From Bryobacterales bacterium (GTDB taxonomy: Bacteria > Acidobacteriota > Terriglobia > Bryobacterales > Bryobacteraceae): a stretch of DNA of 61,958 nucleotides. The notes beneath the pieces were generated by a model. It saw only the letters and a program-made list of their open reading frames with translations, had not been told where the DNA came from and did not search any database. The DNA is taken from the NCBI GenBank assembly GCA_003142185.1, contig PLOR01000034.1, positions 1-61,958 of the forward strand. Direction: 5' to 3'. Below are positions 1-61,958 of this stretch, one piece after another (positions within the stretch are counted from its first letter, which is position 1; every line of letters begins with the position of its first letter). The position numbers and the translations under genes are program-made.

Positions 1-36
1 CTCATTCCATCTAAAGCCTTTGGATAGCGACGTGTT

Positions 37-116
37 GCGGCACGGCTGAAGCCGGTGCCCTGATACAAAGCCGATGTGTGGCGGCACGGCTGAAGCCGTC
101 GCCCTGATACAAAGCC
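37..116. repeat. Dispersed repeat A, two tandem units
   Basis: Two near-identical 36-base units (37-72 and 81-116) carry the core GCGGCACGGCTGAAGCC followed by CCTGATACAAAGCC. The same core returns as an inverted pair at 26594-26746. The rest of 1-258 holds no credible gene. Confidence 0.8.
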
Positions 117-258
117 AGCCGCGGAGTTCGCCCGAAGAAGGGTGCCGCTGATATCCTTGTCGTCGATTCAGCCGCGCGGCTGCCGACCGACAATTAGCGC
201 CACTCAGTCTCCGCGTCGCCGGCCTTGATATCGGCGCTCGTGGAGTGTCGCCGAATCT

Positions 259-909
259 CTAATGTGCGTGTTCTGGATTTCCTAATGGTGGCAAGGCGTC
301 CCACTGCCCGGCTTGCGAAAGCTCCAGGCGGCGCAGCCGCAGGGCCAGCCCCAGCTTGCAGATTGCGCTGAAACCGTAGTAAGAGCCGAACCAAAGAAAG
401 TCTATGAGTGGACTTCGTTCCACGTTCAATTGGCGAAACGCCAGCGCAAGAAACACCAAAGCAAAACCAACCGAGACCACCCCGGCCGCCCCAAGAAGCC
501 ATTTGGCCGTAACGTGACGCCGCGACGTTCGTACGACTGCCAGTTCATAAATGCCGATGCTGATTGCCATCACGACGATCAGGAGCGCAATCGAACGAAA
601 GGCGATTGGTCTGTTCGCCCAGAAAGTAAAGAGCAGCCCGAGCGCGCTAAGAGCGAGGCCATTCAGCACCAGAAGCCAGGCTCTGCCCTTTCTGGAATTC
701 CAAATGCCGGCTGCGACCGTGCAAACTCCCGCGGCCAGTGCGAGCTCACCCATATGCACAAGCGTTCCATTGACATCCACGGTTGTACGCAGAGCCAGGG
801 ATCCATCCGGGCGCTGCATGAAAAGGTTCATGGCCGATAACATCGCGTCAAAGACGCCACCCAATGCCAGTAACCACCAGTTCTTATTCAGCGCTTGGAT
901 CAAGTGCAC
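259..909 (-). CDS. Small multi-span inner-membrane protein, unknown function
   Basis: A 216-residue hydrophobic protein if translation starts at the GTG ending at 909. The same frame stays open to a TTG at 960, so the start is uncertain. The GTG is preferred because the first membrane segment (around NWWLLALGGVFDAML) follows about 10 residues later. Four to six hydrophobic segments are visible, with an Arg-rich loop (RTSRRH) mid-protein and a charged C-terminal tail. There is no enzymatic motif. It looks like a generic small integral membrane protein; a DUF308/HdeD-like relationship is possible but not shown. The gene stands alone and ends beside repeat A. Confidence 0.6.
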   Translation of the reverse strand: MHLIQALNKNWWLLALGGVFDAMLSAMNLFMQRPDGSLALRTTVDVNGTLVHMGELALAAGVCTVAAGIWNSRKGRAWLLVLNGLALSALGLLFTFWANRPIAFRSIALLIVVMAISIGIYELAVVRTSRRHVTAKWLLGAAGVVSVGFALVFLALAFRQLNVERSPLIDFLWFGSYYGFSAICKLGLALRLRRLELSQAGQWDALPPLGNPEHAH

Positions 910-1047
910 CTCCGGATTGCGATGCAGCCCTACCGCAGGGTGTTGAGTGCTCTGCCGCAATCATAGCACCGCGTCAAGGATCTCGATCTCAAGTGCGCTG
1001 CTTGATGTGCGGTAAGTGACGTTCTTATGCTCGGCGGAAGGCAACGC

Positions 1048-1071
1048 GGGGCGGACCACCGGGTCCGCCCC
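1048..1071. repeat. Perfect 10-bp inverted repeat upstream of methyltransferase gene
   Basis: GGGGCGGACC (1048-1057) and GGTCCGCCCC (1062-1071) can form a strong hairpin with a four-base loop. It sits about 30 bases before the methyltransferase start, so it is in the leader or just upstream of the promoter. It may be another dispersed repeat rather than a terminator, because no T-run follows. Confidence 0.55.
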
Positions 1072-1097
1072 ACCTGCCGTTTTGGGCGAGAATAAGT

Positions 1098-2498
1098 GTG
1101 ATGAGCGAACGCACTTCGGCATTGGCGAACGATCCGGTCTTCGCCGCGCGCATTCAGAAATATGTGGCGGACCTCTCGCGCAAACAGCACTATCACAGCC
1201 TGGAATTGAACGATGGCACGGTGCTGCCGGGGCTGATCGGCGTGGAGGCGTTGCGCGCGCGGGTCCGCGCGTTTCCCATCCCGGAGGATCTAATCGGCCG
1301 GCGCGTGCTCGACGTGGGAGCGGCCTCGGGCTGGAACGCGTTCGAGATGGAGCGCCGCGGCGCCGAGGTGGTCGCGGTCGATTGCGTCGAATACAGCGAG
1401 CTCCGCGAAGTCGGGGAACTGCGCGGGTCGCGCATCGATTACCGCCTGCTCGATGTGGACGAACTGGACCCGGCCGGCATCGGCACCTTCGATTACATCC
1501 TGTTCTTCGGCGTGCTCTATCATCTGCGCCATCCGCTGCTGGGCCTGGAGAGAATTTGCGCCCTCGCGCGCGATAGCGTGTTTATCGAATCGTTCGTCGC
1601 GGATGGGTTGGGAGAGCGGTCCGACGCCTGCACAATGGAGTTCTACGAAACCGACGAGCTGGGCGGCCAGATCGACAACTGGTTCGGCCCCACCACGAAG
1701 TGCCTGATGGCGATGTGCCGGTCGGCCGGATTCGCCCAGGTGACGCTTGAGTACGTCGGCGAAGGGCGGGCCGGCATCACGTGCCGGCGCCGCTGGGAAG
1801 CTCCGGCGGCGAATCCGGTGGCCGCGCCTCCTTATCTGTGTTCGGCGGTCAACAATCGGACCATCGAGCCGACCTTCCACCGCGCGAAGGACGAATACAT
1901 GTGCCTCTACTTCCGCTCGCGCGAAACTCTCACCCGGCACGATCTGCGCGCGGAAGTGGATGGCCTCGGCGTGCCTGCTTTGGCCGTGACCCGGACCGGC
2001 GAGCAACGCGATGGCACCGGAGAATGGCAGGCCAACTTGCGGCTGCCGCCGGGCCTCTCCGCCGGCTCGCATGAGGTTCGCCTGCGCACCGTCAACTCTG
2101 GCTTCAGCAATAGCCTGGCGATATTGATGACCGCGGAGGCGGGCCCGGGTCCAGCGCTGCCCGTTAACTTCCCGCCGCTCGAAGCGGCCAGTGCGTCCGC
2201 CCCCGTGATGGTTGCGGTCGAAAACACGTTCGACGGTTCCGCCATTTTCCGCGGGTTCAAGAACGAGTTTCTGTCGCTCGTGTTCACCACCGATGAAACC
2301 GCCTTGCGGCGCGACGACGTGCTATTACAAGTGGATGGTCACGACGTGCCGGTTCACCTCTTGACGAACCCCGGCGGCGTGGAGTGGCAGGTGAATGCGA
2401 AACTCCCCAGTGACCTCACCGCCGGAACCCATCGCGCCAGAGTTCGCACCAGCCGCAGCCCGTTCTGTGAATCCGGCGAGTTCAGGCTGGAAGGGTAG
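1098..2498 (+). CDS. Class I SAM-dependent methyltransferase with two C-terminal beta-rich repeats
   Basis: 466 residues. The N-terminal half (about 60-230) is a Rossmann methyltransferase: the SAM-binding glycine motif LDVGAASGWN lies at 71-80 and an acidic strand end (VVAVD) at 91-95, as in DUF1698/CmoB-like and sugar/small-molecule methyltransferases. The C-terminal half is a duplication: residues about 243-345 and 367-466 align with each other and share a basic/acidic-VDG-hydrophobic-VP core, a W-Q-N/V-LP block and an AG-H-V/A-R-RT block. They look like Ig/IPT-type beta sandwiches. GTG at 1098 and ATG at 1101 are both possible starts. The substrate is unknown; glycan or lipid methylation is only a guess. 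It is convergent with the gene that follows. Confidence 0.85.
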   Translation: MMSERTSALANDPVFAARIQKYVADLSRKQHYHSLELNDGTVLPGLIGVEALRARVRAFPIPEDLIGRRVLDVGAASGWNAFEMERRGAEVVAVDCVEYSELREVGELRGSRIDYRLLDVDELDPAGIGTFDYILFFGVLYHLRHPLLGLERICALARDSVFIESFVADGLGERSDACTMEFYETDELGGQIDNWFGPTTKCLMAMCRSAGFAQVTLEYVGEGRAGITCRRRWEAPAANPVAAPPYLCSAVNNRTIEPTFHRAKDEYMCLYFRSRETLTRHDLRAEVDGLGVPALAVTRTGEQRDGTGEWQANLRLPPGLSAGSHEVRLRTVNSGFSNSLAILMTAEAGPGPALPVNFPPLEAASASAPVMVAVENTFDGSAIFRGFKNEFLSLVFTTDETALRRDDVLLQVDGHDVPVHLLTNPGGVEWQVNAKLPSDLTAGTHRARVRTSRSPFCESGEFRLEG

Positions 2499-2582
2499 GG
2501 AAGGCGTGCAGGACTCTTTTCGAGCCACTTCCAGGAAACTTCCTTAGGTTTTCGACCGGCAGATTCGGTTCTATCGAAAGGA

Positions 2583-2606
2583 CCGCTCCCTATGGTCGCG
2601 GCTCCG
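2583..2606. repeat. Dispersed repeat C, half copy
   Basis: CCGCTCCCTATGGTCGCGGC matches one arm of the full inverted repeat at 4544-4610. It lies between two convergent genes. Confidence 0.65.
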
Positions 2607-2671
2607 TTCGGAGGCGCGACGATTAGCGGGCCGCGCTCCAGTATAGAGCGCTACATCACACGGTCGAGGAC

Positions 2672-3169
2672 CTAGTGTCTGGACGGGTCGTGCCCGGCGG
2701 CGGGCTCGGCTCGGCGAGTGAGTTTCAGTCCAACCCCCGGGTCTTTGCCGGCTTGCTGGTCGTCCAGTTTCCACAGACGCAACTCATCCGTCCCGGCAAC
2801 GTCCACGCGGAATTTGACCTTCGGACCGGGTTCCGCGCCCTCCTGGTATGTGCGTGGCTGCACTTCAAACGTGAGCGTCTTCGCTTCCACGCGCGGTAGC
2901 AGCAGCGGCACGGGATCCTCTGCCGTTATTCGCAACGGGCTATCGGGTTCGCCGCGTTCTTGAACATAGAACACAACGGTGCCGCTAATCTTTCCGCCGG
3001 CCTCATCGATCTTGAGATCGATTCCAGGATGATCATTCAGCTTTCCTTCCCAGGTACCGGCGAACGAGGAGTTCGCGTGAGCCGCGGCTGGAGACTGAGC
3101 GATGGCAAGAGTCGCGGTGCATGCCAGTGCTGCCAGTGTGGCGATGATCGTTGTCAGGTTCGTTTTCAT
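2672..3169 (-). CDS. Exported hypothetical protein, lipocalin-like size
   Basis: 165 residues with a clear Sec signal peptide: MKTNLTT, a hydrophobic core rich in Ala/Leu, then a likely cut after AIAQ near residue 25. The mature part is about 140 residues, beta-rich and without Cys. It contains G-T-W-E-G-K-L near the N-terminus, a pattern common in small secreted proteins that test for 'difference between treated and baseline' beta-barrel folds, but no family is recognised. The ATG is supported by a GGAGG-type ribosome site about 7 bases upstream on the minus strand. It is monocistronic and flanked by repeat C and a MITE-like repeat. Confidence 0.75.
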   Translation of the reverse strand: MKTNLTTIIATLAALACTATLAIAQSPAAAHANSSFAGTWEGKLNDHPGIDLKIDEAGGKISGTVVFYVQERGEPDSPLRITAEDPVPLLLPRVEAKTLTFEVQPRTYQEGAEPGPKVKFRVDVAGTDELRLWKLDDQQAGKDPGVGLKLTRRAEPAAGHDPSRH

Positions 3170-3329
3170 GTTACTGCCTCCTAAACGGAAGGTCCCTTGG
3201 CGCCGCCTAGAGAGGCTGTCGCCAGCATGCCGCCGAGGCCCATCGTCTCGACGGCGCGCAGAGAGTGCGGCCGCTCAGACCGCCTAAGTCCTTGTCACGA
3301 AATGACCATGCAAAACCCTGGCGACGGAC

Positions 3330-3443
3330 GTGGCGCGCGCACTCTTACGTGCCGTGTCGAGACTCTTTTCGACATCTGTGCGCGCGTGGGAAACCCGGCA
3401 TCGGCACGCGTGCCGATGCGGCACGCGCGAGTGCGTGCACCAC
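3330..3443. repeat. MITE-like repeat B, full copy (114 bp)
   Basis: The ends are inverted copies of about 28 bp beginning GTGGCGCRCGCACTC, with an internal second inverted pair around CGGCACGCGTGCCG. A second full copy of nearly the same length lies at 19094-19206 and a single arm at 16037-16085. The remaining bases between 3170 and 3454 show no gene. Confidence 0.75.
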
Positions 3444-3454
3444 GGGGAATCTCG

Positions 3455-3982
3455 CTACGCGCAATCGACGTGCGCGTTGATCACGAGGGATTCGACAGGC
3501 TTTCCGTTATCCCCACGCTTGTCGGAAACGAGTTTCAGTTCCAGATTGAGCTGCGGCGGCTTGTACAAACGGTTCTCGTACAAGGCGACTTCATAGTGCT
3601 CGTTCTTTTCGTTGGTGCCGAGCACACCCAAGACTTGCCTTCCGGCGGGGGCGGCGTTGCCGTTGTAAATAACCGTTCCATTGACGCCTTTATCCGCGCG
3701 GCCGAGAGCCTTATTGTATTTCGCGGGGCGGAACACGATTTGGTTCACATGTGCCGACCACGGTGTTTTCTTGATCTCATCGAACAGCGGGCCAGGAACC
3801 TTGAAAAAGCAGTTCAGCTTCAGCAATCCGGGAATGCCGGCATCGAACCAGGCGTCATGCCACCCGGCCTCCGTTCGCTTGCCGGCCGGCTCCGGGCCGA
3901 ACACAAACCGCATGCCGAGGGTGGTGGCCGCCTCGACGAGCTTTGCTTCGAACTCCTGAAAATTGTCGACGTTGACCGGCAT
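3455..3982 (-). CDS. Conserved hypothetical cytoplasmic protein
   Basis: 175 residues without signal peptide or membrane segment. A good ribosome site (AGGAGGTCC) lies just before the ATG. The protein mixes helices at the N-terminus (FQEFEAKLVEAATTLG) with later beta strands and has one Cys near the C-terminus. No family or catalytic motif is recognised. The stop codon lies 11 bases from the end of the MITE-like repeat B, so a repeat insertion may have trimmed the original 3' end. It is separated from osmC by about 45 bases and reads in the same direction as it. Confidence 0.7.
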   Translation of the reverse strand: MPVNVDNFQEFEAKLVEAATTLGMRFVFGPEPAGKRTEAGWHDAWFDAGIPGLLKLNCFFKVPGPLFDEIKKTPWSAHVNQIVFRPAKYNKALGRADKGVNGTVIYNGNAAPAGRQVLGVLGTNEKNEHYEVALYENRLYKPPQLNLELKLVSDKRGDNGKPVESLVINAHVDCA

Positions 3983-4028
3983 GAGGGACCTCCTGCGACT
4001 GCACGGGAATGCCGGAATTATATAACAT

Positions 4029-4454
4029 TCACGCTTCGAGTGTGGCGGAAAGCGTGATCTTAGTGTTGTACAGCTTGGAAACCGGGCAGCCGGATTTGGC
4101 GTTGGCCACGGCCTGATCGAAGGCGGCCTGATTGGCGCCCGGCACTTTCGCCTTGAGCTCCAGGTGGCTTTCGGTGACTGCGAAGCCTTCGGCGCCCTTT
4201 TCCAAGCTGATGGTGCAAATGGTCTCCAGGCTCAGTGGGACCAGGTTCGCCTCGCCCAGTTGGGCAGAGAGTGCCATGGTAAAGCAACCGGCGTGAGCCG
4301 CGGCCAGGAGTTCCTCGGGGTTGGTCCCCTTGCCGTTTTCAAAGCGTGTGCTGAAGGAATATTGCGAGTTCTCCAACACTCCGCTGGCCGTAGATACGGT
4401 ACCCTTCCCGTTTTTCAAATCGCCGTGCCATTGCGCGCTTGCTGTACGTTTCAC
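4029..4454 (-). CDS. osmC: OsmC/Ohr-family peroxiredoxin-like protein
   Basis: 141 residues, the full length for OsmC. The two family cysteines are present: C57 in AGCFTMALS, on the long central helix, and C123 in SGCPVSK. In OsmC/Ohr enzymes these two thiols reduce organic hydroperoxides. The N-terminal strands ([14 protein letters not shown]) and the NPEELL motif before the helix fit OsmC better than Ohr. The start is a GTG preceded by GGGAGG about 12 bases upstream. It lies downstream of the leu operon but is separated from it by an inverted repeat, so it is probably transcribed independently. Confidence 0.93.
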
Positions 4455-4543
4455 TTCGGTGTCTTGCCTCCCTGATTGTGGATGGGGCAGGCGGCGAAAA
4501 GTTGCAGGAAATAGCGCGTAGAGGTGCGGTATTCAAACGCCGG

Positions 4544-4610
4544 CCGCTCCCTATGATCGCGGCTCCGATGCGTGTTCATGCCCTATCGGAGCCGCGACCA
4601 TTGGGAGCGG
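4544..4610. repeat. Dispersed repeat C, complete inverted repeat; possible leu operon terminator
   Basis: Arms of about 26 bp (from CCGCTCCCTATGATCGC to the mirror copy ending GGGAGCGG at 4610) with about three mismatches and a 15-base loop. It lies 13 bases past the leuD stop, so the transcript would fold into a large hairpin at the operon's end. Part copies occur at 2583, 16777, 34181 and 44662. Confidence 0.75.
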
Positions 4611-4623
4611 TCGGTACGGGTTG

Positions 4624-5241
4624 TTACCTAACGATCTCTAACGTATTGATCGGCGACGGGTGCGACGATTCGTAGGCGCGGATAGCGCCCTCCTGTTTCA
4701 GGATGTAGCCCAGCTCATCGACGCCTTCGATCAGGCAGTGTTTGGCGAACGCGTCGATGGGGAAGGGAACGCGCCGGCCGGCCGGCGTGGTGAGCGTCTG
4801 CGCCGCGAGGTCGATTTCGACCGTGACACCCGGGTCGGCGGCGACCGCCGCAAACAGCTCCGCGTGCACGTCGGGCGGGACGGCGATGGGCAGCAGCGCG
4901 TTCTTCAGCGAGTTTCCCGTGAAGATATCGGCGAACGAAGTGCTGATCACGGCGCGGAAGCCGAACTGGGTGAGCGCCCATGGAGCGTGCTCGCGCGAGC
5001 TGCCGCAGCCGAAATTGTCGCCGGCCAGCAGCACCTGCGCGCCCGCCACGCGCGGCTGGTTGAGAATGAAATCCGGTTTGGGATTGCCCTGCGCATCGTA
5101 GCGCCAATCACAGAACAACTGCCGGTCGAGGCCCTCCTTGGAAGTCGTCTTCAGGAAGCGCGCCGGAATGATCTGGTCGGTGTCAATGTTGTTGATGGCG
5201 AGCGGAACCAGGCGGCTGCGAAAATTGGTGAATGGCTTCAT
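4624..5241 (-). CDS. leuD: 3-isopropylmalate dehydratase small subunit
   Basis: 205 residues, normal for LeuD. With LeuC it forms the isopropylmalate isomerase that converts 2- to 3-isopropylmalate in leucine synthesis (cytoplasm). Family blocks are clear: the [14 protein letters not shown] motif near residue 18, the [15 protein letters not shown] substrate loop, and [11 protein letters not shown]. The start is set by an ATGA overlap with the leuC stop (5238-5241), which implies translational coupling. The same frame is open further upstream but that part is a shadow of leuC. Confidence 0.96.
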
Positions 5242-6638
5242 AGCAGTGTCCTCACGTCGGTGACCACGCCGGTGATGGCGCTGGCCGCCGCGGTCAATGG
5301 GCTGGCCAGGAAGGTGCGGCCCCCTTTGCCCTGGCGGCCTTCGAAATTGCGGTTGCTGGTGGAAACGCTGTATTCGCCCGGAGCCAACTGGTCGCCGTTC
5401 ATGGCGATGCACATCGAGCAACCCGCGTCGCGCCATTCGCAACCGGCGGCGAGGAAAATGTCGGACAACCCCTCGGCGATGGCTTGGCGTTTGACCTCCT
5501 GCGATCCGGGCACCACCAGCACTCTCAGCTTGGGATTCACCTTGCGCCCCTTGAGGACCGAGGCGGCGGCGCGCAGATCGGAGATGCGCGAATTGGTGCA
5601 GCTTCCGATGAAGACCACGTCGATCGCGTGGCCGGCCAACGGTTTGCCGCCTTCGAGACCCATGTAAGCTAGCGCCTTGGCGATGGAATCGCGCGCCATC
5701 GGATCGGTAACTTCCGCCGGCTCGGGCAGCGGCGCGTTGATCGGCATGCCCATGCCGGGGTTGGTGCCGTAGGTGATCATCGGTTCGAGTGCATTGGCAT
5801 CGATGGTGACTTGCCGGTCGTAGATGGCACCCGAGTCGGTCGGCAGTTGCTTCCACCGCGCCATCGCAGCATCCCACGCCGCGCCTTTGGGAGCGTGGGG
5901 CCGGCCACAAAGATATTCGAACGTGGTGTCATCCGGCGCGATCAGGCCGGCGCGCGCACCCCCTTCGATCGACATGTTGCACACCGTCATGCGCTCATCC
6001 ATGCTCAGCGCGCGGATGGCGCTGCCGGTGAATTCGAACACGCACCCGGTGCCGCCGCCCACGCCGATCTTCGCAATCAACGCCAGGATGATGTCCTTGG
6101 CGGAGACGCCGCGGCGGAGCGTTCCCTCAACCTTTACTTCAAACGTTTTCGACTTGAGCTGCAGCAAACATTGCGAGGCCAGTACGTTCTCGACTTCGCT
6201 GGTGCCGATGCCGAAGGCCAGCGCTCCGAAGGCGCCGTGCGTAGCGGTGTGGCTGTCGCCGCAGACCACCGTCATGCCCGGTTGGGTGAGACCCAGCTCG
6301 GGGCCGATCACATGGACGATGCCTTGCCGGTCGCTATGCACGCCCAGGCAGCGGATGCCAAACTCGGCGCAATTGGTCTCAAGCTGAGCAAGTTGCTTGG
6401 CCGCGATCTGGTCCACGATGGGCAGCGACCGGTCCGTGGTAGGAATGCTGTGATCGGCGGTGGCGATGGTGAGATCGGGACGCCGGACTTTTAAACCGCG
6501 CTCGCGCAGGCCCTGAAACGCCTGCGGCGAGGTGACTTCATGCACCAGGTGCAAATCGATGAACAGCAGCGCAGGCGCGCCGGGCTGCTCCTCGACCAGG
6601 TGCGAGTTCCAGAGTTTTTCGATGATGGTATGAGGCAT
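5238..6638 (-). CDS. leuC: 3-isopropylmalate dehydratase large subunit
   Basis: 466 residues, the standard length of the bacterial LeuC subunit of the aconitase superfamily. The three 4Fe-4S ligands are visible: one Cys in FIGSCTNSR and two in [11 protein letters not shown]. The [10 protein letters not shown] motif is intact. It catalyses the second step of leucine synthesis together with LeuD. It is the third gene of leuABCD and is separated from leuB by 180 bases that hold a large inverted repeat, so it may have its own promoter or lie in a processed transcript. It overlaps leuD by four bases. Confidence 0.97.
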
Positions 6639-6680
6639 AAAAAGGGCTTCAATTATTAGGTTACATCGTTGGAGGAAAAA

Positions 6681-6775
6681 TCAGAAGACAGGAGTCAGGA
6701 GACAGGAGTCAGAATATGGTGGCCGCTTCGCGGCGCTTTCATTCTGACTTCTGTCTCCTGACTTCTGTCTTCTGA
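6681..6775. repeat. Dispersed inverted repeat G inside the leu operon
   Basis: Arms of 35 bp (6681-6715 and 6741-6775) made of alternating CAGGAGTCAG/GACAGGAG units are nearly perfect complements around a GC-rich 25-base loop. Repeats of this CTGACTCCTG type are scattered in many soil bacterial genomes. Here it lies between leuB and leuC. Confidence 0.85.
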
Positions 6776-6818
6776 CTCCTCCCAAATTTGGCTGAGGCGG
6801 GGCTGGTAAGCCCCGCGC

Positions 6819-7904
6819 TCAGCCGATCGCGGCGCACACCGCTTGCCCCACCTGTTCGGTGGTGGCGGGCGCGCCGGAAGGTCGCAAATCCGCGGTAACT
6901 TTGCCGCTGGCGAGGACGGCTTCAATGGCCCTATCCACCGCGCCGGCTTCTTCCTTCAATCCGAAACTGTATTGCAGCATAGCTCCCACCGAGCCGATCG
7001 CCCCCAGCGGGTTGGCTTTGTTCTGTCGGGCGATATCGGGCGCCGAACCGTGTACCGGTTCGTATAATCCCACCCAAACGCCGGAGGGTTTCCGGCCGCC
7101 GATGGAGGCCGACGGCAACATGCCGATGGAACCGGCCAGCACCGCGCCTTCATCGCTCAAGATATCGCCAAACATATTTTCGGTGAGCACGATATCGAAG
7201 CGCCGCGGATTCAAAATCAGTTGCATGGCGCAGTTATCGACCAGCAGATGATCGAGTGCGACATCGGGATACTCTTTCGCCACCTCGACCACTACTCGCC
7301 GCCAGAGCTGCGAGTTTTCCAGCACGTTCGACTTATCGACCGAAGTCACTTTCTTGCGCCGCCCTTGCGCCAGGTGGAAGGCCATCCGGGAAACCCGTTC
7401 GATTTCCGTGCGCGTGTAGGTCATGGTATTGACCGCACGCGTTTCCCCGCCGTTTTCGGTAATACCGCGCGGGGTTCCGTAATAGATCCCGCCCGTCAGT
7501 TCGCGGACGATGATCATGTCGGTGCCTTCCACCAGGTGATTCTTCAAGGGCGAAGAATCCAGTTGCGACGCGTAGGCGCGTACCGGACGCAGGTTGGCGT
7601 ACACGCCTAGAGCCTGGCGAATTGCCAGCAGTCCTTTCTCCGGCCGTTTTTCGGGCGGAGCGTTGTCGAACTCGGGCAGTCCAACCGCGCCCATCAGGGT
7701 GGCATCGGCCTCGGCCGCCAGGCGCGCCGTCTCTTCCGGGAACGGCGTGCCGGTGCGATGAATCGCTACTCCGCCGAGCAACCCTTCCGTCAGTTTGAGG
7801 TTGTGATGCCATTTTTCGGCCACCCGGCCGAGAACCCGGACGGCTTCGCGCGTGACTTCCGCGCCGATGCCGTCGCCAGGCAAAACCAGAACATTCAGAT
7901 CCAT
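6819..7904 (-). CDS. leuB: 3-isopropylmalate dehydrogenase
   Basis: 361 residues, full length. It performs the NAD-dependent oxidative decarboxylation of 3-isopropylmalate. The N-terminal LPGDGIGAEV motif, the ELTGGIYYGTPRG substrate block, the catalytic DNCAMQL segment and TENMFGDILSDEGA (Asp residues that bind the metal and substrate) are all present, followed by EPVHGSAPDIA near the NAD site. The start lies only 3 bases after the leuA stop, so the two genes are co-transcribed and probably coupled. Confidence 0.97.
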   Translation of the reverse strand: MDLNVLVLPGDGIGAEVTREAVRVLGRVAEKWHHNLKLTEGLLGGVAIHRTGTPFPEETARLAAEADATLMGAVGLPEFDNAPPEKRPEKGLLAIRQALGVYANLRPVRAYASQLDSSPLKNHLVEGTDMIIVRELTGGIYYGTPRGITENGGETRAVNTMTYTRTEIERVSRMAFHLAQGRRKKVTSVDKSNVLENSQLWRRVVVEVAKEYPDVALDHLLVDNCAMQLILNPRRFDIVLTENMFGDILSDEGAVLAGSIGMLPSASIGGRKPSGVWVGLYEPVHGSAPDIARQNKANPLGAIGSVGAMLQYSFGLKEEAGAVDRAIEAVLASGKVTADLRPSGAPATTEQVGQAVCAAIG

Positions 7905-7907
7905 CTC

Positions 7908-9080
7908 TTAACCCGCCGCCGCCGTTTTGGCGGCCGGGCAATCGCGAATCAACGCTTCGATTTCCTTATCCATGAGGCCTTTCTTCCGCTGATCCGCCAC
8001 CGCGGTGAAACGGTGGTATAGCGCATCAAGCTGCTCGCGGTCCAGCTCGTAGCCCAAGTTGCGGGCTCGCTGGTGGAGCGCGTGGCGCCCGCTGTGCTTG
8101 CCTAATACCAGCTTACCTTCCGGGATGCCCACCGTGCGCGGGTCGATAATCTCGTAAGTGGTTTTTTCTTTCAGGTAGCCGTCCTGGTGAATGCCGGCTT
8201 CGTGCGCGAAGGCGTTCGCCCCAACGATGGCCTTGTTCGGCTGGGGGCCGAATGTGATGATCGAGCTCAACAGCTCGCTCGCCGCGTACAGGTGCTCGGT
8301 GTGGATGCCGGTGTAATAAGGATAACTGTCGGAGCGGGTCTTCAAAATCATGACCACTTCTTCGAGCGAACAATTACCGGCGCGTTCGCCGATGCCGTTG
8401 ATGGTGCATTCCACCTGGCGCGCGCCGGCCTCGATGGCGGTGAGAGAATTGGCGACCGCCAAGCCCAGGTCGTCGTGGCAATGCACGCTGACGATGGCGG
8501 TCGAGCCCAGCGCGCGGGCCACTTTCCCGATCAGCTCGCCGTATTCCTTGGGCGTGGAATAGCCAACGGTATCGGGGATGTTGACGGTGCCCGCGCCGGC
8601 GGCCACCACCGCTTTCGAGATCTCGATCAGGAATTCGACATCGGTGCGGGCGCCGTCTTCGGCCGAAAACTCGACGTCATCCACGTGACGCCGGGCCAGT
8701 TCCACCGCCTTCACGGCTTCTTCCAGCACCTGCTGCCGGGTCTTGCGCAATTTGTATTTCAGGTGGATATCGCTGGTGGCGATGAAGGTGTGCAGACGGG
8801 GCTGGCGCGCGGGTTCGAGCGCCTCGACGGCGCGTTCCACGTCCATCGCGCAACAGCGCGCCAGGCCCGCCACGCGCGCTTCGGGGAACTCGCGGCTCAC
8901 CGCCTGGACCGCCTCAAAATCGCCCTCCGAGGCGATCGGGAAGCCGGCCTCCAGAATGTCAGCGCCCAGTTCCACCAGTTTGCGCGCCATGCGCACTTTC
9001 TCGGGAACCGTCATACTGCAACCCGGAGACTGTTCGCCGTCACGCAGCGTTGTATCGAAAATAATTACGCGCTCGCTCAT
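7908..9080 (-). CDS. leuA: 2-isopropylmalate synthase, short form lacking the regulatory domain
   Basis: 390 residues. The TIM-barrel catalytic domain is complete: FDTTLRDGEQSPG at 8-20, the metal ligands in HCHDDLG, and NGIGERAGN. The linker with HEAGIHQDG and LGKHSGRHA is also present. The protein stops near residue 390, whereas typical LeuA continues to about 510-550 with the leucine-binding dimerisation domain, so this enzyme should lack standard leucine feedback inhibition. The alternative of a homocitrate or citramalate synthase is possible from length alone, but the leuBCD neighbours favour LeuA. It is the first gene of the operon, divergent from the LysR gene. Confidence 0.93.
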   Translation of the reverse strand: MSERVIIFDTTLRDGEQSPGCSMTVPEKVRMARKLVELGADILEAGFPIASEGDFEAVQAVSREFPEARVAGLARCCAMDVERAVEALEPARQPRLHTFIATSDIHLKYKLRKTRQQVLEEAVKAVELARRHVDDVEFSAEDGARTDVEFLIEISKAVVAAGAGTVNIPDTVGYSTPKEYGELIGKVARALGSTAIVSVHCHDDLGLAVANSLTAIEAGARQVECTINGIGERAGNCSLEEVVMILKTRSDSYPYYTGIHTEHLYAASELLSSIITFGPQPNKAIVGANAFAHEAGIHQDGYLKEKTTYEIIDPRTVGIPEGKLVLGKHSGRHALHQRARNLGYELDREQLDALYHRFTAVADQRKKGLMDKEIEALIRDCPAAKTAAAG

Positions 9081-9130
9081 GCTGTCTACCGATACTTCGC
9101 ATTATGCGCACCCGGACCTGGATTTGGCAA

Positions 9131-9170
9131 ATTTATAATCTTACAGGCATCTATTAGCAGATGTTATACT
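9131..9170. promoter_or_regulatory. Divergent leuA / lysR control region with operator-like palindrome
   Basis: An inverted repeat CATCT-N6-AGATG occupies 9148-9163. For the plus strand a TTACAG (9141-9146) and TATACT (9165-9170) pair with an 18-base spacer flanks it, putting the transcript start within a few bases of the lysR ATG (nearly leaderless). For the minus strand a TATAAA-like -10 lies at 9132-9137. The palindrome thus sits where a LysR protein could act on both genes. The promoter calls are by eye. Confidence 0.5.
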
Positions 9171-9180
9171 GAAACCTGCC

Positions 9181-10050
9181 ATGGAACTCAACCCGCTGCA
9201 GGTGTTTTTGATGGTGGCGACCGAGGGGAGCTTCTCGCGCGCGGCGGAGAAGCTGCTGCGCACGCAGCCCGCGGTGTCGCTGGCATTGCAAAGACTCGAG
9301 CTGGAGCTGGGCGAAAAGCTGATCGACCGCTCGGGCAAGGAGCTGTTGTTGACCGACGCGGGCCGTAGCGCGCTCGACTTCGCGCGCCGCTTCGAGAGCC
9401 TGGAGCGGGAGCTCGAGAATTCGCTGGCCGAGCTGCGCGACAATTCCGCCGGGCGGCTGACGGTCGGCGCCAACGAATCCACTACCTTGTATCTGCTGCG
9501 TCATATCGAGCGGTACCGCGCGCTGCATCCCAAGATCAAAGTGACGGTGCGGCGCAGCATGGGAAGCAAAATCCCCAACGAACTGCTCGACGGCAATCTG
9601 GAGCTGGGGGTGATCAGCTACGATCCCGGCGACGACCGGATCCGCTCCAAGGTGATCTACACCGATGCGATCGCTCTTGTCGTTTCACCGCGCCACCGGC
9701 TGGCCCGGCGCAAGAGCGTCTCCATCGCCGATCTGGCGGAGGAGAATTTCATCGCCCACAACGTGATGTCGCCGTACCGCGACGTGGTGATCCACGAGTT
9801 TCAGGCGCGCAAGATACCGCTTCGCATGGATGTCGACATGCCGACCATCGAGAGCATTCGCAAAATGGTGCAGGATAACCAAGGCGTGGCGTTTCTGCCG
9901 CGCATGTGCGTGGAACAGGAAATCGAACAGAAGCTATTGCGCGAAGTGCGGGTGAAGGAAATGAATATCGAACGGAAGATCCGCCTGGTGTATCCGACGC
10001 GGCGGGCGCTGAGCCACGCCGCGCGGGCGTTCCTGGAAATCGTGGGGTGA
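9181..10050 (+). CDS. LysR-family transcriptional regulator
   Basis: 289 residues, standard length. The N-terminal winged helix-turn-helix (residues 1-60) includes FLMVATEGSFSRAAEKL and TQPAVSLALQRLE. A linker helix and a periplasmic-binding-protein-like effector domain (about 90-289) follow. It is transcribed divergently from leuA with 100 bases between the two starts and an operator-like palindrome between them, so it most likely regulates the leu operon and itself. Known LysR regulators of leucine genes (LeuO, and similar local regulators) make this reasonable, but the effector is not evident. The ATG has no clear ribosome site and may be read from a near-leaderless transcript. Confidence 0.95.
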   Translation: MELNPLQVFLMVATEGSFSRAAEKLLRTQPAVSLALQRLELELGEKLIDRSGKELLLTDAGRSALDFARRFESLERELENSLAELRDNSAGRLTVGANESTTLYLLRHIERYRALHPKIKVTVRRSMGSKIPNELLDGNLELGVISYDPGDDRIRSKVIYTDAIALVVSPRHRLARRKSVSIADLAEENFIAHNVMSPYRDVVIHEFQARKIPLRMDVDMPTIESIRKMVQDNQGVAFLPRMCVEQEIEQKLLREVRVKEMNIERKIRLVYPTRRALSHAARAFLEIVG

Positions 10051-10070
10051 GGCTGGCAGCCCCGATATTG

Positions 10071-10151
10071 CCACGGATGGACACAGATAAACACCGATAA
10101 GCACAAATATGATTCTTGGTTTTATCAGCGTTCATCTGTGTTCATCCGTGG
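10071..10151. repeat. Dispersed inverted repeat F between convergent genes
   Basis: Arms of 30 bp beginning CCACGGATG and ending CATCCGTGG with four mismatches. It fills the gap between the convergent lysR and nadD genes and could fold in either transcript, acting as a shared terminator. The CACGGATGAACACAG core is a widespread bacterial intergenic repeat. Confidence 0.8.
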
Positions 10152-10161
10152 CTCAAAAGGT

Positions 10162-10743
10162 TTACTTGTGGCTCGCCATCCCATATAGCCCGTGTTGCCT
10201 GATGTAATCGAGCACGGGCCCAGGGACCTCGGCGTCTCGTTCGCCGCGCTCGAATTGCTGGCGAATGGCGGAGGATGAAATATCCAGTTGCGGCGAGTCC
10301 AGCCACTCCGCCGTCACTTCTTCCGGTATGGCGCAGGAATGCCCGGGGCGGCTGATGACCAGAAAAACCACCTGCCGGGCCACGTCGTGCCAGCGATGCC
10401 AGGTTTGGATTTCGGCGAAGGCGTCGGCGCCGATTAAGAAGAACAGCTCGTCGGTGGGCGCGAGCGTGGCGCGCACTTTTTCGATGGTGTCGATCGAATA
10501 GCTGCGGCGGGTACCTTCTTCCAGGCGCGAGACCGCGAAACGCGGTTCGTCCGCAACGGCAAGCTCGGCCATGCGCACGCGATCGTCGAAGCCGGCCGCG
10601 GTCACGCCGTCCTTATGCGGCGGATGCGCGGCGGGGACGAACAGCACGCGGTCCAGGTGAAAATGGGAGAGCGCGGTGCGGGCGATAGACAGATGGGCGT
10701 TGTGAATCGGGTCGAAGGTGCCGCCGAAAATCGCCAGTCGCAT
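10162..10743 (-). CDS. nadD: Nicotinate-nucleotide adenylyltransferase
   Basis: 193 residues. It adenylates nicotinate mononucleotide in NAD synthesis. The nucleotidyltransferase signature GGTFDPIHNAHL (residues 7-18, with Asn in place of the usual Gly) and the C-terminal ISSSAIRQ motif are both present. Other support: VPAAHPPHK and GADAF. It reads in the same direction as the cyclophilin gene upstream, with 22 bases between them, so the two probably form an operon. In many bacteria nadD is followed by rsfS; here it is followed by a repeat and the convergent lysR gene. Confidence 0.95.
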   Translation of the reverse strand: MRLAIFGGTFDPIHNAHLSIARTALSHFHLDRVLFVPAAHPPHKDGVTAAGFDDRVRMAELAVADEPRFAVSRLEEGTRRSYSIDTIEKVRATLAPTDELFFLIGADAFAEIQTWHRWHDVARQVVFLVISRPGHSCAIPEEVTAEWLDSPQLDISSSAIRQQFERGERDAEVPGPVLDYIRQHGLYGMASHK

Positions 10744-10765
10744 GGAGGCCGGCCCGCGGGCGCCG

Positions 10766-11254
10766 TTACTCCCTCTCGATCTTGACGGAGAGGATCTTCA
10801 CATCCTTCGATGGACGGTCCTGGGAGCCGCGCGGAGTCTTGGCGATTTTCTCCACCACGGGGTAACCCTCGGTCACTTCCCCGAACACCGTATGCTTATT
10901 GTCCAGCCACGGCGTGGCGGCCACGGTGATAAAGAACTGGCTGCCGTTGGTGTTGGGCCCGGCATTGGCCATGGAAAGCACGCCCGGCTTGGTGTGCTTG
11001 AGCTCCGCGTGAAACTCGTCGGCGAATTTGTAGCCCGGACCGCCGCGGCCGGTGCCCTCCGGATCGCCGCCCTGGATCATGAAGTCGGGAATCACGCGAT
11101 GAAAAATGGTGCCGTCGTAAAAGGGTTTGCCGGTCTTGGTTCCCTCGGCCAGGGAAATGAAGTTCTCCACCGTGCGGGGCGCGTGGGCGGCAAACAGACG
11201 GATCTTGAACTTGCCTTCGGTAGTATCGAAAACGGCGTAGATTTCGTTGGCCAT
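10766..11254 (-). CDS. Cyclophilin-type peptidyl-prolyl cis-trans isomerase
   Basis: 162 residues, a single cytoplasmic cyclophilin domain. The catalytic Arg and neighbours are visible in [14 protein letters not shown], followed by [23 protein letters not shown] (binding groove), and the KHTVFGEV turn. There is no signal peptide, so it resembles PpiB rather than the periplasmic PpiA. It assists folding of cytosolic proteins. It is the first gene of a probable two-gene operon with nadD. Confidence 0.95.
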
Positions 11255-11369
11255 CAGAGCGATTGTACCAAGCCGCGACGGGCAAGCCGCAACGGGCCGT
11301 ATGTTACACTGTGAACCGGCCCGATCTCATGCACGCAAGCTCGATTATCCCGGCCCTGGATACGCCCTG

Positions 11370-11615
11370 ATGCGCCCGGAAAGACAGCAGCCTCTAACCC
11401 GCGAGGAACATCTTGAGTTGGGCCGAGAGCTAAAGCAAGCCCGCATCAAACTGAACGAACTGGCGGCGCTGGTGGTCGAGGTTTACGGGCCGCAAAACCA
11501 CGCGGCTTTCACGTTCCAGAAGATCGTTGAGGCGCTCGACACGCTTAGCGATGACATGCAGGTGCAGGCGGCCGAGGATCTTCGCGGACAGCCGGTCGAA
11601 GCGTTCTACACGTAA
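11370..11615 (+). CDS. Small hypothetical helical protein
   Basis: 81 residues starting at the ATG at 11370; the frame is open further upstream but overlaps the cyclophilin start and lacks a plausible beginning. The product is acidic to neutral and almost wholly helical (EEHLELGRELKQARIKLNELAALV, shown here in part by its LxxLxxE spacing), with no Cys or signal. No family is recognised. It lies 67 bases before a VWFA-family gene and might share its promoter. Confidence 0.65.
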   Translation: MRPERQQPLTREEHLELGRELKQARIKLNELAALVVEVYGPQNHAAFTFQKIVEALDTLSDDMQVQAAEDLRGQPVEAFYT

Positions 11616-11682
11616 TCGCAGGGCACCGGCGGCGAAGACCGCCGGCGCTACGTGAGAGGGTGCTATTCTCAGAGAAACTGCG

Positions 11683-13431
11683 ATGTCCGAAAATGCCAAG
11701 CCGCGCGTATGTTTTGTGCGCCTGGCGATAGCGGCGTGTCTGGCCGCGGCAGCTTGCGCCGGACAGACGCCGGACGCTTCCGCAACGCCGCAAAACCAGC
11801 CGGAGATCAGCACCCGCGAAGAAAAAGCCACGTTCACGTCGCACGTCAACCTGGTGATGGTGCCGGTGGTGGTGCGGGACAAGCAGGGCCGCGTTGTTGA
11901 GGGCCTCACCAAGGAGTCCTTCCGCCTCTTCGACAAAGGGAAGCTGCAGGAGATCGAGCGATTCGCCGTGGAGCGGCCCGGCGCTTTGGCGAGTAATCCA
12001 CCGACGCCTGAGTCTGCCCCGGCTGGGGGAGAAGCCGCGCCGCCGGCGCCCGACCGCGCCGCGCTGGCAGGCATGCCGCGGCGTTTTGTCGGCTACCTGT
12101 TCGACGATGTGCATCTCGAGGCCGGGGATCTGTTACGGGTTCGCCAGGCCGCCGAGCGCCACATGTACGGGGATTTGAAGCCCACCGACCGCGCCGCCAT
12201 CTTCACGACTTCCGGGCAGGGTACGGTGGATTTCACCGACGACCTGGGCCAGTTGCGCGATGGCCTGGCACGCCTCATGCCGCGCCCCCTGGCGCGTTCC
12301 GGCTTTCAGGAGTGTCCCGACATCAGCTTGTACCAGGCCGATCTGATGGTCAACAGGAATGACCCACAGGCTATCGCCGCGGCGACCGCCGAGGTGATGC
12401 TCTGCCTGAACGACGGGCTGCACGTGGACGCGCGACCGATTGCGATGACGGAGGCGCAGCGCGTACTGGGCGCTGGGCAACACGAGACCCAGGTCACGCT
12501 GGCGACTCTCAAGGACACTGTGCGGCGCATGGCGGCCATGCCTGGGGAGCGCCTTCTGGTGCTGGTGTCTCCCGGATTCTACAACCCGTTCGACCGGCAG
12601 TCGGATGCGAACGATTCGATCGAGCACGCCCTGCGCGCCAACGTCATCATCAACGTCCTCAACGCCAGAGGGCTTTATACAACCAACGTTGACGCCTCCC
12701 GCAGAGTGCTGAACGCGGAGGCCGAGCGGATAAAGCAAGACATCCTGCGCCAGAGCGAGACACTGCAAGAAGGCTTGCTCGGCGGAATTGCGGCCGGCAC
12801 CGGCGGCTTCTATTTTCACAACAACAATGACCTGGCGGAAGGCTTCCGCCGCACTGCCTCGGCCCCGGAGCTGTATTATGTGCTGGGCTTCCAACCGCAG
12901 AACCTGAAGCTCGACGGCAGCTTTCACGAATTGAAGGTCGCGATCGAATCGAAAGCCGGCTACGCCATCGAAGCGCGCCGCGGCTATTATGCGCCCACGC
13001 GCCTGGAGGACGCCGCCACCACCGCCAGGCGGGAGATCGAAGATGCCCTGTTTTCACGCGAAGAGATGAATGACCTGCCGGTGCAACTGCATACCCAGTT
13101 CTTCAAAGGCGCAGGCGATACGGCTACGGTGACGGTGCTGGCGCACGTGGACCTGGCCGGTGTGAAGTTCCGCAAGGCGGATGGCCGCAACCTGAACAAC
13201 ATAACGGTGGCCTCGGCGCTGTTTGACCACAATGGGAAACTCGTGACGGGACTGGTAAAGCACCTCGACCTTCGTTTGCGCGACGACTCCCTCCAATACC
13301 GGCTGGCGCAGGGCGTCACGGTCCGCATGGCACTGGAAGCCAAGCCGGGTTCGTACCTGGTGCGGCTGGTGGTGCGGGAACTGGAAGGCCAAATGATGTC
13401 GGCCATCAATCTCACGGTCGACATACCATAG
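11683..13431 (+). CDS. VWFA-related Acidobacterial-domain protein (type I of module 1)
   Basis: 582 residues, exported: an N-terminal hydrophobic segment ends near ACAGQTPDA, either a Sec cleavage site or a weak lipobox. A beta-strand region with VNLVMVPVVVRDKQG follows at about 50-65, then a von Willebrand A-like domain whose metal-site strand reads YLFDDVHLE in place of canonical DxSxS. The LLVLVSPGFYNP strand and YYVLGFQPQ-type block are family marks. The C-terminal 200 residues are beta-rich. It is clearly paralogous to the gene at 31024-32703 over its whole length. It is followed by a second VWFA gene (13646), matching the order in the second module. The function is unknown; adhesion or surface-complex assembly is the usual guess. 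Confidence 0.88.
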   Translation: MSENAKPRVCFVRLAIAACLAAAACAGQTPDASATPQNQPEISTREEKATFTSHVNLVMVPVVVRDKQGRVVEGLTKESFRLFDKGKLQEIERFAVERPGALASNPPTPESAPAGGEAAPPAPDRAALAGMPRRFVGYLFDDVHLEAGDLLRVRQAAERHMYGDLKPTDRAAIFTTSGQGTVDFTDDLGQLRDGLARLMPRPLARSGFQECPDISLYQADLMVNRNDPQAIAAATAEVMLCLNDGLHVDARPIAMTEAQRVLGAGQHETQVTLATLKDTVRRMAAMPGERLLVLVSPGFYNPFDRQSDANDSIEHALRANVIINVLNARGLYTTNVDASRRVLNAEAERIKQDILRQSETLQEGLLGGIAAGTGGFYFHNNNDLAEGFRRTASAPELYYVLGFQPQNLKLDGSFHELKVAIESKAGYAIEARRGYYAPTRLEDAATTARREIEDALFSREEMNDLPVQLHTQFFKGAGDTATVTVLAHVDLAGVKFRKADGRNLNNITVASALFDHNGKLVTGLVKHLDLRLRDDSLQYRLAQGVTVRMALEAKPGSYLVRLVVRELEGQMMSAINLTVDIP

Positions 13432-13542
13432 CCTTCGCGGCGCCTTCGCAGGCGCTAACGCTCCCGCATAGCCGTTGAAAAAAAACAACAGTGTCGCTAT
13501 GCAGATGTCGGATGGCTCGGAAGAGCCTAGCGCGGAGAGTAT

Positions 13543-13561
13543 CTTTCAGTCAGACTGAAGG
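13543..13561. promoter_or_regulatory. Palindrome in the VWFA intergenic region
   Basis: TTCAGTC-A-GACTGAA (13545-13559), extendable by one wobble and one pair to 13543-13561, lies about 85 bases before the next start. It looks like an operator or a small RNA hairpin. The rest of the 213-base gap 13432-13645 shows no gene. Confidence 0.4.
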
Positions 13562-13645
13562 TGTGACGACAACGGGCGGAAGACGAACTGGTGCCGGCCG
13601 TCAACGGCCCGGTGGACATACTATGAAGAGAAGAAAGGCGACGAT

Positions 13646-16015
13646 ATGCGAATCCTCGGATTAGCTGGACTCACGTTTCTAGCGGCGATGGCGGCGCCGG
13701 CGCAGCAAAACCAACCGGTCCCCAATTCGGGCGTGGTGATTCGAACCGAAACCAAGCAGGTGCTGGTGGACGCGGTGGTGACCGACAAGAAGGGCAACTA
13801 CGTCCCCGATCTTTCGCAGAAAGATTTCAAGGTGCTGGAGGACGGCAAGGAACAGTCTATCCGCAGCTTCGCTTATGAAGCCGAGGCGTCTTCCCCCAAC
13901 AGCACCCAGCCGCATTACCTGGTGTTATTCTTCGACAACTCGACCATGAGTTTTAGCGACCAGGCGGTGGCGCGCCGGGCGGCGGGCAAGTTCGTCGACT
14001 CCAATGCCGGGCCTAACCGTTATATTGCGATCGTCAACTTCTCGGGCGGCTTGCAGATCGCGCAGAACTTCACCGCCGACGCGGAGCGGTTGAAGCAGGT
14101 GGTGAGCGGCGTGAAGCTCGCCAGCGTCAATCCGAACGCGGGAACCATAGCGGTCGGCGCCGACGCCTCGACGCCGTCCGCCGTCGCTTTGGACAGCGGC
14201 TTACCCAGCTTATCGACCGCTGCGGAAGCGCAGTTTGGGCAACGCGATTTGTTGCTGGCGTTGCGCGGCTTGGCCAAAGGATTGGCAGCGGTCCCGGGCC
14301 GCAAGATCCTGGTGCTGTTCACCGAAGGCTTCCCGCTGAGCATGGAGATCCGGTCCGAGGTGACCGCCGCTACGGATACGTGCAACAAAGCGAATGTGTC
14401 GATCTATCCGATCGACGTGCGCGGCCTGGTGGGAGCGGCTCCGGGGATCGCTCCCGGTCCCGGCCTTGGGCCGGGCGGGCGCGGCATGCCGTATGGCTCT
14501 TTGAACCCGGCCGCTCCGCGCGGCGGCATCTTAGCGGCGTTAGGCCTGGGCAGCGGTTTTGGCATGCTACAGCCCGCCGCCTTTTTCCAACGCGGTGGGT
14601 CGGCACCCACGGGTGGCACGGGCAGTTCGCCGGGTGGTTCGCCGGGTGGTGCGAGGCCTGGCGGCGGGACTCCGAGCCCGGCTCCGACCCGTGGACCGTC
14701 GAGCCCAGGTCCAAGCCGTGGACCGACTAATAGCCCAACCAGCACCGGTACGCGCAGCCCCACCAATCCCGGGGTTAACCCGGCCTACACCACGCCTCCG
14801 CGGATCATCGTTCCGCCGCCTCCGCCCAGTGCAAACGACAATCAGCAAGTCATGTACATGCTGGCCGATGGCACCGGCGGATTCGTGATTGCCAACACCA
14901 ATGACCTGCTAGGCGGCCTGGAGAAGATCGGCAAGGAGCAAAATCAGTACTACCTGCTTGGATACACACCGCCGGACACCCCGGAGGGGAGCTGCCACCT
15001 ATTGAAGGTGAAAATGGAGCACGGCGGATACACGGTGCGGGCGCGCAGCGGCTATTGCAATGTGAAGCAGGTGGACCTGCTGGCAGGCAAGCCGGCCGAG
15101 CGCGACCTGGAGACGCGCGCAGCCGCCGGTATCCCCGGCACCATCCAGTCCGCAGCCATGCAGGCGCCATTCTTTTATCTCTCCCCCAACGCCGCGCGTC
15201 TCGACCTGGCCCTGGAGATCCCTTCCCATTCCATCCAGTTCACCAAGGTGAAAGGCCATCAGCACGCCGATGTCAACATACTGGGGATTGCGTATGGCCC
15301 CAATGGCGCGGTGGGCGCGCGGTTCAGCGACACGGTCAAGCTCGACTTCGCCGACAAGAAGGAGCTAGAGGCCTTTCTGCAGAAGCCCTACTTGCACTAC
15401 GACAACCAGTTCGACCTGGCCTCCGGTTCCTACGATCTGAAGGTGCTCTTCAGCTCCGGCGGCGAGGAATTCGGCAAGCTGGAAAAGGATCCGCTGACCA
15501 TTGACAAGTACGATGGCAAGGGTTTGTTCATTAGTGGCGTTGCGCTCAGTACCGACTTTCACAAGGTAAGTGAGGTGGATACGGACATGGATGCCGACCT
15601 GCTGGACGGCCGCGCGCCCTTGGTGGCCCAAGGTATGCAAATCACGCCGGGCGGCAGCAATCACTTCAAGAAGTCCGACACCGCAGTCTGCTACCTGGAA
15701 GTCTACGAACCGCTGTTGCACACAGAGGGTTCGGACCAGGCCGCAGCCGGAGGCGGCGCAGCCAAGCCCGCGGGGCCCTTGCCTCAGGTGACCGTCCAAG
15801 TCCGCCTGCTGGATGCGAAGACCGGCGATCCGAAAACAGATACCGGTGCCATCGACATCACCAAACTCGCCAAACCGGGCAACCCTGTAATCCCGGTGGC
15901 ATTCCGCTTGAAAGTCGACGAGCTTGCCGTCGGCTCCTACTTTGCCGAAATTCGAGCGGTCGACGCCACCCACCGCATCGTCGCCCGCAAAGTGCCGTTT
16001 GAGGTGGTGGAGTAG
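13646..16015 (+). CDS. VWFA-related Acidobacterial-domain protein with long Pro/Gly/Ser/Thr linker (type II of module 1)
   Basis: 789 residues. A Sec signal peptide (to about residue 20, APAQQ) is followed by a strand motif VLVDAVVTDKKGNYV, then a VWA-like domain with LFFDNSTMS and the NAGPNRYIAIVNFSGG block. Residues about 275-395 are a low-complexity Gly/Pro/Ser/Thr tract, here inserted inside or after the VWA domain. The LLGYTPPDTPEGSCH block and a beta-rich C-terminal half follow. It is paralogous to the 29081-31027 product (shared NAGPNR and PEGSCHPLKV-type blocks), which has no long linker. It is the second gene of the module. Confidence 0.88.
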   Translation: MRILGLAGLTFLAAMAAPAQQNQPVPNSGVVIRTETKQVLVDAVVTDKKGNYVPDLSQKDFKVLEDGKEQSIRSFAYEAEASSPNSTQPHYLVLFFDNSTMSFSDQAVARRAAGKFVDSNAGPNRYIAIVNFSGGLQIAQNFTADAERLKQVVSGVKLASVNPNAGTIAVGADASTPSAVALDSGLPSLSTAAEAQFGQRDLLLALRGLAKGLAAVPGRKILVLFTEGFPLSMEIRSEVTAATDTCNKANVSIYPIDVRGLVGAAPGIAPGPGLGPGGRGMPYGSLNPAAPRGGILAALGLGSGFGMLQPAAFFQRGGSAPTGGTGSSPGGSPGGARPGGGTPSPAPTRGPSSPGPSRGPTNSPTSTGTRSPTNPGVNPAYTTPPRIIVPPPPPSANDNQQVMYMLADGTGGFVIANTNDLLGGLEKIGKEQNQYYLLGYTPPDTPEGSCHLLKVKMEHGGYTVRARSGYCNVKQVDLLAGKPAERDLETRAAAGIPGTIQSAAMQAPFFYLSPNAARLDLALEIPSHSIQFTKVKGHQHADVNILGIAYGPNGAVGARFSDTVKLDFADKKELEAFLQKPYLHYDNQFDLASGSYDLKVLFSSGGEEFGKLEKDPLTIDKYDGKGLFISGVALSTDFHKVSEVDTDMDADLLDGRAPLVAQGMQITPGGSNHFKKSDTAVCYLEVYEPLLHTEGSDQAAAGGGAAKPAGPLPQVTVQVRLLDAKTGDPKTDTGAIDITKLAKPGNPVIPVAFRLKVDELAVGSYFAEIRAVDATHRIVARKVPFEVVE

Positions 16016-16036
16016 GAAGTATATTGAGCCACCGAC

Positions 16037-16085
16037 GTGGCGCACGCACTCGTGCGTGCCGTGTCGAGACTCTTCTCGACACCTG
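16037..16085. repeat. MITE-like repeat B, single arm
   Basis: GTGGCGCACGCACTCGTGCG followed by a short GTCGAGACTCTTCTCGAC hairpin; no mirror arm follows. It lies 22 bases past the VWFA stop and may serve as a terminator. Confidence 0.65.
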
Positions 16086-16214
16086 TTATAAGCCAAGCGA
16101 CTGACAGTAACAGCGAGACCATCGAAACCTTTGCCGGACCAGTGTGGCAGGCCAGGCCGCGGTAATCAGTTGCACTCTTCGCGCGCCTCACAAACGGAGA
16201 GAATAACAAAAACC

Positions 16215-16757
16215 ATGCGTATCTCATCTGCAGCCGCTCTTAGAATGTGTGGTGCGGCCTTGAGTGTTGCGTTGGCCTCGCTGCCACTCCTGGCGGCGGA
16301 GAAAGACCCAACACCGGTGCCGGCTCCCGTTCCTACGCAGATTCTGACAGCCAGGAAGGCGTTCATTTCCAATGCCGGATTCGATGGCAATGCCTTTGCC
16401 ATCCTCCAGCGCGCTGGAGACGCCGAAGAGCCTTACAACCAGTTCTACGAGGCCATGAAAAGTTCGGGGAAATTTGAAATCGTTGGCACTCCTTCCGACG
16501 CGGACCTCGTCCTTGAGATACGTTTTAGCGCCCAACTTTCCAGCACCGGAAAGGTCGACACCTATCAGCCTCTGGTGACACTAACCATCCTGGACAGCAA
16601 GACCCATTTCATACTCTGGACGATCACCGAGCCAGTGGAAAGTGCGATTCTGGCGAAGACTTGGGGGAAGAACTTCGATCATGGAATAGCGAGTCTGGTG
16701 CGTGACTTGACGGCTCTGTCCGCCCAACCCGCCGCAGGCGGCAGTGCGAATAAGTAG
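16215..16757 (+). CDS. Small exported hypothetical protein
   Basis: 180 residues starting at the ATG at 16215, supported by GGAGAG about 12 bases upstream. The N-terminus is a Sec signal (MRISSAA, hydrophobic core, cut near LLAAEK at about residue 28). A Pro-rich spacer (PTPVPAPVPT) precedes a folded domain with alternating helix and strand: a YEAMKSSGKFEIVG segment and ADLVLEIRF recall periplasmic proteins of the 'DUF4136-like / TolB N-domain-like' kind, but the assignment is weak. It is separated from the VWFA module by repeat B, and its co-transcription is uncertain. Confidence 0.75.
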   Translation: MRISSAAALRMCGAALSVALASLPLLAAEKDPTPVPAPVPTQILTARKAFISNAGFDGNAFAILQRAGDAEEPYNQFYEAMKSSGKFEIVGTPSDADLVLEIRFSAQLSSTGKVDTYQPLVTLTILDSKTHFILWTITEPVESAILAKTWGKNFDHGIASLVRDLTALSAQPAAGGSANK

Positions 16758-16776
16758 GCCACTCGCCCTGGTTCTG

Positions 16777-16800
16777 ATCGGAGCCGCGAACAGGGAGCGG
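16777..16800. repeat. Dispersed repeat C, half copy
   Basis: ATCGGAGCCGCGAACAGGGA with GCGG following matches the right arm of the full copy at 4544-4610. It lies between convergent genes. Confidence 0.6.
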
Positions 16801-16837
16801 TATCCCGCATACAGTGCGATATTACAAGGTCGAAGGC

Positions 16838-19102
16838 CTAAAGCGCCGCCACGATCGCCGCCCGTAAGTCCGCTTCTTTGGTGTAGCCATCGAAGCGTTT
16901 GACGAGTTTGCCGGACCGATCGAAGACTAGCGTCACGGGCAAATTTTCCACGCCGTACTTCTTGCCCACCGCCTCCGAGCCTAGCGTGACCGGATAATCC
17001 AGCGTGTGCTTGGCCAGGAATGGCTTGACCACCGCCGCGCCCTCTTCATCCATTGCCACGCCTGTTAGCGCGAGCCCTTTCGGCGACAAGTCGCGGTACA
17101 AGCGGTTGAATTCGGGTATCTCCTGAATGCACGGCACGCACCAGGTGGCCCAGAAATCGAGCACCAGCACTTTTCCGCTGCCCTCGATCGCGCTGCCATC
17201 GAGCGCGGTGAACCCGGCGGCGCTCGCTCCCGGCGACGCGCTCTGCGTGGCGGGCGCGGTGCCCTGACTCAAGAACGCGAGGAACTCCGGCGCGTCGGTA
17301 GTGCGGCCCTCGAAGGTCGCCACCACGCTTCCGTCCGGCCGCACGATGGCGTAATAAGGTTCGGCCACCGTGCCGAACTTGGTTTCTTCCAGCTTCTCGT
17401 TGGCTTCGCTCACCGCGTCGGCGCGGTCCGTGAACAACTCCACCAGCACAAACCGCTCGAGCGCGGCGGCGATTTCGGGGCGGGGAAGCATGTTGGCTTC
17501 CATCCAGTGGCAGTTGGCGCAGGCCACGCCGGTGAAATTGATGAAGACCAGCTTGCCTTCGCGCCGGGCCTGATCGAGCGCTTCCCGGTACTGATCTTTG
17601 AGCCATGACGGACCGCTGCGTCCCTCCAAGGCGAAGGCGCGTCCGGCAGGTGCGGGCACATACGCATCCAGATCGCCCAACTTGCCGCCGGACATGCCGG
17701 GCACCAGGCTGACGGCGAAAATCAGAAACGCCGTGCCTACGGCGAGCCGTCCCAACTTTAGCGGCTCGTCAGGCTTGACGCCTTCCAGGCGCAGCAGCCC
17801 CAGCAGGTAGCAGCCGGCCATGGCGAACAGCACAATCCATGCCGCCAGAAAGCGTTCGCGCGTCAGCCATTGCAGCCCAAGCGTCTGATCCACCGCGCTC
17901 AGGTACTTCAGGCTGGCGGCCAGAATCACGAATCCCAACACGATCTTGACCCGCACCAGCCAGCCCCCGCTGCGCGGCATCTTCTTGAGGACCGCCGGAA
18001 ACAACGCCAGGAAGAAGAACGGCAGCGCCATGCCGGTGGCAAAGGTCACCATGCCGACCAGCGGGCGGAGGCCTCCACCCGAAACCGAAGCCGCCAGCAG
18101 GGTTCCCACAAACGGCCCCACGCAGGCAAAGGAGGCCAGCGAATAGGTGAGGCCCATCAGCAGTGTCCCGGCGAATCCGCCGCTGCCGGAAGCCTGGTTC
18201 AGCCGCGTCAACACCGATGACGGAATGGTGATCTCAAACGCGCCCAGCAGGCTCAGTGAAAAGACGACGAACAGCGCCGCGATGAAACCGTTGACCCACG
18301 GGCTGGCGCCCAGTTGCACGACTCCCACCGGTCCCAGCACCGCCGTGATCACCAGGCCCAGCCCGGAGAACAGCACGATGATCCCGAGGCAGAAAACCAC
18401 CGCCTGCAGAATCGCGTCGCGCCGGCCGCCGGACTGCCGGTTGAGGAAGTATGACATGGTGATGGGAATCATCGGGAAACAGCACGGGGTGAAGATGGAA
18501 GCCACGCCAAAGCCGAAAGCGGCGAGAAGGAAGAGGGACCAACTCTGCGCGGGAGCGGCGGGGCTCTGCCCTGGAGGTGCGGGTGCGGGCAGCTTCACCC
18601 GGGCGAAGCCGACGGGCGGGACGGGGGTCGAGGGCGTCACGGCCGGGTCGATTGTGATCTTGGCCGTCCCCGACCATTTGCCCGGAACGCAGGTGTTGTC
18701 GTTGCAGGTTTGGAAACGCGCGGCGATTTCAACCGTGGTGGCTCCGGCCGGTGCGTCCGGCCGCGTCCTGACGAACAGCGCGAAAGCCGCGGAACCCTCA
18801 AACGTGTCCGTGTCACTGTTGAAGTTGGGATCGAACGCGCGCTGGGGCGAGATCTGATAGAGGTGGGTGCTCCCTACCACGGCGTTCGGCGCCAGAGTAA
18901 ACGACGCCGGGATACCAGCGGGGGACGACGCCGCATAGAGGTGCCATCCCGGGTCGATGGCGGCGTCAATGCTCAGCACCGTGGCGCCTCCGGGCCCGAC
19001 TGTCGCCGGATTGACCGATGCCTTCCAGACCACGTGCTGCTGGGCGCCGGAAGCGACGGCGGCCAGCAGGAAAAGCGCGAGCGGCAGGCGGAAGTGGCGC
19101 AC
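16838..19102 (-). CDS. DsbD-type transmembrane thiol-disulfide exchanger fused to a TlpA-like thioredoxin
   Basis: 754 residues. In order: signal peptide 1-20; DsbD N-terminal-like beta domain (about 30-150) with C133 and C138; a Pro-rich linker; eight-span CcdA/DsbD membrane domain (about 188-470) with C207-C208 in FTPCCFPM and C327; thioredoxin 1 with CANC at 528-531; and an extra TlpA/AhpC-like thioredoxin with WCVPC at 654-658. It passes reductant from the cytoplasm to the periplasm; the second thioredoxin probably makes it self-contained. The start is a GTG at 19102 that lies inside MITE-like repeat B; no other in-frame ATG/GTG/TTG is near, so the start is unusual. It lies downstream of plsX. 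Confidence 0.88.
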   Translation of the reverse strand: MRHFRLPLALFLLAAVASGAQQHVVWKASVNPATVGPGGATVLSIDAAIDPGWHLYAASSPAGIPASFTLAPNAVVGSTHLYQISPQRAFDPNFNSDTDTFEGSAAFALFVRTRPDAPAGATTVEIAARFQTCNDNTCVPGKWSGTAKITIDPAVTPSTPVPPVGFARVKLPAPAPPGQSPAAPAQSWSLFLLAAFGFGVASIFTPCCFPMIPITMSYFLNRQSGGRRDAILQAVVFCLGIIVLFSGLGLVITAVLGPVGVVQLGASPWVNGFIAALFVVFSLSLLGAFEITIPSSVLTRLNQASGSGGFAGTLLMGLTYSLASFACVGPFVGTLLAASVSGGGLRPLVGMVTFATGMALPFFFLALFPAVLKKMPRSGGWLVRVKIVLGFVILAASLKYLSAVDQTLGLQWLTRERFLAAWIVLFAMAGCYLLGLLRLEGVKPDEPLKLGRLAVGTAFLIFAVSLVPGMSGGKLGDLDAYVPAPAGRAFALEGRSGPSWLKDQYREALDQARREGKLVFINFTGVACANCHWMEANMLPRPEIAAALERFVLVELFTDRADAVSEANEKLEETKFGTVAEPYYAIVRPDGSVVATFEGRTTDAPEFLAFLSQGTAPATQSASPGASAAGFTALDGSAIEGSGKVLVLDFWATWCVPCIQEIPEFNRLYRDLSPKGLALTGVAMDEEGAAVVKPFLAKHTLDYPVTLGSEAVGKKYGVENLPVTLVFDRSGKLVKRFDGYTKEADLRAAIVAAL

Positions 19103-19206
19103 GCACTCGTGCGTGCCGCGTCGGCACTCGTGCCGACGCACGGCGTCCCGAGGCGAAGAAGCGTCGGGACGACTCTCGACGCGGCATGCACGAGTGCGTG
19201 CGCCAC
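19094..19206. repeat. MITE-like repeat B, full copy (113 bp), overlapping the dsbD start
   Basis: Terminal inverted repeats of about 29 bp run from GTGGCGCACGCACTCGTGC at the left to its mirror ending GTGCGTGCGCCAC at 19206. Inside lies another inverted pair (CGGCACTCGTGCCG). The left arm contains the GTG used to start the DsbD-TlpA gene. Confidence 0.85.
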
Positions 19207-19237
19207 GTCTGCCACTGGCACTTGGGGCCACCGGACC

Positions 19238-19328
19238 GGTAGGACAGTCCATCGCTTTCTGTGGCCTGTCATGCCTGGCTGCACCGCGACGCCGCGACAG
19301 ACGACAAAAACCGATCGTCTGTCCTACC
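19238..19328. repeat. MITE-like repeat D, copy 1
   Basis: Arms of about 33 bp starting GGTAGGACAG and ending CTGTCCTACC with about eight mismatches. The related copy at 40901-41049 has the same ends with a longer centre. It fills the gap between plsX and repeat B. Confidence 0.75.
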
Positions 19329-19335
19329 TCTTCGG

Positions 19336-20370
19336 TCACGGCACTTTTACTGCGGCCATCTTTTCGGAAGCGGAAGCCCGCAGCTCCTCTTCGATCCGCT
19401 GGTTGACCTTGCCCTCGGAGAACTCGGCGGCCACGCGAATCGCGTTGCGGATGGCGTTGGCATTGGCCCGGCCGTGGCTGATGATGCAGACGCCGCGAAC
19501 GCCCAGCAGCGGCGCCCCGCCGTATTCGGAATAATCCAGGCGCTTCTTGAAATCGTTGAGCGCGGTGCGCGAAAACACGTAGCCGATCTTGGCGGAAATA
19601 GTGGCTTCGAGCGACTCGCGCAAGGTGTGCTTCACCAGGTCGGCCACACCTTCGCTGACCTTCAGCGCCACGTTGCCGGTGAATCCGTCGCACACTACCA
19701 CGTCGACGTCGCCGCCGTAAATATCGCGGCCTTCCACGTTCCCGATGAAGTTCAGGTTCAGCTTCTCGAGCAGCGGCCACGCCGCGCGCGTGAGGTCGTT
19801 GCCCTTGTGCTGCTCTTCGCCGATCGAAAGCAGGCCGACCCGCGGCCGGTCGCGCTTGACGATGATGCGCGAGTAGATTTCGCCCATCACGGCGAATTGC
19901 GCCAGCATGTGCGGCGAGCAATCCACGTTGGCGCCGACGTCCAGCACGATCACCGGGTGCGTCGGGCCCTTGGAGGTGGGGAAGAGGCCGGCCAGCGCGG
20001 GCCGCTTCACGCCAGGGACCACTCCCTGTATGATTTTCGCGGTAGCCATCGCCGCGCCCGTGTTGCCGGCCGACACCAACCCGGCGGCGCGGCCATCGCG
20101 TACCAATCGCGACGCCACCTTCACCGAGCTATCCCGCTTGGTGCGGACCGCCTTGGTGGGGTCCTCCATGGTGACGTTCTCACTGGCGTGCACCACTTCA
20201 ATCGGCAGTTCGGCCCAGTCTTCGTATGTCGAGAGTTCTCCCCGGACCAGGTCTTCCTGGCCGACCAGGATGACCTTTACGCCTAACTGCCGGGCGGCCA
20301 GAACCGCACCCTCAACTTCGGCCTTCGGGGCGTGGTCTCCGCCCATTGCATCCAACGCAACGGTCAGCAT
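19336..20370 (-). CDS. plsX: Phosphate acyltransferase
   Basis: 344 residues, full length. It makes acyl-phosphate from acyl-ACP for phospholipid synthesis at the inner face of the membrane. The N-terminal [11 protein letters not shown] signature, [16 protein letters not shown] and [12 protein letters not shown] motifs are all present. It sits 13 bases after rpmF in the widely conserved yceD-rpmF-plsX order. The usual next gene, fabH, is absent; the next gene is the DsbD-TlpA fusion behind two inserted repeats. Confidence 0.97.
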
Positions 20371-20383
20371 TTGTGAACCGGAG

Positions 20384-20566
20384 TTACTCCTGCGCGACTT
20401 CGACTACTTCGCGGCCCTTGTACTGCCCGCAGTGCGGGCACACGCGGTGCGGCAGCTTGGGCTCGTGGCAGTTGGGACATTCCGAAAGGCCCGCCGGCTT
20501 CAGCGCGTCATGCGCGCGTCGCGTCGCGGTCCGCCTTTGGGAGTGTCTACGTTTTGGATTAGGCAT
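20384..20566 (-). CDS. rpmF: 50S ribosomal protein L32
   Basis: 60 residues, standard for bL32. The Arg-rich N-terminus ([18 protein letters not shown]) and the zinc-binding CPNC and CPHC pairs (in SECPNCHEP and [10 protein letters not shown]) identify it, so this is the zinc-containing form. It binds 23S rRNA in the large subunit. It lies between yceD and plsX, as in many bacteria. Confidence 0.97.
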
Positions 20567-20638
20567 ATCTCGTCAACCTTTACAATCTGTCAGTACGCAC
20601 ACGCGGCGCAGGCTCAGCCTCGGAGGCTAGTTCCATCC

Positions 20639-21166
20639 CTAGGGAATCTCCAGATTTCTGAGTGCCGCCCAGCGGCCCGCCGCATCTTCCATCTTACAAT
20701 TGCACGGACCCTGATTCCGGTTCTGGCCGCACGCCGGGCAAATGCCCTTGCAATCTTCCCGGCAGATTCGCTGCATAGGCAAAGCCAGCAGAATCTGCTC
20801 GCGGAGAACATCTTCCAACTCGATCCCCCCGCCTTCGTAAAACCCGATTTCCGCCTCGGCCTCGTCGATGCCGACTTCTTCCTCGCGCGCGATCGTTTCG
20901 GCCGGGCGGTAGTACAAATCGAAGCTCGCCTCCAGCGGGTAGCGCGTCCGTTCCAGGCAGCGGTCGCATGCCGCCGAAATTTCCACGCTGTATCGCCCTC
21001 GAATGCGAACTTCGCCCGAAGAATGCGGCACCAGCGCCGCCTCGCCGGCCGCGCGCAGCAGCGATTCCTGCTCTAATTGGTCCCCAGCAAAATCGATCTG
21101 CCCGGCGCGGAAGGTTTCGTCGAAACGAATCTTCCGCACTTCCATCTCTTTGACGCTCAAAAACAT
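20639..21166 (-). CDS. yceD: YceD/DUF177 family protein
   Basis: About 175 residues from the ATG at 21166; an ATG at 21145 is also possible and the frame stays open to 21262. YceD (DUF177) proteins are linked to 23S rRNA processing/accumulation and almost always precede rpmF, as here (72 bases apart). The characteristic C-x2-C-x-x-x-R-Y block (CDRCLERTRYPL) and a C-terminal CxxC-type pair (ICPACGQN, with CREDC upstream) are present. Acidic middle segment with REEEVGIDEAEAE. Confidence 0.88.
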   Translation of the reverse strand: MFLSVKEMEVRKIRFDETFRAGQIDFAGDQLEQESLLRAAGEAALVPHSSGEVRIRGRYSVEISAACDRCLERTRYPLEASFDLYYRPAETIAREEEVGIDEAEAEIGFYEGGGIELEDVLREQILLALPMQRICREDCKGICPACGQNRNQGPCNCKMEDAAGRWAALRNLEIP

Positions 21167-21345
21167 AACCAGACGGAGGTCGCGCGGAACCATCCCATTA
21201 TAGCAGCAGCGGCGGCGGGTTTTGGTTGGGTGTGGCATCGCTTCGGCTTGCCCAAACCACAAGGAACTGCACGCCTTCCACTTTCAAGTGGCACACACCC
21301 CAAAGCCTGTAAGCGGGTTACACTCTGGGTCTGAGGAGAAGAACA

Positions 21346-22917
21346 ATGCATGGACCCTATGGCGTGTCGGTGCGAAGCGGATGCTTGCTGCTGTGTGCCT
21401 TAGCTGTGGCTGCCGCAGCGGACCAGGTGAAGGTGGAGGGCGGCGTTCTCGAGGGAATCACGAGCGCGGATTCCGCTGTGCGGATCTTCGAGGGCGTGCC
21501 TTTCGCCGCGCCGCCGGTGGGCGCTCTCCGCTGGCAAGCGCCGCAGCCGGCGGCCCCGTGGACGGGCGTCCGCAAGGCGGATCAATTTGGAGCCCGGTGT
21601 TACCAGGGCAGCATCTTCTCCGACATGATTTTTCGCGACAAGGGCATCAGCGAAGATTGCCTCTATTTGAACGTCTGGACGCCTTCTCCGGCTAAGAAAC
21701 GCTTGCCCGTGCTGGTGTACTTTCACGGCGGCGGTTTTGCGGCCGGATCGGGCGATGAACCGCGCTACGACGGCACCAACTTCGCCAAGAAGGGCATCAT
21801 CGTGGTCACCGTCAATTACCGGCTCGGCGTGTTCGGCTTCCTCGCCCATCCCGAACTCACCGCCGAATCGCCGCACAAGGCGTCCGGCAACTACGGCATG
21901 CTGGATCAGGTGGCGGCCTTGCGGTGGGTCCAGCGCAACATCGCCGCGTTTGGAGGCGATCCCGCCAAAGTGACCATCGGCGGCGAATCCGCCGGATCCG
22001 CCGCGGTTAGTGCGTTGATGGCTTCGCCCCTGGCCGCTGGATTGTTCCGCGGCGTTATCGGCGAGAGCGGCGCCATGTTTAATACCGGCGGCGTTTTGGC
22101 CGGGGCACCGCTGGACAAGTCGGAAAAGACGGGAGCCAGCTACGCCACCTCGTTAGGTGCCAAGTCACTGGCCGAGATGCGCGCTGCATCCGCGGCCGAC
22201 GTGCTGAAGGCAGCGGGGGGCGGGGTGCGTTTTGGCCCGATCGTCGACGGCTATTTCCTGACTGCGGAAGCCGCGTCGATTTACGCCGCCGGCAAGCAGA
22301 GCCACGTCGCGCTGCTGGCCGGATGGAACGCCGACGAGGTTCGGGGGTCGGTGCTGGCACGCAAGCCAAAACCCACCCAGGAGTCGTTCCACGGCCAGTT
22401 GACCGCCACGTTCGGTGACAAGGCCGCCGCCGCTGCCAAGGTGTATGCCGCCTCCACCGACGAGGAGGCGCTGGCCGCGGCAGGCGACCTGGCCAGCGAC
22501 ACTTTCATCGTTTACTCGACGTGGAAATGGATCGAAGAGCAGGCCGCCACCGGCCACGCGCCGGTGTACCGCTTCCGTTTCGACCGCCCCGTGCCGCTGC
22601 CCGAGGGCATGACCATTCCGGGCGTGAAGGGTCTGGCCGGCCATTCCTGGGAACTGGAATATGTCTTCGGCGCGCTCGATTCCAAGAAGGCCGCCTGGGC
22701 TCCGGAAGACCGCCAAGCGTCCGAGGAGATTTCCGCTTATTTTGCCAACTTCATCAAGAAGGGCAACCCCAACGGCGGCGGCCTGCCTAAGTGGCCTGCC
22801 TTCGGCAAAACTCACCAGGTGATGCACCTCGATGCCGCCAGCCACGCCGCCCCCGAAGAGCATCGCGATCGCTACGAATTCCTGGATAGCTTCTACACCG
22901 GCGCCGCGCAGAAGTAA
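21346..22917 (+). CDS. Type B carboxylesterase, exported
   Basis: 523 residues, alpha/beta hydrolase of the carboxylesterase/lipase B family. A Sec signal with a Leu/Ala core ends near residue 25. The oxyanion loop FHGGGF lies at 126-131, the nucleophile S215 in GGESAGS, and the acid and His probably in NADEV and LAGHSWELEYVFG. SEDCLYLNVW (about 102-111) is a family signature. A good ribosome site (GAGGAG) precedes the ATG. It hydrolyses esters or acyl conjugates in the periplasm or outside; the substrate is unknown. It is followed 29 bases later by a frameshifted gene and the two may share a transcript. Confidence 0.93.
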   Translation: MHGPYGVSVRSGCLLLCALAVAAAADQVKVEGGVLEGITSADSAVRIFEGVPFAAPPVGALRWQAPQPAAPWTGVRKADQFGARCYQGSIFSDMIFRDKGISEDCLYLNVWTPSPAKKRLPVLVYFHGGGFAAGSGDEPRYDGTNFAKKGIIVVTVNYRLGVFGFLAHPELTAESPHKASGNYGMLDQVAALRWVQRNIAAFGGDPAKVTIGGESAGSAAVSALMASPLAAGLFRGVIGESGAMFNTGGVLAGAPLDKSEKTGASYATSLGAKSLAEMRAASAADVLKAAGGGVRFGPIVDGYFLTAEAASIYAAGKQSHVALLAGWNADEVRGSVLARKPKPTQESFHGQLTATFGDKAAAAAKVYAASTDEEALAAAGDLASDTFIVYSTWKWIEEQAATGHAPVYRFRFDRPVPLPEGMTIPGVKGLAGHSWELEYVFGALDSKKAAWAPEDRQASEEISAYFANFIKKGNPNGGGLPKWPAFGKTHQVMHLDAASHAAPEEHRDRYEFLDSFYTGAAQK

Positions 22918-22946
22918 GTGAGTCCGGAGGTATACTGGGCTCGATC

Positions 22947-24624
22947 ATGAATTTCCGATATATCGCTCCGCTTCTCCTTGGCGTGGGCGCTCTGGCGCAA
23001 CCATCCGCCGACCCGAAGCCGTCCACAATCGAAGGCACGGTTGTGAACTCCGTCAGCAAAGTGCCGCTCCGCAAAGTCGAGGTAACACTGACGAATGGCG
23101 AGATCTCGCAGGAGATGGCCGCCATGCTCCAGCAACTAAAGCCCGGCGGCGGGGCGCCGGAATTGCCCAAGGTCGCGACCAAAACCCTAAGCGCCACCAC
23201 CGACGCAGCCGGCAAATTTCCGCTTCGAAAATGTTCCCCCCGGAACTTATTGGCTCATCGGTAAGCAGGCGGGGTTCGGAGACGGCAAGTATGGCGACGA
23301 CGGCGGCGACAGCTCGTTGCGTATCTCTGCCGGCCAGGAATCAGTGCAGGCGGACCTCCGGCTGGTCCCGCACGCCACGCTGTCAGGCGTCGTCGTGGAT
23401 GAGGATGGCGAGCCATATCCCACCGCCTCGGTGACTGCGCTGAGGTACAGTTTTGAGACGGGCCACCGCCGCCTGTCCACCGTGGATCTTGCGCAAACCA
23501 ACAACAAAGGCGAATTCAGCTTGAGCAAGATCCCACCGGGACACTACCTTCTTTGCGCCGATATCGCGCGCCTGGCCTTTGGAACCAAGGCTCCGGCGCC
23601 GCCGGCGGATGGGTCGCCCGAAACCGCTTACGCCGGCACCTATTTCCCGGGTGCGCTCGACGTAGCGCAGGCGCAGAAAATCGACGTCGCGGCGGGCGCG
23701 GAGCTACCGAGCCTCAATATCCAACTTCGAAAGTCGAAAGTGGTGCGTGTCAGCGGCAAGCTGACCGACGCCAACGGAGACCCGATTAAGACGGCCTCAG
23801 TCATGTTGATGGGGGGCGGCCGGATCGGTTCCATGTCCATGACCGCGGTCAACGATCCCCAGGGTAAGTTCGAACTGACGAACCTGCAACCCGGCGCATA
23901 CAACGTCGTAGTGATGCAGATGCAGGGCTCCACCCCCAAAATGACTATGCTGCCCCTGATCGTGCCGGACAACGGCGCCCAGGACGTTGTTTTGGGCGCC
24001 CGTCCGGAGGCGACCATTCAGGGTCATGTGATGCTGGATGGCGAGGCAAAGGTCGCACTCCAGGACTTCCCCATCACCTTGACGGCTTCCGAGGGCATGG
24101 CGGTCATGCCGGCCTCCGCCAAGGCAGATAAGTTCGGTGCGTTCACGCTGGATCATGTCACGCCCGCTTCGTACGATCTCACGCTCCCTCTTTCACCGCA
24201 AGGCACCTACGTGAAATCGGTGATGTTCAACGATCGCGAGGCGTTGGGGCAGATATTGGACCTTTCGGGCGTTACTTCCGCCACATTGCAGATTTCGCTC
24301 GGTACTAATGGCGGAAAAGTGGAAGCCCACGTTTCCCGCGAGGACAAGCCCGCGCCCAACGCCACGGTGGTCCTGGTACCGGCCGACCCGAGCCGCCGCT
24401 TTCCGCAGAACATCCGCCAGGGGTCAAGCGGCGAGACCGGACACGCCACCCTGATGGACGTTCCTCCCGGCGACTATCTCGCGTTCGCCTGGGAAGAAGC
24501 AGAGGAAGGGATGTGGTTCGATTTGGATTTCATGAAAGCCGCGGAAGTCCAGGCGGTCAAGGTGCAGGTTGAACCGAAAGCGAGTCAGGCGATAGATCTC
24601 AAACTGCTTCCCGCCCCCAAGTGA
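22947..24624 (+). pseudogene. Carboxypeptidase-regulatory-like exported protein, broken by one extra base
   Basis: The reading frame begins with a Sec signal (MNFRYIAPLLLGVGALAQ) and a beta-sandwich opening (IEGTVVNSVSKVPLRKVEV). It goes out of frame at 23217-23220 (TTTC). Removing one T restores a run reading GKF-RFENVPPGTYWLIGK that joins directly to the open frame ending at 24624, giving about 558 residues. The full span is 1678 bases, one more than a multiple of three. The protein contains several carboxypeptidase-D regulatory / Cna-B-like repeats (FSLSKIPPGHYLL, FELTNLQPGAYNV, TLMDVPPGDYLAF). An assembly error, a real mutation or rare +1 frameshifting could each explain it. Confidence 0.8.
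23317..24624 (+). CDS. Downstream intact fragment of the frameshifted gene
   Basis: The longest uninterrupted part with an ATG gives 435 residues of the beta-sandwich repeats. No ribosome site lies before this ATG, and homology-like content continues upstream in the same frame back to 23218, so independent translation is unlikely. It is listed because automatic annotation would report it. Confidence 0.5.
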   Translation: MRISAGQESVQADLRLVPHATLSGVVVDEDGEPYPTASVTALRYSFETGHRRLSTVDLAQTNNKGEFSLSKIPPGHYLLCADIARLAFGTKAPAPPADGSPETAYAGTYFPGALDVAQAQKIDVAAGAELPSLNIQLRKSKVVRVSGKLTDANGDPIKTASVMLMGGGRIGSMSMTAVNDPQGKFELTNLQPGAYNVVVMQMQGSTPKMTMLPLIVPDNGAQDVVLGARPEATIQGHVMLDGEAKVALQDFPITLTASEGMAVMPASAKADKFGAFTLDHVTPASYDLTLPLSPQGTYVKSVMFNDREALGQILDLSGVTSATLQISLGTNGGKVEAHVSREDKPAPNATVVLVPADPSRRFPQNIRQGSSGETGHATLMDVPPGDYLAFAWEEAEEGMWFDLDFMKAAEVQAVKVQVEPKASQAIDLKLLPAPK

Positions 24625-24668
24625 ACCTCGGCGTCGGGGCCAGGCGTGCGCGGCGCCAGCGCCCGTCT

Positions 24669-25514
24669 TCACAACGATGCCAAAAACTCCGCCAGCGCCG
24701 CTTGCCATGGCCGCTGCGGCGGCAGCTTGGTATTGAGCAGGATGGCTTTTGCCGGCCGCGTCGCCTTGCGCGGGAAATGCGTCGAGGGAACCGGCAACAC
24801 GGTGACCTTCCGCCCCGCGATTCGGAAAATCTCCTGTGCGAAGTCGAACCAGCTCACACCGCCGCTGTTGGCGACATGATAAATTCCGGGCGCCGGCGCG
24901 GCATGGACCAGATCGCGCGTGGCAGCCGCCAGGTCCGGCGCGTAGGTGATGCTGTTGATTTCATCCGACACTGCCTGAATCGTGTCTCGCTTGGCGGAGA
25001 GATCCAGCATGAGATCCACGAAGCTCTTCTTGGAAAGATCGCTCGCGCCCTTGGGTCCGAACAACACGGCAGTTCGCACGATGTAGGAGCGGCTGCGGGA
25101 TTCAGCGATCAACTGCTCCCCGCGCTGCTTGGACCGCCCGTAGACGGATAGCGGCGCCGGTCGATCGGTTTCCTCATACTCGCCCTTGACGCCGTCAAAT
25201 ACATAGTTGGTCGAGTAATGAACCAGCGGCACGTTGAGTTCCGCGGCGAATTGCGCCAGCCGGCCTGGGAACTCCGCATTCAACGCCATGGCGGCTTCCG
25301 GCCGGTCTTCCGCGCCATCCACATCGTTAAACGCGACGCAGTTGATGACGGCGTCGGGCGCCGGCCGCAATTCCGCCACCTTGGCGCGCAGGGCAGGGAA
25401 GTCGAGAACGTCGATTTCTTCCCGATCCCACCCTACGGCCTCGGGGAATAACTTCATGAGCTGGCCGCCGAGCGTGCCCTTGGCGCCCAGAATGAGTACG
25501 CGCTGAGTTGACAT
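24669..25514 (-). CDS. dTDP-4-dehydrorhamnose reductase-like SDR (RmlD family)
   Basis: 281 residues. Extended short-chain reductase with the NAD(P) motif LGAKGTLGGQL near residue 10, a VINCVAFNDVDGAE block at about 60, and the catalytic Tyr/Lys in VYGRSKQRGE (YxxxK type, with the STNYVFDG strand before it, both RmlD marks). It would reduce dTDP-4-keto-rhamnose to dTDP-rhamnose for surface glycans. rfbA/B/C are not next to it, so a different NDP-sugar, or methionine adenosyltransferase-beta-like role, is possible. It is 20 bases downstream of the aldo/keto reductase and probably co-transcribed. Confidence 0.85.
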   Translation of the reverse strand: MSTQRVLILGAKGTLGGQLMKLFPEAVGWDREEIDVLDFPALRAKVAELRPAPDAVINCVAFNDVDGAEDRPEAAMALNAEFPGRLAQFAAELNVPLVHYSTNYVFDGVKGEYEETDRPAPLSVYGRSKQRGEQLIAESRSRSYIVRTAVLFGPKGASDLSKKSFVDLMLDLSAKRDTIQAVSDEINSITYAPDLAAATRDLVHAAPAPGIYHVANSGGVSWFDFAQEIFRIAGRKVTVLPVPSTHFPRKATRPAKAILLNTKLPPQRPWQAALAEFLASL

Positions 25515-25534
25515 AAGAGTGTGTTATTGCGAGC

Positions 25535-26518
25535 CTACCAGCGCTGGTGCACCAGCGGACGGATCTTCGTATGGTAGATGGCGCGGATCGCGGCCATGTC
25601 CGTGTCCGCCAGCGGCGGCAGATCCGATGCCGCGCAATTCTCCGCCACTTGGGCCGGACGCTTGCCGCCGGGGATCGCGCAGGATACCGCACCGTCCATC
25701 AAAATCCAGCGCAGCGCGAAGGGGGCCATGGCAATGCCGGCCGGCGGCAGGCGCCGGATCTCCTCCACCGCATCCAGCGCCACCTCGTAATCCACGCCGG
25801 AGAACGTCTCGCCCACGTCGAACGCCTGGCCGTGACGGTTGAAGTTGCGATGGTCGTCGGCGGCGAATTGGGAATCCCGCGAGAGCTTACCGCTGAGTAG
25901 CCCGCTGGCCAGCGGGACGCGCGCCAGAATGCCGACGCCGCGACGCCGGGCCTCGGGAAAGAGCAATTCCGCGGGCCGCTGTCGGAAGCAGTTGTAGATG
26001 ATCTGGACCGTCTGCACGTTCGGAAACTCGATGGCCTTCAGCGCCTCTTCGACTCGCTCCACGCTAACGCCGTAGTAGCGGATCTTGCCAGCGTGCGCCA
26101 GATCGTCCAGCGCGCCGAAAACCTCGGGCCGATAGTAGACTTCGGTGGGCGGGCAGTGGAGCTGCACCAGGTCGAGACAATCGGTGGCCAGGTTGCGCAG
26201 GCTGTCTTCCACAAAACCCGCCAGGTTCTGAGCGTTGTACCCGTCAGCCGTGTGCGGCGACAGACGCCGCCCGGCCTTGGTGGCTACCACGATTTCCTCC
26301 CGCCGCTCGCGCTTCAGTTGCGCGAGCAAGCGTTCACTGCGGCCATCGCCATAAACATCCGCCGTGTCTATGAAATTAACGCCGCAGTCGATGGCCTTGT
26401 GCAGCGCGGCCAGGGATTCGTCATCGCTGACCTGTCCCCAGGCGCCGCCAATCGCCCAGGCGCCAAAGCTCACTTCCGAGACCTGCCAGCCCGTCCGGCC
26501 CAACGCGCGATATCGCAT
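25535..26518 (-). CDS. Aldo/keto reductase
   Basis: 327 residues from the ATG at 26518, which has GGAG just upstream; the open frame extends further but without a better start. The catalytic tetrad is visible: D in FIDTADVYGDG, Tyr within it, Lys in VVATKAG, and His in LVQLHCPP. The C-terminal AIPGGKRPAQVAENC block binds NADP. It reduces aldehydes or ketones; physiological substrate unknown. It is first in a two-gene minus-strand operon with the RmlD-like gene. Confidence 0.93.
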   Translation of the reverse strand: MRYRALGRTGWQVSEVSFGAWAIGGAWGQVSDDESLAALHKAIDCGVNFIDTADVYGDGRSERLLAQLKRERREEIVVATKAGRRLSPHTADGYNAQNLAGFVEDSLRNLATDCLDLVQLHCPPTEVYYRPEVFGALDDLAHAGKIRYYGVSVERVEEALKAIEFPNVQTVQIIYNCFRQRPAELLFPEARRRGVGILARVPLASGLLSGKLSRDSQFAADDHRNFNRHGQAFDVGETFSGVDYEVALDAVEEIRRLPPAGIAMAPFALRWILMDGAVSCAIPGGKRPAQVAENCAASDLPPLADTDMAAIRAIYHTKIRPLVHQRW

Positions 26519-26593
26519 ATCTCCAATTATGCATGCCGCGAGTCGGCTCGTGGCGGGAGAGGTGTGCGACATGGAGATGGCGACCGCACGGCT

Positions 26594-26746
26594 GGCTTTG
26601 TATCAGGGCACTGGCTTCAGCCGTGCCGCAACGCATCGGTAGCTCTCGGCTTTAGCCGCTGAGACTTTCCTGCGTCCCCAGGGGCTGAAGCCCAAGCCTT
26701 TGTCCCGGCGTGCGGCACGACTGAAGCCATGCCCTGATACAAAGCC
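26594..26746. repeat. Dispersed repeat A as an inverted pair (153 bp)
   Basis: Left end GGCTTTGTATCAGGGCAC... and right end ...GCCCTGATACAAAGCC are about 35-bp inverted copies of the units at 37-116, with two shorter hairpins between. The gap 26519-26760 has no gene. Confidence 0.8.
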
Positions 26747-26760
26747 TCATGAAAGCCCCC

Positions 26761-28350
26761 CTATGGCAGCGTGAAGCGCAACGAGCTGAAAATCATGTTG
26801 GCGTACGCTGAGTGCGGCGTTCCCGGCGCAACATACCACGGCGCCCGTGTCAGATAGGAATACTGCGTAATGATCTGAAGCGCGCCGTATCTCGGGTTCT
26901 TCCAAAAGGTGTAGTAGTAGCCGAACATCGGCTCCTGAAACTGCCGGTTGGCCGACGAGGAACCCGGGAAACCGAATCCCAGATAATTGCCTGGCGAAAC
27001 CACCGTGTAGTTCTTGTCGAAATACGCGCCGCCATAATAGGCGAAGAACTGCGATTTGGGAGTGGGCGCATACTCGAAGCCGGCGATGCCCGACATGGAA
27101 TGCACCGGCGAGATGGAGCCGTCGGGTCCGATGACCAGGTCGGGACCAAGCCCCACTATGTCACGCCCGCCGCCACTCGAGTAAAACGAGGTGGCGATCA
27201 GGCGGAAATTCTTCGCCACTTCGAGGACCGTGTTGAACGATCCGGCCAAGCCCTGGGCGTCAAAATACGTGCCCTCTGCGGGGGAGACCCGAAACTGCCG
27301 CGAAAGGCCGGCCAGCTCGAAGTGCAGCGCCTTGCCGGAAACCTGCGTGTCGTAAGCGATTTTGGCGACCAGATCCGGCCGCACGTTGGGCGCGGTAGGA
27401 ACGCTCCCGTTGTCCACTTGCGCAGCGGCAAACTCGGGCACCGTGGTCGAGGTCGTGATGTACTGGTCGGGGTTCTCGATGGAACCGGCGATCGACCAAT
27501 GCTGGTTGGGATGGTAGACCACGCGGAGCTGCCCCGGCCGTCCCCACACCAGACCCACCAGATAGTTGGAATCCTCACCGAGACCGACGAAAACATTGCT
27601 CGAAACCTGAGAGACACCCACCCGGTTGGGCGTCATCAGCGTCCAGGTCTGGCCGCCCAGCACCTCCCACTTTCCCTGCTGCACATTCGCCCAGAAATGG
27701 CGCATGCGGAAGGTGCCGCTGTTGCTGGTCACGTACAGGCTGGTCGGCTGGTTGCCGTAGAAATCCCCCTCGATATAGCCGGTGATCGACATGCGCTTGG
27801 TGGGGTTGTCGGCGATGGTCAGGGTAACGCGCGAGTTCGCGGCGCTGGATCGAAACTCGTCCATCCTGCCCGCCACGGTGTTACTGAACGGAACGCCGGC
27901 GAAGGAAGTCGCGACGCCGCTCCCGATGTCGGCGGATCGCCAGACCGTGGAAAAATCCATGAAACCGCCTGGAGTGAAATCCGCCCCGCCGATGTGGAAG
28001 GCGAGCGGCGAAAAGGGCCGTCCCTTGTTGTCGACCTCGGCTGAGGCTGTGGGCGCCTCCGCCGGCGGTGCCACCGCGGATTGCGCTGGAGCGGCCGCCG
28101 GCGCGCTCTGCGCGGCAACCAGATGGTCCAGCAACTTCTGCTGCGAATCGATCGCTTTCTGCGCGGATTCGAGCGCCTTTTGCGCGGTCTCGAGTGCTTG
28201 CCGCTGTTCGTCGAGTTGTCTCTGCTGAGCCGCAATCTGGTCGCGCAGCTTGGCGATGTCGTCCGGTTGGGCGGAACCCTGCGCCAGGCACAGCACTGGG
28301 AGCAGCAGTGCCAGCGGCAAGAGTGAGCTAACGATCCTGATGAGCTTCAT
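26761..28350 (-). CDS. Outer-membrane porin, DcaP-like
   Basis: 529 residues from the ATG at 28350, which has GGGAGA eight bases upstream. Signal peptide to about residue 24 (LCLAQ). A coiled coil (about 32-78: DQIAAQQRQLDEQRQAL and following heptads), then an Ala/Pro spacer, then a long beta-barrel region with alternating aromatic strands, ending in an aromatic/hydrophobic C-terminal strand (SSLRFTLP). The N-terminal coiled coil plus barrel and the FTPGGFMDF opening are typical of trimeric DcaP-like porins. It would admit small hydrophilic solutes; the specificity is unknown. Confidence 0.82.
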   Translation of the reverse strand: MKLIRIVSSLLPLALLLPVLCLAQGSAQPDDIAKLRDQIAAQQRQLDEQRQALETAQKALESAQKAIDSQQKLLDHLVAAQSAPAAAPAQSAVAPPAEAPTASAEVDNKGRPFSPLAFHIGGADFTPGGFMDFSTVWRSADIGSGVATSFAGVPFSNTVAGRMDEFRSSAANSRVTLTIADNPTKRMSITGYIEGDFYGNQPTSLYVTSNSGTFRMRHFWANVQQGKWEVLGGQTWTLMTPNRVGVSQVSSNVFVGLGEDSNYLVGLVWGRPGQLRVVYHPNQHWSIAGSIENPDQYITTSTTVPEFAAAQVDNGSVPTAPNVRPDLVAKIAYDTQVSGKALHFELAGLSRQFRVSPAEGTYFDAQGLAGSFNTVLEVAKNFRLIATSFYSSGGGRDIVGLGPDLVIGPDGSISPVHSMSGIAGFEYAPTPKSQFFAYYGGAYFDKNYTVVSPGNYLGFGFPGSSSANRQFQEPMFGYYYTFWKNPRYGALQIITQYSYLTRAPWYVAPGTPHSAYANMIFSSLRFTLP

Positions 28351-28432
28351 GTGTTCTCCCGGGCTTTTGCGTGGGCCGAACCCGATTCGGCAAACTGCGG
28401 CTCTATCGAGCATGGAAAAGTGAACACATAGC

Positions 28433-28461
28433 TTAACATCTTCAGACCTCTTTATCTTCAA
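28433..28461 (-). promoter_or_regulatory. Candidate promoter of the porin gene
   Basis: On the minus strand TTGAAG (28456-28461), a 17-base spacer and TGTTAA (28433-28438) lie about 85 bases before the porin start. The -10 is a weak match. Confidence 0.35.
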
Positions 28462-28470
28462 TCGAAGACA

Positions 28471-28621
28471 GGTCACTGTGAGAGGGCGAGGTGACCGCAA
28501 GTCGCGAAAAAAGCGACTGCAAAACCCAATTTGCCCGAGAACAAGTGCGCCGTCATTCAACTGTATAGCTTTAGTACCAGCCCAATAGCCCGGAGGTCCT
28601 GAACCACTAAGGACCTCCGGG
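28471..28621 (+). ncRNA. Candidate structured leader or small RNA (three hairpins)
   Basis: Three inverted repeats in a row: GGTCAC/GTGACC (28471-28496), GCAAGTCGC/GCGACTGC (28497-28520), and a perfect 11-bp stem CCCGGAGGTCC/GGACCTCCGGG with an 11-base loop (28589-28621), followed by GGATTTTGC. The region has no reading frame. It lies upstream of two small genes on the plus strand and divergent from the porin. No known riboswitch or small RNA is recognised. Confidence 0.4.
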
Positions 28622-28659
28622 GGATTTTGCTTACATTTACCTCCGTATACACTCGGCTC

Positions 28660-28881
28660 ATGAACGATTTTCTTAGCCTTTCTCGCAGTACATTTAACGC
28701 GCAGTCTTACTACGCGGGCGTGATCGGCAACCGGCTCACCGACAGCGACGCCACAAAGGAACGGGCCCTGAGGCTCTATGCGATCGGTGAATTGAACGCG
28801 GCGGCTCAGTTGCTTTCCGAATTGGCTGCTCGCCGGCATCCGTACCAGGGGGAAGGCCGAGAGGAGTCGATCCATGGCTGA
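28660..28881 (+). CDS. Small hypothetical protein, first of a coupled pair
   Basis: 73 residues, helical, with no signal or membrane segment (MNDFLSLSRSTFNAQ; then ERALRLYAIGELNAAAQLL). The frame opens at 28627 but the ATG at 28660 gives the more natural protein. No strong ribosome site precedes it. Its stop overlaps the next start by eight bases, which argues that both are real and coupled. No family is recognised. Confidence 0.5.
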   Translation: MNDFLSLSRSTFNAQSYYAGVIGNRLTDSDATKERALRLYAIGELNAAAQLLSELAARRHPYQGEGREESIHG

Positions 28882-29059
28882 CTGGTTGGATGGCTTGGGC
28901 CAGTCGCTCAAAATCCTCTTGGGCTACCTTGGGGTTCGCGGCGTCAGCGGCCTCGAAGCGGCCCTTTACATCTTAGGCGCGACCATTTCCCTCGGATTTT
29001 GTGCGGCCGTGCGCTCAGCCATTCGAATCGCTTTCCTGGGCTGTTCCGCCCGGAGATAG
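28874..29059 (+). CDS. Small probable membrane protein, second of a coupled pair
   Basis: 61 residues. A ribosome site GAGAGGAG lies 7 bases before the ATG. Residues about 27-47 (LEAALYILGATISLGFCAAV) form one membrane span, with a basic tail (SAIRIAFLGCSARR). It is convergent with the VWFA gene that ends at 29081. It could be a small membrane protein or peptide toxin-like product, but nothing identifies it. Confidence 0.5.
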   Translation: MADWLDGLGQSLKILLGYLGVRGVSGLEAALYILGATISLGFCAAVRSAIRIAFLGCSARR

Positions 29060-29080
29060 CAGTTCGCGAAACGATACCCT

Positions 29081-31027
29081 TCATTCCGTTCGAAATTGCA
29101 CGCTGCGGGCGGTTTCGCCACCGGCGGAGTCCTTGACGGTCAGCTCGGCGCGATAGGTTCCGGGCGGAAGGGCCGCGACCGGCAATTTGAGCGCGACCGG
29201 AATCACGCGATTGCCAGATTTGGCCAGCGCACTCAAGTCGACATCGCCGGAATCCCATTTCTGCTGGTTGCTCTGTGCGTCGAGTAGGCGCAGCCGCATC
29301 GTCAACTGCACTGGCCCGGCGCCGGTTGCCGGCGGCTCGTAGATTTCGAAGTAGGCCTCGGCAGTGCCGGTCTTCGGCAAAACATCGGAGCCGGCGACGG
29401 TGATTTGGTTGCCGCGGAAGATCAGCGGCTTTTTCCCTTCCTCGACCGCCTCGTCCGCGGCGTCTTGCGATATCGGTTGCACGTCGCGGCTAAGGGCGAT
29501 GGCGCTCAGGCTGAGCTGCTCGGCATCCACAGGATCGACCGCCAACGGCGTTTCCACCACGCCGAAGCGATCCTTGGCCGTGCGGAAGATCAGTTTGAAC
29601 CGATACGTGCCGGGAGCGATTTCAAACTGGTGTTCGTAGCGGAGAGGGTGCTGGACAAACTCGTCGAACTGCTGCCGGCTGGCGAAATCGAAGCTCACCT
29701 TGTCGCCGAACCGCGCGGTCACACCGCCGCCAAGGTTGTAAGCCAGGCCGAGCACGTCCATGGTGGCCTTCAGTCTGCCATTCGCCTCGATAGGATTGAG
29801 AACCGGCGTAGGAATTTCAACTGCCAGGTCGACTCGCGCCGCTCCGCCGGCCTCATAGAAGAAGGGCGCGGCTGCCGATGCCGCGATGTTGCCCGCGTGC
29901 GGCGAGGCTGCCAGATTCTCCATCTCCGCTTCCAGCGGGTTGGTCGACGCCAAGGTGATCTCGTGGACGTTGCAATAGAGATTGCGCCCACGCACTTTCA
30001 CGTCGGGCCGGTCAACCGTGACTTTGAGCGGGTGGCAGCTTCCCTCCGGAGATTCTTGCGGGACGTAAGCAAGCGTGTAGGATTCGTCCTGCTCGCGGGC
30101 GAGCAGATCGAGGACGGCGAGAACGTCGTTGCCGCGCGAGAGCTCGTGGCCGCCGGTTATGTCGGCCAGGCTGAGCCAATAGCCTGCGGTCTGCGCGCCG
30201 GACTGCGACTCTGTCGGATAAACCGAGACATCCGCCTTGCGAAACGCAAGCTGCATCTGCTTCAGATAGGGCTCCCGAAACGCGTCCGCGTTCATCCCGG
30301 TTTGGGCCGCCATCTGCCCTATCGTTGGAGCGAACGCCGGCGGCGTGTTCTTGTCGGCGCTATAGGTCGGCGGACCGGGCGTGGTGAACAGGGCCACCAC
30401 CTTGTGGCCGCCCACGTGGCTCAGATCCTGCGCCACGTGGGCGTAAACCAACGGCCACTTCCTGCCGTCACAGAGCAACTCCGCTCCGCTGAGACCCTGT
30501 CCACCCATGGTAAACATGTTGGGCGCGGCACCCAGGGCGCGCTGAAGCTCGGCGACATCGGTCGTGAATGGCGTGACAACCTGCGCGTGGCAAACGTCCG
30601 AGTAAACCACCGACATCAGCCGGTTCGGCCCGGCGTTGTCCGCGATGAACTTCGACGCCGCCTGCTGGATGGACTTCCAGTCGTCGCCGGAATTCACGTC
30701 GAGCCAGATGACGAAGTGTTGTTGCTGCGAAATCCCCGGCGTCGGCGGCCCGAGGTGGCTCTGAAATGCAGTGATGGCCTGTTCCTTGCCATCTTCGAAG
30801 ACGTGGAAGTCCTTCGCCTCCAGGCCATGTACGGGTTCGTCCTTCTTGCCGGTTACCACCGCATCCACCAGCACCAGGCGCGCTTCGGCTTTGAGCTTCA
30901 GGCCGGTCGTGCCCTGCGCGCCGGACCCGCTGGTTTGCGCCAGCAGCGGGTAACACAGGAACAACAGCAGGGCCGCGTACTTCGCGCGGCTGCCATACTG
31001 CGATAGCTTGCTCTCTGAGGTTTTCAT
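29081..31027 (-). CDS. VWFA-related Acidobacterial-domain protein (type II of module 2)
   Basis: 648 residues. Signal peptide with an unusually long basic lead (MKTSESKLSQYGSRAKY) and a core ending LLAQ near residue 31. The strand motif LVLVDAVVTGKKDEP precedes the VWA-like domain, with FVIWLDVNSGDDW at the metal-site position (not a full DxSxS) and NAGPNRLMSVVYSD. QESPEGSCHPLKV and a beta-rich C-terminal half follow. It is paralogous to 13646-16015 but lacks the long Pro/Gly linker. Its ATG overlaps the stop of the upstream gene (ATGA, 31024-31027), so the two are translationally coupled. Confidence 0.88.
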   Translation of the reverse strand: MKTSESKLSQYGSRAKYAALLLFLCYPLLAQTSGSGAQGTTGLKLKAEARLVLVDAVVTGKKDEPVHGLEAKDFHVFEDGKEQAITAFQSHLGPPTPGISQQQHFVIWLDVNSGDDWKSIQQAASKFIADNAGPNRLMSVVYSDVCHAQVVTPFTTDVAELQRALGAAPNMFTMGGQGLSGAELLCDGRKWPLVYAHVAQDLSHVGGHKVVALFTTPGPPTYSADKNTPPAFAPTIGQMAAQTGMNADAFREPYLKQMQLAFRKADVSVYPTESQSGAQTAGYWLSLADITGGHELSRGNDVLAVLDLLAREQDESYTLAYVPQESPEGSCHPLKVTVDRPDVKVRGRNLYCNVHEITLASTNPLEAEMENLAASPHAGNIAASAAAPFFYEAGGAARVDLAVEIPTPVLNPIEANGRLKATMDVLGLAYNLGGGVTARFGDKVSFDFASRQQFDEFVQHPLRYEHQFEIAPGTYRFKLIFRTAKDRFGVVETPLAVDPVDAEQLSLSAIALSRDVQPISQDAADEAVEEGKKPLIFRGNQITVAGSDVLPKTGTAEAYFEIYEPPATGAGPVQLTMRLRLLDAQSNQQKWDSGDVDLSALAKSGNRVIPVALKLPVAALPPGTYRAELTVKDSAGGETARSVQFRTE

Positions 31028-32703
31028 GGGATCTCCACCACTCCGTTGGCGGCGGCCATCTGCTGGCCTTCGGCATCGCGCACCACGACGCGAATCATGT
31101 ACGGGCCCACCTTGACGTCGAAGTTGCTGTTCACCGTGATGCCCTGCGTGCGCCGCCGATCGAGATTCTCATCTTTCAATCGAAGCTCCACCACCTTCTG
31201 CGTTCCTTTGATGTAGTTGCCGTTGCCATCGAACAGGGCACACACCAGGGTCACGTCGTCGCGGTTCCGGTCATCCTGCTTGCGCAAGGGAAGCCGCCGG
31301 ATATCGAGATGAGTGGCGACCTTCAGCTTGGCGTCTTCGTCCGTGGTTTTGAAAAACTCGCTATGGACTTCGATCGGCAGGTCGCGCAACTCATCGCGGG
31401 AGAACACGGCCTCGCCGACTTCCCGCGTAGCGGCCGTGGCAGCGTCCTCCTCGTGCGACGGCGCCCAGTAGCCCCGGCGCGCCTGCACGGACAATCCCTT
31501 CGTGTCCGCCAGCTTCACCTTGATCTCGTGGTACTTCCCGTCCGGTTTAAGATCCTTGGGATAGAAGCCCAAATAATAAATGTACTCCGGCGGGTTGGCC
31601 AGGCGATTGAATTCTGCCAGGAAATCGTTTTGGCTGACGGAGGTGCCTCCCGTGCCATGCGCCAGATCGTCCAAGACCATCCCCTGGGCAAGATTCTGGA
31701 AATTATCGTACTTGACGACGAGCATTTGGGTCTGCTGGTTCGTCAGATGGCAGCCGGGAACATCGCCGGCCGGGTCGACGGTGAAGACGCCGCGCGCGTC
31801 GAGGGTGTTGATGACGACGCCCGCGCGGGTGGCGCGATCGATGGATGCGGTGAGGTCCCTCTGCAACTCGTCTGGAAGATACATGCCGGGCGACACCAGA
31901 ATTATCACCCGATCACCGGGCATGGCCGAGAGCAATCGCACGATGTTGTTGAGCGTGCGGAAGACGTTGACGGCTTCGCCCCTTCCTTCATTGGCGACTT
32001 CGCGGAGAGTGTCCTGGGCGATACCGGGGGCGGCGGCCGCGGCGAAACCAGTCAGGTTGAGGCAATCTATGGTAATGCCGACCTGCATCGACAGAGCCTG
32101 CTGGTCGTCGCGATTCATCCATTGGTCCGCCGCGAAGAAGGTGGCGGGAGGGAAGGTCTTGTGCGCCGGCACCACGGGCATGATCTTCATCAGCGCCTCG
32201 CGGAACTTTGCCAGGTCGCTGGTGAATTCGAGCGACACTCTGCCGGAGAGCGCGAGCAACGCCACGCGTTCCTGCGGGCGTATGCCCTTTTCGATGTGCT
32301 TCAAGGCCGCGATGCGGGCGTTCATCAGGTCTTCCATCTTGAGATGGATGTCGTCGAAAACATAGGCGGTGAAGCGGGTGGGAATCACCAGCTTGGTGCC
32401 GGTGGTGGCTGGTTCGCCGGGGATCTCCTCTTGGGCGGCCGGCTGAAAGGCAGGTTTGGGGACAGCGCTGCCCTCGATGGCGAACTGCGAAATGTACTGC
32501 GCCTTGCCGTGGTCGGTAAGCTGAAAGTCCTCTTTATGGAAGGTGCCGATGGTGTGCCCCTGCTTGTCGCGAATTACCACCGGAATGCGCACCAGATTCA
32601 CGCTCGATTGAAAGGTGGGCGTTTCGTCGCGGGTGGTAACTTCGCCGGTCTGGGTCTGCGCGGCCAGGGCGGCGGCGAGCAGGAAAAAGGTCCAAGAGCG
32701 CAT
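31024..32703 (-). CDS. VWFA-related Acidobacterial-domain protein (type I of module 2)
   Basis: 559 residues from the ATG at 32703 (GGAGAG 7 bases upstream); the frame runs further up but crosses the promoter. Short signal peptide (MRSWTFFLLAAALAAQTQ). VNLVRIPVVIRDKQG, then the VWA-like domain with YVFDDIHLK at the metal site, VIILVSPGMYLP, a conserved GTGG turn, YYLGFYPKDLKPDG, and a beta-rich C-terminus. It matches the 11683-13431 product end to end. First gene of a two-gene operon. Function unknown. Confidence 0.88.
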   Translation of the reverse strand: MRSWTFFLLAAALAAQTQTGEVTTRDETPTFQSSVNLVRIPVVIRDKQGHTIGTFHKEDFQLTDHGKAQYISQFAIEGSAVPKPAFQPAAQEEIPGEPATTGTKLVIPTRFTAYVFDDIHLKMEDLMNARIAALKHIEKGIRPQERVALLALSGRVSLEFTSDLAKFREALMKIMPVVPAHKTFPPATFFAADQWMNRDDQQALSMQVGITIDCLNLTGFAAAAAPGIAQDTLREVANEGRGEAVNVFRTLNNIVRLLSAMPGDRVIILVSPGMYLPDELQRDLTASIDRATRAGVVINTLDARGVFTVDPAGDVPGCHLTNQQTQMLVVKYDNFQNLAQGMVLDDLAHGTGGTSVSQNDFLAEFNRLANPPEYIYYLGFYPKDLKPDGKYHEIKVKLADTKGLSVQARRGYWAPSHEEDAATAATREVGEAVFSRDELRDLPIEVHSEFFKTTDEDAKLKVATHLDIRRLPLRKQDDRNRDDVTLVCALFDGNGNYIKGTQKVVELRLKDENLDRRRTQGITVNSNFDVKVGPYMIRVVVRDAEGQQMAAANGVVEIP

Positions 32704-32781
32704 GATACTCTCCTTCCGCGAGAAACCCGGCGGCGCGGATTCTTGACCGTGGGCTGAGTTGCGGCCGGCCCACTGGTTCGC

Positions 32782-32787
32782 ATTATA
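32782..32787 (-). promoter_or_regulatory. Candidate -10 element of VWFA module 2
   Basis: A perfect TATAAT on the minus strand lies 79 bases before the start at 32703, flanked by a GGCCGGCC inverted pair (32763-32770 and 32804-32811 region). No good -35 is visible. The rest of the gap 32704-32919 has no gene. Confidence 0.4.
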
Positions 32788-32919
32788 ACTGTCTAGACTC
32801 ACCGGCCGGCCCGCAAGTTGCTGGCTAATAGGGGCTATGCGGCAGGCGGCGGCTCGTCTATGGCGTAGAGCCCTATGATTGCTCCGCCGTTTATGGAAAT
32901 TGAATATGGGAAGGATTTC

Positions 32920-32995
32920 TGGTGAGCCGGGCGAGACTCGAACTCGCGACACCCGCCTTAAAAGGGCGATGCTCTACCAACTGAGCTACCGGCCC
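32920..32995 (-). tRNA. tRNA-Lys (anticodon TTT)
   Basis: On the minus strand the sequence folds as a complete 76-base tRNA. Acceptor stem GGGCCGG / CCGGCTC has one G-U pair. The D arm contains AGCTCAGTTGGTAGAGC, the anticodon loop reads CTTTTAA, the T arm contains GAGTTCGAGTCTC, and the CCA end is encoded. Confidence 0.97.
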
Positions 32996-33101
32996 ACACG
33001 GAGGACAGTTTAGCATGATCGGGGAACGAAGGAGGAAGCCTCCATCAAGGGGAATTCTGTACATGGCTCCCGTGACTCTGACAACCCGGCGGCCTTAGCG
33101 A

Positions 33102-33130
33102 TTCACCTTCGCCGCGCCGCCCGCTATACT
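33102..33130 (+). promoter_or_regulatory. Candidate promoter of the K+ channel gene
   Basis: TTCACC (33102-33107), a 17-base spacer and TATACT (33125-33130). The start of transcription would fall a few bases before the ATG at 33142, so the message would be nearly leaderless. Confidence 0.45.
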
Positions 33131-33141
33131 TGTGGTCGCGG

Positions 33142-34170
33142 ATGCGCATGAACCGGTTAGTCCGGCGGTTTCTGATCACTATCCTTGCCATCGCCGGGAC
33201 CTTGGCGATCGGCACCGTCGGCTTCACTGTCATCGACCATTACCCGCCCTTCGACGCCTTCTACATGACGCTCACCACCATGACCACGGTGGGCTACGGC
33301 GAAATTCACCCGCTTTCGCGGGCGGGCCGCATTTTCAATTCGTTTCTCATCATGTTCGGCGTCACGACGATTCTGATTGCCATTGGCGCCATGACACAGA
33401 CGATCATCGAAGTCGAATTGGGTGATCGTCTTCACCAGCGGCGGAACAAACGCATGATTGACAAGCTCAAGAACCATTTCATCGTCTGCGGATTCGGACG
33501 CGTGGGGCGCGGCGCGGCGGCTGAACTGCTGCACGCCGGAGTGCCCTTCGTGGTGGTGGACCAGAACCCGGAGCGCACCGAGCGCGCCATGCTGGAAGGC
33601 ATGCTGGCGGTGGCGGCCGACGCCACGAGCGACGATACGCTGCGCCAGGCCGGCATTGAGCACGCACGCGGCCTGGTGGCGGCGCTCGCTACCGACGCCG
33701 ATAACCTATTCGTGCTGCTCTCGGCAAAGGGTCTGAATCCGGGTCTTTATGTAGCCGTGCGCGCGGCCGAGGAAGGAGCCGAGCAAAAAATGCGGCGCGC
33801 CGGCGCCAACTCGGTGTTCGCTCCCTACGCGCTCACCGGACACCGCCTGGCGCAAGCCCTGCTGCGGCCCCACGTCGTGCAGTTTCTCGACTTCACTACG
33901 CAGGATATCGGACAGGACATCACCATCGAACAGGTCTCCGTCGCCGCCGACAGCGAAATGGTCTCCAAGACCATCCGCGACATGCAACTGGGCCGCGACC
34001 TGGGCGTTATTGTGATGGCCATCCGCAAACGCGACGGCCAGATGCTGTTCAATCCGCAAGCCGATACGGCCATTCGCGGAGGCGACTTCCTGATTGTGAT
34101 GGGCCGCCAGGAGAGTCTGCGGACGCTCGAAACGCTGCTGGCCGGACGCAGCCTGCCGCACACTGGTTAG
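33142..34170 (+). CDS. Two-helix potassium channel with RCK (TrkA-N and TrkA-C) domains
   Basis: 342 residues from the ATG at 33142 (ATG at 33148 also possible; a GTG at 33130 overlaps the -10). First membrane helix about 10-30, pore loop with selectivity filter TTVGYGEIHP, second helix about 65-85. The cytoplasmic RCK domain begins HFIVCGFGRVGRG (nucleotide-binding glycines) and has VVDQNPER and GLVAALATDADN; a TrkA-C domain occupies the last 80 residues. It resembles MthK/GsuK-type gated K+ channels for osmotic or membrane-potential control. Monocistronic. Confidence 0.93.
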   Translation: MRMNRLVRRFLITILAIAGTLAIGTVGFTVIDHYPPFDAFYMTLTTMTTVGYGEIHPLSRAGRIFNSFLIMFGVTTILIAIGAMTQTIIEVELGDRLHQRRNKRMIDKLKNHFIVCGFGRVGRGAAAELLHAGVPFVVVDQNPERTERAMLEGMLAVAADATSDDTLRQAGIEHARGLVAALATDADNLFVLLSAKGLNPGLYVAVRAAEEGAEQKMRRAGANSVFAPYALTGHRLAQALLRPHVVQFLDFTTQDIGQDITIEQVSVAADSEMVSKTIRDMQLGRDLGVIVMAIRKRDGQMLFNPQADTAIRGGDFLIVMGRQESLRTLETLLAGRSLPHTG

Positions 34171-34180
34171 TGTTAGTCGC

Positions 34181-34219
34181 GCTCCGAACGCGTAACGGAG
34201 CCCCGACCAAAGGGAGCGG
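34181..34219. repeat. Dispersed repeat C, partial copy
   Basis: GCTCCGAACGCGTAACGGAG then CCCCGACCAAAGGGAGCGG, a rearranged pair of repeat C arms between two plus-strand genes. Confidence 0.55.
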
Positions 34220-34250
34220 TCAGGACACCCGGAGGCGTACAATTCTAGTC

Positions 34251-34862
34251 ATGGGGAAGCTTCGGCGGCTTTTCGAGTCGCTTGTATACGCGGGCATGAA
34301 GCCGCAACGGCCTGGTGGCGAACCGGCGAAGCCGAAGAGCGCCTGGCGACAGCGCCTCGAACAGATGATTAACGGGTCGGCGAATACGGACCCGCTTTAT
34401 CTGAGCAATCGCACCATCTGGCAGCGATTTCGCGCCGCGGCGGTGGTGGTGGGGCCGATCATATTGCTGGTGGCGGTACTGGCTCTCGCCTGGAGCGACG
34501 TGTTCAAGACCAAGGATGCGCCCAAGACAAGAGAACTCACGGCGGCGGAAAAAGCCGCGCGCATTCTGCCCAACTTCAACCCGAAGATTCAGCTACCGGC
34601 CAATCACGACCTGGACGTGCAGGATGTTCACGTGGAGCACGGTCCGCCAACGCGGGTGGTGGGGATAGTCAAGAACAACACCGACCACGTCATTGCGTCC
34701 GCCGGGATGGTTTTCGATCTCACCGACGGACGCTGGTCCCGTCTGGGCGCGGTGAGAACTGAGGTCGAGAAACTGCCTCCGCACAGTACGACCCCCTTCC
34801 GGTTTAAAGTGGCGCAGGACAGCGCGGAGCACGTCTTAGTGCGCGAGTTTCAGCTTCAATAG
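34251..34862 (+). CDS. Single-span membrane protein with extracytoplasmic beta domain (FxLYD-like)
   Basis: 203 residues from the ATG at 34251; the longer upstream frame crosses repeat C. A GGAGG lies 15 bases upstream, which is a little far. Basic N-terminal 60 residues, membrane helix about 64-85 (VVVGPIILLVAVLALAW), then a beta-sandwich (about 120-203) with VQDVHVEHGPPTRVVGIVKN and later TTPFRFKV. This resembles FxLYD-type domains that handle protein-protein contact. The role is unknown. Confidence 0.78.
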   Translation: MGKLRRLFESLVYAGMKPQRPGGEPAKPKSAWRQRLEQMINGSANTDPLYLSNRTIWQRFRAAAVVVGPIILLVAVLALAWSDVFKTKDAPKTRELTAAEKAARILPNFNPKIQLPANHDLDVQDVHVEHGPPTRVVGIVKNNTDHVIASAGMVFDLTDGRWSRLGAVRTEVEKLPPHSTTPFRFKVAQDSAEHVLVREFQLQ

Positions 34863-34923
34863 AAGGCTCCGTGGCGCGGCCTGTTGAGGCTGCCGAGCCG
34901 AGAGTCGTCTCGGCTTTTCCGAG

Positions 34924-35553
34924 TCACTCGAACCGCTTGCGGAACTCGTCGAATTCCAGCCGCAGAGCGGCCATTTCCCGTTCCAGCGCGGCGATGCGGT
35001 CCGCAACCGGTGGATGTGCCGCGGGAGCGGATGCAAGCTGGCCCTCTTCGACGTCAGCTTCGGGCTGGCCCGCCAGCAGGTGCGCCCAGCGCGCCTCGCG
35101 CGATCCGGCGTAACGGGTCAAGCGGACTACGAATCCCAGTTCCGCCAGATGATGGAGCGTGGTTTCTACCGCTTCCAGGTCGTCGAACTGATAGAGGCGA
35201 TCGGAACGGCCGCGCAGCTCTCCCACGGTTTGCGGGCCGCGCAGCAGCAGCAGGCACAGCAGCGCGGCTTCGCGGCGGCCGAGGTTGAATTCTTCGGTGA
35301 ATCGCTGAGCGTGTTTGGGAACGCGGATATCGCGGCCGGTGAGCCGGGTGGCAAGGCTCTTGTGGCGCAAACCTTCGAGCGCGTCTTCCACGGTGGACTC
35401 GTCGTAAGCCACCACCGGCTCGCGATTGGTCTTCTGGTTGCAAGCGTTGACCAGCGCATTGAGGGAGAGCGGGTAATACTCGGGTGTCGCGATTTCCTTT
35501 TCGAGCAAGGCGCCCAGCACGCGCACCTCGGCCGCATCCAGTTGCCAGTCCAT
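34924..35553 (-). CDS. YceH family protein (DUF480)
   Basis: 209 residues. YceH/DUF480 proteins have two winged helix-turn-helix domains and unknown function. Signature blocks here: EVRVLGALLEKE, TPEYYPLSLNALVNACNQK, NREPVV, HKSLA, and the second domain with CLLLLRGPQTVGELR. The last 35 residues form a coiled coil (RIAALEREMAALRLEFDEF), a common feature. It is convergent with the preceding gene and divergent from the oxidoreductase. Confidence 0.93.
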   Translation of the reverse strand: MDWQLDAAEVRVLGALLEKEIATPEYYPLSLNALVNACNQKTNREPVVAYDESTVEDALEGLRHKSLATRLTGRDIRVPKHAQRFTEEFNLGRREAALLCLLLLRGPQTVGELRGRSDRLYQFDDLEAVETTLHHLAELGFVVRLTRYAGSREARWAHLLAGQPEADVEEGQLASAPAAHPPVADRIAALEREMAALRLEFDEFRKRFE

Positions 35554-35672
35554 CTGTTTATGCTACCGCGCTCGCAGGTCGGGGACCTGCGCCACCTGCG
35601 CCACTGCGCCACTACCTCGCTTGTCGGGCGCCCCGCTTCGCGGTAGCATAGCGGCTTACAGAGAGGGCTTTC

Positions 35673-37211
35673 ATGGCACACAAATTCGGCCGGCGGCATT
35701 TCTTTTTCGGTTCGCTTCTGGCGGGCGCGGTCCCGCTGGGCGGGTTCGGCAGCACTGCCTCGCTCCGCCGCTTGGGCTACAAGTCGCCCAATGAGAAGCT
35801 GAACATCGCTTCCATTGGCGCGGGCGGCAAGGCCAGCAACGACATCGAGGGCTGCAGCCAGGAGAACATCGTGGCGCTCTGCGACGTGGACGACCGGCAG
35901 GCCGCGGCGAAGTTCAAGGAGTACGACAAGGTTCCCAAGTACAAGGACTTCCGCAGGATGCTCGACCGGGAAAAGGGCATTGACGCGGTGATCGTCACCA
36001 TCCCGGATTTCATGCACTCGACGGCCGCCGTCTGGGCGATGGAGCGCGGCAAGCATGTCTACGTGCAGAAACCGCTGGTTCGCACCGTCTGGGAAGCGCG
36101 GCTGATGCTCGAAACGGCCAACAAGTACGGGGTCGCCACGCAGATGGGCAACCAGGGTTATTCGAACGAGGGCACGCGGCAATGTGCCGAGATGATCTGG
36201 TCCGGGGAAATCGGCAACGTCACCGAAGTGCATGCCTGGACCAACCGGCCGATCTGGCCGCAGGGCCTGACCGCGATTCCGCCGCCCGACGCAGTTCCCG
36301 GCACGCTCGATTGGGACCTCTGGCTGGGTATCGCCAATTCCCGCCCCTTCACAACCGGCGGCAAGGGATATCCCAACAGTTTTGGCGGTTACTTCTATCA
36401 ACCGTTCAATTGGCGCGGCTTTTACGATTTCGGCTGCGGGGCGCTGGGCGACATGGCGTGCCATATTCTGGGCGCTTCCAACATGGCGCTCAAGCTGGGG
36501 ATTCCATCCTCGGTCGAGTGCATCAGCAAGGAAGGCGTCAGCGATTTCATGTTTCCCAAGCGGTCGGTCATCCGCTACGATTTTCCGGCGCGCGGCACTA
36601 TGCCGCCGGTCAAACTCTTCTGGCATGACGGCTGCACCGAGACGCCGGAGATCCCCGGCGTGCCCAAAGGCGAACTGCTGGGCGATCTGCCGGCCCGGCC
36701 GCGCCGCCGGCCACCGGCGCAAGGTCAGGCTAGCGCGCCTCCGCAGCCGCGGGTCGAGCCCACCGGTTTCGTCGGCCCGGTCTTCGACTGGGAGCGCTTC
36801 CAGGCCCTGCTCAAAGATCCCGAGGCGGTGCCCGAACCGCCCAACGGCAGCGCCTTTATCGGCGATAAAGGCATCATCACCTGCGGCACGTACGCCGAAG
36901 ATGCGCGGCTGATTCCAGTCGAGAAGATGCGCGATTATAAGTTCCCGCCCGAGCTGCTGACCCGCTCGCCGGGCCACTATCGCGATTGGATCCGCGCCTG
37001 CAAGGGAGGGGAACCGGCCTGCTCCAATTTCAATGTGGCCGCGCCCTTCGTGGAGTGGATGCTGCTGGGAGTGATCGCGCTGCGGGTGGAAGGCAAGATC
37101 GAATATGACCCGGTGAAAATGCGTATCACGAGCAACCAGCAGGCCAATCAATACCTGCGGCCCACCTTCCGCAAGGGCTGGGGCTTGGGCCACAAAGGCG
37201 AAGCAAGTTAG
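35673..37211 (+). CDS. Gfo/Idh/MocA-family oxidoreductase, Tat-exported
   Basis: 512 residues. The N-terminus GRRHFFFGSLLAG is a twin-arginine signal, so the NAD(P)-loaded enzyme is probably exported folded. The Rossmann motif IASIGAGGKAS lies near residue 45, then CDVDDRQ, and the EKP-type motif appears as VQKPLVRT. The C-terminal Gfo/Idh/MocA domain holds conserved aromatics and a Pro/Arg-rich insertion (about 345-365). Homologues process sugars or glycosides in soil bacteria; the substrate is not evident. Ribosome site GAGAGGG before the ATG. Confidence 0.9.
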   Translation: MAHKFGRRHFFFGSLLAGAVPLGGFGSTASLRRLGYKSPNEKLNIASIGAGGKASNDIEGCSQENIVALCDVDDRQAAAKFKEYDKVPKYKDFRRMLDREKGIDAVIVTIPDFMHSTAAVWAMERGKHVYVQKPLVRTVWEARLMLETANKYGVATQMGNQGYSNEGTRQCAEMIWSGEIGNVTEVHAWTNRPIWPQGLTAIPPPDAVPGTLDWDLWLGIANSRPFTTGGKGYPNSFGGYFYQPFNWRGFYDFGCGALGDMACHILGASNMALKLGIPSSVECISKEGVSDFMFPKRSVIRYDFPARGTMPPVKLFWHDGCTETPEIPGVPKGELLGDLPARPRRRPPAQGQASAPPQPRVEPTGFVGPVFDWERFQALLKDPEAVPEPPNGSAFIGDKGIITCGTYAEDARLIPVEKMRDYKFPPELLTRSPGHYRDWIRACKGGEPACSNFNVAAPFVEWMLLGVIALRVEGKIEYDPVKMRITSNQQANQYLRPTFRKGWGLGHKGEAS

Positions 37212-37278
37212 ATGATTACAAACGGTTTTTGTGGTACGGTCAAACTAATACTGCCGCCGCTAGTACGTACCGAATTGA

Positions 37279-37299
37279 TGGGGCACGCTTTAGCTTGCC
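37279..37299. repeat. Short dispersed repeat E
   Basis: TGGGGCACGCTTTAGCTTG, matching 58920-58940 except one base. It lies 44 bases before metH. No riboswitch is visible in the leader 37212-37342. Confidence 0.55.
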
Positions 37300-37342
37300 G
37301 TTGTTTGTCCAAGACGCCACCCGCTTGCTAGACTGAATAGGA

Positions 37343-40300
37343 ATGACCGGACCCGAGGAGCGCCTGCGTGCGCTCCGGCAGATTCTGGACCAGCGTGTCC
37401 TGGTGATCGATGGGGCCATGGGGACCATGATTCACCAGGTCCCACTATCGGTCAATGTCGACTACGAGGGGCATGAGAACTGTCCGGAGATCCTCGTCGT
37501 CACGCGGCCGGATGTCATCGAGAACATTCATCGCTATTACTTCGATGCGGGCGCGGACGCGGTCTCAACCAACAGCTTCGGTGGCACCGGCATTGCGCTG
37601 GCCGACAACCACCTGAAGCACCGGGTGCATGAGCTGAATTTCCGCGCCGCCCGCATTGCGCGCGAAGTCGCCGACGAATTCTCAGTCGATAAACCGCGGT
37701 TTGTCGCCGGCTCGATGGGGCCGACCAACAAAGACATCAATATCACGGGCTCGATCACCTTTCCCTCCTTGCAATCGGCTTACTACAAGCAGGCCAGGGC
37801 GCTGATGGAAGGCGGCGCCGACTTTCTGCTGGTGGAAACGGCCTTCGATACGGGTAGCCTCAAAGCCGCGTTGCTGGCTATCGAGCAACTGCGGCACGAT
37901 CTCGGCATGGATATTCCGGTGGTCGCGTCCGTCACCATCGAGCGAACTGGGACCATGCTGGGCGGCCAGGCAATCGATGCGCTTTACGCGTCCATCGCCA
38001 ATCACGATCTGTTGGCGGTGGGGATGAACTGCGCCACCGGGCCCGACCTGATGACGGATCACGTGCGTACCCTGGCCGCCATCAGCCGGTTTCCGGTTTC
38101 CTGTTATCCGAACGCGGGCCTGCCGGACGCGGAAGGAAACTTCCCCGAGACGCCACAATCGCTGGCGGCGCAGCTGGAGAAGTTCGTCGACCTGGGATGG
38201 GTGAACATCCTGGGAGGCTGCTGCGGCACCACGCCGGAGCACATACGCGCCATCGTGCAGATGATCGAGGGCAAGCGGCCGCGGCGCGCACCCGACGCGG
38301 CGCACCGCGCGTATTATTCCGGCATCGAGCTGGTGGAAGCCGAGGAAAGCAACCGGCCGCTGATCGTGGGCGAGCGGACCAACGTCATCGGCTCGCGCCT
38401 CTTCAAATCCCTGGTGGCGGAAGAGAAGTGGGAAGAGGCCAGCGAAATCGCCCGCCGCCAGGTGAAGAACGGCGCGCAGATCGTGGATGTCTGCCTGCAG
38501 AGCGCGGACCGCGACGAGTTTGGGGACATCCCGCCGTTCTTCGAGAAGCTGGTCCAAAAGATCAAAGCGCCGATCATGATCGATACCACCGACGCGGAAG
38601 CGGTGGAACTGGCGCTCTCTTTTTGCCAGGGCAAGAGCATCATCAACTCGATCAACCTGGAGGACGGCGAAGAGAAGTTCAAGCGGGTCTGCCCGCTGGC
38701 CCGAAAATATGGCGCCGCGCTGGTGGTGGGCGCCATCGACGAAGACAAGGAGCAGGCGCAGGCCTTTACGCGCGAGCGCAAACTGGCCGTAGCGGAGCGA
38801 TCCTACAAGCTGCTGACCGAGAAGTATGGCGTGGCGCCGGAGGATATCATCTTCGATCCGCTGGTGTTCCCCTGCGCGACCGGCGACGTCAATTACATCG
38901 GGGGCGCCGTCGAGACCATCGAAGGCATGCGGCTGGTGAAGGAGCGCCTCGAGTATTCGAAGACCATCCTCGGCATTTCCAACGTTTCGTTCGGCCTTCC
39001 CCCGGAGGCGCGCGAAGTGGTGAATTCGGTCTTCCTCTATTACTGCACCAAGGCGGGGCTGGACCTGGCGATCGTCAACGCGGAGAAGCTGGAGCGCTTT
39101 GCATCCATCCCGGAAGAGGAGCGGCGGCTGGCGGAGAACCTGCTGTTCAACGCGCCGGCGGTGGATGCGGAAGACGAATTGCTGCGCGCGGCGCCGGAGG
39201 ATTGGCGGCAGCAGAGCGCGGAGGAAAAGGCGTCGCTCAACCAGTTCCACATCGCGGCCATCGCCGAGCACTTCCGCCAGACCGAAAAACGCGAGAAGCA
39301 CCGCACGGACCTGCCGCTCGATACTCGTCTGGCCAACTACATCATCGAAGGCAGCAAGGATGGCCTGATTGCCGATCTGGACCGCAAGCGCGCCGAGGGC
39401 GACGCGCCGCTCGACATCGTCAACGGGCCGCTGATGGCGGGCATGACCGAAGTCGGCCGGCTGTTCAACAACAATGAGCTGATTGTGGCGGAAGTGTTGC
39501 AATCCGCCGAAGCCATGAAGGCCGCGGTGGGCCACCTGGAGCAGTTCATGCAGGGCTCCGAATCCCAATCGCGGGGCAAGGTGCTCCTGGCCACGGTGAA
39601 GGGCGACGTCCACGACATCGGCAAGAACCTGGTCGAGATCATCCTCTCCAACAACGGCTACCAAGTGATCAATCTGGGCATCAAAGTGCCCCCCGACCAG
39701 TTGATTCAGGCCTGCCACGACCACCGTCCCGATGCCATCGGCCTCTCCGGCCTGCTGGTGAAGAGCACGCAACAGATGGTGATTACGGCGGGCGACCTGC
39801 AATCCGCCGGCATTACCGTTCCGCTGTTGGTGGGCGGCGCGGCGCTATCGGACAAGTTCACCCGCACCAAGATTCAGCCGGCGTATGGCAACGGCGTGTG
39901 CTATGCCAAGGACGCCATGACCGGGCTCAGCCTGATGAACCGGTTGATGGACCCGGCGGCGCGCGCGGAAGTGCTGGCCGCGCACCTCGGCGCGGTGGCG
40001 CCCGTCGTCGCGCCCGTCGAGGACGAGGCGCCTCCGGCCACCGACCTTCGCAGCGCGAAGGTGCGGACCGATATCCCCATCCCGGCCGTACCGTACCTGG
40101 AGCGCAGGGTCCGCGACGTGCCGCACCTGACCGAAGTGTGGAGCTACATCAACCCGTACATGCTCTATGGGCGCCACCTGGGCTACAAGGGCAATTTCGA
40201 ACAGGCGCTGATGGACCGCGAGGATAAGGCGCTGGAGCTATTCCATCAAGTGGAAGGGCTGAAGCAGGAAGTGGCCGGCTTTCTGAAAGTGAAGGCGGTG

Positions 40301-40891
40301 TGGCAATTCTTCGAGGCCGAGCGCGACGGCAACTCGATTCACCTGTTCACGCCGGGGAACCAAACGCCGCTGCACACGTTCCATTTTGGCCGGCAGCGGC
40401 GGACCGATGGACTGTGTCTCAGCGACTATATCCTGGAGGCCGACGAAGGGCGCCGCGATCACATGGCGCTGTTCGTGGTGACGGCGGGCGAGGGCATCCG
40501 AGAGCGCACCGAAGAGTGGAAACAGGCAGGCAAGTTCCTGAAATCGCACGCCATCCAGGCGTTGGCGATTGAAACCGCCGAAGGCACCGCGGAGTGGTTG
40601 CACCGCCGCATCCGCGAGGACTGGGGCTTCCCCGATCCGCCCACCACGACCATGCACGACCGCTTCACCTCGAAGTATCACGGCAAGCGTTATAGCTTCG
40701 GCTATCCGGCGTGCCCCAATCTCGACGATCAACAGGGCCTCTGGGACCTGCTGCGGCCGCAAGACATCGGCGTATACCTCACCGAGGGCATGATGATGGA
40801 GCCCGAGGCGAGCGTGAGCGCGCTGGTTTTCCACCACCCCGATTGCGTCTACTTCACCGCCGACGAGGCCGCCGCCGGAGCCGCGCAGTAG
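37343..40891 (+). CDS. metH: Cobalamin-dependent methionine synthase
   Basis: 1182 residues (E. coli MetH has 1227), all four modules present. Homocysteine domain about 1-330 with the GAMGTMIHQ opening and the zinc Cys pair in GGCCGTTPE. Pterin/methyltetrahydrofolate domain about 340-620 (VGERTNVIGS). Cobalamin module about 640-890, where H757 in GDVHDIGKN ligates cobalt, with SGLLVKST after it. AdoMet reactivation domain to the end. It makes methionine from homocysteine. No B12 or SAM riboswitch is seen upstream. Stands alone. Confidence 0.98.
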   Translation: MTGPEERLRALRQILDQRVLVIDGAMGTMIHQVPLSVNVDYEGHENCPEILVVTRPDVIENIHRYYFDAGADAVSTNSFGGTGIALADNHLKHRVHELNFRAARIAREVADEFSVDKPRFVAGSMGPTNKDINITGSITFPSLQSAYYKQARALMEGGADFLLVETAFDTGSLKAALLAIEQLRHDLGMDIPVVASVTIERTGTMLGGQAIDALYASIANHDLLAVGMNCATGPDLMTDHVRTLAAISRFPVSCYPNAGLPDAEGNFPETPQSLAAQLEKFVDLGWVNILGGCCGTTPEHIRAIVQMIEGKRPRRAPDAAHRAYYSGIELVEAEESNRPLIVGERTNVIGSRLFKSLVAEEKWEEASEIARRQVKNGAQIVDVCLQSADRDEFGDIPPFFEKLVQKIKAPIMIDTTDAEAVELALSFCQGKSIINSINLEDGEEKFKRVCPLARKYGAALVVGAIDEDKEQAQAFTRERKLAVAERSYKLLTEKYGVAPEDIIFDPLVFPCATGDVNYIGGAVETIEGMRLVKERLEYSKTILGISNVSFGLPPEAREVVNSVFLYYCTKAGLDLAIVNAEKLERFASIPEEERRLAENLLFNAPAVDAEDELLRAAPEDWRQQSAEEKASLNQFHIAAIAEHFRQTEKREKHRTDLPLDTRLANYIIEGSKDGLIADLDRKRAEGDAPLDIVNGPLMAGMTEVGRLFNNNELIVAEVLQSAEAMKAAVGHLEQFMQGSESQSRGKVLLATVKGDVHDIGKNLVEIILSNNGYQVINLGIKVPPDQLIQACHDHRPDAIGLSGLLVKSTQQMVITAGDLQSAGITVPLLVGGAALSDKFTRTKIQPAYGNGVCYAKDAMTGLSLMNRLMDPAARAEVLAAHLGAVAPVVAPVEDEAPPATDLRSAKVRTDIPIPAVPYLERRVRDVPHLTEVWSYINPYMLYGRHLGYKGNFEQALMDREDKALELFHQVEGLKQEVAGFLKVKAVWQFFEAERDGNSIHLFTPGNQTPLHTFHFGRQRRTDGLCLSDYILEADEGRRDHMALFVVTAGEGIRERTEEWKQAGKFLKSHAIQALAIETAEGTAEWLHRRIREDWGFPDPPTTTMHDRFTSKYHGKRYSFGYPACPNLDDQQGLWDLLRPQDIGVYLTEGMMMEPEASVSALVFHHPDCVYFTADEAAAGAAQ

Positions 40892-40900
40892 AGCGGGCCA

Positions 40901-41049
40901 GTTAGGACAGACCATCGCCTTTCGTGGTCTGTCATGCGTCTCCAAAGCGCGAAGCCTTAACAGACCACTAAGTTGAGGTAGTTTTTCGACCCTGTCAATG
41001 CATCGCACTTCGATGCGGCCCGACAGACCACGAAAAGCGATGTCCTACT
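40901..41049. repeat. MITE-like repeat D, copy 2 (149 bp)
   Basis: Ends TTAGGACAGACCATCGCC and, inverted, CGACAGACCACGAAAAGCGATGTCCTAC (given by position 41021-41048) match copy 1 at 19238-19328. A GCATCG/CGATGC hairpin lies within. It sits 10 bases past the metH stop. Confidence 0.75.
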
Positions 41050-41085
41050 TGATCTGGCCGCGCTACGCTACCCTGGTGAATCGCC

Positions 41086-42252
41086 ATGTATTCTTCGCGG
41101 TTCCATTGGGATCTCCAACGCAATCGACTCACCGAACTGCTGGCCGCCAAGCGCGGGCAGGGCGCGCGAATTCTGGATCTCACGCAATCGAATCCTACGC
41201 GCGCGGAAATCGAATACCCCGAGGAGTTGCGCCGCGTCTTCGACGATCCCGGCCTGTTGCGCTACGATCCGCTGCCGGCGGGATCGCTCGCGGCGCGCGA
41301 GGCCGTTGCCGGTTATTACCGTCAGCGCGGCCACGCCGTCGAGCCCGGCCGCATCCTGCTCACGGCGAGCACCAGCGAGGCCTACTCGTACCTGTTCAAG
41401 CTGCTGGCGGACCCAGGCGATCAGGTGCTGGTGCCGCGGCCTTCCTATCCGCTCTTCGAGTACCTGGCCAGGATGGAATCGCTCGAGGTGCGCCAGTACC
41501 CGCTCGAATACCACGCCGGATGGGCGATCGACATAGATGCGCTTGCCCGCGCCATCACCGCGCGCACCCGCGCCGTAGTGCTGGTGAACCCCAACAACCC
41601 GACCGGCAGCTACGTCAAGCGCGGCGAATTGGAAGCGCTGATGCGGATTGCGGCCGAGCGCGGTATCGCGCTGATCTCCGATGAAGTATTTTCCGATTAT
41701 GCCTTCGCGGCCGACGCCGGCAGGGTGACTTCGCTCGCCGGCGTGGAGGATTGCGCGGCGTTTGCGATGAGCGGCCTATCGAAAATCGCCGGCCTTCCGC
41801 AGATGAAGCTGGGCTGGATTGTGGTGGCCGGCCCGGCCCGCCTACGCGCCGAAGCCATCGAAAAACTGGAGTGGATCGCGGACACGTATCTTTCCGTCGG
41901 CACGCCGGTGCAGTGCGCGGCCCCGCGGCTGCTCGAATACGGCGCGGCCGTGCAGCGCCAGATCCGCGAGCGAACCGCTGCCAACCTGGCCTTCGCGCAA
42001 CAAGCGCTTGCCGGAACCGCGCTGGAGATCCTGGCGGTGGAAGGCGGCTGGTCGATCACCATCCGCGTGCCGCGCGTCCGCACGGAGGAAGAGTGGTGCC
42101 TGGAGCTGCTAGACCGCGACAACGTACTGGTGCAGCCCGGATATTTTTACGATTTCGAAAGCGAAGCCTTCCTGGTGGCGAGCCTGCTGACCGCGCCGGA
42201 GGAGTTTCGTGAAGGGATCGGGCGGATTGTGGGACGGACCGCACGGTATTAG
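41086..42252 (+). CDS. PLP-dependent aminotransferase, class I/II
   Basis: 388 residues, fold type I. LTQSNPTRA near the N-terminus binds substrate; the VLVNPNNPTGSYV block and the SDEVFSDYAF Asp follow; the PLP lysine is in SGLSKIAGLPQMKLGW. It lacks features that single out aspartate, aromatic or alanine transaminase, so the substrate is open. The stop overlaps the convergent gene's stop by three bases. Confidence 0.9.
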   Translation: MYSSRFHWDLQRNRLTELLAAKRGQGARILDLTQSNPTRAEIEYPEELRRVFDDPGLLRYDPLPAGSLAAREAVAGYYRQRGHAVEPGRILLTASTSEAYSYLFKLLADPGDQVLVPRPSYPLFEYLARMESLEVRQYPLEYHAGWAIDIDALARAITARTRAVVLVNPNNPTGSYVKRGELEALMRIAAERGIALISDEVFSDYAFAADAGRVTSLAGVEDCAAFAMSGLSKIAGLPQMKLGWIVVAGPARLRAEAIEKLEWIADTYLSVGTPVQCAAPRLLEYGAAVQRQIRERTAANLAFAQQALAGTALEILAVEGGWSITIRVPRVRTEEEWCLELLDRDNVLVQPGYFYDFESEAFLVASLLTAPEEFREGIGRIVGRTARY

Positions 42253-42617
42253 ACGCCTTCATAACTCTCAATATCCTCAATGCGTGGCAGTGAAAACGTA
42301 CCCTCCCCTGCCGGCGAGTAAGCCTCCAACTCCGAAATCAGACCCTCTCGACCATGTACGATAATGCCGATGCGCACGCCCTCCGGCGACGTACCGCCAG
42401 CATCCGCGAGAATCGTCGTCGGACTCCCGAGCGAAGCCGCACGGCCACTGACCGCGAAGTCAATCGTGGGACATCCACAGCCGCATCGCGAGACGACGCT
42501 AACGCACGGCAACTGCCCCAAATACGTGGACGCCGCAGGCGTGCCGTGACGAAGCAACCACTCAAGCAATCGCATCTCATCTTCGGTCAGCGGTCGAACA
42601 TCCGGAATGATGGGCAT
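42249..42617 (-). CDS. Small hypothetical protein with a CGCGCP motif
   Basis: 122 residues. The middle carries SVVSRCGCGCPTIDF, a tight Cys cluster that could bind zinc or iron; no other Cys pair completes a known site. The N-terminus has an acidic amphipathic helix (TEDEMRLLEWLLRHG). Predicted cytoplasmic. It is 11 bases downstream of the peptidase gene's end on the same strand orientation but upstream in transcription; the stop overlaps that of the convergent aminotransferase (42249-42252). Family not recognised. Confidence 0.75.
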   Translation of the reverse strand: MPIIPDVRPLTEDEMRLLEWLLRHGTPAASTYLGQLPCVSVVSRCGCGCPTIDFAVSGRAASLGSPTTILADAGGTSPEGVRIGIIVHGREGLISELEAYSPAGEGTFSLPRIEDIESYEGV

Positions 42618-42628
42618 GGTGTGTGAGG

Positions 42629-44227
42629 CTATTGTCCCCCTCTCCCCGCGTGCGGCGCGGGCAAATCCTTGCGGGGCAGCTTCTCGGCGCGGGTGGCGGC
42701 GTTGTAGACGAACGCGGCTTCAATCACGGCCATCTGTTCCATGTCCTGCTGCTGGATGCGGTCGTAAACGTCCATGTTGGAGTGGTGCGTCCGCGTGCCG
42801 TAATCCATCGGGTCCTGGATGAACTGGAAGCCCGGCAGTCCGACGGAATCGAAGGATTGATGATCGGTGCCGCCGGTGTTGCGGATGGTGACGGCGCCTG
42901 GCGTTAGGTCCTTGAGCGCGGTGAACCAGCTTTCGAAAATAGGGCGCGCCATTTCGTTGCCTTGCAGGTAGATGCCGCGTATGCGGCCGGTGCCGTTATC
43001 GATATTGAAGTAGCCGGAAACCTTCCCGTGCTCGGCGGTGGGCTTCATCTCGGTGGGGTCGGCGAAATGCTCTTTCACATACGCCGCCGAACCAAGCAGG
43101 CCTTCCTCCTCGCCGCCCCACAATGCCATGCGGACCGTGCGGTCCATTTTGAGGTTGGCCGATTTCAGGATGCGCATCACCTCCATCGCCAGCGCGGCGC
43201 CGGCTCCGTTATCGGTGGCGCCGGTACCGTAATGCCACGAATCGAAGTGGCCGCCCACCATTACCAGTTCGTCGGCCTTGGCGCCGCCGGGGATTTCGGC
43301 GATTACGTTAAACGAATCCGGGTTGTCGGTGATGAAGCGGTTCTTGATGTCGAACGACAGCTTCACCGGCACTTCGTGCTGCAGCAGGCGGGCGATGCGG
43401 TTGTAGTGTTCTGCGGCCAGGATGACCTGCGGCGGATTGTCGGTGTGCTCGCGATTGGCGCCCCCGCCGAAAAGCGTTCCGCTGTCGCCGATGCTGGAGA
43501 TCTGCACCACGACCGCCGGCTTCTCGTCTCTCCAGAATACCTGCTGGCGCTCGCGGAAAGCGCGCATCTCCGCAAAAGTCATGCTGGGTTGGCCGGGCTG
43601 CGCGGGAGGGCCGCCGCGTCCTCCACGGCCTCCGCGTCCGCCGGTGGGGATCACGTCGAGCGTCATCTCGTTGAGCTCGTCGGCGGTGTAGCGGCTCGCC
43701 AGCGGAGTAGTGGGGAAGGTCAGTTCGCGTGGCGCGGAGACCAGCACGATCTTTCCTTCCAGCTTGCCATGGAACTTGTCCAGATCGGCCGGCGTCGAAA
43801 TGGGCGCTAGCATCGCTTCGCCCGTCACCGGGCCTTCAGTGCCCATGGTCCACGCCACCGGCATCGCAATCAGCGTCTGGTAGGTGGGTTCCACCATGCT
43901 GGCCGCGAAAGAGTCGCATTCCCAGCCGTTGCCGAACGGGCCCCACTTTTCCAGATGGGCTTTGCTCAGTCCCCAATCCTGAAGCTGGCGCACCGCCCAA
44001 TCGCCGGCGGCGCGGAATTGCGGCGAATTGGTCAGGCGCGGACCGTAGCGGTCCGTCAGGTTGTAGAGGATGTCCATCACCTTGGAGTGTTCGAACTCCT
44101 CCGTCTTGATCTTGTGGATCGCGCTCAGGTCGACCCGTTCCGGCTGCTGCGCAACGATCAGCAGCGGGATCGAAACCAACAGCGCCAAAATGGCCAGAAG
44201 AATTTTTCGCGGCATACGGGTGAGCAT
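42629..44227 (-). CDS. M28-family zinc aminopeptidase, exported
   Basis: 532 residues from the ATG at 44227, or 528 from 44215. Signal peptide MPRKILLAILALLVSIPLL. A PA-like insertion (about 140-290) includes a Gly/Arg run (GGRGGRGGRGG). The M28 metal ligands: GGHFDSWHYG (His, with Asp), ATDNGAG, WGGEEEGLLGS (catalytic Glu pair), FNIDNGTG and TDHQSFDSVG (His). It trims peptides in the periplasm or outside; homologues are plentiful in acidobacteria. Single gene. Confidence 0.93.
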   Translation of the reverse strand: MLTRMPRKILLAILALLVSIPLLIVAQQPERVDLSAIHKIKTEEFEHSKVMDILYNLTDRYGPRLTNSPQFRAAGDWAVRQLQDWGLSKAHLEKWGPFGNGWECDSFAASMVEPTYQTLIAMPVAWTMGTEGPVTGEAMLAPISTPADLDKFHGKLEGKIVLVSAPRELTFPTTPLASRYTADELNEMTLDVIPTGGRGGRGGRGGPPAQPGQPSMTFAEMRAFRERQQVFWRDEKPAVVVQISSIGDSGTLFGGGANREHTDNPPQVILAAEHYNRIARLLQHEVPVKLSFDIKNRFITDNPDSFNVIAEIPGGAKADELVMVGGHFDSWHYGTGATDNGAGAALAMEVMRILKSANLKMDRTVRMALWGGEEEGLLGSAAYVKEHFADPTEMKPTAEHGKVSGYFNIDNGTGRIRGIYLQGNEMARPIFESWFTALKDLTPGAVTIRNTGGTDHQSFDSVGLPGFQFIQDPMDYGTRTHHSNMDVYDRIQQQDMEQMAVIEAAFVYNAATRAEKLPRKDLPAPHAGRGGQ

Positions 44228-44339
44228 ATCAGACTGCGCAGGCAAGCGAAGCAAGAAAAACGCGCTGCAATGATTGATGTTCCAATTTAGTTTTGCTTCG
44301 GGGTAGCAACCTGGACGTCGGTGCGCGTAAGATAGAAGT

Positions 44340-44594
44340 ATGGCTCGAGGTTGGGAAAGCAAGTCGGTCGCGGCGCAGATCGACGCTGCTGAGAACCATC
44401 ACCAACGCGCCCCGAAGCACAAACCACTTTCTCCGGATCGGCTGGAACTCATTCGCAAGAAGGAAACGATTCTCTTATCGCGCACGCGCATCGTGCGGGA
44501 ACTTGAATCGGCGGAGAACCCGCGTTACCGGGTTGTCTTGGAAAAGGCTCTGGCGGATCTGGACGCGCAGTTGTCGGACATAGCCACTGTTTGA
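44340..44594 (+). CDS. Small conserved hypothetical protein
   Basis: 84 residues, charged and helical, with R-rich and K-rich segments (HHQRAPKHKPLSPDRLELI, RTRIVRELE) and no Cys or membrane segment. It ends 198 bases before pgi. The product has a clean start but no strong ribosome site. Unknown function. Confidence 0.65.
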   Translation: MARGWESKSVAAQIDAAENHHQRAPKHKPLSPDRLELIRKKETILLSRTRIVRELESAENPRYRVVLEKALADLDAQLSDIATV

Positions 44595-44661
44595 AGTCCA
44601 TCGAGCCGGGCAGGGCAGAGTACAGCGCCCCGCCCGCCTCTGGTGGACGTGTGCCTTTCAG

Positions 44662-44696
44662 CGCTCGGAACGGAGCCACTCGCCGTGAGGGAGCGG
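44662..44696. repeat. Dispersed repeat C, partial copy
   Basis: GCTCGGAACGGAGCCACTCG followed by CCGTGAGGGAGCGG; the same order of arms as at 34181-34219. Confidence 0.5.
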
Positions 44697-44792
44697 TTTG
44701 CAGCAAGAGCACACTATCGCACCGCCCCGCGCCGCTTTCCGGCTACGCTACAATCGAATTCACGCACTCATTCTGATTCCGGAGCGCCACTC

Positions 44793-46181
44793 ATGAACAT
44801 TCAATTTGACGAGACGAACCTGCTGGCCGAAATGGTGGGCAAAGCCCACGGCGTAACCCGCGCCGAGGTGGAGCGCGCGCAATCCAAAGCGCAGAAAGCG
44901 CTGGCAAGCTTCCGCAAGCAGAGCGAAGCGGGGTTGTTCGGTTTCCCGCACTTGCCGTTTCAATCCAAAGTCATTCGGGCGATCGGCCGCTACGCCGCCG
45001 AAGTGCGCGGCAGCTACGACACGGTGTGCGTGGTCGGCATTGGTGGCAGCGCGCTGGGAGCGTGGGCGCTCGATTGCGGCATTCGCGGGCCGCATCCCAT
45101 CCAGGGCGCTTTCACCACGGAGCACCCGCGGCTGGTGATCCTCGACAACGTTGACCCGGATTTTACGGCCGCCGCGCTTCGCTCGATGGACCCGCAGAAG
45201 ACGCTGGTGGTCGTCATCGCCAAATCCGGCGGCACGGCCGAGACGGTGGCGACGTTTCTGATCGTGCGCGAGTGGCTCCAGCAGGCGCTGGGCGCCACGG
45301 CCGGACGCATCGTCGCTGTCACCACCGAAGGCAAGGGCGATTTGTACGAACTGGCGCGGACCGAGCGCTATCAGATTTTCGGCATTCCCGAAAACGTGGG
45401 TGGCCGCTTCAGCGTGCTGACGCCGGTGGGATTGGTGCCGGCCGCGCTGATCGGCATCGATATCGCGAAGCTCTGCCGCGGCGCCGCGCGCATCACCGCC
45501 GACTGCTGGCAACCCGACCTGGCGAAGAATATCGCACTGCGGGCCGCGCTCTATCACTGGCTGATTTGGACGCGCAAGGACAAGCCCATCCAGGTGGCCT
45601 TTCCTTACTCGAATCATTTGTGGGGCACCGCCTTCTGGTTCCGGCAGTTGTGGGCGGAATCGCTGGGCAAGGCGCAGAACCGCAAGGGCGAGACCGTGCA
45701 TACCGGGCAGACGCCGGTGGCCGCCCTGGGCTCGACCGACCAGCATTCGCAGGTGCAGTTGTACATTGAAGGGCCGAACGACAAGGTGTTCACCTTCTGG
45801 GCCGTCAAGCGCTTCCACTCGACGGGCCAGATTCCGGACGCGCACATTGGCCTCGCGGCGTTCGATTCGCTCGCCGGCCAGTCGCTGGCCAAGCTGATCG
45901 ACGCCGAGCGGCGCGCCACCGCCGCGGCGATGGTGGAATGCGGCCGGCCCAATTGCACGGTGACGCTCGACCGCGTGGACGAAGAACACCTGGGCGCGTT
46001 CCTCCAGATGATGGAGTTCCAGACGGCTTTCATGGGCGAGCTGTTGAACATCAACGCCTTCAACCAGGAAGGCGTGGAACTGGGCAAGAAACTCACCTTC
46101 GGCCTGATGGGCCGCAGCGGCTACGAGCCCTACCGCGCCGAATTCGCCGCCTACGAAAAGAAGCGGGCGGCGGCGCGATAG
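44793..46181 (+). CDS. pgi: Glucose-6-phosphate isomerase
   Basis: 462 residues from the ATG at 44793, matching the short bacterial Pgi class; the open frame further upstream is not part of it. The CVVGIGGSALGAWA phosphate loop, SGGTAETVATF and the catalytic segment LWGTAFWFRQL are present, and GLMGRSGYEPYRAEF closes the protein. It interconverts glucose-6-phosphate and fructose-6-phosphate. It is convergent with a VWFA gene; a weak GCGGC/GCCGC hairpin (46192-46209) may end transcription. Confidence 0.96.
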   Translation: MNIQFDETNLLAEMVGKAHGVTRAEVERAQSKAQKALASFRKQSEAGLFGFPHLPFQSKVIRAIGRYAAEVRGSYDTVCVVGIGGSALGAWALDCGIRGPHPIQGAFTTEHPRLVILDNVDPDFTAAALRSMDPQKTLVVVIAKSGGTAETVATFLIVREWLQQALGATAGRIVAVTTEGKGDLYELARTERYQIFGIPENVGGRFSVLTPVGLVPAALIGIDIAKLCRGAARITADCWQPDLAKNIALRAALYHWLIWTRKDKPIQVAFPYSNHLWGTAFWFRQLWAESLGKAQNRKGETVHTGQTPVAALGSTDQHSQVQLYIEGPNDKVFTFWAVKRFHSTGQIPDAHIGLAAFDSLAGQSLAKLIDAERRATAAAMVECGRPNCTVTLDRVDEEHLGAFLQMMEFQTAFMGELLNINAFNQEGVELGKKLTFGLMGRSGYEPYRAEFAAYEKKRAAAR

Positions 46182-46220
46182 CATCTCAAATGCGGCAACA
46201 ACTAGCCGCGAGCCTCCCCC

Positions 46221-47204
46221 TCAGAACGACCGGCTCGGCCGATACCCGGGCCGCGAGTGGATGCGGTACTTCTTGCCCACGTCGCTGACGATCTCGACGG
46301 TGATCTTGCGGAAGCCCTCGTTCGGATTGGCGGCGGGGTAGTAGGCGATGGTGTACGAGTTGCTCATGTCCTCGCGGATGTCGTCGAACGCTTCCACCTG
46401 GCGCTGCCAGGTGCGCGCCCAATAGGCTTTTCCTCCGGTACGCTGGGCGATGCGGCGGAAAACGCCGCTCGAAATGGGGTCCTTGTTGACCTCGCTGGTG
46501 GAGATGACATAAATCGGGATGCCTTCGTCTTCGGCCACTGCGCGCACGTCGTCGGGGGCGATCATGCTGGCGTTGTCGGGGCCGTTCGAAAATACGATCA
46601 CCACCTTGCGGCCAGGCACTTTGGCGGCATCGCGCAGGGTCAGCAGCAGCGCGTTGTAGAGTGCCGTGTCATCGCCGGCGACGGCGTTTCGTAAGCCCTC
46701 GATGGCGTCGCCGTGCTCGCGGGTGAGCGAAGCCGCGCGCGACAGGTTGCGGCTGAAAGTGTAGACGGCCACCGAATCCGCGTGATCCAGGCCGCGCACG
46801 AAATCGGCGATCGCATCTTCGGCATAGACAAAGCCGCGGTACATGAAATTACTGGTATCGAACAGAACGAAAACGTTGGTGCCGACGAAAGCATCGGGAC
46901 GGTCCATGCCCGGCACGGCCCCCTTGGCGTTCAGCAAGGGCGTCGTGGTGCCGTCGGCGTTGATTGCCACTGGCGTGTTGGCGCCTTCGGCGAAGGTCGA
47001 GATCTTCTGCGCGATGCCGTCTTCGAAGATGCGGAAGTCGGCCGGCTTGAGGCCGTTAATGTAGTGGTTCTTGCTGTCGGTGACCTGGAAGCTGTGCACC
47101 ACCATGTCCACCTTGACGCGGAATACGGGCCCCTGCGGCTCCTGCGCCCGCAGCAATGTGCCACCGGCGGCGGCTGCCAGGAACCCTCGTCTGGACAGTG
47201 TCAT
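46221..47204 (-). CDS. VWFA-related protein with twin-arginine signal
   Basis: 327 residues. MTLSRRGFLAAAAGG is a Tat signal, unlike the Sec signals of the other four family members. FRVKVDMVVHSFQV and the VWA-like core follow with FVLFDTSNFM at the metal site, and GRKVVIVFSNGPDN. The protein lacks the long beta-rich C-terminal half seen in the two modules. Its start overlaps the stop of the 1133-residue gene by four bases (ATGA, 47201-47204), so the two are coupled. Probably acts outside the membrane with that partner. Confidence 0.87.
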   Translation of the reverse strand: MTLSRRGFLAAAAGGTLLRAQEPQGPVFRVKVDMVVHSFQVTDSKNHYINGLKPADFRIFEDGIAQKISTFAEGANTPVAINADGTTTPLLNAKGAVPGMDRPDAFVGTNVFVLFDTSNFMYRGFVYAEDAIADFVRGLDHADSVAVYTFSRNLSRAASLTREHGDAIEGLRNAVAGDDTALYNALLLTLRDAAKVPGRKVVIVFSNGPDNASMIAPDDVRAVAEDEGIPIYVISTSEVNKDPISSGVFRRIAQRTGGKAYWARTWQRQVEAFDDIREDMSNSYTIAYYPAANPNEGFRKITVEIVSDVGKKYRIHSRPGYRPSRSF

Positions 47205-50200
47205 TGTGGCCTCCCGGTGGGCATATCTTGAAGCGCCGCTTTTTGATCGGCCGACGCGGCACGCGCATGCTCGCGAACGTCATCGCCGACCGCACGCAAC
47301 GACCGCAGCAACGCGGGCCAGTCCTCCAGGTGAGACGCGAAAATGTGCTCCACCAACTCCCTCGTCCATTGCGGAATGCGGACGTTGAGTTGCGCCGGCC
47401 GCAGGCTTAGCTCGTCGGCCAGCGCGACCCAGTACAGGTTGTTGGATTCCCAGCTTTCCGCCAGGATGCGGCTGGAGTAGCCCATCAGCGTGGGGAACGT
47501 GCGCACGTTGAGCAACTCGGGCCGATAAGAAGTAGCCAGCGTCGGCTTGGGCGCGCCGAAGGCGCGCGAGATGGCCGCCAGGCTCACTTGGCTGGAAGCT
47601 TCGCGCGAGAGCCGCTCGATCTGGGCGCGCACCGAGGAACGATCGCCGGCGCGCGCCGGCTCCAGCGCGCGGCTGAGCCAGAACAACTCGGCCGGCGTCA
47701 CCTGGTCGACGGCTTCTTTGACTTGCCCCCTCTCGATCAAGGCGCGCAGTTGGGCGGTGCGCGCGGGCGCGGCCAGCCGGCCTAATTCCACCATGGCCGC
47801 CTCGCGCGCCGATTCATCCAGCGCGGCCTCGGCCAGCAACTCGCGCCCGTAACGTAAATTCAGTCCCACCCAATGCATTTGAACCGGGGTGACGTTCCAC
47901 CAGCGCGGAATCTTGGCGCTGAGCATCATTTGCGGTACCAGGTCGCCCCAGATCAGCGCCTGGGTTTGCGCGGGCACCAGAAAATTCTCTTCGGCTTCCG
48001 CCAGCGCGTACGGCAAACTGGAAAGGGATCCTACCAGGCGGCCGCCGCCGTTGGATGGCCAGCCCGAGCCGTAGGGTTCGGTGGCCTTCCATAAATTGGT
48101 TTGGCCTTCGCCGCCGATGAAATCGTGGCTGCGGACGAACACCGGGTTGGTGAAGAGCACTTGAGCCCCTGGCGGAGCGTAGTACGCATAGCTCAGGCCG
48201 AGCAGGGAATCGCGCAACAGCGGCGCCAGCACCTCCGGCAGGTTCGCAAGGCGGGCGGGGTCGCCGGCGGCCTTTTCGATGGCCAGGCGCAGGTTCAGCT
48301 TGCGCTCGGCATCCAGATGCTTCCCGCTCCAAAAGCCGAAACCCATGGCATTGCGTTCGACCACGGTGAGCGGCGCGCGAGCGAGCGGCGCCGCCGCGAT
48401 GCGCCCGGCCAGCTTCGCCATTTGCGCGCTGGCGGCCTTGTCGGGGCGCTGCCCGCTCTCGAGCAAATCGCTCAATTGGAACAACGTGTCGAGCGAGACC
48501 AGGTGCTGCGCGTCCAGAATCCGCAGCATCTCCTCTTCCATCTCCTGGCGGGTTTCGACATCGTCCGATTCGGCGGCTCCGGTCAGCAGGCCGGCCATCC
48601 GTTCCTGGGGTCCGGCGGTCGAATCGGCGGGCTTCGCCGCCGCATTGAGCAACGATTGGAAGCCGCGATGGCCGGCGTCGAACAACTCGCGGGCGGAATG
48701 CACATCGGCGAAACCCGCGGCAACTCCGGCGAAGGCTTCGTCGGCGTTGCGGTCCGCGATGGTCTGCTGGCGCACCAGGATCTGCCACAACGAAACCAGC
48801 GCCTGGAAGGTCCCGCCGGCATCGGCGCGCAGGGCCGGCTCGTGCAGCCGGGTCAGCGCCTCGGCGGTATCCAGGAACTGGTTGATGCTCTTGTCGCTCA
48901 ACTGCGGCGCTTCGCTGAAAACCGCGAACTGGCTGCCGTAAGTGTGCCAGGAGCGCGCCAGGCGCTCCACCGTGGCCGCTCCGAGCGGGGTGGCGCGGCC
49001 GCGGTCAATGTCGGTCAGCGCCATGAAGATCTTGAGCGGCTGGTTTTCCACCGTCTTGCGGCACAGCGCGAACAACGCCTCCAGCAGGTCGTCCGGTTCT
49101 TTCCACGTGGCGGCCAGCCGTGTCAGCTTGCCGTCGTACCGGGCCTGCGGGTTGTTGGTGAACAGGCCCTTCCACACTTCCAGGTTGCCCGGCACGTGCG
49201 GTTTGCCGCTGGCGTCGAGTTCCAGGCGGGTGGTCAGCAGCAGCATATCGCTGTTGGAGCGAAACACCGGGCGGGCCGGCCCGGGGCTGGTGACTTTCCC
49301 GCGCACCGCCGCGTAGAAACGCTTCATGCGCACCGGATCCGTCAGGTAGTCGCGCACCGGTGTATTGATGCGCGCCAGCGAGTCGAAGAGGCTGGCCAGC
49401 CAGCCGTCGTCCTTGGCCAGCAGCTTGCCGAAAAACTCCACTCCGCGATCCGGCGAGACTCCCACCAGTTCGCCCCACGCCGCCGCCGAACGCGCTCCGC
49501 CGGGCACCACCGCTTTGCCGTCGCGCAGCTCGAATTGGCCGCCGAAGAAATCGAGCACGTGCGCATATACACGCAGATGGGTCAGCGTGCCCGCATCGTG
49601 CATCGCCGCGGCGGTGGCCGGCTCCAGGTTGGACAGCCCCAGGTAGAGGCGGCACAGCGAGGGATCGGAGATCAGCGCTTCGATGAAATCGGGCTCCTTG
49701 CTTCCCGCCGTCCAGTAAGCCGGGCCGAACATCACCGGCACGAGTGTGGGATGAAAATCATAGCTGAACGGGCGGTTCGTTCGCAGCGCCTCTTCCAGGC
49801 GGTTCACCGGAAAGCCGGAATCGGCGGTCAGAAACGCGCGCCCGGCATTCACCGTCTCCAGCACCACCTCCGAGCCGCACCCGCCGCGCATGCGGAAACC
49901 GAGGATGCGCAACAGATCGCCGGCATTGGGTGAATCGCAATTTGGCACCTGAATCGCATACTGCGCGCCCGCCAGCTTCTCCAGCTCATGCGCCTGCGCG
50001 AGATAACGGTGCAGCAGTTTCAGGTACTCGGTCTGTTCCAGCGTCTCGTTGCTGCGCGAGGCCTGGTAGCCGTTAGTGACGACATTCCGCGCCAGCGCCG
50101 GCAGCACGTCCTCGGGCGCCGCCTCGGGCGCAATGGCGGCCATTCGCGCGAACGATCGCATCGGTCCGGGTATGGGGACGGTAGGCCACGCTTCGCGCGG

Positions 50201-50602
50201 CTCGCTCGAAGAGAAGGGAAGCGCCTTGCCGGTGATGGCGCGATAAGATTCTCGATCGCGCGTCAACGCCTCGCCGTCTCCCGCCAGCAGGTCGAGGATT
50301 ACCAGCCGGTGCGCGATCTCGGCTGCCTCGGCCGCGCCGCCTGCCCGGCGCAACTGCGCCAGGAGCTGGGCATACACCGCGCGCGCTTCCGGTTGGCCGT
50401 ACTGTTCCAGAAACTCCGCGTAGGATCTGAGGGCGGCTGCGCTGCCGGGATTCTTCTGCACGGCGGAGGCCAGCATGCCGCGGGCCTCATTGGCATCGCC
50501 GGCGGATTCCGGTTGACGCATCTGCGCCGGGTTTTGCCAGGCCGGCAAAACAGAAATGGGAAACAGGCACCCAGCCGTTACGACAATCGACCAGAGCTTC
50601 AT
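47201..50602 (-). CDS. Large exported protein of unknown function, VWFA partner
   Basis: 1133 residues. Sec signal (MKLWSIVVTAGCLFPISVLPAW) with a cut near residue 22. The first 120 residues look like TPR/helical repeats (SAAALRSYAEFLEQYG, ARAVYAQLLAQLR). The rest is helical with few Cys. No catalytic motif or known family is recognised. A good ribosome site (GGGAGGG) precedes the ATG. It is transcribed before the Tat-VWFA gene and overlaps it by four bases. The pair may form a surface or periplasmic complex, by inference from coupling only. Confidence 0.8.
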   Translation of the reverse strand: MKLWSIVVTAGCLFPISVLPAWQNPAQMRQPESAGDANEARGMLASAVQKNPGSAAALRSYAEFLEQYGQPEARAVYAQLLAQLRRAGGAAEAAEIAHRLVILDLLAGDGEALTRDRESYRAITGKALPFSSSEPREAWPTVPIPGPMRSFARMAAIAPEAAPEDVLPALARNVVTNGYQASRSNETLEQTEYLKLLHRYLAQAHELEKLAGAQYAIQVPNCDSPNAGDLLRILGFRMRGGCGSEVVLETVNAGRAFLTADSGFPVNRLEEALRTNRPFSYDFHPTLVPVMFGPAYWTAGSKEPDFIEALISDPSLCRLYLGLSNLEPATAAAMHDAGTLTHLRVYAHVLDFFGGQFELRDGKAVVPGGARSAAAWGELVGVSPDRGVEFFGKLLAKDDGWLASLFDSLARINTPVRDYLTDPVRMKRFYAAVRGKVTSPGPARPVFRSNSDMLLLTTRLELDASGKPHVPGNLEVWKGLFTNNPQARYDGKLTRLAATWKEPDDLLEALFALCRKTVENQPLKIFMALTDIDRGRATPLGAATVERLARSWHTYGSQFAVFSEAPQLSDKSINQFLDTAEALTRLHEPALRADAGGTFQALVSLWQILVRQQTIADRNADEAFAGVAAGFADVHSARELFDAGHRGFQSLLNAAAKPADSTAGPQERMAGLLTGAAESDDVETRQEMEEEMLRILDAQHLVSLDTLFQLSDLLESGQRPDKAASAQMAKLAGRIAAAPLARAPLTVVERNAMGFGFWSGKHLDAERKLNLRLAIEKAAGDPARLANLPEVLAPLLRDSLLGLSYAYYAPPGAQVLFTNPVFVRSHDFIGGEGQTNLWKATEPYGSGWPSNGGGRLVGSLSSLPYALAEAEENFLVPAQTQALIWGDLVPQMMLSAKIPRWWNVTPVQMHWVGLNLRYGRELLAEAALDESAREAAMVELGRLAAPARTAQLRALIERGQVKEAVDQVTPAELFWLSRALEPARAGDRSSVRAQIERLSREASSQVSLAAISRAFGAPKPTLATSYRPELLNVRTFPTLMGYSSRILAESWESNNLYWVALADELSLRPAQLNVRIPQWTRELVEHIFASHLEDWPALLRSLRAVGDDVREHARAASADQKAALQDMPTGRPQ

Positions 50603-50873
50603 CGATCCCTCCCCGACTGTCCAATCACTCTACCATGTCCTCGCGTGGCGTGGACAGTCGCCAAAGCATAGGGGGAAATGTAAGTGATGGATGTAACGCG
50701 CCGAGTGATGACGCCGACGGTCTTGCCGCCGGTGTCTTGTGTCTTGTACGCTGCGCGGGCCGGGCCTGCCGTAGAGTGGGCAGGTCCCCGATCTGCCAGG
50801 GGGCCGGGCATGCGCGGCCCCTACGATGCCTGTGTCAAAGCGGATTGACGATTGTCTAACGCTCGGCGGGTGC
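50603..50873. other. Intergenic region without a gene
   Basis: 271 bases. It holds a GGCAGGTCCCCGATCTGCC inverted motif (about 50780-50800) related to the repeat-E type, and no recognisable RNA. Confidence 0.5.
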
Positions 50874-52526
50874 TTACTCGATCGTGGGACCGAAGTAGCC
50901 TTGCGCCAGGGCCGGTTCGGCTTCGAGCGCCTTGCTCCAGCAGGTGCGGGCTTCTTCGCTCTTGCCGGACGATTCCAGAATGCGGCCCAGGTTGAGCAGG
51001 GCCTCCGGCATATCCGGCTGTAGCGCCAAGGCATCCCGATAGAGGCGGACGGCCTTCTCCGGCTGATCGGCCTTCTCGTACATCAGCCCGGCGTTGTACA
51101 GAATTTCGGGCGAACGCTCGCCGAGGTCGATCAGGCGTACGTGGTGTTCCAGCGCGGTGTTGAAGTCGCCCGACTGGATCGATAGCGCCGCCAAGCCGCG
51201 CAGTGCATCGACGCTCTTGGGATCGGCTTCGAGCATCTTGTCATACAGCCGCTCGGCGTGTTCCTTGTCTCCCATCCCGGAATAGGCCAAAGCCAGGTTC
51301 GCTTGCGCTTCGGGCCAATACGGACGGTACTTCAGGCAACCTTCGAAGGCCTCGACGGCGCCGCGGAAGTCTTCCCGCTTAAGCCGCAGGTAGCCCATCC
51401 GGAAGCGCGCCTCCTCTTCCTTCGGGGCGCGTTCCAGCACCTGGCGGTACCAGCGCTCGGCCTCATCGTGCTGGCCGGCGTGTTCGAGCAGCAGCGCCAC
51501 GTTCCACATCGGCGCCAGCGCATCGGGCTGGGCCGCCATGGCGCGATCGTAGTCCGCCCGCGCGGCAACCATGTCACCCAATTGTTCGTGCACGACGCCC
51601 AGGTTGGTGTGCGCCTCGGAGGATTGCGAACGCAGCTTGATGGCCTCTTGGTAAGATTCCGCCGCCTGCTGCCAGCGTCCCGACTTCTGGTGCGCCAGCG
51701 CCAGGTTGAACCAGGCTTCGAAGTGGCCCGGCACGGCGTTGACCAACAAGTTGCAGAACTTGGCGGTGAGCGCGTGCTCGTCCGACGCCGCCGCCCAGGC
51801 TGCCAGTCCTTCGAGCGCCACCGTGGACTCGGGTTTGAGTTCCAGCAGGCGTTCGGAATACTCGCGCACCATGTCGAAATCTTCCTTCGACATGCCGATC
51901 AGCACCAGGTTCGCCAGCGACTCTTCCGAATCCGGGTTGCGTTCGATGATCTTCTGGTAGATGGCCGCGGCTTCGTCGGCATGGTCGAGCGATTGCAACG
52001 CCGCCGCCTTGCCGAACAAGGCGTCCTCATGCTGCGGCGCCGTCGCCAGGCAGTGCTCGAAGCTGAACAGGGCGCTCTTGGGATCCTCGAGGCGCAGGTG
52101 GCACACGCCCAGCCCGAGGTGCGCGTCCAGGTGGGCCGGATCGAGCGTCGAAGCTTTTCCAAATGCCTCCGCCGCTTCTTCCCACGAGCCCAGGCGCTCC
52201 AGACAGACGGCCAGGTTGAACCAGCCCATCGCGTACTGCGGCTTGATCTGCGTCAGGGCGCGATAGCTCTTGGCGGCTTCCTTATAGTCGGCCAACTCGA
52301 ACTGGATGTGCCCCATCGCCCGGTAGATTTCGGGCGAGGCTTCGTTGGCGGCGATGGCGCGCTGCAACTGTTTGAGGGCTTCATCCCGCTTGCCGGATAA
52401 GTGCAGCGCGACCGCGCGCGCCAGGAAACCGGGCCCGCTGGTAGCCCCTTCCTTGTCCTGCAAGTCTGGCGCCGGGCCTCGCAATGGCTGTACCTTAGCG
52501 CTGGTTCGAATTGGGTTGCTGCTCAT
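50874..52526 (-). CDS. TPR-repeat protein (about 14 repeats)
   Basis: 550 residues, almost wholly tetratricopeptide repeats from about residue 33 to the end: e.g. GWFNLAVCLERLG, AHLGLGVCHLRLED, AWFNLALAHQKSG, ALLNLGRILESSG. No signal peptide or membrane span, so it is probably cytoplasmic, a scaffold for partner proteins. A strong AAGGAGG ribosome site lies just before the ATG. Its start is 15 bases from the stop of the upstream zinc-knuckle gene, so it is the second gene of that operon. Partner unknown. Confidence 0.88.
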   Translation of the reverse strand: MSSNPIRTSAKVQPLRGPAPDLQDKEGATSGPGFLARAVALHLSGKRDEALKQLQRAIAANEASPEIYRAMGHIQFELADYKEAAKSYRALTQIKPQYAMGWFNLAVCLERLGSWEEAAEAFGKASTLDPAHLDAHLGLGVCHLRLEDPKSALFSFEHCLATAPQHEDALFGKAAALQSLDHADEAAAIYQKIIERNPDSEESLANLVLIGMSKEDFDMVREYSERLLELKPESTVALEGLAAWAAASDEHALTAKFCNLLVNAVPGHFEAWFNLALAHQKSGRWQQAAESYQEAIKLRSQSSEAHTNLGVVHEQLGDMVAARADYDRAMAAQPDALAPMWNVALLLEHAGQHDEAERWYRQVLERAPKEEEARFRMGYLRLKREDFRGAVEAFEGCLKYRPYWPEAQANLALAYSGMGDKEHAERLYDKMLEADPKSVDALRGLAALSIQSGDFNTALEHHVRLIDLGERSPEILYNAGLMYEKADQPEKAVRLYRDALALQPDMPEALLNLGRILESSGKSEEARTCWSKALEAEPALAQGYFGPTIE

Positions 52527-52541
52527 TTTCTTCAGACCTCC

Positions 52542-54314
52542 TTACCGGTCGGATCCGCCCGTCACCAGACGAACCCAATACAAGCGCGCCCGTTTTTCCG
52601 GTGCGCCCAAAAAGCCTACTCCGCCAATCGCGAGGCGGTTGTCGCTCCATCGCTCGATGGTTTCGCCATCTATGGAAACTGTGAAATCGTTGCCCCTGAC
52701 TTTCGTCAGGATGGTAATCGCCGATTTGGGATTGCCCACCTGGCGGACCGGCGTCGTAACGCTCAATCCCGGCGCGTCTTCGATCACCGAAGACCGGGTG
52801 AAGGTGCGGCCCTGCGGCGAAATCGAGATCGTCGCGAGATGGTAATTCTGCTCGTCGGAGGCGCGGAATACCCAACTCAGGCTCTTCTGGTCGATGCGGG
52901 CCAGAAACTCGAGATCGTAATCGACCATGGCGAGCGACGGGGCGAACAGCGCCAGAGCGCCCGGCCGCACGCCCGCCACATCCACCTTCCAATCGCTCAC
53001 GCCGCCAACCCAATTTCCCAGGCCGGCGTCGAAGCGGTCTTCCAGACGGATGGCTTCCGCCTTCGGCTGTTTCGAGGTTTTCGCCGCCACGCGCTGCTGC
53101 TGCTGCCCGGTCTTGGGCGTCGCCGCCTGTGACACTGGAAGCGCGGGCATGCCGCTCTGTATCTTAAAAATGGAGTAGCCGAAAGGAGCCTCTTGCGGCT
53201 CAAACGATACCGTCGAGAAACGCGGGATCAGGTCGCACACCTTGGGACTCACGAAAACCGCGCGCGTGCCTCCGCGGCTCCACGCGGCGCTCCGCAGTTG
53301 CGCGTCTACCGTGTGTCCCGCGGCCAGGACGACTCCTGGCAGGTTCGATCCAGTCCACTCGATGGCGGTGGCGCGCTGCGCCATGCGGCTATCGCGCATC
53401 GTCCGGCCCACCCGCCGCGCGTGGCCGCGCGTCATGCCCGGCAACAGCCCGTGCGTAGGCCCATGGGGCAGGGCTACGGCACGAAGCAGCGGCGTGATCA
53501 GCGGGATTCGCGACTGCGGCGCGAGGCCCTCTTTGACGAAGACCTCCGGCGGCATGCTGCCGGGCCAAATCAACCCGGGCGCACGCCGCGCGGCGGCGAA
53601 GCGGCGCAGCCGCCTCTCAGCCGGCTGGATCCGCTGGCTCCCTACTGTCCGCAGCCGCCGTCCTACGTGCATCGGCAATGCGAGCCACTTGGCCGGCTTC
53701 GCGTCGCGCTGGTACGTGGCGCCGCCCACCGGCTGCCGGCGTGTTTTGCCCGATAGCACCGCGCGCGCCGCCCGGCGCCGTGGCAACGGGAAGCCGCGCC
53801 GGCGGGCTTTCAGCGAGCGTGCCCCATCCCAAAGCAGCGCGGGCCGCTGGCGTGGCAGTGTCACCGGCATCTTATGTTCCGCGAGCGCGGGCAGCATCGC
53901 TTCCGTCGCTTCCGCGGCGCCTTTCAGATACCCGGAGCTGCGCGGACCCGGCTTTTCTTTCTGGCTGAGCGCCCGCGGCGAAAAGAAATTGCCGCCGCCC
54001 CGCACCTCCGCGTCCAGCAGCGGCTGAATGGGGCGCATGTGGTCGGCTGGGGGCGCCGGTTCAGACAAGCGCATATTCTGATTAAAGCCACGCCGTTGCA
54101 GCGAAGTCAAACTCTCTGCTTGCGCCGGTACCACTGTTTTCAGATTTTCGCGCCGCCGCATCAGCGTCGCGACTTTGTTGGCTTCCTGCAGCCGGTCCAT
54201 CCCCAGGCGCAGCCCATACTGATTGCGGTGCTCGCGCGAACAAAAATCGCCGCCAGCGCCCACCCAGATTCTGCTGAGGGGCCGTCCGCACAGTTGGCAG
54301 GTCCTGGCACTCAT
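52542..54314 (-). CDS. Three-part protein: zinc knuckle, Arg-rich linker, jelly-roll domain
   Basis: 590 residues. Residues 1-35 carry CQLCGRPL and FCSREHRNQYG, a C-x2-C...C-x3-H zinc finger like those of HNH-adjacent or FCS-type knuckles. Residues about 60-400 are basic and Arg/Pro/Ala rich with little predicted order. Residues about 420-590 form a beta-sandwich with LEDRFDAGLGNW, WKVDVAGVRPGAL and FTVSIDGETIERW, like DUF1080/concanavalin-type domains. No signal peptide. A perfect TATAAT lies 9 bases before the ATG, implying a leaderless message. First gene of an operon with the TPR protein. Confidence 0.75.
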   Translation of the reverse strand: MSARTCQLCGRPLSRIWVGAGGDFCSREHRNQYGLRLGMDRLQEANKVATLMRRRENLKTVVPAQAESLTSLQRRGFNQNMRLSEPAPPADHMRPIQPLLDAEVRGGGNFFSPRALSQKEKPGPRSSGYLKGAAEATEAMLPALAEHKMPVTLPRQRPALLWDGARSLKARRRGFPLPRRRAARAVLSGKTRRQPVGGATYQRDAKPAKWLALPMHVGRRLRTVGSQRIQPAERRLRRFAAARRAPGLIWPGSMPPEVFVKEGLAPQSRIPLITPLLRAVALPHGPTHGLLPGMTRGHARRVGRTMRDSRMAQRATAIEWTGSNLPGVVLAAGHTVDAQLRSAAWSRGGTRAVFVSPKVCDLIPRFSTVSFEPQEAPFGYSIFKIQSGMPALPVSQAATPKTGQQQQRVAAKTSKQPKAEAIRLEDRFDAGLGNWVGGVSDWKVDVAGVRPGALALFAPSLAMVDYDLEFLARIDQKSLSWVFRASDEQNYHLATISISPQGRTFTRSSVIEDAPGLSVTTPVRQVGNPKSAITILTKVRGNDFTVSIDGETIERWSDNRLAIGGVGFLGAPEKRARLYWVRLVTGGSDR

Positions 54315-54322
54315 TCCCGCTT

Positions 54323-54351
54323 ATTATAGGCGGGGAATTTTGAAATTGCTA
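54323..54351 (-). promoter_or_regulatory. Candidate leaderless promoter of the zinc-knuckle gene
   Basis: Minus strand: TAGCAA (54346-54351), 17-base spacer, TATAAT (54323-54328). Transcription would begin about at the ATG (54314). The -35 is weak. Confidence 0.45.
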
Positions 54352-54522
54352 GAGTGAATGGCGACAGTACTTCTCTGATAACCAAAGAGAATTACGGGTT
54401 ATATATCTAGATAGTTATCGGCTAAAGCATTGCAGCTCAGTACCGTTGCTTTTGGTTAATAGAGCGATTTTTAGGGTATATATTGCTTCGATTTCCGTTA
54501 AAATTGACCCGTGTAGTCAATA

Positions 54523-54548
54523 GCCCGGAATTTTCAATCGGGCGGAGG
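54523..54548 (+). promoter_or_regulatory. Hairpin next to ribosome site of the MPN-TonB gene
   Basis: GCCCG (54523-54527) and CGGGC (54539-54543) can pair; the GGAGG ribosome site starts at 54544, right after the stem, so the stem could limit access to it. The surrounding 54315-54557 is strikingly A+T rich for this window and holds the control region of two divergent units. Confidence 0.35.
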
Positions 54549-54557
54549 TTAAGAGCG

Positions 54558-56621
54558 ATGGTTGAATCAACAGCACGGCGGGAACGCGGCGAGCCGAAAT
54601 CCGCACCCCTGGCTACTTATCTATGGGAGGTTCCCCAGAAGCCCGTCGCAGTGCGACTCGCTTTCGATCTCATCGATCGGATGGAGAGCGAAGTTATTGA
54701 GAACTTCCGCTCTCTGACGTCGCGAGGATCGGAGATTGGCGGCGTGTTGCTGGGTTCGGTGATCCCCGGCAGTCCTCTGATCGTGGTCGTGCAGGACTAC
54801 GAGACGATCCCGTGTGATTACACCCGTGGGCCGCTGTATCGGTTGTCGGATGCCGATCTGGTACGCTTCGAACGGGCGATCGAACAGCACAGCGGCACTG
54901 GCAACGTTCCGGTGGCGGGTTTCTTCCGCGCGCACAGCCGCAAGGGCCTCAGCCTGGATGCGGACGATCTCGCCTTTCTGGATGCGCGCTTCCGCGGGCC
55001 CAATTCCATCGCCCTGCTGGTGCGGCCGTTTGCCACCAAGACCAGCGTGGGCGGCCTCTTCATCCGGGAAGACGGCGTGTTCCACGGCGAAGCCAGCTAT
55101 TTGGAGTTTCCGTTCCGTTCTTCGCAATTGACGGCCTCGCTGTGGACGCCACCTGAAGCTGCGGCCGCAGCGCCGCCGCCGGCGAGTCCGGCGAATGCCG
55201 CGCCCAGCGCCCCGCCGGCCGCCAAGCCCGGTGTCCGCCCGCAGGTGGTGCCGATCGGTCTGCGCCGCGATGCCGCCCCTTCCGCGCCGGCCGCCGATGC
55301 GAAGTCTTCCGCGCCCGCTCCCGACAAGACTGACCGGAAGGTGCAGGAAACCAAGCCGGCCGCGGCGCCCGCGAAGCCGCCGGCCGCCGAAGTGAAAGCG
55401 CCTCCCGTTCGCCCGGCTGCTCCCGAACCGAAACCGGCTGCCAAGGAAGTCAAGCCGGCCGCCGCAGTTATAAAGGACGTTGCGCCCGCTAAACCGGTCG
55501 AGCCCGCCCCCGCCTCTAAGCCGGCTCTCGAAAAGCCGCTGTTGGGGACGCTCCGCGGTCAGGCGCCAGCCGAATCGCAGGGCAGCGGAAAACTCATGTT
55601 GGTGCTCGGCGGCATAGCCGCTACCGTGGCCATACTGGTTGCGCTGTTCGTCTATCCCGGCTACCTGACGCGCTCGCATCAGCCCACCGCCGTGGAGTCG
55701 CAGGCCGCGCGCTTGACGCTGATGGTCGAACCGAGCGGCACGGATCTGCTGCTCACCTGGAACAAGAATTCCGCGGCGATCGCCAATGCCAGCCATGGCG
55801 TGCTATCCATCAACGATGGGGACCAGCACGAAAACTTCGACATGGATGCCAAGCAGCTCACCACCGGCAGCATCGTCTACACGCCTAAGACCGGCGACGT
55901 CAGCTTCAACATGGAAGTGACCGGGAAGGACCAAAGCAAAACGGTGACCGAGTCGGTGCGCTCGTTGCGCACGCGGCCCTCGCCGATGCCGGACGGCAAG
56001 TCTCCCGCCGCTAACCCGGCCTCCGCGAAGGTGAACCCGGCGCAGGCTCTGCCGCCTGGCACTCCCGCCAACACCCAGCCGGGCACCACTACCCCGGCAA
56101 CCGCCACGCCGGCCGAAGTTATACCGGCAGCGCCGGTGAAGGCCGCTCCGAAGGCATTCAACACGGACTCGCTGGCGCAGCGCCTGCGCCCGGCCAGCCC
56201 GACCGACATTGCCGACGCCAACTTGGGTACCGCTCCCGCGTCGCCCGCCGGGGTCAACGTGAATTCGAATCTCAGCATGCCGTTTGCCAACGCGCCTGCT
56301 CCGGTTGCTCCCGCGGCGCCAGCCGTGAGGAAGCCAACCGCCTCGGGCGGCAAGGTCGCACCAGCTCAACTCCTCTACCGCAGAGAGCCGGAGTATCCGA
56401 CGGCCGCGCGTCAGATGGGCGCCCATGGCCAAGTGGTGGTTGATGCCACCATCGGCACCGACGGCAGGGTCGTCGCCGTGAAGGTCATCTCCGGACACCC
56501 GCTGCTGGTCCAATCCGCCAAGGCAGCCGTCATGCAGTGGCGCTACAGACCGACTCTGCTCGATGGGCAGCCGGTGGAAAACACCACCCAGATCACTTTG
56601 ACCTTCAGCGCCTCCCACTAA
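54558..56621 (+). CDS. MPN/JAB-like domain fused through a membrane span to a TonB C-terminal domain
   Basis: 687 residues from the ATG at 54558 (GGAGG 9 bases upstream). Residues 30-190: Mov34/MPN-like fold with EIGGVLLG (59-66) and GFFRAHSRKGLSLDADD (121-137), where only one His of the HxH metal pair (H126) is left, so the domain is probably catalytically dead. About 195-340: Ala/Pro/Lys-rich linker. Membrane helix 346-368. About 380-475: beta-rich, fibronectin-like. About 600-687: TonB C-terminal domain (EYPTAARQMGAHGQVVV, AVMQWRYRPTLLDG). Cytoplasmic N-terminus and periplasmic C-terminus are implied. It might couple a cytoplasmic signal to outer-membrane transporters, by inference. Confidence 0.82.
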   Translation: MVESTARRERGEPKSAPLATYLWEVPQKPVAVRLAFDLIDRMESEVIENFRSLTSRGSEIGGVLLGSVIPGSPLIVVVQDYETIPCDYTRGPLYRLSDADLVRFERAIEQHSGTGNVPVAGFFRAHSRKGLSLDADDLAFLDARFRGPNSIALLVRPFATKTSVGGLFIREDGVFHGEASYLEFPFRSSQLTASLWTPPEAAAAAPPPASPANAAPSAPPAAKPGVRPQVVPIGLRRDAAPSAPAADAKSSAPAPDKTDRKVQETKPAAAPAKPPAAEVKAPPVRPAAPEPKPAAKEVKPAAAVIKDVAPAKPVEPAPASKPALEKPLLGTLRGQAPAESQGSGKLMLVLGGIAATVAILVALFVYPGYLTRSHQPTAVESQAARLTLMVEPSGTDLLLTWNKNSAAIANASHGVLSINDGDQHENFDMDAKQLTTGSIVYTPKTGDVSFNMEVTGKDQSKTVTESVRSLRTRPSPMPDGKSPAANPASAKVNPAQALPPGTPANTQPGTTTPATATPAEVIPAAPVKAAPKAFNTDSLAQRLRPASPTDIADANLGTAPASPAGVNVNSNLSMPFANAPAPVAPAAPAVRKPTASGGKVAPAQLLYRREPEYPTAARQMGAHGQVVVDATIGTDGRVVAVKVISGHPLLVQSAKAAVMQWRYRPTLLDGQPVENTTQITLTFSASH

Positions 56622-56663
56622 GAGACAAGCGCGATCTCTCGGGAGCTTTTGACGCGGTAACAC

Positions 56664-56702
56664 GTGGGGCAGCGTGGCTTGCAGTTGGCCACACTGCCCC
56701 AC
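56664..56702 (+). terminator. Strong hairpin after the MPN-TonB gene
   Basis: GTGGGGCAGCGTGGC and GCCACACTGCCCCAC form a 15-bp stem with one wobble, 42 bases past the stop. Only a short T-rich stretch follows, so termination may be partial. Confidence 0.5.
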
Positions 56703-56775
56703 ACTTGTTTCCGTGACGCAGGCTGTGGGGCCTGCTGAGCCGAGAATCCATCTCGCCTTTTCTTTTCCTGCCGAC

Positions 56776-56803
56776 CACTTGCGTGAACCCACTTGCGTGA
56801 ACC
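56776..56803. promoter_or_regulatory. Tandem 14-bp direct repeat upstream of a sensor kinase
   Basis: CACTTGCGTGAACC occurs twice with no spacer, 193 bases before the hybrid kinase start. Directly repeated sites of this kind often bind response regulators. The rest of 56703-56996 shows no gene; a GGTACT direct pair lies near 56848-56865. Confidence 0.35.
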
Positions 56804-56996
56804 TGGGCTCAACCTCTGCAAAATGCTTCCATCTGATCGAAGTTTCAGGTACTATACCGGTACTGGACCGTTAAGATAGCTCTGGAAGTCAAATTGGCAG
56901 GGGGCACAGCGGCGCGCGGCGGTTGAATATACTGAGAATCGAATCCGGCGTGGCACACTAAACTACCACTCACCTTGTCAGGAGGGGTATCGGCAA

Positions 56997-58907
56997 ATGC
57001 AGGCAGCCCAAGAAGCGAGAAAGCAAATCCTGGTAGTCGAGGATGAAGGCCTGATCGCCGACGACATTCAGCGTCGCTTGGAGCGGCTGGGCTACTCCGT
57101 GCCGGCGATCGCGAGCTCGGGTGAAGAAGCGCTGCGATTCGCGCGAAACATTGCTTTCGACCTGGTGCTGATGGACGTCCGCCTTCAGGGCGAGATGGAT
57201 GGCATCGCCACGGCGCAGGCGCTCAAGGACGAGTTCGAGATCCCCGTGGTCTACTTGACGGCGCACGCCGACGCAGACACGGTAAGCCGCGCGACGATGA
57301 CCGAGCCGCTGGGTTACATTCTCAAGCCGATTGGCGACTTGAATCTGCGCAGCGCCGTGCAGATAGCCCTCTATAAGCATGAGATGGAGCGGCGCGTGCG
57401 ATCAAGCGAGGCCTGGCTTTCGACCACGCTGTGTAGCGTGGGCGAAGGAATCATCGCCACCAATCCAGCCGGCGAAATCGTCTTTGTGAATGTCGTGGCG
57501 GAGCAACTGACCGGTTGGACTAGCGCCGAAGCCATGGGCCGCCCGCTGATGGATGTTCTGCGGCTCAAAGAGGAGTTCGCCGGCCGCGCAGCCGGGAATC
57601 CGGTTTTCGATCTGCTCCCGGACCAGCGCCGCTCCTACCTGCTGATTTCGAAAACGGGAACCGCCATGCCGGTAGAAGTCGGCTATTCCGAGAACCGGTC
57701 GAAGCAGGGGCGGCTGGGCTCGATTCTGGTGGTGCAGGACATTCGGGCGCGCAGGGAAATGGAAGGCCGCCTGATCCAATCGCAGAGGTTGGAGGCGATC
57801 GCCAATCTGGCGGGTGGGCTGGCGCACGACTTTAACAATCTGCTGATGGTGATCTTGGGGTGCTCCGAAGAGTTGGAGACGGAGCTGAAAGACTCCCATG
57901 ACCGGGAGCGGGCCACCGAGATCAAGCATGCCGCCACGCTGGCCGGTTCCCTCAGCAAGCAGTTGCTGACGCTGAGCCGCCGCGATGTGTCGAGCGCGGA
58001 GGTGCTCGACATCAACGGCGTGATTGGCGAGATCCAGCCACTGATCGCTCGCAGCCTGGGGACGGGCCGCCGGCTCGCACTGGAGTTGGGCTCTTCGCCC
58101 GAATTGGTGCGCGGCGACCGCAACCGGTTGAAGCAGGTATTTCTTAACCTGGCGCTGAACGCGCGCGACGCGATGCCGCAGGGCGGGGAAATGCGGATCT
58201 CGACTTCGCTGGTCGATATCGCCGCGGAGAGCCCGCAATGGCGCGACTGCCGGCCGGGACGGTACGTGCAAATTCGGGTAACGGATTCGGGGCAGGGAAT
58301 GGACGCGCCGACGCTGGCCCGCATCTTCGAACCATTTTTCACCACCAAGCGCTCCGGCGCCGGAACCGGCCTCGGCCTCGCGATCGTGCACGCCATCATC
58401 GTGAAGAGCCAGGGCCACATCGGCGCGTCGAGCGAAATCGGGAAAGGGACGAGCTTCGAGATCCTGCTCCCGCGCGCGGAAAAGCCGCTGCCGGCCGGCG
58501 AGCCGCGGGAAACGGCCGCCGTGAACGAATCGGCGCCGACCGTGGTGCTGGTCGATGACGAGGACGGCGTCCGGCGGCTGATGCATAGTTGTCTGCAGCG
58601 GGAAGGGTATCAACTGCTGCAGGCGCGCGACGCGGAGGAAGCCGAACGGGTCGCCAAAGCCTGTCCGGGGCCGATCCACGTTCTGGTGACCGACGTGGTG
58701 ATGCCGGTGTCCGGCCTGAAACTGGCGGACCGGCTGAAGCCGCTGCGTCCCGAGATGAAGACGCTTTTCGTTTCCGGATGCGCGTCCGATGAGTTCGGGG
58801 GCGCCGCGTTGCCGCCGGCGGAAATGCTGTCGAAGCCATTCCGGCCGTTGGAACTGGCCAATCGTGTGCGGCGCCTGTTGCACCGCCCGCCGGCCCTGGT
58901 GCAATGA
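56997..58907 (+). CDS. Hybrid sensor histidine kinase (receiver-PAS-kinase-receiver)
   Basis: 636 residues, no membrane span, so cytoplasmic. Receiver 1 with phosphorylatable D60 (LVLMDVRL) at 8-125; PAS domain about 135-255 (GIIATNPAGEIVFVN); histidine kinase with H277 in GGLAHDFNNLL; ATPase boxes NLALNARDAM, DSGQGMDAP and GTGLGLAIV; receiver 2 with D566 (LVTDVVMPVSG). A strong AGGAGGGG ribosome site lies 9 bases upstream. Two receivers suggest phosphorelay or feedback. No DNA-binding partner is next to it; the following kinase gene is 91 bases away in the same direction. Confidence 0.94.
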   Translation: MQAAQEARKQILVVEDEGLIADDIQRRLERLGYSVPAIASSGEEALRFARNIAFDLVLMDVRLQGEMDGIATAQALKDEFEIPVVYLTAHADADTVSRATMTEPLGYILKPIGDLNLRSAVQIALYKHEMERRVRSSEAWLSTTLCSVGEGIIATNPAGEIVFVNVVAEQLTGWTSAEAMGRPLMDVLRLKEEFAGRAAGNPVFDLLPDQRRSYLLISKTGTAMPVEVGYSENRSKQGRLGSILVVQDIRARREMEGRLIQSQRLEAIANLAGGLAHDFNNLLMVILGCSEELETELKDSHDRERATEIKHAATLAGSLSKQLLTLSRRDVSSAEVLDINGVIGEIQPLIARSLGTGRRLALELGSSPELVRGDRNRLKQVFLNLALNARDAMPQGGEMRISTSLVDIAAESPQWRDCRPGRYVQIRVTDSGQGMDAPTLARIFEPFFTTKRSGAGTGLGLAIVHAIIVKSQGHIGASSEIGKGTSFEILLPRAEKPLPAGEPRETAAVNESAPTVVLVDDEDGVRRLMHSCLQREGYQLLQARDAEEAERVAKACPGPIHVLVTDVVMPVSGLKLADRLKPLRPEMKTLFVSGCASDEFGGAALPPAEMLSKPFRPLELANRVRRLLHRPPALVQ

Positions 58908-58919
58908 TCGGGTCGAAGG

Positions 58920-58940
58920 TGGGGCATGCTTTAGCTTGCC
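58920..58940. repeat. Short dispersed repeat E
   Basis: TGGGGCATGCTTTAGCTTG, matching 37279-37299. It lies between two kinase genes. Confidence 0.55.
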
Positions 58941-58998
58941 AACCGGTTGCCGCAACCGAGCGCTCCGACACACGGATCGGGTGGCGGAGGGCAAGCCT

Positions 58999-60474
58999 AT
59001 GATGCGCGGCAAGAAGCTGCCGCCTCCGGTTGGCTACGGATTAGCCGTGCTGCTGGCTGCGCTGGCGCAACTGTCGCGGCTCCCGCTGCATCCGCCAACC
59101 CTCATCCCTTACATTACATATGCTCCGTTCGTCCTGTTGAGCGCCTATCAGGGCGGCTGGGGACCGGGAGCGCTGACGACGATTCTGTGCACGATCGAGT
59201 CGCTGTACTTTGCTACCGAGCCGGTGGGAAGTTTCCTGGTGCGAGACCCGCAAGACTGGCTGGGACTGGGAGCACTGGCGTTGTCCGGTGTAGTGGCCAG
59301 CGCGCTGTTCGGACGATTGCAACAGGCCCAGACGGTGGCGGCCGCGGCGGAGTTCGCGCGGTCGGAAATGGCGCACGAACTGGAGGCGCGCCGCCGCATG
59401 CTGGAGTCCGTCATTGAACACTCGCCGGTTTCGATCGCCCTCTTGCGCGGCCACGATTTCCGCTTTGAGATGGTCAACCCGGCATATCAGGCGCTGGCGC
59501 CGGGCGAGCCGATGACCGGCCGGACCGTGGCCGAAGTTTGGCCCGAAGCGGCGCCGGTGGTTCTACCGCTGCTCGAGGAAGTGCGCGACCAGCGGAACGT
59601 ATACCGCGCCGCCGCGCTGGCGGTTCCGTTGCAGCGTGGGCCCGGGCTGCCGCCGGAAGAGCGTTATTTCGATTTGTCGTACGTGCCGCTGCCGGGCGCG
59701 GCGTCGCCCGGGCCGGAGGCCGAAGCGGGGCAGGTGCTGGTGGTTGCCATAGAGGTCACCGAAGAGCAGCGCGCCCAGCAGGCGCTGCATAGCACGTTAA
59801 GTGAGCTGGAATCGGCGTTGGCGGAGAAAACGGTCCTCCTCAAAGAGGTCCATCACCGCGTGAAGAACAACCTGGCGGTGATTGTCAGCCTGCTCGGCAT
59901 GAAGGCCGGCGCGATCGAGAGCGCCGAGGCCCAAGCCGCGCTCGAGGACAGCCAGCACCGCGTGCGCTCGATCGCCTTGATCCACGAGCAGCTTTCCGGA
60001 ACCGAGCACCTGGACAGGATCGTCTTCGCCGAGTACGCCGAGCAACTCGTCCAGGAATTGGGCGGCGTATATGGCGTTGCGGCGCGGCAAATCGAAATCC
60101 GCGTGGACGCCGAGCCGATCGAGATGGGCATCCACCGCGCGATTCCGTGCGCCCTGATCCTCAACGAACTGGTGACCAACGCATTGAAGCACGCATTCCC
60201 GGGCGAGCGAACCGGTGAGGTCCGGGTTTCCTTGCGGCACTCGGCGCCGGGACAATTGGAGTTGAGCGTCGAAGACAATGGCGTCGGCTGCCCGCGCGTC
60301 GGGCCGGCGCGCAACGGGAAATCGCTCGGCTTGCGGATCGTCGAGATCCTCGCCAAGCAACTCGAGGGATCGCTGGAACAGGCCGACTGCGCGGGGACGC
60401 GCTTCGTCTTGCACTTCCGCGGCGGCACGTCACACCGGGTCGTCAGAGTCCGCCGCGGCGAAGTAGCTTCATAA
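58999..60474 (+). CDS. Membrane sensor histidine kinase (HisKA_2/HWE-like)
   Basis: 491 residues from the ATG at 58999 (GGAGG 8 bases upstream). Three to four membrane helices at about 12-105 (GYGLAVLLAALAQL, APFVLLSAYQGGWG, LGLGALALSGVVASAL, as in DUF4118 sensors); a PAS domain about 135-260 (VSIALLRGHDFRFEMVNP); then the kinase core with LKEVHHRVKNNLAVI at 281-295, the HisKA_2 signature, and ILNELVTNALKHAF. The signal is unknown. It sits directly after the hybrid kinase; the two may share a stimulus or partner. Confidence 0.92.
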   Translation: MMRGKKLPPPVGYGLAVLLAALAQLSRLPLHPPTLIPYITYAPFVLLSAYQGGWGPGALTTILCTIESLYFATEPVGSFLVRDPQDWLGLGALALSGVVASALFGRLQQAQTVAAAAEFARSEMAHELEARRRMLESVIEHSPVSIALLRGHDFRFEMVNPAYQALAPGEPMTGRTVAEVWPEAAPVVLPLLEEVRDQRNVYRAAALAVPLQRGPGLPPEERYFDLSYVPLPGAASPGPEAEAGQVLVVAIEVTEEQRAQQALHSTLSELESALAEKTVLLKEVHHRVKNNLAVIVSLLGMKAGAIESAEAQAALEDSQHRVRSIALIHEQLSGTEHLDRIVFAEYAEQLVQELGGVYGVAARQIEIRVDAEPIEMGIHRAIPCALILNELVTNALKHAFPGERTGEVRVSLRHSAPGQLELSVEDNGVGCPRVGPARNGKSLGLRIVEILAKQLEGSLEQADCAGTRFVLHFRGGTSHRVVRVRRGEVAS

Positions 60475-60534
60475 CGCTAGGTGGGGCAGGTCCCCGACCT
60501 CCAGGGCGGGCTGAAGCCGGCTTCAGCTTGCCAA

Positions 60535-60561
60535 CGCCCGCTTGCGGGCGGGCCTTTCTTG
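60535..60561 (+). terminator. Terminator of the kinase operon
   Basis: CGCCCGC / GCGGGCG stem of seven base pairs with a two-base loop (60535-60550), followed by CTTTCTTG. It lies 61 bases past the last kinase stop. Confidence 0.6.
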
Positions 60562-60666
60562 TCAGTCCTTGCCAAGCTAGTCGCAACTTCCGATAACCGA
60601 TATTATGTAAACTATTGTGGCATAAATATACTTGACTAAGGGACGGGCTTCGGCTATGATCAAAGT

Positions 60667-61647
60667 ATGGAACAGGAACCGAAAACCCTTCAGGGAGCGA
60701 TAGTTTACTTCTCAAATCCAGATCATTGCTTGAACTATTTGGTCGCAAGGCGTTGGCCCAATGGGGTTACCTGCCCCACTTGCGGTAATGATAACGTAAA
60801 CTTCCTCCAAAATCAACGCCGCTGGGAATGCAAGGGAAAGCACGCCAAAAAGCAGTTTTCGGCGAAGGTCGGGACGATTTTCGAGGATTCCCCCATCGGC
60901 CTAGACAAGTGGCTTACTGCGGTCTGGATGCTCACCAGTGCCAAGAATGGCGTGTCCTCCTGGGAACTTCACCGGGCGCTTGGCGTTACCCAAAAGACTG
61001 CATGGTTCATGCTCCAGAGAATCCGCCTCGGAATGCAGGATGAGAAGGCCGGAAAGCTCGGCGGCGGGTCAGGTCAAGTCGAAGTGGACGAAACCTACAT
61101 CGGCGGCAAGGCCCGCAATATGCACAAAGACCGCAAGGCCCGCGTGCTCCAAGGTAAGGGCGGCGGCGTAGTCGGCAAGGTTGGAATACAGGGAGCCTTG
61201 GAGCGCGGCGGCGACGTTCGGCTCAACGTCATCCGAGATTCCCGGTACGGTACCCTAATCCCAAACATTCGGCAGAATGTCGAGGCGGGCACTCACCTGT
61301 TCACCGATGAAGCATCGGCCTATTTCGATATCGGTCCAGAATTCGCTCACGATGTCATCAACCACGCTGAAGCCTATGCCAACGGTCAAATCCACACCAA
61401 CGGGCTCGAAAACTTCTGGAGCCTCTTGAAGCGCAACCTGTCCGGCACCTACGTGAGTGTGGAACCGTTTCACCTGTTCCGGTACCTCGATGAACAAGCA
61501 TTCCGCTACAATAACCGAAAAGACATGACTGACGCGGACCGCTTCAGCAAGGCGCTTACTCAGATCGTCGGCAAGCGGCTCACCTACAAAGAACTCACCG
61601 GCAAGACCGGACAGGAGAGCGAGGAAACGCGACCCGAGATTTTTTAG
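60667..61647 (+). CDS. IS1595-family (ISXO2-like) transposase
   Basis: 326 residues. An N-terminal zinc ribbon with CPTCGNDN and a second Cys (WECKGKH) at about 35-60, then a helix-turn-helix-like segment and the ISXO2-like DDE core: VEVDETYIGGK, HLFTDEASAYF (second Asp) and HTNGLENFWSLLKRNLSGTY (acidic residue). Complete with no frameshift. It moves DNA by cut-and-paste. A terminator hairpin follows. Codon and base use are less G+C rich than its neighbours, in line with later arrival. Confidence 0.95.
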   Translation: MEQEPKTLQGAIVYFSNPDHCLNYLVARRWPNGVTCPTCGNDNVNFLQNQRRWECKGKHAKKQFSAKVGTIFEDSPIGLDKWLTAVWMLTSAKNGVSSWELHRALGVTQKTAWFMLQRIRLGMQDEKAGKLGGGSGQVEVDETYIGGKARNMHKDRKARVLQGKGGGVVGKVGIQGALERGGDVRLNVIRDSRYGTLIPNIRQNVEAGTHLFTDEASAYFDIGPEFAHDVINHAEAYANGQIHTNGLENFWSLLKRNLSGTYVSVEPFHLFRYLDEQAFRYNNRKDMTDADRFSKALTQIVGKRLTYKELTGKTGQESEETRPEIF

Positions 61648-61657
61648 AAGACGTGGA

Positions 61658-61691
61658 AAGCGGAAGGGTGCGGCCAAACAGCCTTCCGCTT
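61658..61691 (+). terminator. Hairpin after the transposase
   Basis: AAGCGGAAGG / CCTTCCGCTT, a perfect 10-bp stem with a 14-base loop, 11 bases after the stop. Weak T content follows. Confidence 0.55.
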
Positions 61692-61714
61692 CTGAATAGG
61701 ACAGGAGAGAATTA

Positions 61715-61751
61715 CTTCCCCTGCGCTTTATTTTACTACAAGCGCGGGAAG
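61715..61751. other. Second hairpin behind the transposase
   Basis: CTTCCC-ct-GCGCTT pairs with AAGCGC-GGGAAG around an 11-base loop (12 bp, two-base bulge). No gene lies in 61648-61958. Confidence 0.45.
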
Positions 61752-61808
61752 GGAGTAGTTTGTGACTATACATGGACGATGTGTCCGATACGCCAAAATT
61801 GCGTTTGG

Positions 61809-61849
61809 TGCGATGCGAAGAATTTGGTTACCAAATTCTTCGCGTTGCA
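61809..61849. other. Near-perfect 41-base palindrome
   Basis: A core of 14 bp per arm (GCGAAGAATTTGGT / ACCAAATTCTTCGC) around a single base, extended by a further TGC/GCA pairing with G-U contacts. It could be an element end, a recombination site or a structured RNA. Confidence 0.6.
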
Positions 61850-61958
61850 GAAATTTGGGTTGTCCTTGTACTGATCGGCCTCGTGTGCATGACGGCACTC
61901 TTGACCGGGTTCTGGATACTGTTCCGTCCAATACCTCCTCGGTGATCACCGCAAAACC

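Follow-up and report, generated by a model that had tools for sequence, protein, structure and literature searches.

Does a pair of VWFA genes that recurs in the same order within one acidobacterial contig encode two proteins that work together, or two that are only inherited together? The contig analysed here (the window, 61,958 nucleotides from a Bryobacterales bacterium, PLOR01000034.1) contains, by its translations, two modules, each with a type I gene followed by a type II gene: module A at 11683-16015 on the forward strand and module B at 29081-32703 on the reverse strand (Table 1). Type I is marked by FDDxHL and type II by NAGPNR together with PEGSCH, and these motifs are found in all four translations. 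The architecture that an earlier note on this DNA had described is hence the same in both modules, the gene order is conserved despite the opposite strands and the four-base overlap of the second module is present as ATGA; the modules lie about 13 kb apart, and not 15 kb as had been stated. Two starts needed a decision. For the type II gene of module A the gene caller chose 13688, and we favour the alternative at 13646 because the N-terminus there is signal-like; for the type I gene of module B the list of open reading frames gives a GTG at 32952, and the alternative ATG at 32703 was taken because it fits the alignment.

Table 1. Positions of the paired VWFA genes and their marker motifs in the window.
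Feature	Position	Strand	Details
Type I VWFA gene, module A	11683..13431	+	582 aa; N-terminal part, TIGR03436 core, C-terminal beta domain
FDDVHL of type I, at the first MIDAS position, module A	12100..12117	+	translation
Intergenic gap, module A	13432..13645	+	214 bases, assuming a type II start at 13646
Type II VWFA gene, module A	13646..16015	+	789 aa; VWA core, insert of low model confidence, beta-rich C-terminal region
Type II motif NAGPNR, module A	14003..14020	+	translation
Gly/Pro/Ser-rich insert in VWA-domain loop, type II, module A	14432..14797	+	residues 263-384
Type II block PEGSCH, module A	14981..14998	+	translation
Type I VWFA gene, module B	31024..32703	-	559 aa
FDDIHL of type I, at the first MIDAS position, module B	32341..32358	-	translation, alignment
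ATGA, type I stop / type II start, 4-base overlap, module B	31024..31027	-	sequence
Type II VWFA gene, module B	29081..31027	-	648 aa
Type II motif NAGPNR, module B	30620..30637	-	translation
Type II block PEGSCH, module B	30032..30049	-	translation

All four proteins belong to TIGR03436 (acidobact_VWFA), a family defined as a paralogous expansion in acidobacterial genomes that is absent from unrelated ones; they score 238.9, 230.3, 121.5 and 192.2 bits against a cut-off of 81.25. Our genome has 42 matches to this model, with 38 reading frames above the cut-off, while none of 14 control genomes exceeds it and four match below it. Related loci bear acidobacterial titles in 78 of 79 cases, and the exception, L227, titled with the gammaproteobacterial name Nevskia soli, is possibly mislabelled. 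The TIGR03436 model spans the beta/VWA core and is matched by types I and II alike, the pairing being no part of it. The two types are distant paralogues that still match each other in sequence. Between the modules, the type I proteins share 40-41% identity over about 550 residues; for the type II proteins, identity is 39-40% across 380 C-terminal residues and 32% across roughly 200 N-terminal ones. The cassette is duplicated in the sense that both modules have the same make-up, but A and B are old paralogues and not recent copies of each other, and only the module B kind has multiplied; in its four copies dN/dS is 0.30-0.47 for both genes. The genome holds five type I-II pairs, three of them in addition to modules A and B, with all five type II genes directly 3' of a type I gene, a recurrence that is more than chance; a further two type I genes have no partner. 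In a study on Solibacter, 'von Willebrand factor, type A' is one of 27 groups of paralogues and too divergent for the saturation test used there (PMC3174227). Our literature searches, with most subscription journals outside their scope, found no description of the type I-II pair.

The order type I then type II, their adjacency, their co-occurrence and their inheritance as a unit hold across the class. We screened 349 genomes with three candidates scored per genome, so that multi-copy genomes are undercounted. Type II was accepted from 420 bits, a threshold chosen after seeing a gap from 420 to 369 bits, and type I was counted down to about 420 bits among the matches listed. At these thresholds 91 genomes have both types, 14 type I only, 3 type II only and 241 neither, so that most genomes do not carry one type alone, and the association is strong when the kinship of the genomes is ignored (Fisher p = 2e-64). 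The adjacency that the earlier note expected is likewise seen, since 97 of 115 type II matches in the screen are preceded by a same-strand type I match at a distance of no more than 1.6 kb. Among the loci read, where those from screened genomes and those from named contigs overlap and counts are not deduplicated, a type I gene lies directly upstream on the same strand for 142 of 157 testable type II genes, 13 more type II genes sit at a sequence end, and the gap is -4 in 20 of 146 measured pairs; for the AT-rich L144 the gene caller, trained on our genome, yielded no genes and open reading frames were used instead. In L125 and L128 a type II gene occurs by itself. All three type II-only matches of the screen are at contig ends, and upon inspection 7 of the 14 type I-only genomes do have an adjacent type II gene, whole or cut; six have no type II gene beside type I (G029, G096, G133, G141, G155, G196). 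In G151 type I runs off the contig end. A type I profile at E 1e-60 matches 135 of the 349 genomes, 30 above the 105 counted, and 28 of these 30 have no type II among the matches listed; therefore, there is a distant group of type-I-like genes that lack a partner. Some loci are arranged I-I-I-II or contain several type II genes, so the ratio of the two types need not be 1:1.

The trees of the partners, built from 106 pairs after 29 of 135 had been left out as duplicates or short, have matching and not unrelated topologies, the test that the earlier note had proposed. The Mantel correlation is r = 0.909 (largest of 1000 shuffles 0.28) and 65 of 103 splits are common to both trees (largest of 500 shuffles 2). 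Support in both trees is found for 48 splits, and 7 of 68 supported type I splits conflict. The agreement is not complete: the nearest neighbour is identical in both trees for only 68 of the 106 pairs, and the B clade has a different sister group in each. When partners were swapped within genomes, the observed correlation was reached in 1 of 5000 trials, with null means of 0.878 (all 106 pairs) and 0.798 (27 swappable pairs) against observed values of 0.909 and 0.926. Most of the tree correlation thus survives the swaps, and the share that is specific to partners comes from 27 pairs in 11 genomes. An unpaired VWFA gene served as control; 19 of 30 genomes searched have it, and 18 of these were used (G294, with no pair in the set, was left out). 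Its correlations are 0.36 and 0.33, compared to 0.94 for the pair, but this control set may mix paralogues, which would lower its correlation. Residue covariation between the partners (mean of the top 50, 0.265) is no stronger than that of a null in which close relatives were swapped (mean 0.266).

Type I of module A has, after an N-terminal part, the TIGR03436 core (residues 50-438, beta strands plus VWA) and a C-terminal beta domain (about 444-582). The predicted models reach pLDDT 85.6 and pTM 0.82 for type I, and 77.1 and 0.66 for type II, in which the insert is nearly all below pLDDT 50; the consensus of 63 type II proteins is Gly-rich at this place. Both models show the VWA fold when compared with solved VWA domains (Z up to 18.0 for type I and 18.8 for type II), although many of the matches at Z 16-19 are tied and the comparison bears mainly on the part before the C-terminal domains. 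Foldseek alone had ranked unrelated large proteins with low TM-scores at the top, hits that were discarded, and a sequence search of solved structures returned chance and low-complexity matches only. None of the four window proteins passes a Pfam cut-off, with weak scattered matches in relatives. A reading as a defence system was dropped, as PADLOC profiles match none of the four at E 0.01. By a crude hydropathy script, a hydrophobic N-terminus is present in 92 of 106 type I and 102 of 106 type II proteins, and a likewise crude script found a lipobox in 1 and 4; no internal membrane span was detected in any of the 106 proteins of either type with the first 60 residues left out, a setting that is compatible with an uncleaved N-terminal anchor. 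Two type II cysteines are conserved in 88 of 106 proteins each and the His of PEGSCH in 98, and the PEGSCH Cys (450 counted from 13646, 436 in the numbering of the conservation counts) may pair with the Cys of GYCN. The genes flanking the pair are not conserved: clustering of 381 proteins from around the 106 pairs gave families that are present in 9 of 87 genomes at most, and no third partner was found. A scan of module A gave no promoter and two terminators, where 1.1 and 5.3 are expected, and no terminator-like site in the 214-base gap.

Adjacency, constant order and inheritance as a unit in many soil bacteria argue that the two proteins are probably a working pair, and we consider it probable (about 0.6) that each pair is a self-contained, operon-like unit of two paralogous exported proteins that work together. 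That the types act as a pair, as the earlier note suggested, is favoured by adjacency, co-occurrence and matching trees, while covariation is no stronger than its null and binding is something we only infer, because linkage alone also yields matching trees and adjacency. Mere co-inheritance would accordingly explain the trees by itself: a VWFA gene would have duplicated in tandem, and the copies would stay together because of a common promoter and movement as one block, with products that act independently. The further tandem VWFA genes of this genome (C79, C116), the residual match between types I and II and the covariation result fit this view; we regard it as unlikely, since order and adjacency are kept across many genera while the neighbours vary, and type II rarely occurs without type I although loss should split independent genes.

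What such a pair might bind leaves further choices. The C-terminal domains could hold envelope or extracellular polysaccharide, with the VWA domains joining the subunits of a surface adhesin. Export-like N-termini are consistent with this, as are matches to Wzt_C, the carbohydrate-binding C-terminal domain of Wzt, in 8 of 62 proteins of type I (E no lower than 4e-4), and to Big_13 and Y_Y_Y in 4 and 3 of 63 type II proteins; these are weak matches in a minority of proteins, neither module A protein matches a Pfam family and there is no constant neighbour of any kind, which makes this reading doubtful. Integrin-like, metal-dependent binding via type I, with Asp-Asp-x-His as an unusual metal site, appears very unlikely. 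Of 106 type I proteins, 103 to 106 keep each of D141 (105), D142 (106), S177 and T185, and 89 keep H144, yet an Asp at the third MIDAS position, matched by eye, is found in 8 of these 106 and in 2 of 106 type II proteins, and in type II the first motif has D in 102, S in 75 and Met at the fifth position in 70 of 106. The canonical MIDAS (DxSxS, Thr and Asp ligands) is kept in neither type among 106 proteins each, so that the FDD(V/I)HL motif of the earlier note is present in both type I proteins, but at a degenerate metal site.

For the working pair that we prefer, we propose the following course. The two genes would be co-transcribed, and both proteins would be exported by Sec to the periplasm or beyond, given the hydrophobic N-terminus of most, the few lipoboxes and the lack of an internal span; internal disulphides would form in the exported proteins. 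Types I and II would then bind each other as a heteromer, with VWA faces that probably serve protein-protein contact and not classical metal-dependent adhesion, because neither type keeps a complete MIDAS. A ligand, at a guess a surface polymer, an envelope protein or a foreign cell, would be met by the C-terminal beta domains and the flexible type II insert, and several divergent pairs per genome would provide several specificities, with a type II partner of its own for each type I. A bolder version, which we hold to be improbable, is a class-wide exported heterodimer of two VWA subfamilies that diversified within genomes into a receptor or adhesin set, each type I recognising only its own type II and Asp-Asp-x-His replacing the type I MIDAS. 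TIGR03436 is a large uncharacterised family of the Acidobacteria, which are major soil bacteria. With two of its subfamilies recognised as a fixed, co-inherited pair, some of the 38 orphan paralogues become a unit that can be tested, and one genome with five matched pairs is a natural set for studying partner specificity.

Among known systems, the VWA protein inter-alpha-inhibitor heavy chain 1, a secreted animal protein with intact MIDAS, resembles type I (6fpy_A, Z 17.8, rmsd 2.5, 165 residues aligned, model 69-434, 10% identity). BatB (3ibs) matches both models (Z 17.5 for type I, 17.1 for type II). BatA and BatB of Bacteroides aerotolerance are encoded by two adjacent bacterial VWA genes in MoxR operons and are membrane-anchored by a spanning segment beside the VWA domain; the acidobacterial pair, in contrast, has neither an internal span nor a constant neighbour. 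The first structural match of type I is ArnB (8s05_B, Z 18.0, rmsd 4.4, 208 residues aligned, model 72-431, 12% identity), tied with about thirty listed entries within 1 Z. A report on ArnB, an archaeal motility regulator, describes a beta-sandwich split by the VWA domain and a helical C-terminal domain (PMC12852372). In the type I model, strands 58-97 and 398-436 flank the VWA domain, which together with the span of the structural alignment suggests a split beta-sandwich like that of ArnB and the Sec23/Sec24 core, whereas the acidobacterial proteins differ from ArnB in their beta C-terminal domains and export-like N-termini. Sec23/Sec24, which act in the cytoplasm, and Ku70/Ku80 are paralogous VWA-plus-beta proteins that form heteromers, and by analogy with them the best explanation of the pair is that two exported VWA proteins may form a heteromeric scaffold or receptor.

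The source genome (5.79 Mb), of which the window is one complete contig (C2, 61,958 bases), gives 42 TIGR03436 (acidobact_VWFA) matches, with 38 distinct reading frames above the cut-off. Modules A and B of the window each consist of a type I gene, whose product carries FDDxHL, and a type II gene, whose product carries NAGPNR and a PEGSCH block. All four proteins exceed the cut-off in a profile search, and the three motifs attributed to both modules are present in A and B. The four-base overlap described for the second module is found as ATGA between its two genes, and the modules are indeed separate, however by about 13 kb and not the 15 kb given earlier. A further TIGR03436 gene (327 aa) in the window overlaps an upstream 1133-aa gene by four bases (46221-50602, minus strand).

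Genes of modules A and B in the window
Gene	Position	Strand
Type I, module A	11683-13431	+
Type II, module A	13646-16015	+
Type I, module B	31024-32703	-
Type II, module B	29081-31027	-

Five type II genes are present in the source genome (C2:13646, C2:29081, C113:63738, C88:41066 and C85:734), each with a type I gene directly 5' on the same strand. Four of these pairs are of the B kind, module B and three others with 61-72% identity to it; all four share the 4-base overlap, and their flanks appear unrelated between sites. Two type I genes (contigs C56 and C116) are unpaired. That of C56 (locus L042:1482-4571) is 66% identical to module A type I, has no adjoining type II and is extended at its N-terminus by about 430 residues, for which a Pfam search at E 0.01 gives no family. 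On C116 (L034:7059-11130) one 997-aa protein consists of two fused type-I-like VWFA domains, with a third VWFA gene after it.

The earlier note had proposed that the two types act as a pair, and their gene order in the wider set of loci agrees with this. Among the loci fetched, duplicates retained, 142 of 170 type II genes directly follow a type I gene on the same strand, counting cut and broken copies as well as whole ones; 13 others lie at a sequence end and 15 have something else upstream, some of them within type II arrays. Nine additional type II fragments at sequence ends comprise six that follow a type I gene and three that are uninformative. Type II is truly alone at L125 (G267:C20) and L128 (G246:C380), both in genomes with pairs elsewhere. 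At L105/L244 (G037:C136) one type I gene lies amid four type II genes and a further type I gene faces the other way. Among these type II proteins, two have C-terminal extensions of about 280 residues without a Pfam match. Three consecutive type I genes precede a single type II at L091 (G015:C54) and L092 (G035:C102), and at L097/L215 (G031:C248) the type II frame is open and its partner type I is split into two frames. An AT-rich relative (L144:4131-7625, G133:C9) has a type-I-like VWFA region within a 1164-aa frame, with no type II 3' of it.

Co-occurrence follows the same line. Among 81 relatives, all 14 genomes with a clear type II (at least 260 bits) have type I at E 1e-40, which is also reached in G029, G046, G069 and G074; in G046 a fragment of type II is present at a contig end. 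Across 349 genomes sampled evenly from the window's class, type II was found in 94 and type I in 105 at the thresholds used (both in 91, type I only in 14, type II only in three, neither in 241). The three II-only matches start or stop within about 110 bases of a contig end where type I is expected. Inspection of the 14 I-only genomes revealed an adjoining type II (whole or cut) in seven, type I alone in six and a locus running off the contig in one. When the threshold is relaxed to E 1e-60, 135 of the 349 genomes match the type I profile; two of the 30 added (G159, G234) are II-only genomes, and 28 have distant type-I-like genes with no type II among the matches listed. Among 247 genomes sampled across the phylum, three have a type II match of E 1e-115 or better, all of them in the window's class, with an unstated share of the sample outside that class. 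Titles are available for 79 related loci, and 78 of these are acidobacterial by name (Bryobacterales, Acidobacteriaceae, Candidatus Sulfotelmatobacter, Candidatus Acidiferrales and others), metagenome assemblies in almost every case. One pair (L227, NZ_CAJCHS010000388.1) comes from a record whose title names Nevskia soli (Gammaproteobacteria), which may reflect mislabelling or transfer.

The trees of the two types match. The 135 complete pairs were reduced to 106 distinct ones, which were aligned, and one FastTree tree was built per type. Type I and type II distances correlate at 0.909, compared to a maximum of 0.28 in 1000 label shuffles, and 65 of 103 splits are common to both trees (maximum 2 in 500 shuffles), 48 of them well supported (at least 0.9 in both). 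For 68 of the 106 pairs, both trees give the same nearest neighbour. Of the 68 supported type I splits, 7 contradict a supported type II split. Descent of the species would also align the trees, hence partners were swapped solely inside multi-pair genomes (27 pairs, 11 genomes). The observed correlation was reached in 1 of 5000 swaps, with null means of 0.878 (observed 0.909) for all pairs and 0.798 (observed 0.926) for the 27 swappable ones. A second control used a VWFA protein that has no partner (relatives of C35:79795), taken from 18 of these genomes; its correlation is 0.36 with type I and 0.33 with type II, compared with 0.94 for the partners themselves. Thus, the two genes of a pair are for the most part inherited together. 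Linkage of the genes would lead to such co-inheritance with or without binding of their products.

Module A clusters with pairs of other genomes, nearest to L249 of a Bryobacterales assembly (support 0.977 and 0.974 in the two trees), and the B kind with the two pairs of G001, a genome of the same genus (support 1.0 in both). This makes A and B old paralogues, with multiplication in the source genome limited to B. The next sister group of the B kind differs between the two trees. For both genes, dN/dS of the B copies is 0.30-0.47, indicative of purifying selection, though not strong.

We consider it probable (about 0.85) that types I and II act together, and direct binding between them is somewhat favoured. 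No neighbour is constant among the pairs compared, defence profiles gave no match to the four window proteins, and a literature search found no description of the pair. A hydrophobic N-terminus and the absence of internal spans (crude script, 106 pairs) point to export of both types. The most likely reading of the pair is a heteromeric exported scaffold or receptor. Any proposal for its ligand is a guess; 8 of 62 type I proteins match Wzt_C weakly. Two cysteines are kept in type I (100 and 106 of 106), and those of PEGSCH and GYCN in type II (88 of 106 each). FDD(V/I)HL, earlier placed at the metal site, does lie at the first MIDAS position, but the site is not intact: across the 106 pairs type I has D-D-x-H as its first MIDAS motif, and nearly all proteins of both types lack the third MIDAS aspartate, hence the term names a position and not a demonstrated site. 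The type I model, of good confidence, consists of beta strands, the VWA domain, more strands and a C-terminal beta domain; in that of type II, the VWA domain contains a long insert of low confidence and is followed by beta regions. Both models match solved VWA domains (Z 16-19). ArnB is the first structural match of type I, although about thirty of the matches listed tie with it; PMC12852372 describes a beta-sandwich in ArnB that the VWA domain splits, and compares ArnB to the Sec23/24 core.
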